Positions 1 to 64,000 of a stretch of DNA of 64,000 nucleotides are shown piece by piece (positions within the stretch are counted from its first letter, which is position 1; each line of letters starts with the position of its first letter). The notes below the pieces were generated by a model. That model ran no database searches. It saw only the letters and a list, made by a program, of their open reading frames with translations, and was not told where the DNA came from. The DNA comes from Sporosarcina ureae. Its GTDB lineage: Bacteria > Bacillota > Bacilli > Bacillales_A > Planococcaceae. The translations under genes were made by a program, and so were the position numbers. Location: NCBI RefSeq assembly GCF_002101375.1, contig NZ_CP015207.1, positions 2,434,001 through 2,498,000 on the forward strand, given 5' to 3'.

Positions 1-763
1 GCTCATACCATTCGACGGAACGGAAAATCCCGACCATTTCGGATTGACGCTCTTCAATCTCTTCCGCGTACGGCTTGCGTTTTGCAGGTAAAGCATTTTC
101 AATCGAGCCCGCTATTTTACCGATCGCTGGCGACCACTGCGCACCGCGATCACTAATTAGAATCGTCTCAAGCAACCAATCGGTCCCGTCGATCTCGGGC
201 TCCGTCAAACGAAGTGCTACGCGGAATGGTAACTTCGACTTTTCGGTATTCGGCCATCCATACTGCTGAAAATGCGGCAACAAAGCAGGGAAGTCTGCCA
301 TCGAGACACCGAGCGTCGCCAACTGTCCGCGCATCGCAAGCGAGATATACCGCCCCGCCTGCTGAGATAAATGGGTTTGATCGAGATCAAACGACAGTCC
401 AGACTCATTCGCTTCAACATACGAAAACAACGCAGGATCATTCCATAACGTCGCTGCTTCGCGAATGGCTGTCAGGATTTGTTGGTCGTTAGTAGTCGCA
501 CCTGCGTATTGCACATACGGATGACTACCAGACGAGAACAAACGCAACAACATATCGATCGATATATCGAGCCAATTATCACGTTGCTCTACCAACATGC
601 CGTACATCGTAGGTTCATCCGAATAAAATAAATACGACACCAGCATATCCGCATCGATCTTGCGCGTTTCACCTGCGACATTTGCGGACACGATGAAGAT
701 GCCGTCTTGTCCTTCTTGTAACGTTAACTCTAATGAAAGTTGTAAGATGTTCGAATCGGTCAT
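1..763 (-). CDS. SNF2-type helicase-like protein, N-terminal part (cut by window edge)
   Basis: This reading frame is open from an ATG at 763 down to base 1 and continues outside the window, so only about 254 residues are visible. The visible part begins MTDSNILQLSLELTLQEG and looks like the helicase-associated N-terminal region found before the SNF2 ATPase domain in Bacillus YwqA-type proteins. No Walker motif lies in the visible part. The ATG overlaps the TGA of the upstream SWIM-protein gene (ATGA, 4 bp), so the two are translationally coupled. In Bacillus subtilis ywqB (SWIM) and ywqA (SNF2 helicase) are also neighbours, which supports the call. The helicase assignment rests mainly on this context. 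Confidence 0.6.
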   Translation of the reverse strand, partial: MTDSNILQLSLELTLQEGQDGIFIVSANVAGETRKIDADMLVSYLFYSDEPTMYGMLVEQRDNWLDISIDMLLRLFSSGSHPYVQYAGATTNDQQILTAIREAATLWNDPALFSYVEANESGLSFDLDQTHLSQQAGRYISLAMRGQLATLGVSMADFPALLPHFQQYGWPNTEKSKLPFRVALRLTEPEIDGTDWLLETILISDRGAQWSPAIGKIAGSIENALPAKRKPYAEEIEERQSEMVGIFRSVEWYE

Positions 764-2334
764 AAAAGTAGATTTCCTTTCTCCATCTCTTCCATCAGTG
801 CACGCAGACGTGGAAATTGCTGGCGGACTGTATGGACATAACGGTTCCAAAATTCATCGCGGCCATCGCGCTTCGCAGCAGCCTTCATTTGCTTCCATAA
901 ACGCACTGCACGGCGATAGCTATCTCGATTTTTCTCTTTGACTAATTTCAATGCTTCGGCATGCATGAGAGGGAACACCGCTTGCGAATCTTCGGCAAGT
1001 GCTGTTTTCATCGCCGAGCTATCGATCATATCGACTGACCCGCGCGTTAAATGCATAAGCGCAGCCCATTCAGCATAACGATTACGTTCGAATAAAAACT
1101 TGCCATATGCACGACTTGCTTCCGGTCCATACGATTGGAACAGTTGATCGCGCTGATCTTCTGGCACATCGGATAGCGCCAGCAACTCGTCGATATCCTC
1201 GGCAAACGCGGAACGGTTACGCGTCGCAAGCTGCTGATAATGCTCGGCTAAATGAGGAAGCAATTGCAGCATAATCGACTGCACAATATCAAAATCCTCA
1301 TCTTCCTTCGCATAGAGCGCAAATGCCAACCACTGAGGAACAGCAGTAGCATCTAAAGTATTCAGTTCCTCATCGAGCTCGTCAAACCGTCCCGACGTCA
1401 AATAGAGAAACGCACGGAATAATGGCGCGTCTGCTGCCGTTTCTTTTTGCAGACGTTCAATCTCCTGCGTCAATTCAGCTTCATCGGAATACAGCTCAGT
1501 ATAGACGAGACGGAACGCTTCAAAACGCTTCGAGAATAAACCATCCTCGTCCAGTGCGAATGAATGGATCAAATCTTTGAGCTTCGTATGAAAGGCGTCC
1601 GTCTCAAATAGACGCGATTTTGAACTCAGCTGTTTGATGCCTGCTTTCATTTCGGACATTTGCTCATTGAGCCAGATCGTCAGCTGCCATTTGCCGTAAT
1701 GATAGGAATCATTCGCCGATAGTTCACTTTTAAGGAATGGCCATGCCGCCCGCAATAATGTTAGTTGATAGTACAGCGAAAAGAGCGGCTTCCATTCCCA
1801 TTCAAAAGGAGAAAGCCGCGTTTTCTGGTGTTCAATTTTGGAAGCGTAATGCAAGAATCCAGTCGGTCCGTCACTCGCATTCAACTCGCCAAGGGGCTTC
1901 ACTAATTCGGATAATGCGTTCAACCAAGCTTCCGGCGTCCGTTCATTGATCGACAATTGTGTCTGCACAGTTCCTGACTGGCGCCATGTATTCAGCCAAT
2001 CCGATAATGAATGAAACTGCGAGTACAAATGAAAGACGACCGAGATCTGATGCGCGCACCAGTCTCCGTCGGCACATGTACAGTACGGCTCCATCGACAT
2101 GAAAGAAAGACGTGCGAATTCGGATTCTGTACCCGAAATGTTTGCCATCAAGGATTGCTCGGTTTCCGTGTAGCGATACGCACCGATTGCGTTCATACGT
2201 ACAAGTGAAGCAGCCTTGCGTATAATTTCCGCCTGTGCAGGGACAGACGGCTGAAATGTATGTTTAATATGATTCATGAATTCTTCAATTTGTGATTCGT
2301 GCATATTTGCGATTCGTTCAATAGTGATGGCCAC
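760..2334 (-). CDS. ywqB: SWIM zinc-finger domain protein (YwqB-like)
   Basis: The protein is about 524 residues long. Near residues 85-97 it carries a SWIM-type zinc site, CTCADGDWCAH (CxC then CxH). SWIM domains bind zinc and are thought to mediate DNA or protein contacts. The rest is helical and poorly conserved, as usual in YwqB-like proteins. I chose the GTG at 2334 because AAGGAG lies about 8 nt upstream; the in-frame GTG at 2343 would sit directly against that site. The gene overlaps the following SNF2-like gene by 4 bp, so both are probably one operon and act together on DNA. The exact role is not known. Confidence 0.75.
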   Translation of the reverse strand: MAITIERIANMHESQIEEFMNHIKHTFQPSVPAQAEIIRKAASLVRMNAIGAYRYTETEQSLMANISGTESEFARLSFMSMEPYCTCADGDWCAHQISVVFHLYSQFHSLSDWLNTWRQSGTVQTQLSINERTPEAWLNALSELVKPLGELNASDGPTGFLHYASKIEHQKTRLSPFEWEWKPLFSLYYQLTLLRAAWPFLKSELSANDSYHYGKWQLTIWLNEQMSEMKAGIKQLSSKSRLFETDAFHTKLKDLIHSFALDEDGLFSKRFEAFRLVYTELYSDEAELTQEIERLQKETAADAPLFRAFLYLTSGRFDELDEELNTLDATAVPQWLAFALYAKEDEDFDIVQSIMLQLLPHLAEHYQQLATRNRSAFAEDIDELLALSDVPEDQRDQLFQSYGPEASRAYGKFLFERNRYAEWAALMHLTRGSVDMIDSSAMKTALAEDSQAVFPLMHAEALKLVKEKNRDSYRRAVRLWKQMKAAAKRDGRDEFWNRYVHTVRQQFPRLRALMEEMEKGNLLL

Positions 2335-2424
2335 CGAATCCACTCCTTACTTAAGCATTCCTCCTATTATACCGTTTTTATCGGTCCTTTACCACAACTT
2401 GAGGAGCATAAAAACAATCAGATC

Positions 2425-2850
2425 TTATTTATCTGTTTGGTTTTCGAACAACTGCATGAAGTTCAACATGCCTGATAGCAACAACTGGCGGTTTTCGTAG
2501 TCCAATGAATTAGCCCGTAAAATAAATTCTTTCAACAGTGGCTCGTTTTCAATTAGCGATCCGTACTGTGTAAGAAACCCTTTTTCATACGTGGCGCTAC
2601 TGTCGAGCGTCTGATTCGAAAAAGGACGTACCGTCTTTAACGGTTTGTCCAGAATCATCGCAAGTAATACATCATCCGGTATGTTATAGATTTTCTTAAT
2701 GATCGGCACCAAATAAATTGGGAAAGCTCGTTCACTCGATTCATATCTAGACATCGTCGCACCATCGACTCCAAGATCTTCGGCCATTTGTTTTTGTGAA
2801 ATATGTAAATACTCATCGCGGTATTCTCGTAATTGTGTTCCGAAACTCAT
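2425..2850 (-). CDS. XRE-family helix-turn-helix regulator
   Basis: This 141-residue protein starts MSFGTQLREYRDEY and has a Cro/CI-type helix-turn-helix over about residues 5-60: QKQMAEDLGVDGATMSRYESS fits the turn and recognition helix, followed by the usual FPIYLVPIIKKIYNI stretch. The C-terminal half has no recognised domain. The start at 2850 follows GGGTG at 6 nt; upstream in-frame ATGs at 2856 and 2859 are possible. The gene is divergent from the small gene at 3005, and the roughly 150-bp space between them is the natural place for an operator. The target is unknown. Confidence 0.8.
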   Translation of the reverse strand: MSFGTQLREYRDEYLHISQKQMAEDLGVDGATMSRYESSERAFPIYLVPIIKKIYNIPDDVLLAMILDKPLKTVRPFSNQTLDSSATYEKGFLTQYGSLIENEPLLKEFILRANSLDYENRQLLLSGMLNFMQLFENQTDK

Positions 2851-3004
2851 TTTCATCACCCGTTTTTCTCGCCATCGTATAAGAAAAGAATCCGGTATTT
2901 CGGTAAATTGTCATTTAAACAATACGAATTGACGAATCGGCAATTCCGATGTTTTTCTACAATAATGTGAGAAGATTGTGATAAAAAATAGAAAGTAGGC
3001 GAAA

Positions 3005-3343
3005 ATGATAGAAAAAGTGCAATTGATTTTACATTTTCCTCAATTGCGGCACCGTTTACAAAAGCCAGAACTTATGATCACAAATGCACCACATTTCTTC
3101 GATTCTCTCGAACAGCATTCCGAAAAATCTGTCCATGATCCAATTGGGGAAGTTTCATATTTGTATAACGTCACGCGTGACGAGATGATCTTTGAGCAAG
3201 TCATCATTTCATACGCGGACTGTCAAATGATCTTTTCTTACGTGAAAACGAATGTCGATGCGAGTAAACAATTACTGGAACAATTGAAAGAGGGAAACAT
3301 CGAGTATCGGCCGGTGTCCAAAACTTTTCTCGTAGAGGCGTGA
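3005..3343 (+). CDS. Hypothetical protein, 112 aa
   Basis: I do not recognise this family. The product is soluble, without signal peptide or membrane segment, and mixed alpha/beta in character. It is divergent from the XRE regulator, which may control it. An ATG at 3005 follows a weak AGG-type site. Coding status is supported by length and codon pattern only. Confidence 0.55.
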   Translation: MIEKVQLILHFPQLRHRLQKPELMITNAPHFFDSLEQHSEKSVHDPIGEVSYLYNVTRDEMIFEQVIISYADCQMIFSYVKTNVDASKQLLEQLKEGNIEYRPVSKTFLVEA

Positions 3344-3507
3344 TGAATAACCCGAAAGACGGCTGGATTTGCCGCTATGACCGATTTCTGAAAAATTCTC
3401 TTGGTATATTAGATGGTTTCCGACTCATATCATGCACAAAATCCTCTTTAATGTGATATATTAATAATAATCGGAAAATTCAAATTACTGAAGAGGAGGG
3501 GGAAGAA

Positions 3508-3957
3508 ATGCTAGTCATACAGCGAATCAAGCCATTTTTCACCAGGAAGGAAGAATTCAACTTACGCCTTGTATTCGCTTATCAATATTTCTCGATTAAG
3601 CGAAATGATGAGGTGTTCCAATTCATCCCCGCAGAAGGGAAGGAAATCGTTGTGAATACGAAAAGTTTGCAGATTGAGAACTTAGGAGAAGTATTCGTCT
3701 TTCAGCGAGGAAGCAGGTTTATACGAATCCCACTTTATCAATTGTTGCTAGTTTCCGATTTGCATTTGCATTTGTCGACTATACTCGAAGGAGCGATGGG
3801 ATTGGAAGGCCATCTACAGGAAGAGTACATGCGTGAAGCGGACGGTTTAGTGGAGAAGTTGGAGCAAGATAATTGGGAACGAATGGTAGACTATGCGCTA
3901 GAAACCAAAAACCAACTCTTGTTCAAGGAGTTGATGGAAGGACTGCGAATGATTTGA
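3508..3957 (+). CDS. Hypothetical protein with possible IDEAL-like C-terminal helix
   Basis: The protein has 149 residues and a strong ribosome site (GAGGAGGGGG) ahead of the ATG at 3508. The first 100 residues look beta-rich (FQFIPAEGKEIVVNTKSLQ). The last 40 are helical: the tail MVDYALETKNQLLFKELMEGL resembles the short IDEAL motif seen at the C terminus of several Bacillus proteins, but the match is loose. No signal peptide or membrane segment is visible. A terminator follows at 3977. The function is unknown. Confidence 0.6.
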   Translation: MLVIQRIKPFFTRKEEFNLRLVFAYQYFSIKRNDEVFQFIPAEGKEIVVNTKSLQIENLGEVFVFQRGSRFIRIPLYQLLLVSDLHLHLSTILEGAMGLEGHLQEEYMREADGLVEKLEQDNWERMVDYALETKNQLLFKELMEGLRMI

Positions 3958-3976
3958 TCATCACACTAAAACGTTA

Positions 3977-4028
3977 AAAACACCTCAATTGGAAGCACAT
4001 CTATGTGCGTCAACGTTGAGGTGTTTTT
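3977..4028 (+). terminator. Rho-independent terminator
   Basis: The arms AAAACACCTCAA and TTGAGGTGTTTTT enclose a loop that itself contains a small hairpin (GCACATCTATGTGC). It closes the gene at 3508 and can also serve the small minus-strand gene at 4053. Confidence 0.8.
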
Positions 4029-4052
4029 ATGTGCTTTGTAATATACGTTTTC

Positions 4053-4154
4053 TCATAGTGTAAAGAAATGGAGCGCCACTACGAATAATCCCGACCCGGC
4101 CACGCCTAGTGCAAAGTCTTGCCATGTAAACTCAATCGTCTTGTCCAAGTTCAT
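4053..4154 (-). CDS. Small membrane peptide, 33 aa
   Basis: A short frame on the minus strand encodes 33 residues. It begins MNLDKTIEFTWQDF and ends with a hydrophobic stretch, ALGVAGSGLFVVALHFFTL, long enough to cross the membrane once. An AAAGGAGTG site lies about 9 nt before the ATG at 4154. The bidirectional terminator at 3977-4028 would end its transcript. Small single-pass peptides of this kind are common in Bacillaceae, but I do not recognise the family. Confidence 0.5.
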   Translation of the reverse strand: MNLDKTIEFTWQDFALGVAGSGLFVVALHFFTL

Positions 4155-4302
4155 CGCTCATCACTCCTTTATGTAATTAGAGCCATCTGACCCTATTACT
4201 TCCTATTGTAACCTATTTCGATGGATTAGAAACATTCAGATAATTAAATGAATCTAATGGACTAAGGATTTTTAATCGGTTTAAGGATGACAGGGTGTTG
4301 GG
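4155..4302. other. Non-coding spacer, start of a 730-bp gene-free stretch
   Basis: From 4155 to 4885 no convincing gene is seen. The stretch holds two opposite copies of a dispersed repeat (4303-4431 and 4583-4713) and the promoter of the gene at 4886. A 125-residue open frame at 4552-4929 is produced by the repeat itself. Confidence 0.6.
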
Positions 4303-4431
4303 GTGGGAATTTGCGCTCTAGGCGGACGCGTTCTGGAGGGCCCGCGGTGAGCCAACTAGTCGCTGTGCTCCTTTAGTTGTCTCACCTGTCGAGCTGATCC
4401 TCCCAGAGTCGCCGCCTGCCGCGCCAATCCC
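4303..4431 (+). repeat. Dispersed structured intergenic repeat, copy 1
   Basis: This is one copy of a GC-rich repeat family present at least six times in the window. It is bounded by complementary ends (GGGAATTTGCGC and GCGCCAATCCC). Its core contains an imperfect hairpin, GTGAGCCAACTA facing TAGTTGTCTCAC, followed by CTGATCC and AGTCGCC blocks. Similar intergenic repeats are abundant in Bacillaceae genomes; their role is not established. Confidence 0.8.
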
Positions 4432-4582
4432 TGCAGGGCGAGTGGGTGACAGTTATTGTAGTCATTGAAGTTAGGTTTTTAATTGATTTGAATTGATTTG
4501 AACATGAAATATATTCAGTGACAATACCAGTTCAAACACTATCGTCAGTGAGTGTTTCTGCATCCATCCACCATAAAAAGTA

Positions 4583-4713
4583 GGATTGGAGCGGAAGATG
4601 GGGGCGACTCTGGGAGGATCAGCGGGACAGGTGAAACACACGGCGAGCAGCGCGAGGGGTGTGGTTCACCGCCCGCCCTCCAGAAAGCGTCCCCCAGCTG
4701 GAGCGGAAATCCC
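4583..4713 (-). repeat. Dispersed structured intergenic repeat, copy 2 (inverted)
   Basis: Same family as 4303-4431 in the opposite orientation: GGATTGGAGCGG at the left end, GGGCGACTCTGGGAGGATCAG in the body, GGAGCGGAAATCCC at the right end. The two copies form a large inverted pair with about 150 bp between them. Confidence 0.78.
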
Positions 4714-4841
4714 ATGAGTAATGTTACTTCACTCAGCATCTTTAATCGTTTAAAACTCCAACACTACTACCAAATTCTGCAACAAAACAAGACATTCGTT
4801 GCAAATTCGTCATTTTTTGATAAAGTAAGAGAGATAGAAAC

Positions 4842-4850
4842 TGATATAAT
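4842..4850 (+). promoter_or_regulatory. Candidate extended -10 promoter (TGATATAAT)
   Basis: A perfect TATAAT is preceded by TGA, the extended -10 form of sigma-A promoters. It lies 36 bp before the ATG at 4886, and the -35 region is weak. It would drive the two-gene operon 4886-7472. Confidence 0.5.
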
Positions 4851-4885
4851 CAGTCGAATAAGTTGGAGGCAAAGGAGAAGTACAT

Positions 4886-5608
4886 ATGTATTCTACTTAC
4901 GGTTACTGGCGTTCACTAGTTTATCCTGACCGACTTGCCGTTGAAATTGGGCAAGGAACCGTCACTGGGTTCAAACGCCGTGTGTTTAGCGTATTCATTT
5001 TGGGCATCATCCTGTTCGTCCTCCGCGATATGTGGGGCATGAATACCGGGACGATGACGTATATCTTGGCGAACGGTTCGCTCGATGATTTCACCATCGG
5101 CCGCATCACTGCATTGGTCGGCGCCATACTCTGGGCCATCATCTACATGTCGTTCCATTTCTGGGGCGTCGCATGGATTTTAAGCATGTTGACGAAAATT
5201 CCATTTAAGCCCTTGCTGAAGCTACAGCTAGTGGTCACGGGATTATTACTAATCGAAAAACTCATCAATTTCCTGATCTTCGCGGTTGCTGGAAAAACAG
5301 CAGCGGTTTCGATTCTTTCATTCGGACCACTCGCGGTAACATTCTTGGATAATTGGTATCTCATTCTGTTTGTCAATCAATTGACGATTTTCTCTGCATT
5401 GATCGTGGCGGTTCAGTATCGCTTCATCAGCTTCTCGAAAGTGGAAACGTCACTTGTCGGTGAAGAAGTTATAGAGCATAAAGGTATCCGCAAGCATGCA
5501 TTGTGGATGTTAATCGCATTGCAAGTGGTTTTTGCATTGATCACTGCGGCAGTTGGCTTTGCTCCTATCGAAAAAATGTTGAACTTGTTAATGATTGGAG
5601 GACTATAA
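4886..5608 (+). CDS. Multi-pass membrane protein, Yip1-like, 240 aa
   Basis: The protein has about five hydrophobic segments (roughly residues 32-48, 72-100, 112-135, 148-170, 208-230) and a short cytoplasmic N terminus. Its look is that of bacterial Yip1-type membrane proteins, although no diagnostic motif is present. AAAGGAG lies before the ATG at 4886. The stop codon falls one base before the start of the following HlyD-like gene, so the two are co-transcribed and probably co-translated; they may form one membrane complex. The function is unknown. Confidence 0.65.
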   Translation: MYSTYGYWRSLVYPDRLAVEIGQGTVTGFKRRVFSVFILGIILFVLRDMWGMNTGTMTYILANGSLDDFTIGRITALVGAILWAIIYMSFHFWGVAWILSMLTKIPFKPLLKLQLVVTGLLLIEKLINFLIFAVAGKTAAVSILSFGPLAVTFLDNWYLILFVNQLTIFSALIVAVQYRFISFSKVETSLVGEEVIEHKGIRKHALWMLIALQVVFALITAAVGFAPIEKMLNLLMIGGL

Positions 5609-5609
5609 G

Positions 5610-7472
5610 ATGAAAGCACAAAATATCATCGTGACGGTCCTCGTTACAGCGTTTCTAGCTTTGAACATGTTTTTGGTGTTCGATGAAAAAAGTGTCATCC
5701 CAAAAGCGCAGTACGTCGGTGAGTACGAACGGTTGTCTGCGGATGATTACAAGAAAGAGCTCGACAAAGAAGGATTCATTTCACCGAAAGATTTGCATAC
5801 TATCTACCTTAAAGACGATCAGACAATTGATTCGTGGCTCGTTCAAGAAGGGGAGACAGTGGACTTCGGAACTGAGCTCGCTTCATTGAAAGTGGATCAT
5901 ATTGATTCGCAACGCAATGAATTAGAATCGGAACTATCCGCGTTGCAAAATCAGTCGTCATCGATTTCACAAACTATCAGTAATTTGGAATATGAACAGT
6001 CCTCAGTGGGCGGTTCGAAAAACAATAGTGATTATTATGACACGAACGACGAGAAAAAAGTACGCGTGAATTTGAATGTAGGCATCGAAGTTAGAGAAGA
6101 CGGAACGTTTGCGCAAGCGATTGCGGAAGCAGAACGAGATCTCGCTGAAGTGCAACGGAAAACGGAAATCGTCGAATCGCAGCTCGCAGAATTACCGAAT
6201 GAATCTGCCTTGACGAGTCCAGTAAGCGGCTATGTCGTAGCGATCAAACGCGATAGCGAGTCACCATCTATCGATATTTACAGCACCGACCAGACGATCG
6301 TCACATATGTACTCGACAATGAATGGCCAAACGTGGAAACGGGCGCGCCGGTAACGATCCAGCATGACTCGATCCACACACCGTTCACACCGAAAGTCGA
6401 TCCGAATCAACAACCAGAAGAACCAGTAGAGCCTGAAGAAACGGAAGACGGGATCAGCAGTGAAAAAGGCAAATCAGTCGCGTCTCTATCTGCTGACGGT
6501 GTACCACCGAGTACCATGCCTTACGACGATCCGAAAACGGAAATCGACGGAACGGATGCACAACCGCCAGCTGTGAATCCGAAAGCTGGATCAAATCCTC
6601 CTGAAGAAAACTTCGACGGCACTTCCGGTAACCCGGATGGTTCGCTCGACAAACCGGAAACACCGGTATCTTCACCGGACAACAATAACAACTCAGGCAC
6701 GCGAGATACACCGAACACGGAGACACCGCCATCTACAGACACTCCAAACTCGGATGGGACGACAAATCCCGATGCAACACCTGAAGCTACACCGAATCCG
6801 GATGATGCAACAACAAATCCGGACGGAACGATCACGAATCCTGATGGAACGATCACAAATCCAGAAGTAAAGGATTCACCTGAAGGTAAGCCTGCATTAA
6901 CGAATAAACAAAAGAAACTCGCTGAAGTACAAGAGCGTATTACTCCGGACTATCCAAATGACATCTCCACAATTAATGGAGTCGTCGTATCGGTATCCAA
7001 AGTGCCAGCGAAAGACGACGAGTGGTTAGAAGCGTATAAAGCCCTAGGCAATACACAAAAAGACAATCCACTTGCCTATTACGAAGTACGCATTGCGCCG
7101 TACGACGAGCAAATGGATTTGCCATTCGGCACAAACGTCAACACGTTCATTCAAACGAACGAAGCAAATCAAGCAGTCAGCATCAAAACAAACTGGCTGA
7201 CAGATAAATACCAAAACAATGCGAAAATATGGACGCTAGACAACAATGGACGAGCAGTCCAAAACATGGTCGAAGCACCATTCACTACACTCGATCGAAC
7301 AGTCCTCACAACGGGCGTCGAACCAGGCGTGATCGCACTACACAACGAAGATCTGGACAGCAGCCTCGAGCACCAATCCGTCTTCCACCCACTTCCACTT
7401 TACCTACCGGAATGGGAACAATGGAAAACAACGCCTTGGCAACACTACGTCCGGTATTTGATTAAACGATAA
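5610..7472 (+). CDS. HlyD-like membrane-anchored adaptor with long Asn/Pro/Asp/Thr linker
   Basis: The protein has 620 residues. A signal anchor covers residues 6-24. A split biotinyl/lipoyl-like domain follows: a first half around IDSWLVQEGETVDFGTELA and a second half around SALTSPVSGYVVAIKRDSE, separated by a coiled-coil hairpin (ELESELSALQNQ, then AEAERDLAEVQRKTEIVES). This is the layout of membrane-fusion (HlyD/RND adaptor) proteins. A low-complexity linker of about 190 residues rich in NPDGT units then leads to a C-terminal domain of about 180 residues without recognised family. The ATG at 5610 has GGAGG at 8 nt; an in-frame TTG at 5595 lies upstream of that site and is unlikely. No transporter ATPase is adjacent, so its partner is probably the membrane protein at 4886. 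Confidence 0.7.
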   Translation: MKAQNIIVTVLVTAFLALNMFLVFDEKSVIPKAQYVGEYERLSADDYKKELDKEGFISPKDLHTIYLKDDQTIDSWLVQEGETVDFGTELASLKVDHIDSQRNELESELSALQNQSSSISQTISNLEYEQSSVGGSKNNSDYYDTNDEKKVRVNLNVGIEVREDGTFAQAIAEAERDLAEVQRKTEIVESQLAELPNESALTSPVSGYVVAIKRDSESPSIDIYSTDQTIVTYVLDNEWPNVETGAPVTIQHDSIHTPFTPKVDPNQQPEEPVEPEETEDGISSEKGKSVASLSADGVPPSTMPYDDPKTEIDGTDAQPPAVNPKAGSNPPEENFDGTSGNPDGSLDKPETPVSSPDNNNNSGTRDTPNTETPPSTDTPNSDGTTNPDATPEATPNPDDATTNPDGTITNPDGTITNPEVKDSPEGKPALTNKQKKLAEVQERITPDYPNDISTINGVVVSVSKVPAKDDEWLEAYKALGNTQKDNPLAYYEVRIAPYDEQMDLPFGTNVNTFIQTNEANQAVSIKTNWLTDKYQNNAKIWTLDNNGRAVQNMVEAPFTTLDRTVLTTGVEPGVIALHNEDLDSSLEHQSVFHPLPLYLPEWEQWKTTPWQHYVRYLIKR

Positions 7473-7504
7473 AAAACTGCCCGTAATTGGGCAGTTTTTT
7501 TCGT
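7471..7504 (+). terminator. Rho-independent terminator
   Basis: The stem AAAAAACTGCCC / GGGCAGTTTTTTT with loop GTAATT ends the HlyD-like operon. It overlaps the stop codon. Confidence 0.9.
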
Positions 7505-7543
7505 TTTTTTGTGGGGGGGTTCTGCAGGGGTGTTTCTGCTGGT

Positions 7544-8376
7544 CGCTCTATATAGCTTGTTATCCGCTCTATTTATGTTGTTGAACGCTCTATGAAACCT
7601 TTTAAGCGCTCTATCATCTCGTGTAATCGCTCTATGAATGCGCTCGAGCGCTCTATCAAGCCAATAAACCGCTCATTGGAGTAGTACATCATGAAATTAG
7701 GCAAGGCGAAGCCGCGCCGCTCATACTTTCTGTTTAAGTGCTCTATCAGCCTAGCTAACCGCTCAATATTCATGCCCAAGCGCTCTATCCATCCGCTTAT
7801 CCGCTCTATCACGACCAATAATCGCTCTATCAAGCCAATCAACCGCTCAATGAAGTATTACATCATGAAATCAGGCAAGGCGAAGCCGCGCCGCTCATAC
7901 TTTCTGTTTAAGTGCTCTATCAGCCTGGCTAACCGCTCAATATTCATGCTTAAGCGCTCTATCCGACCATCTATCCGCTCTATCCCGACCAATAATCGCT
8001 CTATCAAGCCAATCAACCGCTCATTGGAGTAGTACATCATGAAATCAGGCAAGGCAAAGCCGCGCCGCTCATACATTCTGTTTAAGTGCTCTATTAGCTA
8101 GGCTAACCGCTCGATATTCATGCTTAAGCGCTCTATCCGACCATCTATCCGCTCTATCGCGACCAATAATCGCTCTATCAAGCCAATCAATCGCTCATTG
8201 GAGTATTACATCATAGAAATCAGGCAAGGCAAAGCCGCGCCGCTCATACTTTCTGTTTAAACGCTCTATCAGCCTGGCTAACCGCTCAATATTCTTGCCC
8301 AAGCGCTCTATCCATCTGACTTATCCGCTCTATCACGACCGACAAGCGCTCTATCAAGCCATCTATCCGCTCAATC
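7544..8376. repeat. 21-bp phased octamer array with 174-bp higher-order repeat (array 1)
   Basis: The octamer CGCTCTAT (variants CGCTCAAT, CGCTCATT) recurs every 21 bp, for example at 7544, 7565 and 7586, with 13 variable bases between copies. From 7670 a higher-order unit of 174 bp repeats four times (starts 7670, 7844, 8018, 8192). Each unit holds a non-octamer insert of about 40 bp that includes GGCAAGGCGAAGCCGCGC. The last copy has small insertions. Because 21 bp is seven codons, minus-strand frames stay open and read as repeated IERL heptads; I see no ribosome site and do not call them genes. Confidence 0.9.
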
Positions 8377-8459
8377 GCATGCAACCACCCACAACCCCAA
8401 CATGACTAAAGACATATTTTCAAACAAAATACCAACATATATCATTCTCCAACCCCATA

Positions 8460-8532
8460 AAATTGAATTCTCCCCAACAAATCCACTTCAAAATTGAATT
8501 TCACCCCCCAAAAATCACTCAAAATCGAATTT
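8460..8532. promoter_or_regulatory. Three near-palindromic direct repeats spaced 31 bp, upstream of NERD gene
   Basis: AAATTGAATT(C/T) or AAATCGAATTT occurs at 8460, 8491 and 8522, at exactly 31-bp steps (about three helical turns). Each unit is nearly palindromic around a central base. The position before the gene at 8615 suggests an operator or a cooperative binding site; no regulator is identified. Confidence 0.4.
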
Positions 8533-8614
8533 CTCCTAATACTTCCCAATTCGTGACGACCTTGATACAATAAATATACGCTCTAACAATCCAAATAGAG
8601 GGAGGTGAAACAAC

Positions 8615-9595
8615 ATACTCTATAAAACTCGCACGATCCCCAAACTGATCATCGGCCAACAGGCGCTTCTAAAACGCTTACCAGTTAATCATGACAAATA
8701 CGAAAAAATCCGCACTGATTTCTACAACGGCAAAGCGGGCTTCGGAGGGGAGAGGGAATTCGACTACCAATTAAGAGACTTCATCCCGCCGTATCCGCAC
8801 GCCATCCTCCACGACGTTTTCCTGAAACACGAACATGCCTATTTCCAAATTGATTCCATTTTAATTACCCCGAGCACCATTGTCTTGTTCGAAATCAAAA
8901 ATATTGCAGGCAAATTACACATCAAGCAAAGTCCGACCCAATTCATTCGCGAATCAGTCAACGGGGAACGCACCGTCTTGAGAAGTCCAATCGAAGAAAT
9001 GGAACGCAAAAAACACTATTTCACCAGCTGGCTGCAAGCGCGTAACATCGACATCCCTCTCGTCGACTACATCGTTTTCGCCTACCAAAACGAACTCACC
9101 ATCGAAAACACATCGTCCCACCGGCTCGTATTTTCATATGAAATTCCCAACCGTCTGAGAAATTTGGAAATGAAGAGTGAACTATTGAGCGCAAATCAAA
9201 TCAAGAGATTGGCGAATGAACTCCTAAACACACACCGCCACTATGATCCATTTCCGCTAATCGAAAAGTACGCACTTTCCATAAAAGACTTGGCAACCGG
9301 CGTCACGTGCCCGCATTGCGAACAATTGATGATGATGTGGCGGACCAGAAGTTGGCAGTGCCGGGCGTGCGGCCATATCGATCGCCATGCCCATCATGCT
9401 ACGCTGGCGGAATGGTACTGCATCGGTGGCGCGCAACTCACCAATCGGCAATTCCGCCACTTCACCAACATCCACTCTCGCCACATAGCGAAACGAATGC
9501 TGGCCAACCCCTTCACCGAAATGTCCGGCAAAAAGCGCAACGCGATCTACCAACTCTCTCCGAAACTCCTCAACACAAAAAATCTACATTTGTAA
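8615..9595 (+). CDS. NERD-domain (nuclease-related) protein with apparent ATA start
   Basis: The frame is open from 8609 and encodes about 326 residues, a usual length for Bacillaceae NERD proteins. The N-terminal NERD domain spans about residues 40-160, including GKAGFGGEREFDYQL, LHDVFL and VLFEIKNIAGK, which matches the nuclease-like core with its E-x-K. A zinc-ribbon-like element follows near residue 230-253 (CPHCEQL then CRACGH). No ATG, GTG or TTG precedes the conserved N-terminal block. The best ribosome site, GGAGG at 8601-8605, points at ATA 8615, giving (M)LYKTRTIPKL. If ATA is not used, the next TTG at 8885 would lose half the NERD domain. NERD proteins are suspected to act on DNA or RNA; the substrate is unknown. 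The gene sits alone between two large repeat arrays. Confidence 0.8.
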   Translation: MLYKTRTIPKLIIGQQALLKRLPVNHDKYEKIRTDFYNGKAGFGGEREFDYQLRDFIPPYPHAILHDVFLKHEHAYFQIDSILITPSTIVLFEIKNIAGKLHIKQSPTQFIRESVNGERTVLRSPIEEMERKKHYFTSWLQARNIDIPLVDYIVFAYQNELTIENTSSHRLVFSYEIPNRLRNLEMKSELLSANQIKRLANELLNTHRHYDPFPLIEKYALSIKDLATGVTCPHCEQLMMMWRTRSWQCRACGHIDRHAHHATLAEWYCIGGAQLTNRQFRHFTNIHSRHIAKRMLANPFTEMSGKKRNAIYQLSPKLLNTKNLHL

Positions 9596-9603
9596 AAGCA
9601 ACC

Positions 9604-9642
9604 AAACCAGCGCATAAGCTTTTCATGCGCTGGTTTCTTAAT
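9604..9642 (+). terminator. Rho-independent terminator
   Basis: The stem AAACCAGCGCAT / ATGCGCTGGTTT with a 9-nt loop follows the NERD gene by 9 bp. The T tract after it is short. Confidence 0.75.
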
Positions 9643-9660
9643 GAAATCAAATAACGTATT

Positions 9661-10401
9661 CGCTCATAAGGAGATCTGCGCTACCCAAAACCTCCGCGCG
9701 CTCAATGTTTCTCCTTAACCGATCAATCGCCACGCCCAACCGCTCTATCCACCCCGTTCAGCGCTCTAACTGCCCCAATAACCGCTCAATCCAGCCAATG
9801 CCCCGCTCTATGTAGACCAATATCCGCTCATACCCACGGCTGGACTGCCCATAAGGAGTTCCGAGCTATCCAAAACTCCCGCGCGCTCAATGTTTCCCGC
9901 TATCCGCTCAATCCCCACGCGTAACCGCTCTATCCACCTCGTTCAGCGCTCTATCAGTCCCAATAACCGCTCAATCCAGCCAATGCCCCGCTCTATGTAG
10001 GCCAATATCCGCTCAATCCCACGGTCTAACCGCCCATAAGGAGTTCCGAGCTATCCCAAACTTCCACGCGCTCAATATTTCCCGCTATCCGCTCAATCCT
10101 CACGCGCAACCGCTCTATCCACCTCGTTCAGCGCTCTATCAGCCCCAATAACCGATCAATCAAGCCAGTGTTCCGCTCTATGTAGACCAATATCCGCTCA
10201 ATCCCCACGGCCGGACCGCCCATAAGGAGTTCCGAGCTATCCCAAACTACCACGCGCTCAATGTTTCCCGCTATCCGCTCAATCCCCACGCGAAACCGCT
10301 CTATCCACCCCGTTCAGCGCTCTAACTGCCCCAATAACTGCTCAATCTAGCCAATGCCCCGCTCTATGTAGACCAATATCCGCTCAATCCCCCCGGCCCA
10401 A
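9661..10401. repeat. 21-bp phased octamer array with ~185-bp higher-order repeat (array 2)
   Basis: The same octamers as in array 1 (CGCTCTAT, CGCTCAAT) recur at 21-bp steps, but the variable spacers differ. A higher-order unit of 185-186 bp repeats four times, marked by CATAAGGAG at 9665, 9850, 10035 and 10221. Each unit has about seven 21-bp steps plus an insert of 38 bp (CCATAAGGAGTTCCGAGCTA). The array ends about 120 bp before the CAP-domain gene. Confidence 0.9.
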
Positions 10402-10522
10402 CAGCTCACCCCCAATCCACCCCCAACCCCCAAAAAACAAAGTCATCCAACAAATTTCAACAATACCCCTACCAAAACACATGCCAAATCCCGTATACTC
10501 TTAACAAAAGGGGGACGTTTAT

Positions 10523-11749
10523 ATGAATCTAGCTTACGACAAAAAAATATTCTTAAGTACTATAGCGATGGCCGTTGCGGTATCTGCCGTAGGAGTTACT
10601 GCATCTGTGCCGGTGGAGGCTGCGAAACCGGTTGCGTTTAAGGACGTACCCGAGAAGCATTATGCCTACGATGCGGTCATGTATATGGCTGCCAATGGAA
10701 TTATCAAAGGCTATGCCGACAATACATATCGCCTGAATAAACCTGTCACTCGGGCTCAGGCGGCTAAGATGATCGCGGTTTCCATTGGAGCGAAGCCGAG
10801 CCATGCGTATAAAATGGATTTCAAGGATGTAACGAAAGACAACGGATCGTATGATCATATTCGCGCATTGACACAGCGGGGGTTGTTCAAGAATGCGGAT
10901 AAATTCAATCCGAATAAACCCCTAACTCGCGGACAAATGGCGAAGCTACTAGTCCTTGGGTACCATATTGTCACGGACGACAATGATTTCATTATTTTTG
11001 ATGATGTCCATAAGAGCAGCGGGGCATATGCATACATTATTACGATTGCGGAACTCAATATCACGACGACGCGTCCAGGGGGCAAATTTAATCCGAATGA
11101 ACCTGTTACTCGTGGCCAAATGGCGGCATTTTTGTACCGTACGATGCAATTCGACGAAAATCGCAAAAATGGATTGATTACGTATGACAATAAAAAGAAA
11201 GGCTATGTCGATCGCGATCAAAACTTGATCAAGCCGAATCCTGATAATCAAAAACCGACACCTGAAAAGCCAAAGCCAGAACCACCGAAACCAACAAAAC
11301 CAGTTCCACCAAAACCAACACCACCCACTACAAAACCGGAGCCGCCAAAACCTGAACCCGAAAAGCCTTCATTGGCGGCACAGGTGATTATTAACGTGAA
11401 CGTGAAACGACAAAATGCTAAAATTGGCAATCTACGGGCGGATCCCGCGCTCAATCGGATTGCGAGCGCGAGAGCAGAAGACTTGGCGAAGCTCGGGGAA
11501 TTATCGCATATTACGCCGACATATGGCACGGCTGAAGAGATGCTGCAGAAATTTGATTATAAATGGACGGCTTATGGTGAAAACATTGGGGCTGGTTTCC
11601 ATGATGCGCTGGAAATTACAAACGCTTGGTTAGCATCGCCTGCGCATAAAGAGAATCTATTAAGCCCAGTTTTTACGCATATGGGAGCAGGTACGGCACC
11701 CGATCCAACGGGTAAAATCTATTGGGTCACATTATATTCGAAAAAATAA
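10523..11749 (+). CDS. Secreted SLH-anchored CAP/SCP-domain protein
   Basis: The 408-residue product has a signal peptide (about residues 1-34, ending VPVEAA). Three SLH domains follow at about 38-82, 97-143 and 155-205, with typical TRAQAAK and TRGQMA motifs; they bind pyruvylated secondary cell-wall polymer. A Pro/Lys/Glu-rich linker (about 235-290) leads to a C-terminal CAP (SCP/PR-1-like) domain. That domain keeps the usual His and Glu positions: LSHIT, YGENIG and SPAHKENLL. Bacillus CAP proteins of this type include YkwD; they are extracellular, with debated activity. GGGGGA lies before the ATG. It is the first of six SLH genes in this island. Confidence 0.9.
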   Translation: MNLAYDKKIFLSTIAMAVAVSAVGVTASVPVEAAKPVAFKDVPEKHYAYDAVMYMAANGIIKGYADNTYRLNKPVTRAQAAKMIAVSIGAKPSHAYKMDFKDVTKDNGSYDHIRALTQRGLFKNADKFNPNKPLTRGQMAKLLVLGYHIVTDDNDFIIFDDVHKSSGAYAYIITIAELNITTTRPGGKFNPNEPVTRGQMAAFLYRTMQFDENRKNGLITYDNKKKGYVDRDQNLIKPNPDNQKPTPEKPKPEPPKPTKPVPPKPTPPTTKPEPPKPEPEKPSLAAQVIINVNVKRQNAKIGNLRADPALNRIASARAEDLAKLGELSHITPTYGTAEEMLQKFDYKWTAYGENIGAGFHDALEITNAWLASPAHKENLLSPVFTHMGAGTAPDPTGKIYWVTLYSKK

Positions 11750-11838
11750 TTATAGTTAGCCGCTTAATCGCTGGTGTATAGGGTATAGTGGAAAGATACA
11801 TACTTTTACCAAACCCACCGTATAAAGGAGGAGACGCA

Positions 11839-13014
11839 ATGAAACAAACTCTGATCGCAGTAGCAGCTGTTTTTGCCTGGCTCTGCTTAACACCCGCCAC
11901 TGAAGCCGCGACTCTTGACGAAGTGAAAGAAATTGTCGATTTGTACTATTATGGCGATAAGCCTACTAATCTTCACAACGCGAGAAACGTCACCGAAGTC
12001 GTTCGTCAGCTCGATGAATATTCGGTGTACATGACGCCCGCTGAATATAAAGACTATCTCAATCAATACGCAAGCGCTGAAGCACCGGCGCAAGTCGCTA
12101 CTGTTACGGCACCGCACAATCCAAACAATGTGAGTTCGAATATGATGTACGGAAACGTCGGGTATATGAAGATCAAGACATTTTCTGCGCATCTACAAGA
12201 AGACGTCAATACCCATTGGTCACGTTTGAAAGCCGCAGGAGCGAAGAAACTGATTCTGGACTTACGTTTTAATGGTGGCGGCTATGTTGACAGCGCCGAG
12301 CAATTACTAGGCTTCTTCCCGAAAGTAAAAGAAGCATACAAACTGCAAACGCGCATGGGGACACAGTCAGGGAAAGTCGTCCCAGCGAAAAATAAATTCC
12401 CGGTGGACACGTACGTACTCGTCAATCGCTACTCAGCTTCTGCTTCTGAAATTGTGGCGGTCAGCCTCAAAGACCAAAGCGCGGCGAACGTAGTAGGGGA
12501 GACGACAAAAGGAAAAGGTAGCGTCCAGTCGTTATTTGAATTAGAAAACGGCGGCGCGCTGAAGCTAACGACAGGTCACTATACAGGACCTAAAGGAACA
12601 CCTGTACAACATATAGGCGTCGAGCCGAATATTAAAATGAAATCGGGAACGGAGCACACAGGCATGCACAAACGCCTCGTCACTTCTGACTTGGCCGCGC
12701 AGGGCTACCAGTTCATCAAGGGGCCAACCAATGTAGCGCAATCAAAAATATTCAACGTCGAGTTCACGCAGAACATGAACTTTGGTCCAGCGAAAGATTT
12801 CAACAAGATGGAACTTGTGAAGTTCGGAAGCGTCTCTATACAAACGGCTAAAAAGGCTAGTAATGAGAAGACGATGACGATCCAGCCGGCGAAACCAATG
12901 GCGCTTGGATCAGAGTATATGCTCATTGTTCATCCGGGGATAGCAGGGGCTAATGGGTTGAGTGTGGTGAAAGGGACGTATACGCCTTTTACTGTGCAAG
13001 CACGGGCTAAATAA
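11839..13014 (+). CDS. Secreted S41-family (C-terminal-processing-type) serine peptidase
   Basis: The product has 391 residues and a signal peptide (MKQTLIAVAAVFAWLCL, cleavage after TEAA). The peptidase core carries the S41 motifs: LILDLRFNGGG, a nucleophile Ser in SASASEIV (near residue 202) and the general-base Lys in TTKGKGSVQ (near 224). No PDZ domain is visible, unlike CtpA/CtpB, so the protein is shorter than usual. The last 90 residues resemble a bacterial Ig-like (SbsA-type) domain with FTQNMNF and LGSEYMLIV. GGAGGA lies 6 nt before the ATG; an upstream in-frame start at 11788 has no signal peptide. It may process cell-surface proteins of the SLH group. Confidence 0.88.
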   Translation: MKQTLIAVAAVFAWLCLTPATEAATLDEVKEIVDLYYYGDKPTNLHNARNVTEVVRQLDEYSVYMTPAEYKDYLNQYASAEAPAQVATVTAPHNPNNVSSNMMYGNVGYMKIKTFSAHLQEDVNTHWSRLKAAGAKKLILDLRFNGGGYVDSAEQLLGFFPKVKEAYKLQTRMGTQSGKVVPAKNKFPVDTYVLVNRYSASASEIVAVSLKDQSAANVVGETTKGKGSVQSLFELENGGALKLTTGHYTGPKGTPVQHIGVEPNIKMKSGTEHTGMHKRLVTSDLAAQGYQFIKGPTNVAQSKIFNVEFTQNMNFGPAKDFNKMELVKFGSVSIQTAKKASNEKTMTIQPAKPMALGSEYMLIVHPGIAGANGLSVVKGTYTPFTVQARAK

Positions 13015-13108
13015 ATTGGTGATGAGGGCGAGAAGTTGGTATACTGTATAGATGGAATGGAATTAAAATTTAGGTACTCTTAGTAGATGAGGTGAGGGTG
13101 GAGGCAAC
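13015..13108. other. Start of an 890-bp gene-free stretch
   Basis: Between 13014 and 13907 no convincing gene is seen. The stretch is largely filled with three copies of the dispersed repeat. Open frames here on both strands come from the repeat sequence. Confidence 0.6.
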
Positions 13109-13240
13109 GTGGATCGACGCTGCAGGCGGATGCTTTCCCATGGGCTCGCGGTGAGCCAACCAGTTCGCTTTGCTCTCTTTGGTTGTCTCACCTGATCGGG
13201 CTGATCCATCAGGAGTCCCCGCCTTCCGCTTACGATCCAC
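13109..13240 (+). repeat. Dispersed structured repeat, copy 3
   Basis: The copy is bounded by GTGGATCG and CGATCCAC. It contains GCGGTGAGCCAACCAG facing TTGGTTGTCTCACC, the family hairpin. It is almost identical to the next copy 211 bp downstream. Confidence 0.8.
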
Positions 13241-13319
13241 TGTGTGTTCTACAGGAGTTTGATGCGGAATGGTTAAAACCTGTTGTATTTCTATTGGATG
13301 GAGTGAGGGTGAGGGCAAC

Positions 13320-13451
13320 GTGGATCGACGCTGCAGGTGGATGCTTTCCCATGGGCTCGCGGTGAGCCAACCAGTTCGCTTTGCTCTCTTTAGTTGTCTC
13401 ACCTGATCGAGCTGATCCATCGGGAGTCCCCGCCTTCCGCTTACGATCCAC
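13320..13451 (+). repeat. Dispersed structured repeat, copy 4
   Basis: A near-identical direct repeat of 13109-13240. Flanking bases (GGTGAGGGTGRGGGCAACG on the left) are also shared, so a unit of about 210 bp has been duplicated in tandem. Confidence 0.8.
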
Positions 13452-13642
13452 TGGTTATTCTTCTGGAGTTTGTGTGGAAGTGCTTAAAAAGTATTCATTC
13501 TTATATAATGTATTTGCTAGAAGAAAGGATGAAGAGATTCATCCTTTCTCTTTGAAATTAGCTGTGTTGGGTGTTGCGTTCTTGAACTTGAAATTCCAAC
13601 ACAAAGAAAAAGCGGTTACTAACTGTTACTGTAATATAGGTA

Positions 13643-13833
13643 GGATCGGAACGAAAGGCGGCGACTCCCGCGGGATAAGCATGAGCCTTGAGACCCCGCA
13701 GGTAGCGAGAGCCGTAACGAAGAACGGCTTTTGCGAGTAAAAGCGGAGCGTTAGGAGCACGTCTTTGCATTTGGCGGACGAGGAGGCTCAAGCCATGCCC
13801 GCAGGAAAGCGTCCGCCTGTAGTGCAGATCCCA
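13643..13833 (-). repeat. Dispersed structured repeat, copy 5 (inverted, longer)
   Basis: The ends GGATCGGAACG and GTGCAGATCCC, with AGGCGGCGACTCCCGCGGGA and GAAAGCGTCCGCC inside, mark the same family in the minus orientation. The middle is longer than in other copies and includes an extra hairpin (GCCGTAACGAAGAACGGC). Confidence 0.75.
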
Positions 13834-13906
13834 ACCCCAATCCAAAGTCTACCCAGACTTTTTATTTACCACAACCTAAAACAAGAAAGCGAAGGTATTA
13901 TACACT

Positions 13907-15199
13907 ATGGAAAAGAAATTATGCGTAGTAGGCCTAGGTTATATCGGTCTTCCAACTGCCGTTATGTTTGCGAACAGCGGCGTGCAAGTACATGGCGTCG
14001 ATCGTAACGAACGCGTCGTTCAGCTGATCAACAATAAACAACTACATATAGAAGAAAACGGTTTGCAAGAACGTTTGGAGAAAGCAGTAGACGAAGGGCA
14101 CTTCCAAGCCTCTACTACACCGGTAGAAGCAGACGTCTACATCATTGCTGTACCGTCACCGATCAATCCGGACAATACCGCGAACTTAGAATTCATCCGT
14201 GCAGCGACTGCATCGATCGTGCCGTTCGTCAAAAAAGGCGCACTGGTAATCTTGGAATCAACAGTTCCACCGAAGACGGTCGAAAACGTCATGCTGCCTG
14301 AATTACGTAAAACGGATCTAATTATCGGGGAAGAACTATTCGTTTCTCACTCACCTGAACGCGTTATTCCAGGTAAGATCTTCGAAGAACTAGTAAACAA
14401 CGATCGTATCGTCGGTGGTGTCAATGCGAAATCAGCCGAAATGACGAAGGAACTTTACGAAGTGTTTGTCAAAGGAACGATCCACTTAACGGACGCTACC
14501 ACAGCGGAACTCGTTAAAGTCATGGAAAACACGTACCGCGACGTCAACATTGCATTTGCCAATGAACTCGCAAAAATCGCAGAAGGAATCGACGTGGACA
14601 TTTGGGAAGCGATTAAGTTTGCAAACTTCCATCCACGCGTCAATATCCATACGCCAGGCCCAGGCGTCGGTGGTCACTGTATCGCAGTCGATCCATGGTT
14701 CTTAGTGGAATTGGCACCTGAAAAAGCGGATATTATCAAAAAAGCACGTCTAACTAATGATGGCATGCCGATGTATACAGCGAAACGCGCACAGCGTTTA
14801 CTTCAAGAGTACAATATCGAAAACGGTAAAGTGGCGGTTCTTGGTCTTGCATTCAAAGGAAACGTCGACGACATGCGCGAAAGTCCGTCAACGAAAGTAA
14901 TTGATTCTCTGCAAGATTTGGGTCTAGATGTCGTTTCGTTCGATCCGCACATCAAAGAATTACAGCATTCGACGCAAGTTGCAACGCTCGAAGAAGCAAT
15001 CGGCACAGCGGATCTTCTTCTATTAACTACAGACCATGACCAATTCAAACAACTGAATCCGGCAGACTTGCAGACGAAACAGCCAAGACCGATCATATTG
15101 GATACGAAAAATGCTCTCCCAGCAGATAAATGGGAACAAGCAGAATATAGATTCTTCAAATTAGGCGACGGCAAAAAAGAGGGGCAACTGTACAAATGA
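13907..15199 (+). CDS. wecC: UDP-N-acetyl-D-mannosamine dehydrogenase
   Basis: The 430-residue enzyme oxidises UDP-ManNAc to UDP-ManNAcA with two NAD+. It has the N-terminal Rossmann motif GLGYIGLP (residues 9-16), the conserved ESTVPP and PERVIPG blocks, and the active-site Cys in GPGVGGHC near residue 258. The C-terminal UDP-binding domain includes GLAFKGNVDDMRESP. It overlaps the tagA-like gene by 4 bp, so both act together, probably on a ManNAc-containing secondary cell-wall polymer to which SLH domains attach. That link is inference. A second wecC is at 44407, with only moderate similarity. Confidence 0.92.
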   Translation: MEKKLCVVGLGYIGLPTAVMFANSGVQVHGVDRNERVVQLINNKQLHIEENGLQERLEKAVDEGHFQASTTPVEADVYIIAVPSPINPDNTANLEFIRAATASIVPFVKKGALVILESTVPPKTVENVMLPELRKTDLIIGEELFVSHSPERVIPGKIFEELVNNDRIVGGVNAKSAEMTKELYEVFVKGTIHLTDATTAELVKVMENTYRDVNIAFANELAKIAEGIDVDIWEAIKFANFHPRVNIHTPGPGVGGHCIAVDPWFLVELAPEKADIIKKARLTNDGMPMYTAKRAQRLLQEYNIENGKVAVLGLAFKGNVDDMRESPSTKVIDSLQDLGLDVVSFDPHIKELQHSTQVATLEEAIGTADLLLLTTDHDQFKQLNPADLQTKQPRPIILDTKNALPADKWEQAEYRFFKLGDGKKEGQLYK

Positions 15200-15906
15200 A
15201 AGAAGAAATACTAGGCGTCTCCGTCAACACGGAGAACTACGACGAACTGATTCCAAAAGTCTTCGAGAATATCGAAGAAGGAAAGAAATCACTTATCGTC
15301 GCGATCAATCCGGAAAAGCTCATGAAAGCCAAAGAAGATCCAGAACTAAAAGCATTGCTGAACCGAGCGGAATTCCAAATCCCGGATGGCATCGGTGTAA
15401 TACTGGCATCCAAGCTGAAAAAAGGTCAGATCCGTTCGCGTGTGACAGGAATCGACATGATGGACCGCGTCGTACAGGAAGCCGCCATACGTGGAAAGCG
15501 CATTTTCCTCTATGGCGCAAAACCTGGCGTGGCACAAGAAGCGGCTGCGAGATTGCAAGTCATGCATCCGGACATTCAAATCGCTGGTATTCAGCACGGT
15601 TATGAAAAAGATGTACAAGTCGTACTCGACACGATTAACCAAGCGAAACCGGATATATTATTTGTGGCGATGGGTTCACCGAAGCAAGAGCAGTGGATTG
15701 AACAACACCGCGATCAGCTACATCCGACGTTGTTCCAAGGCGTAGGCGGATCGTTCGACGTGCTAGCAGGCAATATCAAACGCGCGCCGGCGGCATTCCA
15801 AAAAGCAGGAGCGGAATGGTTGTATCGATTGCTACTTGAACCGAGCCGGATTAAACGTCAAATGAATTTGCCGAAGTTTTTGGTAGAGGTGTATCGGAAG
15901 AAGTAA
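15196..15906 (+). CDS. tagA: WecB/TagA/CpsF-family N-acetylmannosaminyltransferase
   Basis: The 236-residue protein has the hallmarks of the WecG/TagA/CpsF glycosyltransferase family: INPEKLMKA, the substrate-pocket segment IPDGIGV, ARLQVMHP and the very conserved VAMGSPKQEQWI and GVGGSFDVLAG. Members add ManNAc or ManNAcA to undecaprenyl-PP-GlcNAc at the membrane surface. Its ATG overlaps the wecC stop (ATGA). With wecC this predicts a ManNAcA-type linkage or repeat in the wall polymer. No further wall-polymer gene is adjacent. Confidence 0.9.
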   Translation: MKEEILGVSVNTENYDELIPKVFENIEEGKKSLIVAINPEKLMKAKEDPELKALLNRAEFQIPDGIGVILASKLKKGQIRSRVTGIDMMDRVVQEAAIRGKRIFLYGAKPGVAQEAAARLQVMHPDIQIAGIQHGYEKDVQVVLDTINQAKPDILFVAMGSPKQEQWIEQHRDQLHPTLFQGVGGSFDVLAGNIKRAPAAFQKAGAEWLYRLLLEPSRIKRQMNLPKFLVEVYRKK

Positions 15907-15945
15907 GGGTAAAGAAATAAGATAGTCAAGTAAGGGTTAGGGGTT

Positions 15946-16076
15946 GGGGATTTGCGCTTCGGAGGGGACGCGTTCCTGAGGGCTCGCGGTGAGCCAACCA
16001 GGTCGCAAGCTCCCTTTTGGTTGTCTCACCTGTCGAGCTGATCCTCTGGGAGTCGCCCCTCCTACGCGCCAATCCC
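15946..16076 (+). repeat. Dispersed structured repeat, copy 6
   Basis: The ends GGGGATTTGCGC and GCGCCAATCCC and the hairpin GTGAGCCAACCAG / TTGGTTGTCTCAC identify the family. It is closest to copy 1 at 4303. Confidence 0.8.
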
Positions 16077-16470
16077 TTACGAGGTGTGTGGGTGGCACTT
16101 ATCGATGCTCATTGAATGTAGGATTGGCATTGCTCAGGAATTTGAACTTGAACTTAACCAAGGTCAAAGATAATAATAATTAGCAAACTATCTCTAGTAA
16201 GTGGATCAAGTATCTCCACTATCAACGTAGGATGGAAGCGTCCCCAGCTGGAGCTTCCATCCCAACCCACTAACCTAGTTCTCTAGTATTACAAAGTAAA
16301 TCTACTAATTAATTCAACCAACTAACGAAAGTAAATTAAGAAATATTATACTATTAAGTTACTATCTTGTAATCTAGTGAACTTGGTGATAGAATACGAA
16401 GTTGTAAGGATAATTTTCTCTTTAGCATATAGCACTATAGGTGCAAAGCGTTACGGTTGGTTGACCGCAA
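16077..16470. other. Gene-free stretch with a mini-repeat at 16229-16264
   Basis: No gene is visible. At 16229-16264 a short palindrome, GGATGGAAGCGTCC followed by GGAGCTTCCATCC, looks like the fused outer ends of the dispersed repeat with the body deleted. The rest is AT-rich leader DNA upstream of the S-layer gene. Confidence 0.5.
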
Positions 16471-16516
16471 ACAAAAAGGCTTGAACAGTTCCCATCTGTT
16501 CAAGCCTTTTTGTTTG
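16471..16516 (+). terminator. Strong Rho-independent terminator
   Basis: The 18-bp perfect stem ACAAAAAGGCTTGAACAG / CTGTTCAAGCCTTTTTGT with a 7-nt loop ends upstream transcription. It insulates the S-layer promoter and works on either strand. Confidence 0.9.
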
Positions 16517-16665
16517 GCAAAAATCTCTTGCATGCCCAACATCCCTTCTTTTTAAAACGCTTTGGAAAATACTTGTATTATATTAATCTTTCGATACAAT
16601 AGTAGATGGGGCAAAAATATTTTGTCGCACCGTGCTATTAGACTAGTATATAATCCAAGATTCAA

Positions 16666-16694
16666 TTGACTTTTAGCACATACTTATCTATACT
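16666..16694 (+). promoter_or_regulatory. Sigma-A promoter of the S-layer gene (TTGACT-17-TATACT)
   Basis: The -35 TTGACT (16666-16671) and -10 TATACT (16689-16694) are separated by exactly 17 bp and each differs from consensus by one base. The predicted start near 16701 gives a leader of about 74 nt and a GAGGAGG site at 16759. A weaker second promoter candidate (TTGTAT-16-TACAAT) lies at 16573-16600. Tandem promoters are known for other S-layer genes. Confidence 0.75.
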
Positions 16695-16774
16695 TTAAGT
16701 TGTAATGCCTACTACTTTCATACATAGGTAGTAACTGGCAAAAACAAGAGATAATACGAGGAGGAAATTATTTA

Positions 16775-19700
16775 ATGGCTAACCAACCAACGAAATATCG
16801 CAAGTTTGTAGTAGGGGCTGCTTCAGCTGCACTAGTAGCATCAGCAGTAGCACCAGTAGCAATGGCTGCAACTTTCACTGACGTAAAAGACAACAACTCA
16901 CACAAAGAGGCAATCGACGCTCTTTCTAATGCAGGTGTAATTTCAGGTTATGAAGACGGAACATTCAAACCAAACAAAACACTTACTCGTTCTGACGTAG
17001 TAAAATTGATGGGTAAATGGTTAGTATCTGAAGGTTATAAAGTACCTACAGACTACAAAACTAAACCACGTTTCTCAGACTTGAAGACTACATCTAACGA
17101 TGAGCTTCTAAAAATGTCTGCACTAGTGTATGACAACGGAGTATTCGTTGGTAAACCAGACGGTTCACTTGATCCAACTGGCGACATCACTCGTGAAAAC
17201 ATGGCGATCGTTCTTGTTCGTGCATTCGACCGCGTACACGACGTTGACCTAACTTCTTACGTGAAAGACCAAGATTTCAAGAAAGACGTTACAGACCTAG
17301 GCAAAGCGAAAGCTGAAGCTCGTCCTGCTATCGACGTTCTAGACTTCTTCGACATCACAAACCCAGCTGCACCAGAATTCAACCCTAAATCAACAACAAC
17401 TCGTGGACAATTCGCTTCATTCCTTTACAAGACTACTAAAGTAGACTTCGATGAAATTGGCGGTGTTGTAGCTCCTGGAGTTGCTTCAGTTACAGCTGTT
17501 AACAGCACTACTGTAGAAGTTAAAATGAAAGAAAAGGTTGAAAACATCAACTCTTTGAAATTCACAATCGACGGATTGACTGTATCTAACGCTGCAGTTA
17601 AGCAATCAGACGATAAAACTGTTGTATTGACAACTGCTGTTCAAAAAGGCGGAGAGAAGTACACTGTAATGTTGGATGGTAAAGCAATTGGTTCATTCAA
17701 TGGCGTATCACCGACAGTACCTTCTAAAATCAGCTTGAATACAAAAACGATTCAAGGTGTAGTAGGACAACAAGTTATCCTTTCTGCTGACACTGGCGTT
17801 AAAGAAGCAGGAATTCCTGTTACTTTCAACGTAAAAGCAGAAACGAATACTACATTGAATAAAGACCAAGTATTTGAAGTTGTAACAAATGCTGACGGTA
17901 TTGCTACGTTCTCTTACACACAGTATAATGCTGGTGAAGATACAGTAACTGTATACCCAACTGGTAAAGCAGAACTTCGTGAGCAAGGTAAAGTTTACTG
18001 GGCTAACGCTGCTCAATTAACTATCAAAGATATCACTGAAGCTACTACACTAGCTAACGGTTCTAAGAAAGTATACGAAATTAACTCTGCTCGTAATGCT
18101 GGCGGATATGTATTCGTAACATTCAAAGAAAACTTAAACGTTACACCTGACAAGTTAGTGAAGACTGTAACTGCTGAAGGCGTTTCAACTCACACAGTTG
18201 ATCCAATCACTGGTAAGCCAGGAGTTGCTCTAGGAGCAAATGCATATCCTTATAAGGCTTCCACGAGCGGTGAAAACGTGATTGCGGTTAAATTAGATGC
18301 AAGCGGTAAAGCTAACTTAGTTCTTACTGGTTCTAATGCAACAGTAACTCCTATCGTTTATGAAGGATCAAGCGCATTGCTTGGTGAAAGCAATCCAGCT
18401 CTTTATAACGCGAAGTACTCTGCAACTGCACGTCAAGCTACAGCAACACCTGTAACATTCAAAGTACAACAAACGCTTGGTTTAACAATCAATGCTGAAG
18501 GCGTACAAAATGCAGCAACATACAAAAACGCTACACAAACAGGTGGACGTGACTACGCACTTACTTTCAATACACAAGATGGCAAAGCAGCAGCGCCAGG
18601 AACAAAAGTTAATGTATTGATCGACACTGAAAACGTAACAGGAACTCTACATGTCTTAGATGCTGACAACAAAGAAGTAACTGGCTACACTACTTACGAG
18701 AATGGTAAGAAGAGAGTTTACACTGTTGAAATCGCAAAAGATGGTAAAGCTAAATTCACTGTATCAAGTGATAAAGAAAACGACTATGTGGCGCCAGTTG
18801 CATTTATCGATAACGGTAAAACAACAGGTCAACTAGACGCAGATGATCTTCAAGCTGCTGGAGAAATCACATACTTCGTTGAAAAAGTAAACTATACAGC
18901 GAACTTGAAAGCTGTTGACAAAGATGGTAAAAAAGTATCTACAGTGATTGCAAATGGTGAAGAAGCAGCAACATTCGTTTATCAACTAGTAGACCAAAAC
19001 GGTAAGCCACGTTCTTCTACGGATGCAACAACTGTATCATTTGAAGTACAAGCAGGAACAGGAAATATCACTGCTAATGGAACGCCTATCACAGCAGGAA
19101 CAACTAAAACAGTTCCAGCAGTAATCAGTGCTGGTCAAACTGAAGCAACAGTTAAAGTTGTAGCAGCAACTCCAACTACAGCAACTGTAACTGCTACTGG
19201 ATCTAAAGCAGGCGTAGTATTGCCTACGACTAATCCATCATCAGTATCTGTGAACTTCTCACAATATGGTGCTGCAGCTATAACTGGTGTCGTTTCAAAT
19301 ATTAATCCAACACTAGAAGTTCTAACAATTAATAACACTGTGTACAGCTATGCAAATGCAGCAGCTTACCAAATTAAAGGTAGCGCAGTAACAAAAACGG
19401 CATTTGTAAATGAAGTTGCAGCAGGAAGCAAAACTGTTTCAGTAACAGTTGATTCTGATGGTAAGTTCACATTTAACGTAGTAGATGCTGTAACGCCTCC
19501 AGGTGCAGCTTCAGGTCTAATTAAATCTGCTAAGGCTGTTAATCCTACTACAATTGAAGTTACTTTCTCTGAAAGTGTTACACTTACAAATAGTAATCTT
19601 AAAGCAGGTCAATTTGGATTCGACTTAAATAATAATGGTGTAATTGATGCAGGCGAATATGCGACTGCTGTTTCTAATTCACCAGGTACTAAACTTACAT

Positions 19701-20548
19701 TCACTGTAGGAACAATGACAGAATCTGACTTTGGTAAAGTAGTTTATACACCGGCATTAGCAACTACTGATCGCTTAATGAAGACTGCAGGTAGTGAATA
19801 CGTATCTGAAACACTTACTCTAAGTAATGAATTTACTACTGGAATAGGATCAATTCCTAATTCATTAATTTTAGCTCCTACCACAGCTAACTCTACACCT
19901 GGTGTTGCTGGTACTAAGCAAGTCGAAACTCTTACTTTAGCAGCAGCTGGCGGATTTGGTCCAGGTAACTTTACAATTGCAGTTACAGACGGCACTAAAG
20001 CTTACAACGTTGCAACTGTAACAACAACTTTGAATGAGTCTCCTGCTTCTGTAGCTCTAAAAGCAGTAACAGAATTAAAGAAAGATACTGATTTAGCAGC
20101 TAAATACGAAATTACTACTGCTGGTGGTAATGTTGTATTAACGGCTAAAGAAGCTGCAACAAATGATGGTGCATTAAATGCAGTTGTTACTGATGTTAAT
20201 GCAGGCGTTACACCTGTTACGACATCTACTAATACTACAAATGGTGCAGCTGGCACTGCTAGTGTTTCAACTACCCAAGTAGCTAATAAAGCAGCTGTAG
20301 GAGATGCTAAAGTAAAACTAGCACAAACATCTTCAGCACTTGGAAACTTTAATAAAGAGATTGCTGTAACTTTTGATGCAACTGATGCAACTGATAATGT
20401 TACAACAGCAGCTAAAATTGCAGCAGTGCTTAACGCAGATACTGACGTTGCAGCTAAGTTCACTGTGAGCGCTGCTACTGATACGATTTCTGTTACTAAC
20501 AAGAAAACTGGTGTTGTTACAGCAACAACTCTTGAAGTAGTTCAGTAA
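16775..20548 (+). CDS. Major S-layer protein with three N-terminal SLH domains
   Basis: The 1257-residue product is secreted: signal peptide residues 1-31, ending VAPVAMA-A. Three SLH domains follow at about 33-80, 95-145 and 160-215 (AIDALSNAGVISGYEDGTF, TRSDVVKLMG, TRENMAIVLVR, TTRGQFASFLYK). The rest is a Thr/Val/Ala-rich series of Ig-like domains that would form the self-assembling lattice. Codon use is narrower and more biased than in neighbours, with frequent repeated codon choices (GCW, GTA, ACW), as expected for the most abundant protein of the cell. The strong promoter and GAGGAGG site agree. The SLH part is strikingly similar to the decayed gene at 21715. It is likely the structural S-layer subunit. 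Confidence 0.93.
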   Translation: MANQPTKYRKFVVGAASAALVASAVAPVAMAATFTDVKDNNSHKEAIDALSNAGVISGYEDGTFKPNKTLTRSDVVKLMGKWLVSEGYKVPTDYKTKPRFSDLKTTSNDELLKMSALVYDNGVFVGKPDGSLDPTGDITRENMAIVLVRAFDRVHDVDLTSYVKDQDFKKDVTDLGKAKAEARPAIDVLDFFDITNPAAPEFNPKSTTTRGQFASFLYKTTKVDFDEIGGVVAPGVASVTAVNSTTVEVKMKEKVENINSLKFTIDGLTVSNAAVKQSDDKTVVLTTAVQKGGEKYTVMLDGKAIGSFNGVSPTVPSKISLNTKTIQGVVGQQVILSADTGVKEAGIPVTFNVKAETNTTLNKDQVFEVVTNADGIATFSYTQYNAGEDTVTVYPTGKAELREQGKVYWANAAQLTIKDITEATTLANGSKKVYEINSARNAGGYVFVTFKENLNVTPDKLVKTVTAEGVSTHTVDPITGKPGVALGANAYPYKASTSGENVIAVKLDASGKANLVLTGSNATVTPIVYEGSSALLGESNPALYNAKYSATARQATATPVTFKVQQTLGLTINAEGVQNAATYKNATQTGGRDYALTFNTQDGKAAAPGTKVNVLIDTENVTGTLHVLDADNKEVTGYTTYENGKKRVYTVEIAKDGKAKFTVSSDKENDYVAPVAFIDNGKTTGQLDADDLQAAGEITYFVEKVNYTANLKAVDKDGKKVSTVIANGEEAATFVYQLVDQNGKPRSSTDATTVSFEVQAGTGNITANGTPITAGTTKTVPAVISAGQTEATVKVVAATPTTATVTATGSKAGVVLPTTNPSSVSVNFSQYGAAAITGVVSNINPTLEVLTINNTVYSYANAAAYQIKGSAVTKTAFVNEVAAGSKTVSVTVDSDGKFTFNVVDAVTPPGAASGLIKSAKAVNPTTIEVTFSESVTLTNSNLKAGQFGFDLNNNGVIDAGEYATAVSNSPGTKLTFTVGTMTESDFGKVVYTPALATTDRLMKTAGSEYVSETLTLSNEFTTGIGSIPNSLILAPTTANSTPGVAGTKQVETLTLAAAGGFGPGNFTIAVTDGTKAYNVATVTTTLNESPASVALKAVTELKKDTDLAAKYEITTAGGNVVLTAKEAATNDGALNAVVTDVNAGVTPVTTSTNTTNGAAGTASVSTTQVANKAAVGDAKVKLAQTSSALGNFNKEIAVTFDATDATDNVTTAAKIAAVLNADTDVAAKFTVSAATDTISVTNKKTGVVTATTLEVVQ

Positions 20549-20637
20549 TAGTAAATAAACAAAACTAAGCTACCTGAGCATTACACTGTTCAGAAGGAAT
20601 TCTGAATACTAGATTGGTATGGTAACTGAAGAAATAT

Positions 20638-20673
20638 GATCCTGTGGAGAGCAATCTCTGCAGGATCTTTTTC
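20638..20673 (+). terminator. Rho-independent terminator
   Basis: The stem GATCCTGTGGAGA / TCTCTGCAGGATC, with a GCAA loop and a following TTTTT, lies 90 bp after the S-layer gene. Confidence 0.85.
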
Positions 20674-20837
20674 TATACTGAGAATGTTCCTTCTCGGCAC
20701 TGAATTAGAGGTAAGGATGTATTCTAATTATTAAAACGATTTGAAATTATATTCTTCTTGATAAATTTCACATTGCATGTTGTAATTGGAATACTATTAC
20801 ATGCTAGTAGTAGCCATTAGAATGAAGAGGTTAGCTA

Positions 20838-21191
20838 ATGAAGATTATCAATTTAATCATAATTATCTTACCCATTCCTCTATTCCTTACGGAGCATTCA
20901 ATATTCTGTTGGCTTGCCGTGTTTAATGCCGTTTCTTACATGGTCATGGGGTTAATTATTCCTTACTTAATAGCCAAGTCAGCCATGGACAAATTTAAAT
21001 CAACTATAGATATGTTGGAACAGAAAGGGGCGACTCCGATAGAATTAGAAAAAGTATTTCAGGCAGAAGTAGTCATTACAGAACAAGATTATCAAGCAGT
21101 GGCAATTTGGATTTATTACATATCTTTAAGCTATGTATTAATTGGTGCAATATTATGCAGTATCGATACCTTGTTTTATTCCGCTAAGTAA
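20838..21191 (+). CDS. Small membrane protein, 117 aa, unknown
   Basis: Hydrophobic segments lie at about residues 3-18, 22-45 and 90-112, around a charged middle (KSAMDKFKSTIDMLEQKG). GAAGAGG precedes the ATG at 20838. I do not recognise the family. It lies between the S-layer gene and its decayed paralogue, with no obvious functional link. Confidence 0.6.
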   Translation: MKIINLIIIILPIPLFLTEHSIFCWLAVFNAVSYMVMGLIIPYLIAKSAMDKFKSTIDMLEQKGATPIELEKVFQAEVVITEQDYQAVAIWIYYISLSYVLIGAILCSIDTLFYSAK

Positions 21192-21269
21192 ACTGAAGGT
21201 ATCTGCTCATCACAAAGTTAAGGAAATTTTTGTTTATTTATTGATGTAAAAAGATAAAATTCTTCTGTA

Positions 21270-21320
21270 GAAGTTCACCCCAAAAGTTAGAGTCACAGTC
21301 TAACTTTTGGGGTGAACTTC
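21270..21320. repeat. Perfect 22-bp inverted repeat with 7-bp loop
   Basis: The arms GAAGTTCACCCCAAAAGTTAGA and their exact complement are separated by GTCACAG. No T tract follows, so it is not a classical terminator. The arm sequence resembles terminal inverted repeats of some IS3-family elements; this may be two IS ends left after loss of the element. That reading comes from memory of IS ends and is unproven. The region from 21192 to 21700 holds no gene. Confidence 0.7.
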
Positions 21321-21714
21321 ATAATTTAGAAAACGATCAGAGGGTCCTTTTTACACAATTAGAAACGCAAATCCTCTCATTCTACAATCAGAGTCAGCTG
21401 AGGAAAGTTACTGTTCATTTTAATGATCGATGTCCTTAATCCTGTTTACTTCTTATGTCACAATTAATCTCATTTAAATTACCTGTATCTTCGATGACTC
21501 GCAACAACATTTATATAATGCATAAAAGTCCCAGAGGAAGAAGTTGAACTTATAGGACTATAAAAAATGAGTGAGATGAGGTCGGTAAGAATTAAATGTA
21601 ATTGAAAATCGAATACATCAAATAGAGTGTAATAATATAAAATATATATAAATTCTAGGAATCATTGTTATAATGGCCTAGTACTATATATATATTTGAA
21701 GGAGGAAAAGATGC

Positions 21715-22724
21715 ATGCTGATTCGATTCAAACAAAATCAATTACTAATCGCGCTTGTTACACTGGTCGTTCTGATCACTGCACCGATTTCTGCGAGTGG
21801 AAAGGGTTTTTGGATACAGAGAAAAGCTCACACGAAAGCGCGATTGTAGAACTAGTTGAACAAGGTATTATTTCGGGATATGAGGATGGGACGTTCAAAC
21901 CGAACAAGACATTATCACGTTCTGACGTAGTGAAGATGATGGGGAAATAGCTTGTGTCTCTTAAGTATGACATTCCGGCAGATTATCAGACGAAGCCACG
22001 ATTTACTGATAATAAGTTAATAAAGAATGAGGAGCTGCTGAAGTATTCAGCTTTAGTAAAAGATCAGGGAGTATTCAACGGACAATCCGACGGTTCTCTT
22101 AATCCAACTGGAGAAATTACTCGTGAAAATATGGCGTTTGTGCTTGTTCGAGCAAATAATGCAATTCACAAAACGGATCTTGTAAGATTTGTGGCGAAAC
22201 AGACATTTACAAGAGATGTAAAAGATTTAAGGAAGACGAAATTAGAAGCACGTTCATTTATTGATGTGCTCGATTTTTATGATATTACCAATCCTTTTGT
22301 TTTATCATTTAGTCCGAAAAACACCACAACACGCGGACATTTCGCATCATTTTTATATAAAACAGCATCTGTTCAGGTGCCTCCTGAAGAAAACAATCCA
22401 CAGCAACCAACTGATAAATCTCCGGTTTGGCAATATAATGGCGAGCACCAGTTACATATGAAAAATGGAGCGAAATTTACACTTCCAGCAGTTCAGGTAA
22501 TTGACTATTCAGGTAAGCAGATTGCACTTCAGGCTGTCATTACCGATAATGCAGGGAATGTTATTAATGAAATCAACACATCAAACAGTGGCACTTATAC
22601 GATCATGTATAGTGTGGCAGATGAGGCTGGGAATAAGGCACAAGATTTGAAAATCACCGTAATTATAGCGAAACCTTCTTCTGTTGAAGATGATAATGGT
22701 TTTGGTGTAAATTCGATTGTATAA
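21715..22724 (+). pseudogene. Decayed S-layer paralogue (frameshift plus in-frame stop)
   Basis: GGAGG at 21701 points at the ATG at 21715, which encodes a good signal peptide (MLIRFKQNQLLIALVTLVV, ending APISASG). The frame is lost at a run of five T (21807-21811): one extra T would continue into LDTEKSSHESAIVELVEQG, the first SLH domain. A TAG at 21948-21950 stands where the intact S-layer protein has Trp (LMGKWLVSEG). After it the frame continues through SLH domains 2 and 3 (TRENMAFVLVRA, TTRGHFASFLYK), then a short Ig-like tail of about 120 residues. The full product would be about 336 residues, a shortened S-layer homologue. Two independent lesions indicate real decay. Confidence 0.88.
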
Positions 22725-22731
22725 TTCATTG

Positions 22732-22768
22732 AAACATCTACTTGGTATTAACTGAGTAGGTGTTTTTT
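22732..22768 (+). terminator. Rho-independent terminator
   Basis: The stem AAACATCTACT / AGTAGGTGTTTTTT (one G-T pair) follows the decayed S-layer paralogue. Confidence 0.75.
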
Positions 22769-23230
22769 AGCTTGGCTTATGTACTCGCAGCTATAGACGT
22801 CAAAGAATATAGTTGCCATAGTACATTAATCTGTGTGTGGTAGTAAGGGAACATCAAATCAAGTTGTAATTTCATGAAATGTAGTGTTATAGGTTATTGT
22901 ATGCTCTATAAGAAGTGGAGTAAGTGGATATCATAGATTAGACACTATGGTATGTTGTTTTTCTGAAAGAAGCTTAAGTCTTAGTTATTTGTACGACACA
23001 TAATTACTTTACTGTGAATATTAAGCAATAGTATAACTAATTGCTATTACTCCAATATAACTATTAAAAAATTTAATTTGATTAATTGATAATGCAAAAA
23101 AATATATTAACAGGTGTTTCCAATTTACTAGTACATATGGACAGGTATAATAGTATTATTAGTCATGATAAATAGCTTCTTGTTATGATAATATAAGAAG
23201 AAAGAGTATTTATAAATGGAGGGATAGTGT
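22769..23230. other. Leader/intergenic DNA; shares a ~47-bp block with 27361-27407
   Basis: No gene is seen. Bases 22861-22907 align without gaps, about three-quarters identical, with 27361-27407, upstream of the riboswitch. The common core is ATGAAA..TA.TGTTATAG..TATTG. Both copies lie upstream of large SLH genes, so this may be a shared regulatory element or trace of a duplication. Confidence 0.4.
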
Positions 23231-26200
23231 GTGAAAAGAAAAGTAATGGTTTTAGTATTGGTTTTTATACTGTTATTACCTGTTGTAAATACAAGCGCGG
23301 CAGGAGATTCAAAGCCGCCGGTTCTAAATAGTTTAAATGTATCAACTGCAGAATTGAATGTAGGGGATACGTTAGAAATCATAGCTGATGTAACTGATGA
23401 CTTGTCAGGCGTAAGTGATGTTTACATTCATTTTCAACATGCTGTCAACGAAGTTGATAGGGCAATGTTCTTTCAATTAGAGTACGATGAAGAAGTAGGA
23501 TTGTGGAAAACAAGTTATGTTATAAAAGAGACAGATGTAGGCGGAAAGTGGAGAATTGAAAGTATTAGTCTAAGAGATGTTGCGAATAATGATGGCTATA
23601 TTCATGAAAGTAAATTATTAGACAAAGAAAGATACTCTTATTTAATCCGTAACTCTAATAATTCACACGTTATTCCACCGACTTTTCAAGGAGTCGAAGT
23701 AATTGAAGATGAATTAATTCCTGGTCAAGAGTTAATGTTAAAAATAAAAGCATCACACGAAAAAGGAATTAAAAGTATATTGGTTCAATATAGAAGACCT
23801 AATAATCAGTCTGGTATCGGTTTTGATTTTAAATTCGATAACGAGACAGGTTACTGGATTGCAAAACATCCTATTGGCCCTCATTATCAAAGTGGAATCT
23901 GGGAATTTGAAGCCTTGAATATTATTAGCAATACAGGCAGCAGATTGTGGGTAGGAAATGAAGATAAAGACATTGCAAGTAGCTTTGATTTTAAAGTTAA
24001 TAATCTCAATACTGATCTACTTCCCCCTACTATAAAGTCTATAAAAGTTTCACCAAGATTTGTTAAAGTAGGTGATCATGTTACAGTCACGGCAGAAGTT
24101 GAAGATGACATATCTGGAGTGGGCGATATACAAGCATCTTTTATTCCTCCGTCTCGCAATAGCCGAAGATCTATAATGTTTAATGATATAAATAATGATG
24201 GAATGTTTGTTGGTTCATATAAAGTTAATAAATATGATGAAGAAGGACAGTGGAATCTGGAAAGTATAATAGTAAATGATAAAGCTGAAAACGTAAAACA
24301 ATATTTCCCTTCAGACTTTAAGAATCATGAAGAGTTAAATATGAATGTCGAAAATTTTTCTTCATCTGAAGAGAGTGAAGAGAATCCATTAACGTTGAAT
24401 GAATTTGAAGTAATGTCTGATGTATTAAATGTGGGTGATGAGTTAGTTATAGATATGAAGGTTTCTCAGAACGTTAAGTATGTTCAAGTAGGTTATAGCA
24501 TAAATAAAGAAGGGAAAAGATCTACGATAACTATACAGCCAAAGCTTGATAAAAAAACTCAAAGTTGGATAGGGAAATATACTGTCAAGTCTACTGATAA
24601 AGGTGGGATATGGTTATTAGATGACATAGCCTTAGTTGGTGATAATAATGAAGTGAAATATATAAACTCTAGGGACTTGCCGAATTCACAAGGAGTAAAT
24701 ATTACTATAAATAATACGGACCCTTTAGTAATAAAGAGCATTGATGTGAGCAAAGGAGAAATTAAAACTGGAGAAATAGCAAATATAATAGTAAAAACAC
24801 AAGGAGGAAGTTCTCGTATTTCTGAATTGAGTATAGCTTATCACTCACCTATTTATGAGGTGTTTGGAGGTGATAAATATGTTAATTTAGTTTATGATCC
24901 CAAACTAGATGCGTGGGTTGGAGAATTTAAGGCAGAAGCGACTGACGTGAATGGGATTTGGCGTTTTGATAGTGTATATATAACGGAAAATAATAATAGT
25001 AATTTAGGATTTTATAAGGAAGACGTTATAGGCTCTGGTATATATGATATTAATATTAGATCAGAAAATATCATTGATTTTGAAAAAACAGTGAGTGTTA
25101 CTGATATAGAAACACTTGGAAAAGAGAATATTTTGGAGCACAGTTCTTTGCTGAAAAACAAGTGCTGGAAGTGGTAAGAGACTTATCAGAAGGGCATGTT
25201 TTACTTACTAATGAAGCAGGAGAAAGTCTGCAAGTAAGTATTAAAGATACAAAGGTATATGGAAATCAAGGGAGAGTGAATTTCGAGATACCAGTAGGGA
25301 CTAGGGAAGGGAAATGGGAGTTTAAAGAAATGGTATTAGCGAAAGAAGGAGTGTTCTATCAATTAGATCATTTTATTAATGCTAATGTATCTGAGGATCC
25401 CATAAGTCATCAATTTTTTATACCATCAATTGAAGCAGATCATTGGGTTAGATCTAATTTAGCTTCAAAAATTAAAAAAGATAAAGATTATTTCTTCTAT
25501 GGAGATCATCTTAACTTGCTAGCTAACAGTTATATGTCCGTTAATAATTTTATTGAGAGATTTCAAAAGGCGCTACCGCCTTTAGCAGAGGAAGTGGATT
25601 ATCACAAATTACTAACTTATGCATATAGGGATTTCGCAGAGTGGCATGATCCCTTTTTATATCAATGGTGGAAAGAAGGATTAATTAATTCAATTAAAGA
25701 ACCCGCTGTCCCTGTACAAGTCTATGGTTCCACTAACTTATATTCAAATAAGTTAAAGAATGAAATGCAAATCTACTTCACAGAGGTATTGCATTACTTA
25801 CCAGATATTCATAATGCAGAAAATAAAGTAACTGCCTATATAAAAAATCCAAATGGTGTAGAATTTGCAATAGACAAATTTGTTTATGATGATGAACTTC
25901 AGAACGTTGTTACAGAGTATGAACTTAAGGGAGGATGGATTAGCGATTTCAAATTTCCGGAAAATGCAATTTCAGGGGATTGGATAATTGATAGAGTAGA
26001 AGTCCAAAATGAACTAGGTGTTAATACTTATTTAAATGGTGTTGACTTCTATGGTGCAGTATTTAAAGTTATTGATGGAGTAGAAGTAGGAGAGCCGGAA
26101 GGAGAGTTATCACCAGAAGTAACGCCACCGATAGAAACTAAGCCGCCAAATAATGATACAAATGAAGATGACGATAATAATGAAAAAATCCCTCCCAAAA

Positions 26201-27234
26201 GACCGATAATTAATGACCTCATTGATAGTGCTGATGAGATAGTCGGTTTAGCGGAAGTCGGCTCAACAATTACAGTGAAAAATGGCGATATAATTCTATA
26301 TACAGTTACAGTTGGTTCAAATGGGAAATTTGTCATTCCAATTAGTAAGTTAGCATCAGGTACTATGTTAATGTTTACAGCTACGGATCTTACTGGAGAT
26401 GTTAGCGAAGTAACTAAAGTGATTGTTCAAGATGGAACTGCTCCTAATAAACCGGTTGTGAACAGTGTATCGGATATTGATACTAAACTAACAGGAATAT
26501 CGGAAGCTAATTCAGTAATAACTATTAAAGTAGATAATAATCTAATTGGAGATTCAATTACAGACAATGCTGGTATGTTTAGTGTGAATATACCTAAACA
26601 AAAAGCCGGAACGAAGTTAAGAGTTACAGCAACTGATGAAGCAGGAAATGTTAGTCAGATATCAAGCATTATCGTTGAAAAGAAAATTGTGAAATTCAAT
26701 GACGTGGGAAGCACTTATCAGGAAGAAATAAGTTATCTGGTAAAACGCGGAGTAATTATAGGATATCCAGGAAATAAATTTAAACCGCAAGCATCCACAA
26801 AGCGATTACAAGCAATACTGATGATCCTTCGTGAAAAGGGAATTACAGACTTTACTGCACCTGATCCAGAGTTCTCAGACGTAAAAAAAGGAGACTATGG
26901 TTATGATGAAATAGCAAAAGCGGTTGAACTCGGAATTATAAGTGGGAAAGTTAGTGAGAAAACAGGAAAAAAATATTTTGATCCAAATGGATTATTGACT
27001 AGAGGTCAGATGTCAAAGATTATATCCAATGCATATGCGATTAAAGGAGAACAGACGATAGAATTTACTGATGTTAAAGTAAATGATTGGTATTACCCTT
27101 ATATTAGCATCTTAGTATTTAATAAGATTGTAACTGGATATGATGATAATAGATTTAAGCCAAACAAACCTATTTCAAGGCAACATTTTTCTGTGATGTT
27201 AGCAAGGCATTTGAATTCTGAATTTAAACGTTAA
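23231..27234 (+). pseudogene. Giant SLH surface protein with Ig-like repeats, split by one frameshift
   Basis: Two overlapping frames (23231-25177 and 25162-27234) join into one protein of about 1334 residues if one T is added to the run at 25131-25134; the sequence then reads GKENIFGAQFFAEKQ without a break. GTG 23231 follows GGAGGG and starts a signal peptide (residues 1-24). Next come six repeats of about 110 residues (LNVGDTLEI, VKVGDHVTV, LNVGDELVI with G-W-x-x-x-S/A ends), Ig-like in character. The frameshift lies in repeat six. A helical region follows, then two Big-type domains with TDxxGNVS motifs and three C-terminal SLH domains (about residues 1155-1330; TRGQMSKI, ISRQHFSVMLAR). 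It may be functional if the shift is a sequencing error or is bypassed. The role is unknown; adhesion or S-layer accessory is plausible. Confidence 0.8.
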
Positions 27235-27446
27235 AGTAATATAAAAAAAGTCTATCCGAAGGGTTCTTTTGAAAAATTCCTTGGTGATAATGATTTTGTT
27301 GTATATTCGATTATATTCAATTGCTAATTCATAGATGTATATGTTGGGAAATGACGAATCTAGATGTAGTTTTATGAAACCTATTGTTATAGACTATTGC
27401 ATATTGCTAGATTGTTAACTATGATAGAAGTAACTAAATAATAATA

Positions 27447-27604
27447 TATTGGTTCTCTGTTTATCACAGAGATGAAAAAGGAATCAGGTGAGAATCCTGA
27501 ACGGTCCGGCCACTGTAAATGGGAAGTGACTTCTATAGAGCCACTGGTTGAAAAACTGGGAAGGCAGAAGAAACGAATACCCATAAGTCAGGAGACTTGC
27601 CAAT
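27447..27604 (+). promoter_or_regulatory. Cobalamin (B12) riboswitch aptamer
   Basis: The conserved elements appear in the right order: GATGAAAAAGGAATCAGGTG, AATCCTGAACGGTCCGGCC, the B12 box GCCACTGTAA, an internal P7-P10 region (AAACTGGGAAGGCAG) and the closing AAGTCAGGAGACTTGCC that forms the kissing loop. Such RNAs bind adenosyl- or methylcobalamin and turn genes off when B12 is plentiful. It is followed by a terminator at 27685 and then by the SLH/transcobalamin-like gene, so that gene should be induced when B12 is scarce. Confidence 0.93.
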
Positions 27605-27684
27605 GTATGTTGCTTTTAAACCTTCCGGAGAAAGGTGTGCAAACGGTATCACTCAATTGGTCTGTCTATCTATTGAATATACGT

Positions 27685-27725
27685 ATGCTCTGATCTCTCA
27701 TTCGGGAGGTCAGGGCATTTTTATT
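27685..27725 (+). terminator. Terminator of the riboswitch expression platform
   Basis: The stem ATGCTCTGATCTC / GAGGTCAGGGCAT with loop TCATTCGG and a TTTTTATTT tail lies 80 nt after the aptamer and 30 nt before the start codon. The layout fits transcriptional attenuation: B12 binding favours this terminator. Confidence 0.85.
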
Positions 27726-27754
27726 TAAATGACTTTAGAAGGAGAGAACACATT

Positions 27755-30700
27755 TTGGTGAAATTAAGTAGAACGGCATTCTCGGCTTTTTTAAGTTTGT
27801 TGCTCGTTTTTTCTATGTTGCTACCAACGATCCATGCTGCTGACATTGATAGTGCCGATGCAACACTTAAGCAACTTAGTCTGGATAGTCAAGACGATGT
27901 AACTAATGAAGGACAGGATTCGGAAGCTACCACAGATGACGAATCTGAAAAGACGATTCCAGTCAGTGTTAGAATTGAGGGATATGATAAAACTATCGTT
28001 CCTCTAACAGAATTTGAAATTGCACCATATGATATTAGCCATGCGCTTCGAAGTAGCAAAGGAAATGAACCACCGCTTGCTCTTCATGCGATTGTTAAAG
28101 CGCTTGAATTACAAGGACATGATGTCTCAGATCGTAAGAGATTCGATTTTGGCGGCGGAAATTTCATTAGTAATATAGATGGTTTGAAAATGAATTCAGT
28201 AAATCCGGGTCTAGATGGCTGGATGTACTATGTGAATAATGAATTCACCTATTATGGCGTAGGTCAACATGAATTACAGCCTAATGATGAGATTACAATG
28301 TTTTTCACCACGAATTATGGATCTGTGAAGTATTCGTGGTTTAATCAATCGTATCTCACTACGCATGTGAATGAAGAGGTCGCACTAGAACTGAATACAG
28401 TTGATGGTACGATTGGCGATGCAACTATTCTTGTCAATGAACAACCATTCGAGGTGGATGGAAAGGTAATACGGACAGATGAGCAAGGTGTTGCGAAACT
28501 GCAATTCACAGAGCCTGGTGAATATCATGTTTCTGCGAAGCGAATGGATGGGGAATTTAGTAATATTACGCGTCCTTATAGCAAGATTTTAGTGGAAGCA
28601 AAAGAAGTAGTTTCACCGGAACCAGAACCAGAGAAGCCGGAGGAACCTGAACAGCCAATTCAGCCAGATCCAGTACCTGGCTATACGGTGGATACATTAT
28701 TGAATAATGTATTTAAGTTTTATAATAAAGAGAGACTCAATGGAGTTGGGGGCGTAAATCTTACTTGGACTGAAGTAGTAGCCTTACAAGCTACCAACTA
28801 TTTGGCCAGCAGCGATCATTCATTGCCAGATTGGATTGAAAAAGATCCAGGATTAGATGAAAACACATATGATACAGAACATATTCGCTATATTTTCGCA
28901 TTGCTTGCATCGGGTGAAGATCCGTCCAAGGCATGGGAAACTGAACGGAATTTATATGCTGAGTTAGCAGCTCAGCAGAAAGAAGACGGAGCTATTGGTG
29001 GAGTGAACAAGCATGTTTGGGCAATGCTGGCATTGGACACTGGCGAAAAACTAGGTCAAGATGTCGGAAGCTGGAATACTGCAAGCAAACAGAAGGCGCT
29101 TGATCACCTGCTTGGGCATCAATTATCAGATGGCGGATTTTCCTTTTCTGGTAAGACGGCAGACCCTGATATGTCAGGCATGGCTTTGCTGACATTGGCA
29201 AATTATCAAGATAACAGTGCAGTAGAGAATGCCATACAGCGTGTTAAAGATATATTACGTGAAAAACAATTAGCAACAGCTGGATGGGGATCATTTGGTT
29301 CAGAGAACTCCAATAGTATTGCCACAGTTATTTCTGGCCTGGTTGCGATTGGAGAAGATCCACTTTCAGATAGTTGGAAAAAAGGTGATGTAACACCACT
29401 TGACGCATTACAAAGTTTTCAATTAGCGAATGGTTCATTTACCTATACATTAGGACAGTATGCAGGAACTAATATAAAAGCAACGGAACAATCTCTCATT
29501 GCTTTACATGAAATCAAAACCGGAAAGTCAGTATGGGCGCAATTAGCAGTTCCTTCCGAACAGCCAGAAGTGCCTGTTGAACCGGAACCTGAAACCCCGA
29601 CTGAACCGAAGCCTGAAACCCCAACTGAACCATCACAGCCGACTGAACCGGAAGAGCCTAATACTCCGACAGATCCGGTAGTGCCTGTTGAGGGTAAAGT
29701 AACTCTTTCCGTAGAGAAAAGAACGATGGGACAGGGGGATGCAATTCCTGCTATGCAAGTGTCTCTTCAAAACGGTGACACTGCCTATACAGTATTACGT
29801 CGTATAGCTGGAGAAAAAGGAATTGACGTAATAGCAACTGGAGCTGGTCCAGATGTGTACGTGAAAACTATTGCGGGGCTTTCTGAATTTGATGGCGGCC
29901 AAAAGAGCGGCTGGATGTATTCAGTCAATGGGGACTTCCCTCAATTTAGTGCGGGCATTTATACATTGCAAGATGGAGATGTTCTTCGCTGGCAATATAC
30001 AAGAAATCTAGGGGAAGACTTAGGACAAGTGTGGGGCCCGGAAGATAAAGAGGAAGATGTAAAACCGGGTGACAAAGAAGATCCGGATAAGAAGCCTGAA
30101 GAAAATGGAAAGCTTCCTGAAGATATTGACAAGACACCAGAAGTTACTCCGGATATGACAGAACAATTAGAAGCGACTTTGGAAAATGTTCAACAAAAAC
30201 TGTTACGTGATGGCGTTCAAACAGAATGGCAATCAATCGGATTATTTAGATCAGGCGCTCAAGTGCCGGCCGATTACAAAAAAGTATTTGAACAGAACGT
30301 ACAGGAACAGATTATTAGTAAAGTCGGTACGGGCCGAGCGAAGATCACGGACATTGAAAGATTGATCTTAGCAGCTGGCGCGATTGGAGTAGATCCGACA
30401 GACGTAGACGGTAAAGGGTTGAATTTAGTAGCGAAGATTTATGACAGTGAAAAACGTCCGACTGGTGAAGATAGCTTGACCTTCCAAGGAAATAACGGAA
30501 TTATTTTCGCTTTGATTGCTTTGGACTCGAATAACTACGAAGTTCCAAAGGATGCTAAATGGAATCGTGAAAAATTGGTTGCAGAATTATTGAGTAATCA
30601 AAAAGTGGATGGATCATGGAGTTTGGAGACCACTACTTCCGGAACAACAAGCGTGGATATTACTGCAATGGCATTAGCTGCGCTCGCTCCTTATAAAGAG

Positions 30701-31630
30701 CAGGCGGATGTAAAGAAAGCAATTAACAACACAGTTGCATTTTTATCGAAAGCGCAAGGACCAGAAGGTGGTTATCATGAATCATTCGCGGGTGGGGTTT
30801 CTAGTGAAGCTACTGCTCAAGTGATTATCGGTTTAACTGCAAATGGGTTTAATCCTAGAAGCGATGCATTTACGAAGAATAACAAGAATTTACTAGATCA
30901 CTTGCTAAGTTTTAAAGCTACTGATGGCGGTTTCAAGCATTTGGTGACTGAGCAGCAATCGAACGGCATGGCAACAGAACAAGCTCTGCTTGCTTTAGTA
31001 GCATATGACTTACTCGTTAAAGGGAAAGGTTCAATATATGACTTCACTGACGTGGCAATAAAGCCAGTGCCTAAGCCTGAACCAACACCTGATCAAGTAT
31101 TTTCGGATTTAACTACACACTGGGCTGCTGATTACATTCAGCAAGCAGTGAAAAATGGAATTGTTACTGGATATAAAGATGGCACATTCAGACCAAATCA
31201 GTCATTGACGCGTGCGCAGGCTGTTTCGATACTCGTCCGCTCACTTGATTTGAAAACAGATAAAAAAGATCCGTTTACAGATACAGTAAATTATGCAGAT
31301 GAAACGCGTGCAGAAATGGCAGCTGCTTATCATCATGGTTTGGTCAAAGGGAAAGATGGTAAGTTCATGCCGGCAGCTAAAGTGACACGTGCTCAAATAG
31401 CATTAATGTTTTATCGTGCGTATGAAATTCAAAACGGCACAAAATATAATGGGAAAACGAAAACACCGTTCCCAGACATCAAGAAATACGACGCGGAAGC
31501 ACAAAAAGCGATTGGTATGTTATATAATCTAGAAATGGCGTCAGGAGAATATGGTCAGTATATGCCAGGAAATTCTACAACTCGTGCTCATGCAGCAAAA
31601 ATGATAATAGAATTTTCAGAAGTAAAATGA
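27755..31630 (+). CDS. S-layer-anchored transcobalamin-like protein (2x DUF4430, 2x alpha/alpha toroid, 3x SLH), B12-controlled
   Basis: The 1291-residue protein has a signal peptide (residues 1-29). Domain order: DUF4430/transcobalamin beta domain (about 105-187, GWMYYVNNEF); alpha/alpha-toroid with prenyltransferase-like repeats (about 310-596; QLSDGGFSF, SGMALLTLANY); a Pro/Glu/Thr linker; second DUF4430 (about 675-757, GWMYSVNGDF); second toroid (about 797-1096; QKVDGSWSL, ATDGGFKHL); three SLH domains (about 1115-1291; TRAQAVSILVR, TRAQIALMFYR). Human transcobalamin and intrinsic factor pair the same two folds, toroid plus DUF4430-like beta domain, to trap B12. The cobalamin riboswitch upstream gives independent support. 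I infer a cell-surface B12 receptor or store. TTG 27755 (GGAG at 10 nt) is the likely start; GTG 27758 is an alternative. No BtuFCD transporter lies in the window. Confidence 0.85.
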   Translation: MVKLSRTAFSAFLSLLLVFSMLLPTIHAADIDSADATLKQLSLDSQDDVTNEGQDSEATTDDESEKTIPVSVRIEGYDKTIVPLTEFEIAPYDISHALRSSKGNEPPLALHAIVKALELQGHDVSDRKRFDFGGGNFISNIDGLKMNSVNPGLDGWMYYVNNEFTYYGVGQHELQPNDEITMFFTTNYGSVKYSWFNQSYLTTHVNEEVALELNTVDGTIGDATILVNEQPFEVDGKVIRTDEQGVAKLQFTEPGEYHVSAKRMDGEFSNITRPYSKILVEAKEVVSPEPEPEKPEEPEQPIQPDPVPGYTVDTLLNNVFKFYNKERLNGVGGVNLTWTEVVALQATNYLASSDHSLPDWIEKDPGLDENTYDTEHIRYIFALLASGEDPSKAWETERNLYAELAAQQKEDGAIGGVNKHVWAMLALDTGEKLGQDVGSWNTASKQKALDHLLGHQLSDGGFSFSGKTADPDMSGMALLTLANYQDNSAVENAIQRVKDILREKQLATAGWGSFGSENSNSIATVISGLVAIGEDPLSDSWKKGDVTPLDALQSFQLANGSFTYTLGQYAGTNIKATEQSLIALHEIKTGKSVWAQLAVPSEQPEVPVEPEPETPTEPKPETPTEPSQPTEPEEPNTPTDPVVPVEGKVTLSVEKRTMGQGDAIPAMQVSLQNGDTAYTVLRRIAGEKGIDVIATGAGPDVYVKTIAGLSEFDGGQKSGWMYSVNGDFPQFSAGIYTLQDGDVLRWQYTRNLGEDLGQVWGPEDKEEDVKPGDKEDPDKKPEENGKLPEDIDKTPEVTPDMTEQLEATLENVQQKLLRDGVQTEWQSIGLFRSGAQVPADYKKVFEQNVQEQIISKVGTGRAKITDIERLILAAGAIGVDPTDVDGKGLNLVAKIYDSEKRPTGEDSLTFQGNNGIIFALIALDSNNYEVPKDAKWNREKLVAELLSNQKVDGSWSLETTTSGTTSVDITAMALAALAPYKEQADVKKAINNTVAFLSKAQGPEGGYHESFAGGVSSEATAQVIIGLTANGFNPRSDAFTKNNKNLLDHLLSFKATDGGFKHLVTEQQSNGMATEQALLALVAYDLLVKGKGSIYDFTDVAIKPVPKPEPTPDQVFSDLTTHWAADYIQQAVKNGIVTGYKDGTFRPNQSLTRAQAVSILVRSLDLKTDKKDPFTDTVNYADETRAEMAAAYHHGLVKGKDGKFMPAAKVTRAQIALMFYRAYEIQNGTKYNGKTKTPFPDIKKYDAEAQKAIGMLYNLEMASGEYGQYMPGNSTTRAHAAKMIIEFSEVK

Positions 31631-31650
31631 ATTAAATAAGAAAGTTACTT

Positions 31651-31696
31651 AATACCCCCTTCAACCTTACATTATAGGTGAAGGGGGTATTTAATC
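31651..31696 (+). terminator. Rho-independent terminator
   Basis: The stem AATACCCCCTTCAACC / GGTGAAGGGGGTATT (one mismatch) ends the transcobalamin-like gene. Confidence 0.88.
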
Positions 31697-31905
31697 TGTC
31701 ATCATGCTATTCAGTATAAAAAGAGTAGTGAATCTTGTGGAAATGGAAATAATAACTAAAAAGAAGAGTCTTAAGAATCATTTACTGCTTGTTCTTGTTA
31801 TCAAATTTAATGATAAATCTTAAAAAAATAATAATTGGTAATACATTCATGTAGGGATATGGTAAACTAGTCTTGAACTAACTAATTATTCGGGGGGTAA
31901 ATTTA

Positions 31906-33090
31906 TTGAAAAAGACTTCAAAAGCTTCACACAAATTATTTAGAGCTGCTTTAGCAACAACAGTAGCAACTGGGGCATTCGTTGCGGCTGTTCCAGCAGA
32001 AACAAATGCAGCAATTAGCTTCAAAGATGTAACGAATCCGGCAGTGCACTACTATAAGCCAGTTTTAGAATTGGCAGAACGTGGTGTAGTGAAAGGGTAC
32101 GATGATGGTACATACCGTCCAAATGCTTCTGTAACACGTGCACAATCCGCAAAGATTCTAGCACACGTACTAGACTTGGACACAGTAAATGTAAAAGATC
32201 CTGGATTTAAGGATGTAAAAAAAGGTACGCCGTATTATGGTCCTATCGCAGCATTAGCTAATGCTGGATATATTAAGGGGTATGAAGATAAAGGTGTTAA
32301 GACATTTAAACCGAATAATAACTTAACACGCTCACAAATGGCTAAAATTTTAACGTTAGGTTTTGATTTGAAAGAAGAGTCATTAGCTGCTGATCGTTTC
32401 AAGGATGTAAAACCAAGTGATGCATACGCAGGTTATGTAGCGGCATTAGTAGCACTTAATATTACAACGGGTACAACACCGACTACTTTCTCACCTAATG
32501 GATTGGTGACGAGAGGCCAAATGGCAACATTCGTAGTTCGTACTGAAACAGCGTTAAAAGTAGAAAAACCTGAAGTCCCTGAGCAACCAGAAAATCCGGA
32601 TCCGACGCCACCTACAACTCCAGAAGAACCGGATAATCCAACACCAATTCCTCCGACAGTGGAAGTTGGTAACCAAATGTTACACAGTAAAATTGTGGAT
32701 ATATTAGCACAAGGCAATAATTCGACTGATGCTGTTGCAGTTTCATTGTCAGGTAACACATTCACTGTAGATATTAAAAAACCAACGACTACAGTCAATG
32801 ATTTTAAACTTGTGGCAAAACCGATATTCAATGCATTTAAGACAAATACGATAATCAACTCAGTGACAGTGTCCTTAGTTATTGATAATCAAAGTGTTGT
32901 AATTAGCCAATCAAACATTGATCTTAATCAAGACTTCGAGACGGTAGTTGATAAGGCATTGGCAAAAGTAGGCGCTAGTGGCACGACAAATCTAAGTGCA
33001 TTACAAGGTAAGACTGTTACAATGAACGTAGTAGGTACAATCGATGGTACACCTTTTAATAGCACATATTCATTCGTATTCGGAATTTGA
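31906..33090 (+). CDS. Secreted SLH-domain protein, 394 aa
   Basis: TTG 31906 follows a GGGGGG-rich site at 8-10 nt. The signal peptide covers about residues 1-35 (AAVPAETNAA). Three SLH domains follow (about 37-85, 98-150, 160-210; TRAQSAKILAH, TRSQMAKILT, TRGQMATFVVR), then a Pro/Glu linker (215-255) and a C-terminal domain of about 140 residues with alternating beta pattern and no known family. The SLH block is closer in style to the CAP protein at 10523 than to the main S-layer protein. It has its own terminator; the function beyond surface display is unknown. Confidence 0.85.
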   Translation: MKKTSKASHKLFRAALATTVATGAFVAAVPAETNAAISFKDVTNPAVHYYKPVLELAERGVVKGYDDGTYRPNASVTRAQSAKILAHVLDLDTVNVKDPGFKDVKKGTPYYGPIAALANAGYIKGYEDKGVKTFKPNNNLTRSQMAKILTLGFDLKEESLAADRFKDVKPSDAYAGYVAALVALNITTGTTPTTFSPNGLVTRGQMATFVVRTETALKVEKPEVPEQPENPDPTPPTTPEEPDNPTPIPPTVEVGNQMLHSKIVDILAQGNNSTDAVAVSLSGNTFTVDIKKPTTTVNDFKLVAKPIFNAFKTNTIINSVTVSLVIDNQSVVISQSNIDLNQDFETVVDKALAKVGASGTTNLSALQGKTVTMNVVGTIDGTPFNSTYSFVFGI

Positions 33091-33199
33091 TCGATAACTG
33101 AGTAGAGAAAAGTTCCGTTTTTATATGGATTTGTGAAAAGTTGTACGCGCTTTTAATAATATGAGGTTATGTCTGTTTAATAGATTTAACAAAGTTGAA

Positions 33200-33254
33200 A
33201 GGGCTACCGCTAAAAGTCGAAAAATTAGACTCGTAGTGGTAGCTCTTTTTTTAT
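33200..33254 (+). terminator. Rho-independent terminator
   Basis: The stem GGGCTACCGCTA / TAGTGGTAGCTCT is followed by TTTTTTT. The loop is about 26 nt and may contain a small inner stem. Confidence 0.85.
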
Positions 33255-33327
33255 TTCCATATTATATTAGGCAGAAGACTTGGAAAACTGGTAAACTATA
33301 CATAAATAAAGAACAAAGGAGACTAAT

Positions 33328-34155
33328 ATGAATAAAAAACTTAAGATATTCTTACTATCGGCATTAGCGGTTATCGTTATAGGTAGTAGCTATATTATAT
33401 ATCTATTCCAATTCAAAGAGTATGAAGTAGCTGACGAAGAAGTGGATGAGATTATTGAGAACCCGTATGATATTATTTTGCCGAATGGGACCAAGCTTGT
33501 TCTTGATGGCGAAGAACAAAACGATGATCAGAATACTGAACAAACGTCAGATGGTAAGTCTGATAATGGGGATAAAAACTTAGACGGCTCAACGTCCACT
33601 GCAGCAGGTGATAAAAACACCTCTACTAGTACTGCAGGAAGCACATCTACGGGTCAAGTAGACAGTGCAAAACAACCTGCTAAAGAAAACGCGGGAAGCA
33701 CAACAGGTACCACTACTTCTACTGGCGATCAACCAGGTAAAAAAGATCCTGCCGGCAGCCAAGCTTCGTCAGGGAATGCGGGATCCAATCAGCCAGCGAA
33801 GAAGGATTCGGTAGCGGCGATTAAACAAAAATATGAACCAACTGTTAGTAATTTACAAGGACAAGTTGATGGCAAGATTAACTCGTTGATTAGCCGTGCG
33901 AAGAATGAATACAGTACGAAAAAAGCGAATGGTGAAAGTATCGATTATGGGTACTTCTACAATAAGTATATGTCTGCTGCTAATAGTTTAGAGTCACAGA
34001 CGGATGCTGTATTTAATGGAGTCGTTAGCTCGCTTGAAAAAGATCTGCAGGCTAATGGATATGATAAATCGTATTCACAAAGTATTCGCGATGAGTACGC
34101 AGCGCAAAAGAAAGCGCGTCGTGATAGTATCATGAGTAAAGCGGTGGGCAGGTAA
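33328..34155 (+). CDS. Membrane-anchored extracytoplasmic protein, 275 aa, unknown
   Basis: One N-terminal transmembrane anchor (about residues 7-27) is followed by an acidic stretch (DEEVDEIIENPYDIILPNG). Next come a Ser/Thr/Gly/Asn-rich low-complexity linker (about 65-165) and a C-terminal helical domain (KQKYEPTVSNLQGQVDGKINS). AAAGGAG lies before the ATG. It stands alone just before the polysaccharide locus. I do not recognise the family; an envelope role fits the topology only. Confidence 0.65.
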   Translation: MNKKLKIFLLSALAVIVIGSSYIIYLFQFKEYEVADEEVDEIIENPYDIILPNGTKLVLDGEEQNDDQNTEQTSDGKSDNGDKNLDGSTSTAAGDKNTSTSTAGSTSTGQVDSAKQPAKENAGSTTGTTTSTGDQPGKKDPAGSQASSGNAGSNQPAKKDSVAAIKQKYEPTVSNLQGQVDGKINSLISRAKNEYSTKKANGESIDYGYFYNKYMSAANSLESQTDAVFNGVVSSLEKDLQANGYDKSYSQSIRDEYAAQKKARRDSIMSKAVGR

Positions 34156-34160
34156 ATGGA

Positions 34161-34210
34161 AAAACGACTAGTCTAAAAGGATTTCCTTTCAGGCTAGTCG
34201 TTCTTTTTTT
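34161..34210. terminator. Bidirectional terminator
   Basis: AAAACGACTAG(T)CT and AGGCTAGTCGTTCTTTTTTT form the stem, with a small AAAGG/CCTTT inner stem. It serves the gene at 33328 and overlaps the end of the minus-strand VanZ remnant. Confidence 0.85.
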
Positions 34211-34440
34211 CTGGGACGCAACGAGACGGCGATTTGCAAAATGAGCAAGAATGTCAGCGCGCCGGACATATCGAGTAGGACGTCGCGAATGGTGGCGGTC
34301 CGTCCTCCCGTGAAATATTGATGGGCTTCATCAGCGCAACTAAGTAGTAATGTGAGCATGTTTGCGATGAAGAATCTAGGGAAACGAGATGGCAGGGATA
34401 AGACTTTTCTCATACGCGTAATTATAGCATAATTAATCAA
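34189..34440 (-). pseudogene. VanZ-family fragment
   Basis: The 83-residue frame contains the C-terminal VanZ signature: CADEAHQYF, GRTATIRDVLLDMSGALT. Full VanZ proteins have about 150 residues and four membrane segments; here only the last half remains, and the upstream space is occupied by the polysaccharide promoter. It is probably a remnant, truncated when the polysaccharide locus was inserted or rearranged. Confidence 0.65.
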
Positions 34441-34487
34441 AAATCCTATTTTAAAATGAAAATTCGATATTTTTCATTATGCTTATA

Positions 34488-34496
34488 TGCTATACT
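34488..34496 (+). promoter_or_regulatory. Candidate extended -10 promoter of the polysaccharide operon
   Basis: TGCTATACT is an extended -10 element; the -35 region (about 34468) is T-rich and weak. It lies 37 bp before the ATG of the first gene. Confidence 0.45.
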
Positions 34497-34532
34497 AGTA
34501 GCAAGTTTGCCGAAAAGGAGCAATTTTACATT

Positions 34533-35279
34533 ATGGAAGAAACGATCAGTTTACAGGAACTATTCTCGACATTAAAAAAGCGTTTGGGTTTGATTATAGG
34601 AACGACAGTAGCTGCAGCTGTACTTGCGGCGATCATAAGCTATTTCTTTTTAACACCTATCTATCAAGCTTCTACACAAATACTAGTCAATCAACAAAAA
34701 ACGGAACAACAATCATTTGATTCACAAGACATTCAAACGAATTTACAACTTATCAATACATATAATGTCATTATTAAAAGTCCGGTCATCTTATCGCAAG
34801 TCATAGAACAATTGGATCTAGACATCACACCGGCAGCACTAAATGCTCAACTTACAGTGAACAGCGAGCAAAACTCACAAGTCGTCAATGTCACAGTACA
34901 AGATCCGCAAGCACATAAAGCGGTCGATATCGTCAATACCACTGCAGAAGTGTTCCAAAAGGAAATCGTCAATTTGATGAAAGTCGATAACGTAAATATT
35001 TTATCGCCTGCATTCTACGCGGAAGATCCGAAACCCGTTAAGCCAAATAAAGAGCTCAACGTAGTGATCGTAGCAGTCATCGGACTCATGGTAGGAGTAG
35101 GCATTGCATTTTTACTAGAATACTTGGATACTACAGTGAAAACAGAACAAGATATTGAAGAATTGCTCGGTTTACCGGTGCTTGGGCTAGTTAGTCCAAT
35201 TTCTGATAAAGAAGTCAATACGGCAACCGTTGCGCCAAAGAAAGGGTCAAGTGCACATGTCAAAAAAGCGCATATTTAA
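34533..35279 (+). CDS. Chain-length regulator / tyrosine-kinase activator (YveK/CpsC-like)
   Basis: The 248-residue Wzz-domain protein has two transmembrane segments (about residues 19-38 and 177-197) around an extracellular loop with IYQASTQILVN. The C-terminal cytoplasmic tail activates the BY-kinase encoded next. These proteins set chain length in Gram-positive capsule and exopolysaccharide export. ATG 34533 has AAAAGGAG upstream; the earlier in-frame start at 34479 lacks one and would overlap the promoter. The gene overlaps the kinase gene by 23 bp. Confidence 0.88.
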   Translation: MEETISLQELFSTLKKRLGLIIGTTVAAAVLAAIISYFFLTPIYQASTQILVNQQKTEQQSFDSQDIQTNLQLINTYNVIIKSPVILSQVIEQLDLDITPAALNAQLTVNSEQNSQVVNVTVQDPQAHKAVDIVNTTAEVFQKEIVNLMKVDNVNILSPAFYAEDPKPVKPNKELNVVIVAVIGLMVGVGIAFLLEYLDTTVKTEQDIEELLGLPVLGLVSPISDKEVNTATVAPKKGSSAHVKKAHI

Positions 35280-35976
35280 TAAGAAGAAACAGGCTAAACA
35301 ATCCGTTGCGCGTAAATTAGTTACGGAAACGAATCCGAAATCAGTAGTGTCCGAGCAATTCCGTACTATACGGACGAATATCAACTTTTCCATGCCCGAT
35401 CATGATCTGAAATCCATTCTGTTCACATCAGCAACGCCAGGGGAAGGGAAGTCTACAGCGTCAGCCAATACAGCTGTGGTCTTTGCGCAAGAAGGAAAGA
35501 AAGTGCTGTTGATTGACGCGGATATGCGAAAACCGACTACACATTATACATTTTCCCGAATGAATGCAACAGGTCTATCTAACTTATTGACTCGTCAGTG
35601 GGAACTTGAGGATATTATCCAACAGACTGATATTGAAGGGCTCGATCTCATCACAAGTGGACCCATCCCGCCAAATCCCGCGGAACTTTTAGGATCGAAG
35701 ACAATGGACGTACTCATAGAAAGACTTAAAGAAAAGTATGACATGATCATTTTTGATGCGCCACCCGTTTTATCTGTGACAGATGCGCAAATTTTGTCAA
35801 ATAAAGCAGAAGGTACGATTTTGGTTCTGAATACAGGCACTACGGAAAAAGACAGTGTACTGAAAGCAAAAGAAGCGCTGATCTCTTCCCAAGCGAATGT
35901 TATAGGAACGATTTTAAATAACTTCATATTGCAAAAAGATCAGTATTACTACCAATATTATGGAAACGATGAGTGA
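35257..35976 (+). CDS. BY-kinase (CpsD/YwqD-like tyrosine kinase)
   Basis: The 239-residue protein has Walker A (TPGEGKST, about residues 59-66), Walker A' (LLIDADMRKP) and Walker B (IIFDAPP, about 163) motifs. Its C-terminal tyrosine cluster QYYYQYYG is autophosphorylated in this family. With the CpsC-like partner it forms a split BY-kinase that controls polysaccharide polymerisation. The start at 35257 (MSKKRIF) lies inside the end of cpsC and follows AAAGGGTC. Confidence 0.92.
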   Translation: MSKKRIFNKKKQAKQSVARKLVTETNPKSVVSEQFRTIRTNINFSMPDHDLKSILFTSATPGEGKSTASANTAVVFAQEGKKVLLIDADMRKPTTHYTFSRMNATGLSNLLTRQWELEDIIQQTDIEGLDLITSGPIPPNPAELLGSKTMDVLIERLKEKYDMIIFDAPPVLSVTDAQILSNKAEGTILVLNTGTTEKDSVLKAKEALISSQANVIGTILNNFILQKDQYYYQYYGNDE

Positions 35977-36004
35977 AAGGGCCTTGCGCCTTTTCACTTT
36001 TCTT
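35973..36004 (+). terminator. Weak terminator/attenuator within the operon
   Basis: GTGAAAGGGC / GCCTTTTCAC forms a 10-bp stem (one G-T pair) followed by TTTTC. It may reduce transcription after the kinase gene but the operon clearly continues. Confidence 0.5.
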
Positions 36005-36033
36005 GAATACAGCAAAGTGCTAGGAGGACATAC

Positions 36034-36801
36034 ATGATTGATATACATAGCCATTTATTGTTCGGTGTCGACGATGGACCTGACACAATTGAAGGGACCA
36101 TGCGCATGGTAGAAGAGGCCGCGTCAGAAGGTATTACACAGCTAGTCGTTACACCGCATGCTTATAGCCCGCATTACCACGTACCGGTGCAAGAAGTAGA
36201 AAGCCAAGTTCGAATGTTACGGGATATTATTCATGTGGCAGGCATTGATCTGACTTTATCAGTGGGTCAAGAAGTACGGCTGCATGAACATATTATCGAA
36301 AATTTATTGAATAAAGACATACTCACATTAGCCAATTCTCGTTATTTACTATTGGAGCTACCTACTCAACATGTACCAGCCTACACCATTAAAATCATCC
36401 AGTCTTTACTAGAAGAAGGCATTGTACCGATCATTGCACATCCCGAACGGAACAAAGGGATAGCAGAGAAACCTGAGCGACTGGAGCGGTTAGTACGTCA
36501 CGGTGCACTTGCACAAGTGACAGCGGGCAGTGTGGCAGGTTACTTTGGAAAAAATGTCCAGAAGTTATCTATTCAGCTCATAGAAGCGAATTTGATCCAT
36601 GCGTACGGGTCGGATGCGCATAATACCGATAGCCGTCCATTTTTATTCAATAAAGGATTAGAAGTGCTTGGAAAGAAAATCGATATGGACACAGTAGATA
36701 TGTTGTTGGTGAACAATCAACAAATTATCCAGAACAAATTACTCACTATCTATGAACCGGAAACGCCAGTGATTAAAAAGTGGTGGCAATTAATTGGATA
36801 G
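36034..36801 (+). CDS. PHP-type tyrosine-protein phosphatase (CpsB/YwqE-like)
   Basis: The 255-residue enzyme belongs to the PHP family that dephosphorylates BY-kinases with Mn2+. Metal-binding motifs are visible: DIHSHLLFGVDDGP at the N terminus, TPHAYS, a central GQEVRLHEH, IAHPERN and YGSDAHN near residue 190. The order kinase activator, kinase, phosphatase is that of B. subtilis ywqCDE. Confidence 0.92.
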   Translation: MIDIHSHLLFGVDDGPDTIEGTMRMVEEAASEGITQLVVTPHAYSPHYHVPVQEVESQVRMLRDIIHVAGIDLTLSVGQEVRLHEHIIENLLNKDILTLANSRYLLLELPTQHVPAYTIKIIQSLLEEGIVPIIAHPERNKGIAEKPERLERLVRHGALAQVTAGSVAGYFGKNVQKLSIQLIEANLIHAYGSDAHNTDSRPFLFNKGLEVLGKKIDMDTVDMLLVNNQQIIQNKLLTIYEPETPVIKKWWQLIG

Positions 36802-36881
36802 ATTGGTAATCTTATAAAGGTTGATACTCTTAAGTGACTAGTGAGTGAGTAATAGAAACACAATTGAAAGGAGGAGCTCCT

Positions 36882-38714
36882 TTGACTGTACGCAAACGAA
36901 TGACCATGTTAATAGCAGCCGATTCCATAATCGTCTTATTGTCAATCTATATCGGATACTTCATGCTTCATCCATTCACTTCGATTATCTTCAATAAAAT
37001 GTTGCTAATCAGCGCCATTACGATACAGATTGCGCATCATTTCTTTGCTTGGTATTACGGCCTCTATCGAAAAGCGTGGTCGTACGCGTCTATCGGTGAA
37101 CTAAAGTCGATCGTCAAAGCCGTGACGTTCACCATCCTCGCAGTGGTCGTTGTTCAATTTACCCTCACACAAGATGTCTACGCCCGCGCATTGGCTATCA
37201 CATGGATGTTGCACGTTCTGCTAATAGGTGGATCCCGTCTGTCTTGGCGTCTAGTGAGAGATGTAGTCGTGAGAGATAAGAGCATCGACATGAAACGCAC
37301 GATGATTCTAGGAGCCGGACAAGCAGGCACGATGATCGCCAGACAAGTACTAAGCAATCCAGAATACGGCATGAAACCTGTCGTTTTTGTAGATGACGAT
37401 AAAATGAAACAAGGTCTCGATATTTACGGAATGCGTGTTTATAGGGGTACTAAGAACATCCAGCAATTAGTGGATATGCATCACATAGATAAAATCATCA
37501 TCGCGATTCCCTCGATGGGTAAACAGCAAATGACAGAGTTGATGAAGCGTTGTATCGAAACAGGCGTCAAAACGCAAACGATTCCACGCATCGAAGACTT
37601 GATGACAGGGAAAGTATCCGTTAAAGATATGCGTGACGTGAAAATAGAAGATCTACTCGGACGTGACGAAGTACAGCTCGATATGCAGGCCATTGAGCAG
37701 AAGCTGACAGGTAAAACAATCCTCATCACAGGAGCAGGCGGTTCAATTGGATCGGAAATTTGCAGACAAGTAGTGGAGTTCCAACCGAAGAAATTAATAC
37801 TACTCGGTCATGGTGAAAACTCGATTTATACTATAGACATGGAACTGCGCCAAAAAGTTTCATCCAATACAGAAATATGTCCTGTAATCGCAGACGTGCA
37901 AGATCGTACGCGCATATTTGATCTGATGAGCGAACTAAAACCGGATGTCATCTACCATGCAGCAGCACATAAACACGTACCACTCATGGAAGGCAACCCG
38001 ATGGAAGCCGTCAAAAATAATATCTTCGGTACAAAAAACGTAGCAGAAGCCGCTAGATTCTTTAGCGTCAAGCATTTCGTTCTCGTATCGACCGACAAAG
38101 CAGTCAATCCACCGAACATCATGGGAGCGACGAAACGCTTCGCTGAAATGATTATACAAAATTTGGAAAAAGACAGTGAAACCAAATTTGCTGCTGTACG
38201 ATTCGGCAACGTCTTAGGTTCACGAGGTAGCGTAGTGCCGTTATTCAAACAACAAATTGCCAAAGGTGGGCCTGTCACGATTACGGATCCAGAAATGACT
38301 AGATACTTCATGACGATTCCCGAAGCATCACGCCTAGTCATTCAAGCAGGAACACTTGCACAAGGCGGTGAAGTGTTTGTTCTCGATATGGGCGAACCAG
38401 TCAAGATTGTCGATTTAGCGAAGAACTTGATCAAGCTGTCTGGATATGAAGAAGATGAAATCGAAATCAACTACTCAGGCATTCGTCCTGGTGAGAAGTT
38501 ATATGAAGAGCTATTGAATGAAGACGAACGTCAGAGTGAGCATGTATTTCCGAAGATTTATATCGGGAAAGCCACACCGATTTCGGAGACGGAGCAATTG
38601 TATGTGTTGGATAAGTTGCCTGGTATGAGTGATGTGGAGTTGAAAGAGACTTTGGTTGGGTTGGCGAATCGGAAGTTTGTGGAGGCGCCACAATCGACTA
38701 GCAGTGTAATGTAA
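36882..38714 (+). CDS. Membrane UDP-GlcNAc 4,6-dehydratase (EpsC/CapD/PglF-like)
   Basis: The 610-residue protein has four N-terminal membrane helices (to about residue 125), a CoA-binding-like Rossmann region (MILGAGQAGTMIA) and a C-terminal SDR domain with GAGGSIGSE. The catalytic region reads STDKAVNP in place of the usual SYK form, as in this long membrane family. It makes the 4-keto-6-deoxy sugar from UDP-GlcNAc, the first step to N,N'-diacetylbacillosamine. TTG 36882 follows AAAGGAGG at 7 nt. The next three genes supply the later steps. Confidence 0.9.
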   Translation: MTVRKRMTMLIAADSIIVLLSIYIGYFMLHPFTSIIFNKMLLISAITIQIAHHFFAWYYGLYRKAWSYASIGELKSIVKAVTFTILAVVVVQFTLTQDVYARALAITWMLHVLLIGGSRLSWRLVRDVVVRDKSIDMKRTMILGAGQAGTMIARQVLSNPEYGMKPVVFVDDDKMKQGLDIYGMRVYRGTKNIQQLVDMHHIDKIIIAIPSMGKQQMTELMKRCIETGVKTQTIPRIEDLMTGKVSVKDMRDVKIEDLLGRDEVQLDMQAIEQKLTGKTILITGAGGSIGSEICRQVVEFQPKKLILLGHGENSIYTIDMELRQKVSSNTEICPVIADVQDRTRIFDLMSELKPDVIYHAAAHKHVPLMEGNPMEAVKNNIFGTKNVAEAARFFSVKHFVLVSTDKAVNPPNIMGATKRFAEMIIQNLEKDSETKFAAVRFGNVLGSRGSVVPLFKQQIAKGGPVTITDPEMTRYFMTIPEASRLVIQAGTLAQGGEVFVLDMGEPVKIVDLAKNLIKLSGYEEDEIEINYSGIRPGEKLYEELLNEDERQSEHVFPKIYIGKATPISETEQLYVLDKLPGMSDVELKETLVGLANRKFVEAPQSTSSVM

Positions 38715-38804
38715 TGCTCTACAAACATACACGACCATTGCATAGTGAACAAACCACGGTGTAGGCTCTTTTATGAAATGTAGGTAGGGAAGGAAGTTAG
38801 TAAA

Positions 38805-39929
38805 ATGAAGTCAACGAAAACACGCGAAAAAGTATTTCTTGCATCACCTCATATGAGTGATGAAGGGTACGAGATGGAATACATAAAAGAAGCATTTGAT
38901 ACGAACTGGATTGCTCCGCTTGGAGAAAATGTCAATCAATTTGAAGTAGAATTCACCACTAAAGTCGGTTCTACAGATGCAGCTGCATTGTCTTCAGGTA
39001 CCGCTGCAATTCACTTAGCATTGAAAGCCGCTGAAGTGGGAGAAGGTGACATTGTTTTCTGTCCAACATTAACGTTTTCGGCCACTGCGAATCCAATCAT
39101 TTATCAAAACGCGACACCCGTCTTTATAGACAGTGATTACGAAACGTGGAATATGTGTCCGAAAGCTTTAGAAAAAGCATTCGAGCAGTATCCCGAAGTG
39201 AAAGCGGTTATCGTCGTACATTTATATGGGCTTTCCGCGGATATGGACAAGATCATGGAACTTTGCGACAAACACGGTGTATGTGTCATAGAAGATGCAG
39301 CAGAATCATTAGGTACATACTATAAAGGCAAACATACAGGCACAATCGGCCATTATGGTGCATTTTCATTTAACGGCAATAAAATCATTACGACTTCAGG
39401 TGGCGGTATGCTAGTTTCGGATAATGTGGAAAAGGTCGCAAAGTCCAGATTTTGGGCGACTCAATCAAGGGATCAGGCGAGACATTATCAACATAGCGAA
39501 CTTGGCTACAACTACCGAATGAGTAATGTGTCAGCGGGAATCGGCAGAGGACAGTTAAAAGTATTGGATCAGCGAGTGGACAAAAAAAGAGAAATCTTCA
39601 ACTTTTATAAACGTGAATTAGAAGATTTAGAAGGAGTCTACTTCATGCCGGATAATAACTGGGGTGAGCCAAACTACTGGTTAAGTTCCATGATCTTAAC
39701 AGGCAAAGTGAGACCGCAACATATATTTGAAGCACTAGAAGAAGAAAATATTGAATCACGTCCAGTATGGAAACCGATGCATTTACAGCCGTACTTTGAG
39801 AAGTATGATTTTGTGGGTGAAGGAATATCAGAAGAACTGTTTGCGAATGGTGTTTGTTTGCCATCGGATACGAAGATGATTCAAGATGATTTGAATAGAG
39901 TGGTTCGTATTATTAAAGGGTTGTGGTGA
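38805..39929 (+). CDS. epsN: DegT/DnrJ/EryC1 PLP aminotransferase (EpsN/PglE-like)
   Basis: The 374-residue PLP enzyme has the sugar-aminotransferase hallmarks: SGTAAIHLAL, EDAAESLG and the Schiff-base Lys in FNGNKIITTSGGG near residue 189. It should transaminate the 4-keto sugar formed by the preceding dehydratase to UDP-4-amino-4,6-dideoxy-GlcNAc. It overlaps the sugar transferase gene. Confidence 0.92.
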   Translation: MKSTKTREKVFLASPHMSDEGYEMEYIKEAFDTNWIAPLGENVNQFEVEFTTKVGSTDAAALSSGTAAIHLALKAAEVGEGDIVFCPTLTFSATANPIIYQNATPVFIDSDYETWNMCPKALEKAFEQYPEVKAVIVVHLYGLSADMDKIMELCDKHGVCVIEDAAESLGTYYKGKHTGTIGHYGAFSFNGNKIITTSGGGMLVSDNVEKVAKSRFWATQSRDQARHYQHSELGYNYRMSNVSAGIGRGQLKVLDQRVDKKREIFNFYKRELEDLEGVYFMPDNNWGEPNYWLSSMILTGKVRPQHIFEALEEENIESRPVWKPMHLQPYFEKYDFVGEGISEELFANGVCLPSDTKMIQDDLNRVVRIIKGLW

Positions 39930-40582
39930 AGATTAATCAGAACGGTAAGCATAACTTTTACAGAAAAATGGTAAAAAGACCAATGGATTTTGTTCTTTCG
40001 CTTATTGCCATCATTGTTCTTAGTCCTATACTTTTGATCGTAGCCATCCTAGTCAGAACAAAGCTAGGTAGCCCCGTGTTGTTTAAACAGAAGCGACCGG
40101 GTCTTAACGAAGAGATTTTCACGATGTATAAATTCAGGACTATGACGGATCAAAAAGACGCAGAAGGTAATCTATTACCTGATCACGTGAGACTGACAAA
40201 GTTCGGTAAGCTGTTGCGTTCTACATCACTAGATGAACTACCAGGACTTTTTAATATTGTAAAAGGTGATATGTCCATAATCGGACCACGACCGTTACTA
40301 GTTCAATATTTGCCATTGTACAATGACCATCAAAAACGACGTCATGAAGTAAAGCCTGGATTATCTGGATTGGCACAAGCCAGTGGTAGAAATGCGTTAA
40401 GTTGGGAAGATAAATTTAATCTAGATGTTAAGTATGTAGATCATATCAGTTTCATCGGGGATTGGAAGATTATCTTGATGACGATTAAGAAAGTGATTGT
40501 GAGAGAAGATATTAGTTCGGAGACGGCTGCTACTATGGAGCCGTTCACGGGTGCTAAAAAGGAAGAAATCAACTATGAGTAA
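39923..40582 (+). CDS. epsL: Initiating sugar-1-phosphate transferase (EpsL/PglC-like)
   Basis: The 219-residue protein has one hydrophobic re-entrant/transmembrane segment (about residues 22-44) and the bacterial sugar-transferase motifs KRPMDF, QKRPGLNEEIFTMYKFRTM, STSLDELPGLFNI and GPRPLL. It transfers a sugar phosphate, probably diNAcBac-P, to undecaprenyl phosphate to start repeat-unit assembly. GTG 39923 overlaps the previous stop; ATG 39968 is less likely. Confidence 0.9.
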   Translation: MVKINQNGKHNFYRKMVKRPMDFVLSLIAIIVLSPILLIVAILVRTKLGSPVLFKQKRPGLNEEIFTMYKFRTMTDQKDAEGNLLPDHVRLTKFGKLLRSTSLDELPGLFNIVKGDMSIIGPRPLLVQYLPLYNDHQKRRHEVKPGLSGLAQASGRNALSWEDKFNLDVKYVDHISFIGDWKIILMTIKKVIVREDISSETAATMEPFTGAKKEEINYE

Positions 40583-41192
40583 AAAACTACTTATTATCGG
40601 AGCAAGTGGACATGGAAAAGTAGTTGCTGATATTGCTATCAAAATGAATAAATGGAGCAGTATCGACTTCTTAGATGATAAGGCGATTAACAGTGTAATG
40701 GGATTAGATGTAATAGGAAGTTCAACAGCCATGTTGAGGTATATTGATGAATATGAAATATTTGTTGGTATTGGTGATAATGCAATTAGAAAAAAGATTT
40801 TTAACACGCTTAAAACTGCAGGAGCTACTATCCCCACATTAGTTCATCCGAATGCTGTTATTGGATCAGAAGTAAGTATAGGTCCTGGTACGGTAGTTAT
40901 GGCGGGAGTCATTATTAACTGCTGTACCGTGATAGGTCAGGGATGCATTATCAATACGGGTGCTTCGGTAGATCATGATAACCTTATTGGGAATTTTGTT
41001 CATGTGTCACCGGGTGCTCGTTTGGCTGGCACGGTCACAGTTGGAGAAGGATCTTGGTTAGGTATTGGTAGTGTGAGTAGTAATAATATTAGTGTTGCTA
41101 GTGAATGCATTGTAGGTGCTGGTTCTGTTGTAATTAAAGATCTTAAAGACTCAGGCACATACATAGGAATACCCTCAAGAAAAATAACCTAA
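40575..41192 (+). CDS. epsM: Sugar N-acetyltransferase, left-handed beta-helix (EpsM/PglD-like)
   Basis: The 205-residue enzyme begins MSKKLLIIGASGHGKVVADIA, the N-terminal nucleotide-sugar-binding part of PglD. A hexapeptide-repeat beta-helix follows (about residues 90-200) with the conserved His in ASVDHDNLIG. It acetylates the 4-amino group to give UDP-N,N'-diacetylbacillosamine. ATG 40575 lies inside the end of epsL, 13 nt after GGAAG. Confidence 0.92.
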   Translation: MSKKLLIIGASGHGKVVADIAIKMNKWSSIDFLDDKAINSVMGLDVIGSSTAMLRYIDEYEIFVGIGDNAIRKKIFNTLKTAGATIPTLVHPNAVIGSEVSIGPGTVVMAGVIINCCTVIGQGCIINTGASVDHDNLIGNFVHVSPGARLAGTVTVGEGSWLGIGSVSSNNISVASECIVGAGSVVIKDLKDSGTYIGIPSRKIT

Positions 41193-41232
41193 TATTGATA
41201 TTTAATTTAAAGAAGTCTAGAGGAGAACTAAA

Positions 41233-42516
41233 TTGAAAAAAAAGATATGGTTATGGAATCACTATGCTACTGATATGTATGACAATCGAGGCGGCCGTCA
41301 TTATTGGTTTGCAGAGAACCTAATTAAACAAGGGTATGAAGTGACAATTTTTTGTGCAAATACATATCACAATAAATCTGAATTTATTGATGTGGGAAAC
41401 AAAAAATATACTACAGACACTATAGATAGTATCCCTTTTGTTTTTGTAAAGACTGCACCCGCTTTAGGAAATGGCATAGATAGAGTTAAAAACATGGGAT
41501 TGTTTTATTTGAATATATTCAATGTAGCAAAAGATTATATTAAATATAATGGAAAACCAGATGTAATCATTGCTTCAAGCGTACACCCATTAACTATGGT
41601 TGCTGGAATACAAATGGCAAATAGACTTAAGATACCTTGTATATGTGAAGTGAGAGATTTATGGCCGGAAGCTATTTTTTCATTTAATAAAGCTAAAGAA
41701 AAAAGTCTTCTAGGACGAGTTTTAACAACAGGTGAACATTGGATTTATAAAAAAGCTGATGCTCTTATTTTTACTAAAGAAGGGGATACTGACTATATTT
41801 TAGAGAAGAAATGGGACATAAAACAAGGTGGAGATATTGATCTTAATAAATGTCATTACATAAATAACGGTGTTGATTTGGAGAACTTCGAACTAACTGC
41901 TGATATTAATACATTTGTGGATAAGGATTTAGATACCAATAAGTTTAACGTTATTTATGTAGGAGCAATTAGACCAGTAAATAACATAGGAAATATTCTA
42001 GATGCAGCAAAAATATTAATCGCTGAAGATGATATTCAATTTTTAATATACGGGGATGGCAACGAAAAAGAAATGTTGGAAACAAGAGTTAGAGAAGAAA
42101 AATTAACTAATGTTAAAATGAAAGGCTTTGTAAATAAAAAAACAATTCCGTTTATACTCAGTAAATCATCAGTTAATATACTTAACTACTCTTCGACAAA
42201 ATATAATTGGTCTAGGGGTAATAGCTCAAATAAGTTATTTGAATATATGGCATCAGGAAAACCAATCATATCTACCGTGAAGATGGGTTACTCAATAATA
42301 AAAAAATATAATTGTGGTATTGAGTTAGAAAACAGCACGCCAAAAGAACTTGCAAACGCAATAATAGATATTAAAAACTTGTCAAGTACAGAATATGATT
42401 TAATAGCTAGAAATGCTAAAAACGGTGCCAAGGATTTTGATTTTAAAAAATTAACTTTAAAGTTAATTGATATCATTGAAAGCGTAGATAAGAGTAAAGA
42501 AAAAGAGGTATTGTAA
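41233..42516 (+). CDS. GT4-family glycosyltransferase (WbuB-like)
   Basis: The 427-residue enzyme has an N-terminal domain rich in Gly/Trp/His (NHYATDMYDNRGGRHYWFAE), VRDLWPEAI, and the C-terminal GT4 signature GNSSNKLFEYMASGKPII. Relatives such as WbuB add GlcNAc or FucNAc derivatives to lipid carriers. From this gene on, the locus becomes AT-rich compared with the eps-like genes before it. The stop overlaps the start of the next gene. Confidence 0.87.
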   Translation: MKKKIWLWNHYATDMYDNRGGRHYWFAENLIKQGYEVTIFCANTYHNKSEFIDVGNKKYTTDTIDSIPFVFVKTAPALGNGIDRVKNMGLFYLNIFNVAKDYIKYNGKPDVIIASSVHPLTMVAGIQMANRLKIPCICEVRDLWPEAIFSFNKAKEKSLLGRVLTTGEHWIYKKADALIFTKEGDTDYILEKKWDIKQGGDIDLNKCHYINNGVDLENFELTADINTFVDKDLDTNKFNVIYVGAIRPVNNIGNILDAAKILIAEDDIQFLIYGDGNEKEMLETRVREEKLTNVKMKGFVNKKTIPFILSKSSVNILNYSSTKYNWSRGNSSNKLFEYMASGKPIISTVKMGYSIIKKYNCGIELENSTPKELANAIIDIKNLSSTEYDLIARNAKNGAKDFDFKKLTLKLIDIIESVDKSKEKEVL

Positions 42517-44372
42517 TGATACGATCATTAGTAAAAGAATATGGAGTACCGTGGGTATTTAATCGTTCACTTTATTCCATTAAATTGAAGACGATGAGAA
42601 CAATACCAGTAATCGAAAAGATGTTTGAAAAAGAAGTTTACGTTAAAAGAGTTGATATTTTCAAAATAAATACGTGTCCAATTGAAGAGCTCTTAGGTAG
42701 TTTATCCGCCATAAAAAAAGAAGAAATTTTGCTAATTGCTGATAATGCAATACAGGGGAAAATTAAAGGCTTTTCCTCAATTGATTTGGATTATGGTTAC
42801 CCAATTGAATGGAATGTTAACCCAATTACAAGTAAGGAAGTGGATAATTCTTTAAAGTGGTATCAAATACCAGATTTCAACCCGGTTTTAGGTGATATAA
42901 AAGCCGTTTGGGAAATTTCAAGGTTTACGCATTTCTTTTACATTGTCAGAGCTTATATGATATCAAAAGACCGAAAATATTATCTCGCCTTTTCTAATCA
43001 GCTTGATGAATGGTTAAAAGAAAACATGTATTCTTATGGAGCTAATTATAAATGTGGTCAAGAAGCTACACTAAGAATGATCAATATATTAATTGCTTAC
43101 TCTGTATTTAAATCTTATGGCTTGACGACACTCCAAGACAGTGAAAATGTACGCAGAATTGTGGAAAGTAGCTATAAGAAAGTATTATCGAACTTTTTTT
43201 ATGCTCACAAATGTATAAAGAACAATCATACTCTTTCGGAAATTGTTGGTTTAATTGTTGGAGCATGGGCTTGCAATGATGATATAAGGTTAAAAAAAGC
43301 ATATGAACTACTTAATAAAGAAATTATTAAACAATTTCTTCCTGACGGTGGATATATTCAGTACTCATTTAATTATCAAAGATTTGCACTTCAATTAATG
43401 GAATTCGTACTAAGTATTAGTAATCAAACAAATATTCAAATCACGAATAAGAGTAAAGAGTTAATAAAGAACAGCGCAAACTTACTGTATCAACTGCAAG
43501 ATGAAGCAGGTGACGTACCAAACTATGGTTCAAATGATGGTGCATTGATATTTCCAGTGACGTCTTGTGATTATAGAAACTTTAAACCAGTAATAAATAC
43601 AATTAGTGCTTTAATTGACGGTGAAAGAATATATGAAAACGGGATTTACGATGAGGAGTTCATGTGGTTTGGTAATGAAGACATAAATAATTTAAAACAC
43701 TCCTGTATCGATAGGAAATCAACATCATTTAATGATTCTGGTTATTACTCTTTTAGACATAAAGATGGCTTTTTAATGACTACATTGCAAAACTATAAAA
43801 CACGTCCTGCACAAATGGATCAACTCCATATAGATCTGTGGCATAAAGGGATAAATGTTTTTTGCGACAGTGGTACATATTCATATGCTACAGATATAGG
43901 TAAAGGCATGGCTTTAACAGCTGCGCATAATACTGCCAAGTTGGATGACAAAGAACAAATGAAAAAACGCGAACCATTTTTAATCTATGATTGGACGAGC
44001 TCTAAAAATATAAGCCATTCCAAAAGTAGCTTTACAGGAACGATGATTTCGAAAAATGGTTATCAGCATACTAGAGATATTCAAAAAGCAACGTCTGGAT
44101 ATACGGTTATTGACAAAGTATCTGGAGATGGGAAATTCTGCGAGATTTACTTCCACACCCCATTAAGAGTTCGTAAAGACAGTGGAGGGGTTAGACTGTA
44201 CAAAGATGAGGAATTAATATGCAGTCTTCTGACCGAAAATATAGTAGAGATTAGAAAATCATACCGAAGCCTTCACTACTTAAAAAAAGAAGAAATAAGC
44301 TGTATAATTATTAAAAATGAAATGAAAGAAAATAAGTGTAGCAATGAATTACTAATTAAGATGGAATATTAA
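42516..44372 (+). CDS. Heparinase II/III-family protein
   Basis: The 618-residue protein has an alpha/alpha-toroid N-terminal half (KNNHTLSEIVGLIVGAWA, GGYIQYSFNYQRFALQLM) and a beta-sandwich C-terminal half that contains HIDLWHKGINVFCDSGTYSY, the heparinase II/III lyase block. The catalytic Asn-His pair (NNH) and Tyr are present. No signal peptide is visible, as usual for this type in polysaccharide loci. It often accompanies WbuB, WecC and a bidomain oxidoreductase, as here, and probably trims or tailors a uronic-acid-containing glycan. Confidence 0.85.
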   Translation: MIRSLVKEYGVPWVFNRSLYSIKLKTMRTIPVIEKMFEKEVYVKRVDIFKINTCPIEELLGSLSAIKKEEILLIADNAIQGKIKGFSSIDLDYGYPIEWNVNPITSKEVDNSLKWYQIPDFNPVLGDIKAVWEISRFTHFFYIVRAYMISKDRKYYLAFSNQLDEWLKENMYSYGANYKCGQEATLRMINILIAYSVFKSYGLTTLQDSENVRRIVESSYKKVLSNFFYAHKCIKNNHTLSEIVGLIVGAWACNDDIRLKKAYELLNKEIIKQFLPDGGYIQYSFNYQRFALQLMEFVLSISNQTNIQITNKSKELIKNSANLLYQLQDEAGDVPNYGSNDGALIFPVTSCDYRNFKPVINTISALIDGERIYENGIYDEEFMWFGNEDINNLKHSCIDRKSTSFNDSGYYSFRHKDGFLMTTLQNYKTRPAQMDQLHIDLWHKGINVFCDSGTYSYATDIGKGMALTAAHNTAKLDDKEQMKKREPFLIYDWTSSKNISHSKSSFTGTMISKNGYQHTRDIQKATSGYTVIDKVSGDGKFCEIYFHTPLRVRKDSGGVRLYKDEELICSLLTENIVEIRKSYRSLHYLKKEEISCIIIKNEMKENKCSNELLIKMEY

Positions 44373-44406
44373 TACAAAATAAAACGTTAGAAGGGGAATA
44401 AAACGA

Positions 44407-45636
44407 ATGATTAATGTAATAGGACTTGGATATATTGGATTGCCTACTGCGCTTATGTTTGCAAGAAGTGGCGTAAAAGTAGTAGGGACTGATAATAATA
44501 AGCAGCTTGTGAACTCATTAACAGAAGGAAAACTTACATATGAAGAAAATGGTTTGGAAAAACTATTCAAAGAAGCTCAAGAAAATGGAATTGAGTTTTC
44601 TACGGAATATCAGAGAACAAGTACTTATCTTCTGGCTGTTCCAACACCTTACATAAAGGAAAGCAAAAAACTAGATCCTAAGTATGTTATCTCAGCTTTG
44701 AACGGGGTTTTAGACGTTTGTGAAAAGGGAGCAACTATAATAATCGAATCAACAATTACACCAGGCACAATTGACCGGTATATTAGACCGGAAATTGAAA
44801 AAAGAAACTTAGTGACTGGTGTGGATGTCCATTTGGTTCATGCTCCGGAAAGAATCATCCCGGGTAATATGATTTATGAACTTGAACACAATCCTAGAAC
44901 AATAGGTGCTGATAGCCGTGAAATAGGTAATGAGGTTAAATCATTATATTCAAAGTTTTGTAATGCAGATATAATTGTTACAGATATTAGATCCGCAGAA
45001 ATGTCTAAAATTGTAGAAAACACATTTAGAGATGTTAATATAGCCTTTGCTAATGAATTAGCAAAAATTTGTCGATCGGATGAAATGGATATTTATGAAA
45101 TAATAAAAATAGCTAATATGCATCCACGTGTAAACATCCTACAACCAGGTCCAGGCGTAGGTGGACATTGTATTTCAGTCGATCCTTGGTTCTTGGTAGG
45201 GGATTATCCTGGTTTAGCAAATCTGATTTTAGCAGCTAGAAAAATAAATGATTCTATGCCGCAACATGTGTTAAGTCGCATTAGAGATATTATGAGAGAA
45301 CATAATATTAAAGATATATCTAAAGTAGGTCTATATGGCTTAGCATATAAAGAAAATGTTGATGACACTAGAGAAAGTCCAACTCTTCAATTATTGGAAA
45401 GAATGGATGAACACTTAGCTTTTGGAGTAAAAGTGTATGACCCATTTGTAAAAGATAGAATAGTTGATAATCAATTTGTAAATTTCAAAGACTTTTTAAA
45501 TGAAATAGACATTCTTGTTGTTATGGTGGGGCACGATCATATTATTAGCAATATTGATAGATTGAAAAATAAATTAATTTTAGATACAAAAAAGGTATTC
45601 ATAGAAGTGGAATTCAGTAATTTATATTATATTTAA
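44407..45636 (+). CDS. wecC: Second UDP-ManNAc-type dehydrogenase
   Basis: The 409-residue enzyme has GLGYIGLP at the N terminus, ESTITPGT, PERIIPG and the catalytic Cys in GPGVGGHC (near residue 255), then GLAYKENVDDTRESP. It shares architecture with the gene at 13907 but is AT-rich and divergent, so it is not a recent duplicate. It should supply a nucleotide-linked uronic acid for this polysaccharide. No UDP-GlcNAc 2-epimerase (wecB) is present in the window, so that enzyme must be encoded elsewhere. Confidence 0.9.
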   Translation: MINVIGLGYIGLPTALMFARSGVKVVGTDNNKQLVNSLTEGKLTYEENGLEKLFKEAQENGIEFSTEYQRTSTYLLAVPTPYIKESKKLDPKYVISALNGVLDVCEKGATIIIESTITPGTIDRYIRPEIEKRNLVTGVDVHLVHAPERIIPGNMIYELEHNPRTIGADSREIGNEVKSLYSKFCNADIIVTDIRSAEMSKIVENTFRDVNIAFANELAKICRSDEMDIYEIIKIANMHPRVNILQPGPGVGGHCISVDPWFLVGDYPGLANLILAARKINDSMPQHVLSRIRDIMREHNIKDISKVGLYGLAYKENVDDTRESPTLQLLERMDEHLAFGVKVYDPFVKDRIVDNQFVNFKDFLNEIDILVVMVGHDHIISNIDRLKNKLILDTKKVFIEVEFSNLYYI

Positions 45637-46681
45637 GACGACATCTTTTTTAAAGATTTATTTTAAGAAAGAGTAAATAACAGATTAATGTATTAAAAAA
45701 AGTGGTAGATAAAAAGTAGCTCAATCTGGTAAACATAAGTTAATGCTAATCAACTTATAAAAGAGCGGTAATGATGAACTATATATATTTTACCATTAGA
45801 AATTTTTCAGTCTAAAAATATTACTGATAATTAAAAAGCCTCTTTGTTTTATCATATGACAACTAAAGATAAGTAAAAGTAGATCCATTATGAACTATAT
45901 TGTGTTTCATCGCGTAGTAATATTCAGACGTAATTAGAATAAGGCAGTAAGCATCAAGCAAATTTAAAAATATCATAGGCAGTATCATTCACATTAAATG
46001 ATTATAGACTAGCACGGAACAAGAATGAAAAACCTTTCTTATATGCGTTTCAAGTATTTATCATTTTGTTGCTATAATGGGATTGCATTTATCATAAGTG
46101 CTAATCATCAATAAAGTTAATAACCTCAAGAGCTTTAACAAAGAGTATTTGGTATGTCCGCAAGTTGTAAATGTGTATGCCTGTCTGCTCTTAGAACTGG
46201 AGTGACATATTGAAAAGTTATACAGTAATTGGTATAACATATAAAGGCTAGATTCTTAGTCTTATGTAACAAATTGGTAGGATTATAAATGTTCAGAAAT
46301 TAATATTAAAAAAGGCAAGTGGAATTGCGAAGTAGATCATTAAATTCATTACAGTCGGAGAGTAAAGAAAAATTAAAATGTGAAGAAAAAACTAATTTTT
46401 TCACTATTCATCTAAAATCACGAGATCGTTGGCCAACCCTATACAATTAAAATAATCATGATCTAATATAACATAGGTACTTCAATGAAAAGACTTAAGA
46501 AAATTAACTCGAAATCATATTATCAAATTTTATATTTGGGTTTTATCAAGTACCTAGTGCAGGGCTAAATTTTAATAAAACTCTTTAATTGTTATTAATT
46601 TACTACTGCATTTGACTCGAATTTATAATTTTACTTTAAATGAAATATTGCAGGAATTATATATATATAGGAAGGTAATAA
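45637..46681. other. 1.05-kb AT-rich gap in the polysaccharide locus, no gene seen
   Basis: Stops are dense in all frames and no protein remnant was recognised. The base composition matches the AT-rich genes on either side. It may be leader DNA for wzy or a fully decayed gene. No clear promoter or terminator was found. Confidence 0.55.
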
Positions 46682-47956
46682 ATGAATAGAATTATAAATG
46701 TATTTAAAAATTATTGGTATATATTATTTTTTGTACCTCTTTTCTTTACGCCTAAAGGATTATATAAAAGTTTTGTAACAGCTAATTATATACATTTAGG
46801 TGATAGCGGTCTAGTCTTTCCTATATATTTTATTTGGGGAATCATTTTATTTTTTATAATAATAGCTATAAGTATTAAAAAAAGGCACTTAAAAGTAATT
46901 TCATTTGAAATAAAATCACATATCTTAATTATTGGATTTATAGGTTTCATTATATCATCTATTGGTGTTATCTTACACTCAGACATAAATATATATATAA
47001 AATATATGCAGGTGTTAAGTGGTTTTATAGGAATGTTTATTTCTTGGTATTTATTTGAAATCAAAAGATTAAATATTGAAAAGTTTTTTGGGCTATTAGG
47101 TATTCTCTATTTCTTAATTATAATTTTAAACTATATTTATTCCTTTTCCCAAATTGGCTTTGAAAGTTTTGGTAGGGGACTCCTACCATCTCTTGGTATA
47201 ATAGACATATATCAAACTCATGTCTACTATCCGTTTATTGTCAACACTATTCTATTTATGAGTTTACCTTATATTATGCGAAGGTTTAATGTGTTTTTTT
47301 ACATTTACATTATAATTTATTTACTGTATATAATGAATTTGCAAGTTAGAGGCGCGTTACTCTCTTTCTTTTTTATGTTAATTGTGGCAATGTTTTTTAA
47401 GTTTAATATTAAACAGAAAATTAATATTATATTATTAATTTCTTTGTTTCTAATCTTTCTAATTTACATAGTAGATATTAGTATCGTTATAGGAAGGTTT
47501 GAAAATATTGAAAGAGTAAAAGACTTTAGTGGGAGAACAGATATATGGCTTTCAGTTTTTCAAGAATTCAATATAACAAAACTATTTTTCGGAAGTTTTT
47601 ACTTAGATACCGATGGTATTTCTGCACATAATCAATATTTAGAGTTTTTGGGCATGGGTGGAGTATTATTATTATCAGTATTTGTAGGAGTATTTATTAA
47701 TATTATAATATTGTTTTTTAAAGTATTAAAAAACAATAGTTTTAAAAATAAAAATGTAAACCTGCTTTATTATATATCAATTTTAATAATTCAATGGTTA
47801 ATAGATTTTAATGTAAATGTACCAATAAGTAATACAAATCCTGCTATCTTTTATTGGTTTTATTTAAACTCTATATTTGTTTTATATCATATATATTCAC
47901 AAAAAGCATCTTTAGTCTTAAATTACGACTATGCCAAATTAAATAAAAGGGAGTGA
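46682..47956 (+). CDS. wzy: Polysaccharide polymerase (Wzy-like)
   Basis: The 424-residue protein has about 10-12 hydrophobic segments, very low sequence complexity (Ile/Phe/Tyr-rich) and a large loop near residues 275-320 with FSGRTDIWL and ISAHNQYLEFLGMGG, the typical O-antigen polymerase/ligase motif with a conserved His. It should join repeat units at the outer face of the membrane. AGGAAGG precedes the ATG. The gene is very AT-rich. Confidence 0.85.
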   Translation: MNRIINVFKNYWYILFFVPLFFTPKGLYKSFVTANYIHLGDSGLVFPIYFIWGIILFFIIIAISIKKRHLKVISFEIKSHILIIGFIGFIISSIGVILHSDINIYIKYMQVLSGFIGMFISWYLFEIKRLNIEKFFGLLGILYFLIIILNYIYSFSQIGFESFGRGLLPSLGIIDIYQTHVYYPFIVNTILFMSLPYIMRRFNVFFYIYIIIYLLYIMNLQVRGALLSFFFMLIVAMFFKFNIKQKINIILLISLFLIFLIYIVDISIVIGRFENIERVKDFSGRTDIWLSVFQEFNITKLFFGSFYLDTDGISAHNQYLEFLGMGGVLLLSVFVGVFINIIILFFKVLKNNSFKNKNVNLLYYISILIIQWLIDFNVNVPISNTNPAIFYWFYLNSIFVLYHIYSQKASLVLNYDYAKLNKRE

Positions 47957-47962
47957 ATTGAA

Positions 47963-48475
47963 ATGAAGAACTTTATCATAGTGACTATTGAATTTTTTAT
48001 GGAAACACTCTTTAAATTACCTAGGTATAAACTCTTTAATGAAATTAAGAAGACATTTTTAGTTCTTTTTGGGAATAAGGTCGGGAAAGAAACTATATTC
48101 TATCCGGGCGTTTGGATAATGCCACCAAGAAATTTAAAGGTAGGAAATAATGTTGATTTTGCAAAAGATGTTCAAATAACTACCGGCGGTAGTGTGGAAA
48201 TTGGAGATAGAGTTTTGATCGGTTATGGAACTAAGATACTGAGTTCTAATCATAGTATCCCAATAAATAAAGGGCAGGTTTTTTACTCTGGTCATACTCA
48301 TTCAGCAGTGATAATTGAAAAAGATGTATGGATAGGTGCGAATTGCATAATATTACCAGGGGTTTATATTGGTGAAGGAGCAATAATAGCAGCTGGATCA
48401 GTGGTTACTAAATCCGTTTCTAGCTTTACTATAGTAGGAGGAGTACCGGCGAAAATTATTAAAGAAAGATTGTGA
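47963..48475 (+). CDS. Hexapeptide-repeat acyltransferase (WbbJ-like)
   Basis: The 170-residue protein has a left-handed beta-helix with [17 protein letters not shown], the catalytic-His segment SNHSIPI and [19 protein letters not shown] near the C terminus. These enzymes O-acetylate sugars in surface glycans. It follows wzy by 6 bp and is followed by wzx after 3 bp. Confidence 0.87.
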
Positions 48476-48478
48476 AGT

Positions 48479-49890
48479 ATGAAAAACAAGACTTTGTTTG
48501 CCACAATATTTGGGTTATTAGTTTCTACAACAATAGTGAAAGTATTAAACTTTCTAAAAGAGCTACAAATTTCGTATTTTTATGGTACAAGTGAAATTGT
48601 AGATCACTTTAATATTTTGATGCTAGGTCCAAATATTTCCTTAAGTACCATAGCTCCAGCTTTTGGATTAATACTAGTAGCGTATTTATCAAACGAAAAA
48701 AAAGAACTGATTATATCATATAAAGAAATGCTGTTTTTTTGTGGAACCATATTATTATTATTTTTCATATCTATAATAAGTCAAACAATCTATAGTGGAT
48801 TTAGTTTATTTGAAATATCCGTAAGTTTTTTTATATCAATGTTGTTTTTAATACAAGTTTTATTAATATACTATCTTCATAGCTTTAATGCCTTCAATGA
48901 AGGTTCTATATCTTCGATGATACAAATTATTGTTAATATAACAGTGATTTCGTTATCTTTTTTTATGAAAAGTTATCTTTTATTAATAGTAGGTTTAATT
49001 ATTGGGTTACTAATCCAAATAATATATTTATTTAATAAAATAATTAAAAAAAGTTCAATTCAAATTTAATAATTAGTAAAGGTGATTCTAGTTCATTTAT
49101 TCATTCCTTTGTTTCAGTAGTGATGGGATTCGGATTAATTGAAATACTCATTTCTGCACAAAAAATATTTGCTGTATCTTTCGATATTGAAGGTCTAGTT
49201 TCTTCAATAAACTATTCTTATAAAGTTATGAACTTACCAATTTCTATTTTTTTGTTTTCGGTCTTATCGGTTCTCTTTCCAACAATGACTAAAATAAAAG
49301 ATCAAAAAGAACTCGATAAAATTGCGATTAACCTATTAAGTGCTATATTTTTTGTTATGTTACCTTTTACTGTAATATTGTTCAACTATGCGGAATTCAT
49401 AATTAGTATATTATTTGAACGCGGTGAATTTGGCAAACAGAGTGTAAGTATTACTGCGAGTCAATTAAAATCATTCTCACTACTACTTATACCACTATCT
49501 TTTTTTGCTGCACAACTAAGAATAGTATTTGTACAAAGAAAATGGTCTAAAATATACTATAGTGGATTAATGATTATTACATTTAGTATTGTATTAAATC
49601 TAATTGCAATTCAATATTCAAGCCTTATACTATTTTCTTATTCATTACCAATTGCGTATATTTCAAGTATCGTAATAGTATTTAAAAAAAGTCTCTTATT
49701 ATCTATTAATCCTGATTTAATAAAAACTGTAATAGCTGTTTTAACTTCAATTATAGTAACTATGCTAATTAATACATTTTTACAAATCAATCAATTAATC
49801 ATTATTGAGATATGTATCATGATAGGTGTTTATTTTATAATGCAATATTTAATAAAAAATACATTGTTAATGAAAATTTTAAGGAGGTAA
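48479..49890 (+). pseudogene. wzx: Wzx/MurJ-like flippase, frame broken at an A7 run
   Basis: Two frames, 48479-49069 and a second one open through 49053-49890, together make a flippase of about 470 residues with 12-14 membrane helices. The first half begins MKNKTLFATIFGLLVSTTIVK. The second half carries the MurJ-type segment ISILFERGEFGKQS. The frames meet at a run of seven A (49046-49052): one more A would join them as KKKFNSNLIISKGDSSS. The product may be restored by slippage on the run, or the gene may be dead, or the base may be an error. Without it the locus would lack an exporter. Confidence 0.8.
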
Positions 49891-49894
49891 TATT

Positions 49895-52003
49895 TTGAAA
49901 CAATTATTGCAAAACTTGAAAACTGGCGAAACTCAATTGGTGACGAGTCCTTTACCAAGTATTAAAAGTAATTATGTTTTAATACAGTCTTACAATACTG
50001 TCGTATCAGCTGGAACGGAAAGAATGTTAGTGGATTTTGGGAAATCTAACTACTTACAAAAAATGCGAAAGCAACCGGAAAAAGTGAAACAGGTATTGGA
50101 TAAAGTTAAGACAGATGGATTACAACCTACATATAATGCAGTTAAAACTAAACTGGATCAACCAATTCCACTGGGATACAGTAATGCAGGAGTTGTAGTT
50201 GCGGTAGGGGAAAATGTTAAGAAATTTAAAGTTGGCGATCGTGTTATCTCTAATGGTTCTCATGCAGAAGTAGTTAATGTACCTGAGAATCTTTGTTCTA
50301 AAATACCTGATAATGTAACTAATGAAGAAGCTGCATTTACTGTTATTTCTTCAATAGGATTGCAAGGGATTCGATTAATAAACCCTACTTTAGGTGAAAC
50401 AGTAGTAGTTATTGGTCTGGGCTTAATCGGGTTACTGACAGTTCAATTACTACAGGCTCATGGATGTAATGTTATCGCTTCTGATTTTGATCAACAGAAA
50501 GTGAATATAGCAAAATCTTATGGAGTAGACGCTGTTAATACAGGTACTGGGATAGATTTAGTTGATTATGTATATCTTAAAACAAATGGAAATGGTGCTG
50601 ATGCTGTATTAATAACAGCCTCAACAAAGAGTAGTGATCCGGTTTCGCAAGCCGCGAATATGTCTAGACAACGTGGACGCATAGTATTAGTTGGTGTAAC
50701 AGGACTTAATTTAAACAGATCCGAATTTTATGAGAAGGAATTGTCATTCCAAGTATCCTGTTCATATGGGCCAGGTCGATACGATGAAAATTATGAGGAT
50801 TTGGGTAATGACTATCCGATTGGCTTTGTTAGATGGACAGAACAAAGAAATTTCGAAGCGGTTTTAGATATGATGAGTCAAAAAAAAATAAATATTGAAT
50901 CATTAATTACAAAGAAATATAAATTTAAAGAAGCAATTAAAGCTTATGATGCTTTAACAGAAGATAAAAATACTATTGGAATTATTTTAGAGTATGATGT
51001 AAATAAAAATATAACTAGTACTCAATCTGTAATTTTAGAAAAAAAGGTAGTTGCCTCTCAAGAAAAAATAGTTTTAGGTGTTATTGGAGCGGGCAACTAT
51101 ACTAATCAAACATTATTACCTGCAATGAATAATCAAAGTTTGAGAAAGCATACTATAGTAAGTAGTGGGGGAATGACAAGTGTTCATGTAGGGAAAAGGC
51201 ATGGTTTCGAAATAGCTTCTACTGACATAAATCATGTGATTCAAGATAAAGATATTAATGCCATGTTCATTACTACAAGACATGATAGCCACGCAGAACT
51301 GGTGAAAAAAGGTCTTGAAGAAAATAAAAATGTTTTTGTGGAGAAACCATTATGCTTGACTCTTGATGAACTAGATGAAATAAAAGCTGTGAAAACCTCC
51401 TGTATTTTGATGGTTGGATTTAATAGAAGGTTTTCTCCACATATTATAAAAATGAAAGAATTATTAGCTACTGTATCTAAACCGAAGTCAGTAATTATTA
51501 CAGTAAATGCCGGTGAAATACCAAGTAATCATTGGATTCAAAACCTAGATATCGGTGGTGGAAGAATAATTGGAGAAGGCTGCCACTTTATTGATTTAGC
51601 AAGATTTATAACAGATTCAAAAATTAGGGAATTCCAAGCAGTAAAAATGCATATACCTGGTGAAGAAGAATTAGAGGATAAAGTTTCTATTCAACTATCC
51701 TTTGAGGATGGTTCTATTGCCACAATTTTATATTTAGCAAATGGTGATAAATCATTTTCAAAAGAAAGAATAGAAGTATTTGCAGGAAATAAAATTCTGG
51801 TTTTGGATAATTTCAAAGTCTTAGAAGGCTATGGATGGGGAAATTTCACTAAATTCAAAACTCGCTCACAAGATAAAGGTCATGCTAATGGTATTAGTGC
51901 ATTTTTAAATGGAATTGAAACTGGTAATCATCCAATCCCGCTAAATGAAATTTACGAAGTAACTGAAACTACGATTAAGATAGTTAATCAGCTTAGAGAA
52001 TAG
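49895..52003 (+). CDS. Bidomain oxidoreductase: zinc-type dehydrogenase fused to Gfo/Idh/MocA
   Basis: The 702-residue protein joins an MDR-type domain (residues 1-365; GYSNAGVVVAVGENV, GVGDRV-like KVGDRVI, IGLGLIGLLTVQLL) to a Gfo/Idh/MocA domain (about 385-700; GVIGAGNYTNQT, TTRHDSHAEL, VEKPLCLT). Such fusions are regular members of polysaccharide loci with WbuB and heparinase-like genes; the substrate is not established, probably a nucleotide sugar or uronic acid. TTG 49895 follows AAGGAGG at 8 nt. It is the last gene of the locus. Confidence 0.88.
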   Translation: MKQLLQNLKTGETQLVTSPLPSIKSNYVLIQSYNTVVSAGTERMLVDFGKSNYLQKMRKQPEKVKQVLDKVKTDGLQPTYNAVKTKLDQPIPLGYSNAGVVVAVGENVKKFKVGDRVISNGSHAEVVNVPENLCSKIPDNVTNEEAAFTVISSIGLQGIRLINPTLGETVVVIGLGLIGLLTVQLLQAHGCNVIASDFDQQKVNIAKSYGVDAVNTGTGIDLVDYVYLKTNGNGADAVLITASTKSSDPVSQAANMSRQRGRIVLVGVTGLNLNRSEFYEKELSFQVSCSYGPGRYDENYEDLGNDYPIGFVRWTEQRNFEAVLDMMSQKKINIESLITKKYKFKEAIKAYDALTEDKNTIGIILEYDVNKNITSTQSVILEKKVVASQEKIVLGVIGAGNYTNQTLLPAMNNQSLRKHTIVSSGGMTSVHVGKRHGFEIASTDINHVIQDKDINAMFITTRHDSHAELVKKGLEENKNVFVEKPLCLTLDELDEIKAVKTSCILMVGFNRRFSPHIIKMKELLATVSKPKSVIITVNAGEIPSNHWIQNLDIGGGRIIGEGCHFIDLARFITDSKIREFQAVKMHIPGEEELEDKVSIQLSFEDGSIATILYLANGDKSFSKERIEVFAGNKILVLDNFKVLEGYGWGNFTKFKTRSQDKGHANGISAFLNGIETGNHPIPLNEIYEVTETTIKIVNQLRE

Positions 52004-52041
52004 GAAAATAGAAAAATGAGTATTTAAAACCGTATATCTAT

Positions 52042-52578
52042 TTGTATGAAATAGATTGGGTAAAACACAAAAAACATTATTTTAAGATTATGGGAGGGTC
52101 CAATCATAGAGCCTCCTACACAACCCCAATAGTAAAAGAGGAGATAGGGAAATGGATATCATCACTAAATCATATTCAGAGAAGAGACGGCAGTAATTGG
52201 CGTTGCTTAAAGAGAAGCGCAGAGACTGACCATTACTGTATGGTAGCTATTGACGCTGCTAAGTATGTGAACACTGCCATGATATGTATAAACTTTGGAG
52301 ATACTATAAGTGGGTCTTTTGAATCTGATGGATCCCAAACGGGGTTTCAGGTTTTAATGAGGGGAATTGATCAGACATGTGAAGAGTATCGATTAACGCG
52401 TGTCATCTTAAGAATTGAGACGACTGCTCATTACTATGAAGACTTAGTTAGAGTTGTGACAGGGCTATATAGCTCGAGTAATAAACGCTTCGACAACAGT
52501 GGAAGAACGAAAGAAGATGCTGAACTACACGATGACCGTCCGCGTAATAGGGCACTAGGTTCCCAAACAATTATATAG
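52042..52578 (+). pseudogene. IS110-family transposase, N-terminal remnant
   Basis: The 178-residue frame contains degenerate landmarks of the IS110 DEDD domain: IDAAKYVNTAMI (DxxK), ILRIETTAHYYEDL (E-x-TG-H-Y) and NSGRTKEDAELHDDRP (the N-x-x-K-x-D-x-x-DA block). The C-terminal Ser domain of IS110 transposases is absent and the length is under half. It marks the right border of the AT-rich polysaccharide locus and is consistent with transfer. Confidence 0.65.
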
Positions 52579-52631
52579 TTCATTAACATGAGCTTCAATT
52601 AAATAGAAAATAGAAAGATGTATCATATCCT

Positions 52632-52678
52632 AACACTCCACTCTACAGATTAAATCTGTGAAGTGGAGTGTTGTTTTT
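52632..52678 (+). terminator. Rho-independent terminator
   Basis: AACACTCCACT / AGTGGAGTGTT with an inner ACAGATT/AATCTGT stem and TTTTT tail. Confidence 0.88.
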
Positions 52679-52846
52679 ATATCAGGAAAATATGAATTAT
52701 CACGATATCCAGTTTCCGTCAAGAGCTAAGAAAAATGTGTAGTAAAAATAAATTTCGTATTAAAATAAACCATTAGTTAGAAGATCCTGTGGACTAAGTA
52801 TTATTCTTGCGCTATACTAATCAAAATGGCACGGGGAGGAAGACTC

Positions 52847-53930
52847 GTGTTGGATGCGGGGCTTACTACCAGGATGAGTGGTAGTAGTTATAAACAGTTT
52901 GGAAAAGAAGTTCTTTGCACTCAAATACACTTTTCCATGCTGGAAGCGATTTTCGAGATTGATCATGAGGTGCAAAGGCAGTTGGACCCAAAGAAGCGTA
53001 GGGATATTCGGGATTTCATACTGGATAGTCTGGAAAAAGGGGAGCTGTTTTACTTTTCACCATTTGTGTTTTCTAGTCGAGGAAATATACAAGAAATAGA
53101 TGGCGGTTTCGTGTTGAAACCGGGATGTAGTATTTATGTCCTTGACGCACAGCACAGAATGTCTGCGATTGCTTCTGCTATTAGTCAGTTGGACGGGGAA
53201 TCAGGCGGAAGCTGAGGAGGCGCGGAAGTTCATTCAAATCCTAGCGGGCTATCCTGTGTCGATGCAAGTCTATTTGGATTTGAATCAGCAGGAAGAACGG
53301 CAGTTGTTTACAGATTATAATACTGAACGACGAGAAGCGCATCCAGGATTCATGTTGTTGTATGATCAACGAGACGCTTATACTGAGCTGACGCGGACTA
53401 TAGCAGAGCAAATGAAGACGCTGTTAGATATTGACCAAGTGCGTTCGCGGCTCACGGAATCGAACACGTCTATTACTTCATTGATCACGATGAAGAAATG
53501 TCTACTTGCGTTATTTGAAGGATGCTTAACTGTGAAAACAGGTAATCCATATTACAAAGGTTGTAAAGCAAGTGATGTACCAGCTATTGCAGAAGCATTC
53601 TTTTCCTCTTGGTTGCAACTGTTTCCTAAACGCATGACGGATCGAAAGAACTATGCTTGTGGCGTGACGGGCGTTCAAGTAGCGCTTGCTTATACAGTCT
53701 ATATGCTAACGCGGGAGCAGTCGTTGACGCATATGGAAGCTATTCAGCAACTGCAACTGTTGAAGAAGAGATGCACGTGGAAACATGATGATCCTGTATT
53801 TAATCATATGTACAATAAGCAATCGAAACAAGTGCGGAATCATTCGAATTCGACAGCGGTTAAGCGAACGATGCTAGAGTTTTTGCTGATCATTCGGGAG
53901 GAAAGGGAGCGTTTGAATGATCGTCAATGA
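52847..53930 (+). pseudogene. DndB-like (DGQHR-domain) protein 1, split by a frameshift
   Basis: GTG 52847 follows GGGGAGGA. The first frame runs to LDAQHRMSAIASAISQL, where DAQHR is the family's DGQHR signature, and stops at 53215. The other frame continues with AEAEEARKFIQILAGYPVSM to 53930. Removing one G from the GGGG at 53195-53198 joins them (LDGNQAEAEEARKF) into about 360 residues, the normal DndB-like length. DndB is the regulator of DNA phosphorothioation; free-standing DGQHR proteins also occur with other systems. No dndA, C, D or E gene is near. It overlaps the next gene by 14 bp. Confidence 0.7.
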
Positions 53931-54660
53931 GATATTTTCCAAAAGACAGACCATGGTGATCTATACGGTGAAAGAGTTGACGGAAATGCTGGATGATCAA
54001 CGTTTGGTACTTAGGGAAGTCAATGCGGGGCAGGCTCGTATGATTCGACGGTATATACTCGACAATGTCATTCAAGAACAAATTTATCTACCACCTATTG
54101 TTGCGGCAATTGAGTCAGGAAATCTTGCGGATGGCCGGCCGGATTCATTGATAATAATTGATGGTACGCAGCGTATGAAGGCGCTAACACAACTTGAATC
54201 GGCAGTCTCTCGCATGACGGATAGTGATGATGTAGCGGAGCAGAAGAAAGGTTTTACGTTACATTATATGCTGAATCAAATCGAAGTAGCAGTGCAAGTG
54301 TTTGAAGGGCTGTCGCCAAAAGAAATGGATCAGCTATACATAAATCTCAACACAAAAGGAAAAAAGGTGTCTTTGTCTAAGCGGATTTCTTACGACTCGC
54401 GTAATGAAGTGAACTCGCTTACGAATAGGCTACTTAAGAGCCATCAGTTGCTTCGAAAATCGGGAGTGGAGCTGGAAAAGGCTGCCGTAATGAGACCGCG
54501 TAATACGAATTTAGTTTCGTTGTCGCAATTGAGACGATTGGTTGGCTATTTTTTGACAGGTAAAGTAGTAAGCGGAAAGATTGCTAATCATAAACAGGGA
54601 GGTTCAGTCAATGGACCGGGAAACAACTGTGCTAAAGAAAGACATTCATTGGCAAATTGA
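53917..54660 (+). CDS. DndB-like (DGQHR-domain) protein 2, possibly C-terminally truncated
   Basis: The 247-residue protein is a second, divergent member: IIDGTQRMKAL replaces DGQHR, and LSPKEMDQLYINLNTKGKKVS matches the conserved LNxxxKxVS segment. The last 25 residues (SVNGPGNNCAKERH) look unrelated to the family and the protein is about 100 residues shorter than usual, so the 3' end may have been lost. It overlaps the first dndB-like gene, so both would be co-translated. The small gene at 54611 starts inside its 3' end. Confidence 0.65.
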   Translation: MIVNEIFSKRQTMVIYTVKELTEMLDDQRLVLREVNAGQARMIRRYILDNVIQEQIYLPPIVAAIESGNLADGRPDSLIIIDGTQRMKALTQLESAVSRMTDSDDVAEQKKGFTLHYMLNQIEVAVQVFEGLSPKEMDQLYINLNTKGKKVSLSKRISYDSRNEVNSLTNRLLKSHQLLRKSGVELEKAAVMRPRNTNLVSLSQLRRLVGYFLTGKVVSGKIANHKQGGSVNGPGNNCAKERHSLAN

Positions 54661-54832
54661 GGATAGCTTATATGTTGTTAGGAATGTCCCTTCTTTAAAA
54701 GCTGACTATGACGATGAAGAGCTATTAGATGTTGATGTATCCATTACATTAACTGCATTACGTGACTTAATGGTGGAGAATTCTATTCCTGTAGACGTAG
54801 ATTTCACAGGTTTTGCAGATATTCGGTTCTAA
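54611..54832 (+). CDS. Small acidic protein, 73 aa, unknown
   Basis: ATG 54611 follows GGGAGG at 8 nt. The product is acidic (ADYDDEELLDVDVSIT) and soluble; no family is recognised. It overlaps the 3' end of dndB-like gene 2 and shares its terminator at 54860, so it is the third member of that operon. A small acidic partner would suit an inhibitor, antitoxin or DNA mimic, but nothing proves it. Confidence 0.55.
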   Translation: MDRETTVLKKDIHWQIEDSLYVVRNVPSLKADYDDEELLDVDVSITLTALRDLMVENSIPVDVDFTGFADIRF

Positions 54833-54859
54833 GATTGGTAAATAAACTAAACTATGTTC

Positions 54860-54891
54860 AGCCTATGTCTTCATGGACATGGGCTTTTTTG
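54860..54891 (+). terminator. Rho-independent terminator
   Basis: AGCCTATGTC / GACATGGGCT with loop TTCATG and TTTTTT closes the dndB-like operon. Confidence 0.88.
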
Positions 54892-54900
54892 ATTGCTAGT

Positions 54901-55188
54901 CTACTTGGAAGGTTTGTCGATACTGGCAGTAAAAGTAGGTACCATGTTGCCACATATAGTTAGTGGGAACAAGGTGATGATCGCCAACGTTAGAATAATG
55001 GACAAATCGCCTGTTACTAGTAGAAGACTTATCACTATGGCCATATAAATTCCCCACGTTGCTTTAACTTTTTTGTCGGGATACAAGTCTCCATTTTTGC
55101 TCAGTATTGCCAATACAAATGTAACTGTCTCTGTATTCGTAATGAAGAGCAAAGCAAATAAAATAATGTTTATGATACTCATAAACAT
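54901..55188 (-). pseudogene. BCCT-family transporter, C-terminal remnant
   Basis: The 95-residue frame matches the last part of betaine/carnitine/choline transporters: FITNTETVTFVLAILSKNGDL then KVKATWGIYMAIV (family: TSADSATFVLGMLTSKG, VKxxWG). Full transporters have over 500 residues. No upstream continuation is found, so it is a fragment. Confidence 0.65.
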
Positions 55189-55305
55189 CGTAAATGGCAG
55201 TTATTTAAGTAATATAAACATATTCAGCGCATTATTTGCAAAGGCCCTATACCTGAGCTTATGGAAACGAAATGGCTCATGTATGCACTTAATGAGTTGC
55301 AAAAA

Positions 55306-55353
55306 GAAAAGTCTTCTGATGACTGAGAAACTCATCATCAGAAGACTCTTTTT
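55306..55353 (-). terminator. Terminator of the RpiR operon (works both ways)
   Basis: AAAGTCTTCTGATGA / TCATCAGAAGACTCTTTTT with a short loop. The A run on the left supplies a U tract for minus-strand transcripts. Confidence 0.8.
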
Positions 55354-55453
55354 GCTTTACTAAGAATTTGTACATTCGCACTAAGTAATTAAGTAGTTTC
55401 AAGATGCCTGTACACCAAACCTTTGTACGTTCTTGTTTATTCCTGCGCTCATG

Positions 55454-56326
55454 TTAATCATTCGACAAATCTCTTTTATAAAAGACTCCGAACTTACTCC
55501 AGATGTCTTCCATTTGATTGAGCCGTTGTTCAACATTCTCTTCACGTTCTTTACCTAAATAGACAATTAGAGCATTAATCAAGCTTAAAGGTGCTGTGAA
55601 AGAATCGATGAACGATGGCATATCACTGGAAGCAGTCAATGTAATATCCGAATAGGGTAGAAGGGGTGACAACAGGTTATCTGTAATCGCAATAGTACTG
55701 GCTCCCATCTCTTTTGCAAACGCAATAGTGTTAATTGTACTGCTGGAATAACGTGAAAAACTTATCCCGACCACAACATCTTTGCTAGTGAGTGAATGAA
55801 GTTGTTCAGGAATAATTTCAAACGAACCCAGTATTTCAGAGTTATCCAGAATGATATTTAAATAATAGTGCAAGAATATTCCAAGTGAAGCCGTACTTCT
55901 ATTTGCAGAAATATAGATTTTATTTGCATTAAGAAGAAGATCGGCAGCTTTATGAAAGGATTTAATGTCTAAAGACTCTAGAGACGCCCTTATATTATTA
56001 ATATCGTCATTGAAAATGTCATAGATTGCCTGCTCTTTATCGTCATACACATTGGAAGACATCTTAAGCCGTTCGGTTGTAGTTAGTTGTTCCTTGATGG
56101 AGTTTTGCATTTGCTTTTGCAATTCCGGATAGCCTGAGTAGTCCAATGCTGTGGCAAACCTCACAACAGTAGCTTCACTTACGCTAGCTTTTGCAGCCAA
56201 TTCTGCTACATTGAAGAAGGGTACAGTATTAACGTTTTTTAATATATAGTTCGCAATTTTTCTGTGCGATTTGCTTAACTGAGTAATATTTTCAGCGACA
56301 TGTTGAAAAACATTTGTTTTGTTCAT
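55454..56326 (-). CDS. MurR/RpiR-family transcriptional regulator
   Basis: The 290-residue protein has the N-terminal RpiR helix-turn-helix (about residues 35-60, AAKASVSEATVVRFATALDYSG) and a C-terminal SIS domain (about 125-260; KIYISANRSTASLG, VVVGISFSRYSSST) that would bind a sugar- or acid-like effector. It is the last gene of a five-gene minus-strand operon with nitrilase and amino-acid ABC transporter, so the effector is probably the transported compound. The repeated TGAAATAAA sites at 59510-59675 are candidate operators. Confidence 0.92.
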   Translation of the reverse strand: MNKTNVFQHVAENITQLSKSHRKIANYILKNVNTVPFFNVAELAAKASVSEATVVRFATALDYSGYPELQKQMQNSIKEQLTTTERLKMSSNVYDDKEQAIYDIFNDDINNIRASLESLDIKSFHKAADLLLNANKIYISANRSTASLGIFLHYYLNIILDNSEILGSFEIIPEQLHSLTSKDVVVGISFSRYSSSTINTIAFAKEMGASTIAITDNLLSPLLPYSDITLTASSDMPSFIDSFTAPLSLINALIVYLGKEREENVEQRLNQMEDIWSKFGVFYKRDLSND

Positions 56327-56352
56327 ACTCGTTCAAATCCTTGAGCTGTATT

Positions 56353-57150
56353 TTAGTAATTAACGATTGCATCCTTGCCTGGTAGTAAGCTGCGATCCAA
56401 GTCATCGAGATATGGGACAACACTTCTCGTTTGACTGATGAGGGAAAGGTCCATATCATAAATCAGGATGTGTTCCTCGTCAGAAGGCGATTCAGTTAGG
56501 ACTTTTCCATTTGGTGCGACGAGCTTACTTTTACCACAGCTACCTTCGTGGACTGTATTTACACCAAGTACAAACACTGTGTTATCTAATGCACGAGCTG
56601 GTAATTGGATATCCCATCTAGATTGTGCTGGAATACTCCAGACAGAAGGGCAAATAATAAGTTGTGTTCCTTGTAAAGCTAAAATCCGACTTGGCTCAGG
56701 GAACTCAATATCTGCACAGATTAGAATACCGATATTGCCAATAGATGTGTGAATAACATTGTATTTTCGTTCACCTGCTGCGAAATGGTTCTTTTCTCTT
56801 CCCCAGAGGAAGGACTTTCTGTAGGTGGTTAATAATTCGCCTGTATTCTCAATTACAGCGGTGGAAATGTAAATATTACCGCCTTCTTTTTCCACGAATG
56901 GAACGACGAGTAAGACGTTATGTTCTGCTGCTGCTTCCTGGAAAAGAGATATTGTCTTACCTTGAGGTGTTTCAGCAAAAGCAGTAAATTCTTCTGTTGA
57001 TAAATAATAGCCGCTTATCCATAGTTCGGGCAATACAATGAGCTTTGCTCCTTGGCTTGCAGCTTCGGAAATCATAGCCATTGCTTGAGTTATATTTTCC
57101 TCCCTAAGATTGGGCTTTGAATGCATTTGCAGGGCAGCCACTTTAACCAA
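56353..57150 (-). CDS. Carbon-nitrogen hydrolase (nitrilase superfamily)
   Basis: The 265-residue enzyme carries the Glu-Lys-Cys triad of the superfamily: Glu in IVLPELWISGYY, Lys in TYRKSFLWG and Cys in ILICADIEFPE. Most small members are amidases, such as omega-amidase. In context with an aminotransferase and a polar amino-acid importer, an amide or omega-amidase step on the imported compound is a reasonable inference. TTG 57150 is preferred because AAAGGAAG lies 8 nt upstream; GTG 57159 sits against that site. Confidence 0.85.
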   Translation of the reverse strand: MVKVAALQMHSKPNLREENITQAMAMISEAASQGAKLIVLPELWISGYYLSTEEFTAFAETPQGKTISLFQEAAAEHNVLLVVPFVEKEGGNIYISTAVIENTGELLTTYRKSFLWGREKNHFAAGERKYNVIHTSIGNIGILICADIEFPEPSRILALQGTQLIICPSVWSIPAQSRWDIQLPARALDNTVFVLGVNTVHEGSCGKSKLVAPNGKVLTESPSDEEHILIYDMDLSLISQTRSVVPYLDDLDRSLLPGKDAIVNY

Positions 57151-57176
57151 TCCAAACACTTCCTTTTTCTATTATA

Positions 57177-57899
57177 TTATAACACTTTACGTAAAAAAGA
57201 TTTTGTTCGTTCATTTTCAGGATTAGTGAATATCTTTTCAGGAGGACCTTGCTCCATAATGATACCCTGGTCGAAAAATATAACACGATCACATACGTCA
57301 CGGGCAAAATCCATTTCATGTGTTACAACCACCATAGTCATTCCACTTTTAGCTAAATCTTTCATCACTTCTAATACTTCGCCTACCAATTCGGGATCTA
57401 AGGCTGAAGTCGGTTCATCGAACAACATGATTTTCGGATTCATTGCAAGACTGCGTGCAATCGCGACACGCTGTTTTTGACCACCGGAAAGTTTCTCAGG
57501 GTATACATTTGCTTTGTTGGCAAGACCCACTTTTTCAAGTAGTTTTATAGCATTTTCATGGGCATCTGCCTTGTTTTTTTTACTAACGATCATGGGAGCT
57601 AATATGATATTTTCAATAACGGTCATGTGGGGGAAGAGGTTGAATTGTTGAAACACCATGCCCACCTCACTGCGTATTTTATTAATATTTGTTTTTTTAT
57701 CAGTTAGAGAAACCTCTTCGATCAGAATTTCACCTGATGTAACTTCCTCTAATAAATTCAAACAACGAAGAAAAGTACTTTTTCCAGAGCCGGATGGTCC
57801 GATTATTGAAATTACCTCTTTAGGTTTAATATCGCATGAAATACCCTTCAATACTTCTAATTCACCGTAGTATTTATGTAAATCATTCACTTGTATCAT
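57177..57899 (-). CDS. Polar amino-acid ABC transporter, ATP-binding protein
   Basis: The 240-residue GlnQ-type ATPase has Walker [11 protein letters not shown]-loop [10 protein letters not shown], signature LSGGQKQR, Walker [13 protein letters not shown] and the switch His in [10 protein letters not shown]. It overlaps the permease gene by 4 bp and powers import with the permease and binding protein upstream. Confidence 0.95.
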
Positions 57900-58564
57900 T
57901 TAACATGCAACCTCCTTTCAACAAAACGTAAACCTATTGAAATGGAGAGAGTGAGCACTAAGTATAAAACTGCAACTGCAGTATACACTTCAACGGCACG
58001 GAAGTTAGAAGAAACTACAATCGTTCCCTGACGCGTAAGTTCACCTACTCCAATTACTGTTAGTAAAGATGTATCTTTGAGACTAATGATGAACTGATTG
58101 CCTAATGGCGGAATCATTCGTCTAAATGCCTGTGGCCATGTAATCCGGTATAAAGTTTGAAGTTTTGTAAGACCAAGGGATCTTCCAGCTTCTATTTGTC
58201 CATTATCTACACCTTCAACTGCTCCACGAACTATTTCTGCAATATATGCACCTGCGTTCAGTGCGATAGTTACGACACCAGCTACAAGTGGGTCAATTTT
58301 AATGCCCAACATCAACGGTAATGCAAAATAAATATAAAGTGCCTGAACCATGATTGGGGTTCCACGTATAATTTCTACATAGACAGTGGATAAACTAAAG
58401 AGGATTTTACTTTTGGAAAGCCTCCCTAATCCAACGACTATACCAATGATGAAACCAATCAAAATACCGACAATTGCAATGAGGACGGTATATTTCATTC
58501 CTTTAAGTAAAAAAGGCAAAGCTTCAATTGCAAATGACCAGTCCAGTGTGAAACCAGTATTCAT
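57896..58564 (-). CDS. Polar amino-acid ABC transporter, permease
   Basis: The 222-residue HisM/GlnP-type permease has about five membrane helices and the EAA loop ([21 protein letters not shown]). [15 protein letters not shown] is the usual second-helix motif. It would act as a homodimer with the ATPase encoded next. Confidence 0.94.
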
Positions 58565-58638
58565 AAACTATCACTCCTTTCAACTAACTTTGTATAAACG
58601 TAATGTAGAAGTAACTATATACTCTCTATTGGTCGATC

Positions 58639-59445
58639 TTATTTTTTAGGTGGTGCTTCTCCAAACCATTCTTTATACAATTCTTCATACTTTCCATTTT
58701 CCATCAATGTTGTTAAAGCGTTATCAACATCTTCCTTTAGTTCACTTCCTTTAGGCATTGCAATTCCGAATGATTGACCTTCAAGTAAATCACCTATTGT
58801 TTTCACTTTACCTTGTCCATTCGTTTTAATGTAATATTGAATGTTTGGTAAATCGAAAATGACAGCATCTGCAGAACCTTTTTCAAGTTCCATATAGGCT
58901 TGGTCTATGTTGGGGAAGGGTACTAAGTCTTTTAGTCCTTCAATTTCAGATGCATAATCATAGCTGGATGTTCCTTGTTTTGTGGCAACAACTTTACCTT
59001 TTAAATCGGCTACACTTTGTATTTCGGTTTCATCTTCTCTGACAAGAATAGCAGTTCCCGCATCATAATACGGTGCGCTGAAGTCAATAATCGCTTCACG
59101 TTCTGGTTTTATAGTAATTCCAGCGATAGCTAAGTCTAAATTTTTCGTTTGAAGTGCGGGAATAATACCTGTGAAATCCATCGGTTTAAGTTCATATTCA
59201 AATCCAGCTTCTTCTGAAACCGCTTTCAATAAGTCGATATCAAATCCAACGTACTCACCTGATTCTTGATCTAAAAACTCAAAAGGTACGTAACTAGTGT
59301 CTGTCCCTACTATCAATACCTTTTTTTCTGATGGTTCTTTTGCTGATGTTTCTGAAGAGCTTTTGTCTGAACTACAGCCAAACAATAGTAAGCTGCTAGC
59401 TAATGCTGTACCTGCTATTACATTTATAAAAGTTCTTTTTTGCAT
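58639..59445 (-). CDS. Polar amino-acid ABC transporter, substrate-binding lipoprotein
   Basis: The 268-residue protein has a lipoprotein signal with lipobox LLFGC (Cys near residue 24) and a SBP_bac_3 fold: VGTDTSYVPFEF, GFDIDLLKAV, DLAIAGITIKPERE, YYDAGTAILV. This family binds polar amino acids or related amines; the ligand cannot be told from sequence alone. GGAGGAGG precedes the ATG. It is the first gene of the minus-strand operon. Confidence 0.94.
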   Translation of the reverse strand: MQKRTFINVIAGTALASSLLLFGCSSDKSSSETSAKEPSEKKVLIVGTDTSYVPFEFLDQESGEYVGFDIDLLKAVSEEAGFEYELKPMDFTGIIPALQTKNLDLAIAGITIKPEREAIIDFSAPYYDAGTAILVREDETEIQSVADLKGKVVATKQGTSSYDYASEIEGLKDLVPFPNIDQAYMELEKGSADAVIFDLPNIQYYIKTNGQGKVKTIGDLLEGQSFGIAMPKGSELKEDVDNALTTLMENGKYEELYKEWFGEAPPKK

Positions 59446-59478
59446 TTCATTTCCTCCTCCAAATTAGTTGTAGTATTC

Positions 59479-59507
59479 ATAATATTCTAATCCCGCTTAA
59501 TGTGCAA
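59479..59507 (-). promoter_or_regulatory. Sigma-A promoter of the ABC/nitrilase/rpiR operon (TTGCAC-17-TATTAT)
   Basis: On the minus strand TTGCAC (59507-59502) and TATTAT (59484-59479) are 17 bp apart, 34 bp before the ATG at 59445. Confidence 0.65.
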
Positions 59508-59509
59508 TG

Positions 59510-59548
59510 TTTATTTCATAAAACAGAACGTAAAAATTATTTATTTCA
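59510..59548 (-). promoter_or_regulatory. Operator-like pair TGAAATAAA, minus-strand side
   Basis: TGAAATAAA occurs at 59510-59518 and 59540-59548 on the minus strand, 30 bp apart and just upstream of the -35 of the ABC operon. It mirrors the pair at 59638 and 59667. Confidence 0.5.
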
Positions 59549-59608
59549 TATTGACAATATATTAATAAAACTCTTTATAATAAATAGTTAAAATAATCTT
59601 TTTATTTG

Positions 59609-59637
59609 TTTACAATATGCATTGGGTTATGTATAGT
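59609..59637 (+). promoter_or_regulatory. Sigma-A promoter of the aminotransferase gene (TTTACA-17-TATAGT)
   Basis: TTTACA (59609-59614) and TATAGT (59632-59637) are separated by 17 bp. The predicted start lies inside the operator-like sequence that follows. Confidence 0.65.
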
Positions 59638-59675
59638 TGAAATAAATATTTCATTTATATAAAAAATGAAATAAA
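59638..59675 (+). promoter_or_regulatory. Operator-like pair TGAAATAAA, plus-strand side
   Basis: TGAAATAAA occurs at 59638-59646 and 59667-59675, 29 bp apart, directly after the -10 box. The first is part of an inverted repeat TGAAAT-N4-ATTTCA. RpiR-type sites are often built from TGAAA/TTTCA. Binding here would block transcription start. Confidence 0.5.
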
Positions 59676-59697
59676 AAATTCTAAAAGGGTGAAAACT

Positions 59698-61080
59698 ATG
59701 TCGCAAAATAAAGTTCTTTCCGGAATTGAAGAGTATAAAAAAATGACCCCTAAGTCGTTGGAGTTTTCGAAAACCTCAAAGGAAGTTATGCCAGGAGGTG
59801 TCACTGCGAATATTAAATTTTTTGAACCGTACCCACTTATAATGAAAAAAGGTTCTGGCGCATACCTGACAGACTTGGATGGAAACGAATATATAGATTA
59901 TCTTCTATCCTATGGTGCATTGATGACAGGTCACGGACATCCTAAAGTATTAGAAGGAATTCGTAACCAGCTTGAAGAAGAGGGAACGTTACTATTTGGC
60001 ACCCCACACCATTTGGAAGTCAAAATGGGGCAGAAGATTAAAGAATTGTATCCAAGTATTGAAAAGATGCGCTATACGAATTCAGGAACAGAAGCAACTT
60101 TACTTTCCATACGGATGGCATATGCTTATACAGAAAAGTATAAAATTGCGAAATTTGAAGGTCACTACCACGGAGGGTATGATCAGGTTTTACTTAGTGT
60201 GAATCCTTCCGTTAACGAAGCGGGACCGGCAAAGAGACCGAATGCTATTGCGGAGTCAAAAGGTGTAGATCCTTATCACAAGGAACATACTGTTATATTG
60301 CCTTTTAATGACTTGGAAGCAACAACAGAAATTTTAACGAAACATAAAGATGAAATCGCGGCTGTTATTTTAGAGCCGATACAGGGTGGATTCATTCCTG
60401 CTGAACAGGAATTTATGGATGGTTTGCGAGTAATTACTGAGAAACTAGGCATTCTTCTAATATTTGATGAAGTAAAGACAGGCTTTCGTTTGGGACTGGG
60501 TGGAGCACAGGAGATTTACGGTATTACACCCGATTTGACAACGTTGGGGAAAGTTGTTGGTGGAGGGTTCCCAGTAGGAATTATCGGCGGGAAGAAAGAA
60601 ATAATGGAAATGAGCGCACCTACGGCAGCTTCAGATGTTTTCGATAATAGTCAAAGCAAAAAATCGGGAGCAAAAGATGTGCTATTCCATAGTGGTACTT
60701 ACAATGGACATCCTACTATTCTTGCGGCCGGTTTGGCGACGATTGATGTGCTTGAAGAAGAAATTCAACATGTTTTCAAAAGTACAGAACAATTAAAATC
60801 CGGAATTTGTGACTTGTTTTCACAAAAAGGAATTAATGTACAAACGATAGGTATGGGGTCAATCTTCAATATTATTATTACAGAGAAAGAGAACGTTCAT
60901 AATTATCGAGATTTACAAGAATCTAATTTCGCATTACGAAAGGAAATTGATTATCACTTATTAACTAAGGGAGTTTATACAAAGCCTCTCAATCGTTATA
61001 GTCTATCTACCGTTCATGGAATGAAAGAAATTGACAAGACGTTGGAAGCGTTTAAACTAACGTTGAATAAGTTATTTTAA
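59698..61080 (+). CDS. Class III PLP aminotransferase (glutamate-1-semialdehyde aminomutase-like)
   Basis: The 460-residue enzyme has the class III fold: DGNEYIDYLLSYGALMTGHGH, RYTNSGTEATLLSIRMA, LLIFDEVKTGFRLG and the PLP Lys in LTTLGKVVGGGFPVG. It resembles GSA aminomutase but is divergent and longer. Its place opposite an amino-acid importer and nitrilase, rather than in a haem cluster, argues for a catabolic aminotransferase or mutase. ATG 59698 follows AAAAGGG at 8 nt; GTG 59689 lies at the ribosome site. Confidence 0.88.
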   Translation: MSQNKVLSGIEEYKKMTPKSLEFSKTSKEVMPGGVTANIKFFEPYPLIMKKGSGAYLTDLDGNEYIDYLLSYGALMTGHGHPKVLEGIRNQLEEEGTLLFGTPHHLEVKMGQKIKELYPSIEKMRYTNSGTEATLLSIRMAYAYTEKYKIAKFEGHYHGGYDQVLLSVNPSVNEAGPAKRPNAIAESKGVDPYHKEHTVILPFNDLEATTEILTKHKDEIAAVILEPIQGGFIPAEQEFMDGLRVITEKLGILLIFDEVKTGFRLGLGGAQEIYGITPDLTTLGKVVGGGFPVGIIGGKKEIMEMSAPTAASDVFDNSQSKKSGAKDVLFHSGTYNGHPTILAAGLATIDVLEEEIQHVFKSTEQLKSGICDLFSQKGINVQTIGMGSIFNIIITEKENVHNYRDLQESNFALRKEIDYHLLTKGVYTKPLNRYSLSTVHGMKEIDKTLEAFKLTLNKLF

Positions 61081-61155
61081 TATGTCATTTCGGATCGAAT
61101 GCATGTATGGCTGTTTTTTACGCATATGCCTTTTCTACAATTCAACATATATTAA

Positions 61156-61189
61156 ACGCAGTCGCCATTTTTAAAGTGGCGGCTGTGTT
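61156..61189 (+). terminator. Hairpin after the aminotransferase gene
   Basis: ACGCAGTCGCCA / TGGCGGCTGTGT (G-T pairs) forms a strong stem, but only TTC follows instead of a T tract. Confidence 0.4.
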
Positions 61190-61225
61190 CATATTAAAAG
61201 TGTTTTCTATAATGAAACAGCCAGG

Positions 61226-61259
61226 GTACCAGGTCCCCACACAATTCTCACACAATTAC
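61226..61259 (+). repeat. Single copy of the CCAGGTCCCCACACAATTC repeat
   Basis: GTACCAGGTCCCCACACAAT followed by a second CACACAATT is a solo copy of the unit that forms the tandem array at 61762. Another solo copy is at 62906-62932. Confidence 0.75.
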
Positions 61260-61371
61260 TTGGCAATTAGATAGAGTTGAAAATATAGTTTCAATATTTC
61301 GAAATAGTTTATCTTCTGTTCATATTCGCCATATAGGATATAACTATACAGAATGAATGGAGATGAAGAAC

Positions 61372-61758
61372 ATGAGTACATTATTAATGGTTGCATCGTC
61401 TGCAATGGTAGTCGCTCTCATTTTATATAGTATTGGCGTATTCGGTGAGAAAATCAGTGGTACGATTCAATTTAAACATCTAATATTCTTTGTAGGTGGG
61501 CTGATATTCGATACGATCGGCACTACGCTTATGAACCGAATTGCTACGCAAGATGGTGGTTCGACATTCGGACTTCATCAAATTACGGGTGGTGCCGCAC
61601 TTGTATTAATGGCTTTTCACTTGGTATGGGCGATTTGGGTCTATAACAAAGGCGATGAAAAAGCGAAGCACCAATTTCACAAGTTTAGTTTAGGTGTATG
61701 GACGCTTTGGGTTATTTCATTTGTGCTAGGTATTTTGCTTGGGATTGGGGTAATTTGA
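61372..61758 (+). CDS. HsmA-family membrane protein
   Basis: The 128-residue protein has four transmembrane helices (about residues 3-23, 35-55, 72-95, 106-126) and resembles the small TIGR03987/HsmA membrane family (IFDTIGTTLMNRIA, GLHQITGGAALVLMAFHL, QFHKFSLGVW). The conserved His residues in GLHQ, FHL and FHK hint at haem or metal binding; the function is unknown. ATG 61372 has GGAG at 9 nt; ATG 61357 overlaps that site. The repeat array starts 4 bp after the stop. Confidence 0.82.
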   Translation: MSTLLMVASSAMVVALILYSIGVFGEKISGTIQFKHLIFFVGGLIFDTIGTTLMNRIATQDGGSTFGLHQITGGAALVLMAFHLVWAIWVYNKGDEKAKHQFHKFSLGVWTLWVISFVLGILLGIGVI

Positions 61759-61761
61759 ATC

Positions 61762-61961
61762 GGTGCCAGGTCCCCACACAATTCCCACACAATTCGGGTA
61801 ACACTCGATACAGTACCAGGTCCCCACACAATTCCCGTACAATTCGGGTAACTCTCGATACAGTACCAGGTCCCCACACAATTCCCGGACAATTCGGGTA
61901 ACACTCGATACGGTGCCAGGTCCCCACACAATTCCCACACAATTCGGGTAACACTTATCCA
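61762..61961 (+). repeat. Tandem repeat, four copies of a 50-bp unit
   Basis: Units start at 61762, 61812, 61862 and 61912 with few changes: RGTRCCAGGTCCCCACACAA, then TTCCCRNACAATTCGGGTAA, then a CTCGATAC tail. Each unit has an internal direct repeat (CACACAATTC twice). Solo copies lie at 61226 and 62906, either side of the broken phage gene. No spacers as in CRISPR. Confidence 0.9.
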
Positions 61962-61980
61962 CTAGAATACTATACAACAC

Positions 61981-62805
61981 TTACTCATCACCTCTGCTGA
62001 AGTCGAGCACGGGTGCAACGGGTAGGTGTCTTTTCGGTTTCTTAGACGTTACTAGTTCATTGACATAGTTTTCAAAGTTCGTTGCATTAAACAACGTGGA
62101 AGGTCGCAGGAATGCGCTGAATTCAGGGCGGTTCAACCATTGCTTAGTCTTTAGATCAATGACACGAATGAAATCTTCTTGTGTATAGCCTTCTTTAATT
62201 CGCCCGTTGATGAATTTACGGGTGGCCGCGGATTGTGGTTTGAACTGTTTTCCGGTTTTGTCATTTAAGTACTGAATCACAGAATGTGCGACGTCGAGAT
62301 TCTTCTCGACAATGGGTTTATTTTATATATTCTTAAGTTCTTTGGTAATAGGCCGTCCCATAGTGGGATACGCCATCGTCTCAGTGTGAGTTGGCACGGC
62401 GTCCAATTGTGGGTTGGCAGTCGTCTCATGTTGGGGTGGTGTCGCGTCCCATGTTGGGTTAGCCGGTATCTCATTTGGCTTATAGGAAAAAGGTAGCTGT
62501 TCGTAATCGATTCGATACCATTTCGTATTGTCGATTTTCATCTTATTATGCTTCGAAGTGGAAATCAAATAACCTTTTTGTTCCAAGTCATACGTAATCC
62601 GTTTGATCGTATTCAACGACCAAAACGGAAATTCTTCCATCCAGTCGTCGTACGTATTGAACACCCACTTATGACCATCCCGTATATTTTTTGAAATGTT
62701 CAAGCGGTAGTGCAGTTGTTGTAGGAATAGCGCGGCGTTTAATCCAACTTTCATGGCCAGTGACGGTAATAATGGGATCGGATCTTCGTTTATTAGTAAT
62801 TTCAT
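61981..62805 (-). pseudogene. Phage replication protein, broken by an in-frame TAA
   Basis: The frame is open from 62805 to 61981 except for TAA at 62325-62323. The first 160 residues (MKLLINEDPIPLLPSLAMKVG, HKWVFNTYDDWMEEFPFWS) match the N-terminal winged-helix domain of phage replisome organisers. The part after the stop (VIQYLNDKTGKQFKPQSAAT, GYTQEDFIRVIDLKTKQW, FLRPSTLF) is the conserved phage C-terminal domain (DnaD-like). Intact proteins have both parts in about 270 residues. No other phage gene is near, so it is a stranded remnant. Confidence 0.82.
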
Positions 62806-62905
62806 ATCATTGTCCCCCTAGAGATCAGTGTGATTGAGTACTCATTTTGTACTTCTTATGCTCTATATAGAGAGTTTTCTTGAAAAGGATACTTGTTTTT
62901 TGCGA

Positions 62906-62932
62906 GTACCAGGTTCCCACGCAATTCGGGTA
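62906..62932 (+). repeat. Solo copy of the 50-bp repeat unit
   Basis: GTACCAGGTTCCCACGCAAT then TCGGGTAA. It is diverged at several positions and lies beyond the phage remnant. Confidence 0.65.
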
Positions 62933-62969
62933 ATTTAATAGGGGAAAGACCATTCCCATATAAATTAAA

Positions 62970-63010
62970 GAAAAAGCGTCAACTCCAAAGATTCGGTGTT
63001 GACGCTTTTT
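62970..63010. terminator. Bidirectional Rho-independent terminator
   Basis: AAAAAGCGTCAAC / GTTGACGCTTTTT with a 14-nt loop; no intact gene ends here now. Confidence 0.85.
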
Positions 63011-63269
63011 GATGATTAACATATATAAAAATTAGTTATTTAATAATAGCTTGTTTTTTTGGAAATATTTTTTTGTTCAAAAAATATCTTTAGTCTTGGG
63101 CAAAAAAATGCCGTAGTTCTCTCCAAATTTAATCGTGATGGGAATACATTCAGGGAGCTTTTGCCGTCCTTTACTTTTCTTCAGACGCTGATTACAAGAC
63201 TTTAGTAACTAACTGATTGGTAGAAAAACATAATGGCATATCATCCGAAGAAAATCCCAAATTGATTTA
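63011..63269. other. Gene-free stretch
   Basis: AT-rich with no recognised gene. It may hold the right end of the IS4 remnant; terminal repeats were not identified. Confidence 0.4.
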
Positions 63270-63905
63270 CGCTGTTGTTGAATTAATCGCATTAATTTCA
63301 ATCAATGCGAACGTGATCAGCGTGATAAACATTTGATTCCAAATGCCTTTTGGTGAATGGCTAAACACGTGACGTACTTTCAAATGCTGCTTAATCCATT
63401 TGAAAAATAATTCGATATATCAACGATTCTTATATGTCTCTAATATCTCACTTTCACTTAAGTCAATCCGGTTTGTGAGTAAGTGGAACGTGGTTCCTTC
63501 TTCGTCCACTAATTCTATATATCTACAAATTTCTTTTCGTGTCAATATCGAAACTAAATCATTTCGCTTCAAATGGGGAAGAGTAGATTTATAAACTCTG
63601 ATGAATTCTACAAGAAACGTCTTTCGAACACGTAAGAGAAATTGAATATTTCTTTCGCGCCAGCCCCCAATTTTTGTCTCTCGCATGTCGTTGAAGTACC
63701 CAATAACGTCTACCTAATCGACCAAGTGAATCAGCTAAATCAGCTGTATTTAAATCGATTAATCGACGACTAATTTATGAATAGCTAATAGATGTGAGCT
63801 CCAATTCCCTCTGCAATGCTTTTTAGAACGAATTCCTTTAAGTCCTTCTTTTAAGTTAGGGACAAAAGCCTCCTTAAATCCATAGAGTTAACGAAAAAAT
63901 AGCCA
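63270..63905 (-). mobile_element. IS4-family transposase remnant
   Basis: Reading leftwards, an N-terminal piece near 63830-63700 gives LQRELELTSISYS, a stop, then ISRRLIDLNTADLADSLGRL, the IS4 N-terminal region. The frame 63686-63420 gives the middle (NIQFLLRVRKTF, LLTNRIDLSESEILETYKNR). A TGA replaces the Trp that normally follows, and the same frame continues YIELFFKWIKQHLKVRHVF and ITLITFALIEINAIN, the IS4 YREK-type C-terminal block (Y..R, then E..K). The part with the first catalytic Asp is missing between the first two pieces. It has several stops and a deletion, so it is inactive. Confidence 0.75.
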
Positions 63906-64000
63906 ATTAATATTTTGGTCATTGTGGATAGTTCACATAAAGAAATCAATATTATATGCTTTTTTGCCATATAAACTTTAATACAAATACATTAAAGTTT
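63906..64000. other. Window end, no feature seen
   Basis: AT-rich, possibly more of the IS4 remnant on the minus strand; nothing firm. Confidence 0.3.

Follow-up and report, generated by a model that had tools for sequence, protein, structure and literature searches.

A riboswitch-led DUF4430/toroid/SLH protein of Sporosarcina ureae as a probable wall-anchored corrinoid scavenger

The gene located at positions 27755..31630 (forward strand) of the window analysed here, a stretch of 64,000 nucleotides (64 kb) from Sporosarcina ureae, probably encodes a riboswitch-repressed, wall-anchored corrinoid scavenger that feeds an ECF importer, as judged from sequence comparisons. The gene would constitute a single-gene unit of the B12 regulon. 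When the cobalamin coenzyme is low inside the cell, the riboswitch would let transcription read past the terminator, and the resulting 1291-aa protein would be secreted and then fixed to the wall through its three SLH domains. Its DUF4430 and alpha/alpha-toroid modules would bind cobalamin or other corrinoids directly, at a site predicted to lie at the toroid-DUF4430 interface, and the captured ligand would be relayed inward, probably via membrane DUF4430 proteins encoded elsewhere in the regulon, and delivered to an ECF importer whose S component is CbrT-like. With B12 plentiful, the gene would be off.

Leader and domain architecture

The gene is preceded on the same strand by a cobalamin riboswitch aptamer (27433..27618), which was detected by the RF00174 covariance model with a score of 129.2 bits (E = 3.7e-32) against a gathering score of 31.5, spans the full model (positions 1-189) and is the sole match at the gathering threshold within the window. 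It is followed by an intrinsic terminator (27685..27718, forward strand) consisting of a 15-pair stem, a 4-nt loop and a T tail, which is the presumed expression platform of the riboswitch. The leader region 27600-27770 folds better than its shuffled versions (z -3.3), an equally good fold being obtained in 1 of 200 shuffles; a simple search found no upstream pairing partner (antiterminator) for the terminator. The earlier note on this DNA had described an aptamer and a terminator ahead of the gene, and both are borne out by these results, but the start that it gave for the locus (27447) has to be moved upstream to 27433. A putative ribosome-binding site, AAGGAGAG (27739..27746, forward strand), lies ahead of the start codon, which is either TTG or a GTG one codon further on.

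The open reading frame begins with a signal-peptide-like N-terminus (residues 1-29, 27755..27841; hydropathy and sequence, with a predicted cleavage site), and the domains that follow it are all encoded on the forward strand. The first DUF4430 copy (28097..28318) is divergent, its match to PF14478 (51 bits) being limited to model positions 20-71, and it was recovered weakly (28.5 bits, residues 115-188) by our own DUF4430 profile (A4). This copy is followed by the first toroid (28679..29623, residues 309-623), which scored 310 bits with our toroid profile (A5), by the central DUF4430 copy carrying the motif GWMYSVNG (29699..30010, residues 649-752; 93 bits with A4, and residues 674-749 with PF14478), and by the second toroid (30158..31090, residues 802-1112; 353 bits with A5, and also matched by SQHop_cyclase_C); the rows of these two profiles include the window's own second DUF4430 copy and both of its toroids. 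The C-terminal part (residues 1116-1286, 31100..31612) consists of three SLH domains and is the presumed wall anchor. Pfam searches of the whole protein identified two DUF4430 domains (3.5e-30, exceeding the PF14478 cut-off), three SLH domains (5.2e-27) and, for the toroids, SQHop_cyclase_C (4.4e-9) and Prenyltrans (3.4e-6). The earlier description of a secreted protein with two DUF4430, two toroid and three SLH domains is confirmed.

The assignment of this protein to the SLH-anchored surface proteins is based upon its three SLH domains, found by both Pfam and phmmer, and upon a putative signal peptide assigned by hydropathy only. In phmmer searches the SLH region matched the S-layer protein Sap (chain 6bt4) with an E value of 1.7e-17, and the complete protein, when used as a single sequence against PDB chains, retrieved SLH and cyclase chains only. 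The protein contains no Cys and no LPxTG-like C-terminal end, and no NCBIfam name was obtained for it over any cut-off. A search of the genome for the CsaB pyruvyl transferase, an enzyme for the wall polymer bound by SLH domains whose presence would favour such anchoring, gave a best match of 163.5 bits, under the cut-off of 213.1. The domains are joined by Pro-rich linkers, and other SLH genes flank the gene on both sides.

Association of DUF4430 with cobalamin riboswitches

The corrinoid-related function proposed here finds support in the genomic context of DUF4430, in this genome and in others. The S. ureae genome has nine cobalamin riboswitches; four of them precede DUF4430 genes, and all seven DUF4430 matches lie behind these four. 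Within the family Planococcaceae, 108 of 117 DUF4430 domains (38 genomes) lie no more than 10 kb downstream of a cobalamin riboswitch on the same strand, against a chance expectation of about 0.9%, so that a fortuitous association is rejected; the linked cases have common ancestry and the counts thus do not represent independent events. In the controls at the same distance, a riboswitch was present on the same strand but on the other side of 12 of the 117 domains, and on the opposite strand for 6 of them. When the domains were grouped into clusters, 53 of 57 had a riboswitch less than 6 kb upstream, and the linkage was seen in every DUF4430-positive genome of the family (38/38, from 13 genera). 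The remaining 83 of the 121 Planococcaceae genomes lack DUF4430, which indicates that the domain is dispensable.

Of 299 genomes sampled from the class Bacilli, 104 contain DUF4430. Outside the family, 40 genomes were picked by hand from 97 that contain DUF4430, those with multiple domains being favoured, and at least 57 of the best 72 domains (out of 85, the weakest omitted) were found within 10 kb of a riboswitch. At a distance of 15 kb, the linkage was observed in at least 30 of these 40 genomes and in at least 13 of 20 families, and 10 genomes contained DUF4430 without a linked riboswitch among the candidates scored; as no more than 48 riboswitch candidates were scored in each genome where more existed, some riboswitches may have been missed. 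One genome (G343) was counted as linked though its riboswitch match falls under the cut-off. A cobalamin riboswitch also stands ahead of all five relatives of the central toroid-DUF4430 module.

These results bear upon the reading that the protein is an S-layer adhesin standing behind a B12 riboswitch by accident. Its SLH domains, its Pro-rich linkers and the SLH genes on both sides would fit such a role, but the occurrence of the linkage in all of the positive family genomes and in at least 13 other families makes an accident of this kind highly improbable.

Neighbouring transporters and corrinoid metabolism

Twenty outside loci of about 12 kb each were chosen by hand, ten of them having a linked riboswitch and ten lacking one. 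An ECF S component was found near the DUF4430 gene in 15 of these 20 loci, and for all five S proteins tested the top PDB match was 6FNP, the ECF-CbrT B12 importer (E values from 9e-12 to 4e-20). CbrT-like S components near DUF4430 are also present in loci L055 and L009, and in loci where no toroid protein was seen, small DUF4430 proteins adjoin the S component. Three loci contain PduO, and one encodes an adenosylcobalamin-dependent ribonucleotide reductase. In one locus (L068), a DUF4430 match made by Pfam was missed by our own profile. No transporter gene stands beside the window gene, whose tie to ECF-CbrT is by regulon only.

The earlier note had suggested that the captured ligand is handed to BtuF. 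A search for homologues of BtuF and BtuC at the 20 outside loci, at the related loci L054-L058 and at the genome's own four DUF4430 loci found none (10-16 kb searched at each locus, 64 kb for the window). The BtuD query did match ABC ATPases at the searched loci, but these were mostly of the ECF type, and the BtuFCD-like genes of this genome sit at a separate riboswitch, apart from the DUF4430 loci. Because no linkage to BtuF was found at the loci searched, whereas ECF genes that include CbrT-like S components recur near DUF4430 genes, we reject BtuF as the acceptor, and the likely acceptor, on this genomic evidence, is an ECF importer.

The T component of locus L009 matches CbiQ, and the top PDB match of a DUF4430 profile, 3u7z, carries the name of a putative metal-binding protein; both would suit a binder of cobalt or another metal that feeds a CbiQ-type cobalt importer. 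We regard this reading as very unlikely, since the S components match CbrT best, a genome without CbiC would presumably have little use for cobalt in ring synthesis and, as a weak point, the protein is devoid of Cys. Cobalt transport was rejected in view of the CbrT-like S component.

The genome encodes MetH and possesses a riboswitch-led operon comprising BtuFCD-like and corrinoid salvage genes; cbiB, cobU-like, cobQ-like, cobS and pduO lie behind a riboswitch, and CbiC was not found in the genome. MetH, a salvage operon and the absence of CbiC make up the gene set expected of a corrinoid scavenger. The same salvage genes and the lack of CbiC, together with the report that CbrT also carries cobinamide (PMC5997447), are in accordance with a main ligand other than B12, namely cobinamide or other cobamides that are scavenged for remodelling. 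However, nothing in the present data discriminates among corrinoids and broad binding is equally likely; this narrower reading is unlikely. It overlaps with the corrinoid scavenger that we favour.

The toroid-DUF4430 pair and comparison with known systems

In residues 309-752 a toroid is followed by DUF4430, which supports the earlier claim of a central pair in the eukaryotic order. The product of a second riboswitch-led gene of the same genome (L011) has this order too, and residues 311-762 are colinear with it and 54% identical. The order is variable in related loci, where DUF4430 may precede the toroid or each may be located on its own protein. A profile of 20 bacterial DUF4430 domains, two rows of which (L060 and L066) come from loci without a cobalamin riboswitch or CbrT-like neighbour, had 3u7z as its top PDB match and also matched Transcobalamin-1 (haptocorrin, 4kki; E = 7.6e-6) and intrinsic factor (E = 0.014), whereas a narrower profile of 16 domains from the large proteins and their close kin gave no match to a B12 carrier even at E values as high as 10. 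On this profile evidence, DUF4430 is a homologue of the C-terminal domain of haptocorrin and intrinsic factor, and its occurrence in transcobalamins is stated in PMC4350170. For the toroid, PF01122 (Cobalamin_bind) had no match in the genome at E<=10, no B12 carrier was present among the listed PDB matches of the toroid-DUF4430 profile or among the best 60 of 72 matches of the toroid profile, and the chains listed for these profiles included squalene cyclases, complement TED domains and prenyltransferases. Of the earlier view that the protein is intrinsic-factor-like, the DUF4430 homology and the domain order are retained; because its toroid is not recognisable as PF01122, the likeness rests on these two features.

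The toroid's distance from PF01122, and the small DUF4430 proteins that adjoin an S component where no toroid protein was seen, can also be accommodated if the protein serves corrinoid uptake without a transcobalamin-like B12 cavity, DUF4430 docking on or delivering to the ECF complex and the toroids binding something else, such as a wall polymer or another protein. This we consider unlikely, as DUF4430 is the domain held in common with haptocorrin and a wall protein held by SLH domains would be badly placed for docking with a membrane transporter.

Extending the corrinoid scavenger to other species, we are evenly divided on a broader proposal, that intrinsic-factor-like corrinoid receptors form an entire class of proteins in the Bacilli. 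In that case DUF4430 would be the corrinoid-binding domain, occurring alone as a membrane protein beside ECF-CbrT, or together with toroids (as fusions of either order or as separate proteins) in wall-held traps; the wall proteins would constitute a Gram-positive B12 relay, with the same DUF4430 module present in animal B12 carriers. Microbial communities are shaped by competition for B12. The linkage to riboswitches and transporters provides a testable function for a domain of unknown function and ties it to a domain carried by human intrinsic factor and haptocorrin. If this function is correct, it would account for the way in which bacteria covered by a wall concentrate a rare vitamin, and it would suggest an origin for half of the animal B12 carrier.

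Like haptocorrin, intrinsic factor and transcobalamin, whose C-terminal domain is homologous to DUF4430, the window protein has in its central pair a toroid followed by DUF4430; unlike them, it has a toroid that is not PF01122, extra copies of both DUF4430 and the toroid, SLH domains and a riboswitch in front. BtuG, BtuH and BtuJ of Bacteroides differ from it in fold, and they are lipoproteins partnering BtuB in the outer membrane, whereas the window protein is of the SLH type and linked, by regulon, to ECF genes. They resemble the proposed scavenger in providing riboswitch-linked surface capture of B12 ahead of an importer (PMC6143338; PMC13398666), the fold of BtuJ being DUF4465 (PMC13398666). 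Surface B12 traps are known from Bacteroides, and in the portions covered of the literature examined none was found for Gram-positive walls.

With ECF-CbrT the resemblance lies in the CbrT-like S components encoded beside DUF4430 genes, and the published Lactobacillus delbrueckii cluster nrdJ-cbrS-cbrT-pduO resembles the cluster NrdJ-S-DUF4430-PduO of locus L065; cbrS may be a DUF4430 gene. In L. rhamnosus, rtpR lies next to a DUF4430 gene with no assigned function (PMC9963975). The system described in PMC5997447 differs in that its covered portions name no extracellular binder and DUF4430 is absent from its main text. Elsewhere, the literature naming DUF4430 gives, in the portions covered, no B12 role for the bacterial domain, and no publication pairing DUF4430 with a cobalamin riboswitch was found. 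The proposed scavenger is also alike in idea to the NEAT/Isd-type systems, which capture haem on Gram-positive walls: in both, a ligand would be relayed by wall-held proteins to a membrane importer, but the ligand, haem, is a different one.

The window locus and the B12 regulon of Sporosarcina ureae

The earlier note had described a textbook cobalamin aptamer and a terminator ahead of a secreted DUF4430/toroid/SLH protein, and this description was confirmed in our analysis. The cobalamin riboswitch, which is complete (27433-27618; 129 bits), is followed by an intrinsic terminator (27685-27718) and by the ORF of the window protein (27755-31630), in which Pfam identified two DUF4430 domains, three SLH domains and toroid-type domains, the latter resolved into two toroid copies by a custom-built profile. 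The domain order is signal, DUF4430-1 (divergent), toroid-1, DUF4430-2, toroid-2 and the three SLH domains. The gene seems to form a single-gene unit, and it is flanked on both sides by genes for SLH proteins (25162-27234 and 31906-33090; Pfam), so that this B12 gene sits within a group of surface-protein genes. Further down are a Wzz-type gene and a polysaccharide-synthesis gene.

The genome contains nine cobalamin riboswitches. The genes led by them include metE, a full-length ribonucleotide reductase alpha subunit (locus L013), and BtuFCD-like genes, whose best NCBIfam names fall below the cut-offs, together with a corrinoid salvage operon comprising cbiB, a cobU-like gene, a cobQ-like N-terminal half, cobS and pduO. 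Another precedes a 494-aa ORF (L012:9885-11369, minus strand), whose matches to ribonucleotide reductase alpha subunits are only partial; it may be a degenerate copy or else a diverged relative. A further strong riboswitch (L010:5033-5224, plus strand; 115 bits) precedes a 73-codon ORF (L010:5476-5697, beginning MHNQTINDF) with no Pfam match; a hairpin lies 3' of this ORF, the remaining downstream ORFs in the locus are on the opposite strand, and its product is a possible new small protein of the B12 regulon. Four riboswitches lead DUF4430 loci, the window among them, and all seven DUF4430 matches in the genome fall within these four loci. ECF components are present as well, T, ATPase and S in L009 and T and ATPase in L014; no BtuF or BtuC homologue was found in any of the four, and the hand-off of ligand to BtuF that had been proposed is thus not borne out. 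As the genome encodes a B12-dependent methionine synthase and lacks CbiC (the one corrin-ring family searched), synthesis of the corrin ring appears unlikely and corrinoids probably have to be imported.

Linkage of DUF4430 to cobalamin riboswitches and ECF importers

The linkage of DUF4430 to cobalamin riboswitches recurs in related genomes, which the earlier note had proposed to search for the same domain set behind such riboswitches. Within the family, 38 of 121 genomes are DUF4430-positive and contain 247 riboswitches, one of which scores below the gathering threshold. Of the 117 DUF4430 domains in these genomes, 108 are found no more than 10 kb downstream of a riboswitch on the same strand, where chance would predict about 0.9%, and 113 no more than 20 kb downstream. 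The genomes counted here and below share ancestry, and the counts are not independent events. Similarly, 53 of 57 DUF4430 clusters start less than 6 kb from a riboswitch; the exceptions are found in genomes G043 (two), G059 and G016 (6.0 kb), which also possess linked clusters. In the class as a whole, 104 of 299 genomes are DUF4430-positive. Outside the family, a riboswitch was linked within 15 kb in 30 of the 40 genomes tested (one of them by a below-cut-off match), representing 13 of 20 families, and 57 of the 72 listed domains from these 40 genomes lie within 10 kb of one. The ten unlinked genomes have one DUF4430 match apiece, and seven of them (G205, G123, G135, G171, G240, G322 and G279) gave no riboswitch match at all.

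A second linkage is with ECF importers. In 15 of 20 sampled loci from outside the family, an S component is encoded within 2.7 kb of DUF4430 on the same strand; among the others, T and ATPase matches were obtained in L075 and L077, and a toroid protein together with matches to S, A and T in L068. The small DUF4430 proteins of L060 and L066 have neither a cobalamin riboswitch nor a CbrT-like/ECF neighbour in their 12-kb loci, and here DUF4430 may have other uses or work with unlinked transporters. For all five S proteins compared, the best PDB match was 6FNP chain A; one of them gave a weaker second match (E=3.8e-4) to 4hzu, which we take to be an ECF chain. PMC5997447 describes 6FNP as the ECF-CbrT vitamin B12 importer; its chain A, 182 aa long and labelled "Membrane protein", is presumably CbrT, judging from its length and the match. 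Two of the five S proteins (L061 and L065) were taken from loci that lack a cobalamin riboswitch, which makes the link to the transporter in part independent of that to the riboswitch. A PduO adenosyltransferase adjoins the DUF4430-S pair in three loci.

The L065 locus (5412-9249, minus strand), with no cobalamin riboswitch match, carries a B12-dependent ribonucleotide reductase, a CbrT-like S component, DUF4430 and PduO in that order. This order closely resembles the published nrdJ-cbrS-cbrT-pduO cluster, and by analogy cbrS may be a DUF4430 gene.

Toroid and DUF4430 arrangements in related proteins

The window protein had also been thought to contain a central toroid-DUF4430 pair in the eukaryotic order. 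In BLAST comparisons within the genome, residues 311-762 (toroid-1 and DUF4430-2) are colinear with, and 54% identical to, the riboswitch-led L011 protein, whose order is toroid, then DUF4430, so that this pair is a real unit. However, the order is not fixed. Residues 800-1291 (toroid-2 and SLH) are 60% identical to the riboswitch-led L009 protein, which has the order DUF4430, toroid, SLH. At L014, two DUF4430 proteins in which no toroid was matched flank a toroid protein that lacks DUF4430. Toroid and DUF4430 thus co-occur, and their order varies among loci. The L014 arrangement (4454-11547, minus strand), with the two domains on separate adjoining genes beside ECF T and ATPase parts, amounts to the window protein in split form.

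The central module has named relatives in three Sporosarcina, Filibacter tadaridae and one Paenibacillus. In two of their loci (L056 and L057), the gene for an SLH protein is followed by those for a DUF4430 protein bearing a lipobox-like Cys, for T and for the ATPase; a third (L055) shares this order and adds S, and its small protein begins with a membrane-anchor-like stretch without Cys. A gene order of this kind suggests that ligand is relayed from the wall via the membrane to the importer.

A proposed corrinoid scavenger and its relation to known B12 carriers

Based upon the observed regulatory element, domains, linkages and DUF4430 homology, we propose that the window protein is a riboswitch-repressed, wall-held corrinoid scavenger working with an ECF-CbrT-type importer. 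The riboswitch would repress the gene in response to B12, the SLH domains would hold the protein on the wall (a CsaB match in the genome is below its cut-off), the protein would bind corrinoid, presumably in a cavity at the domain interface, and the corrinoid would be relayed onward to the importer. No description of a role for DUF4430 in bacterial B12 uptake was found in searches of the open literature, passages naming DUF4430 included, and neither the term S-layer nor CbrT occurs in the main text of a 2013 survey of RNA regulons that included cobalamin (PMC3766115). In an experimental evolution study (PMC12176410), two lines independently acquired frameshifts in one DUF4430 gene, which may be dispensable under the conditions of that study.

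The earlier description of the protein as transcobalamin-like holds for DUF4430 but not for the toroid. In a search of 177,635 PDB sequences, a profile built from 20 bacterial DUF4430 domains, in all of which the Trp, Asn and Asp of a GWxYxVN...D motif are invariant, matched Transcobalamin-1 (haptocorrin) with E=7.6e-6 and intrinsic factor with E=0.014; its top match was 3u7z, labelled putative metal binding protein RUMGNA_00854. An earlier 16-domain profile, which lacked the small proteins from genomes outside the family, matched no B12 carrier. The toroid gave no match to PF01122, the transcobalamin toroid; a 17-toroid profile retrieved squalene-hopene cyclase, the alpha-2-macroglobulin/complement TED and prenyltransferases from the PDB, with no B12 carrier in the best 60 of 72 rows. 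The DUF4430 half of the window protein therefore belongs to the transcobalamin family, whereas no such membership is seen for the toroid half. Surface B12 traps are already known in Bacteroides (PMC6143338). The window protein would likely work like a transcobalamin.
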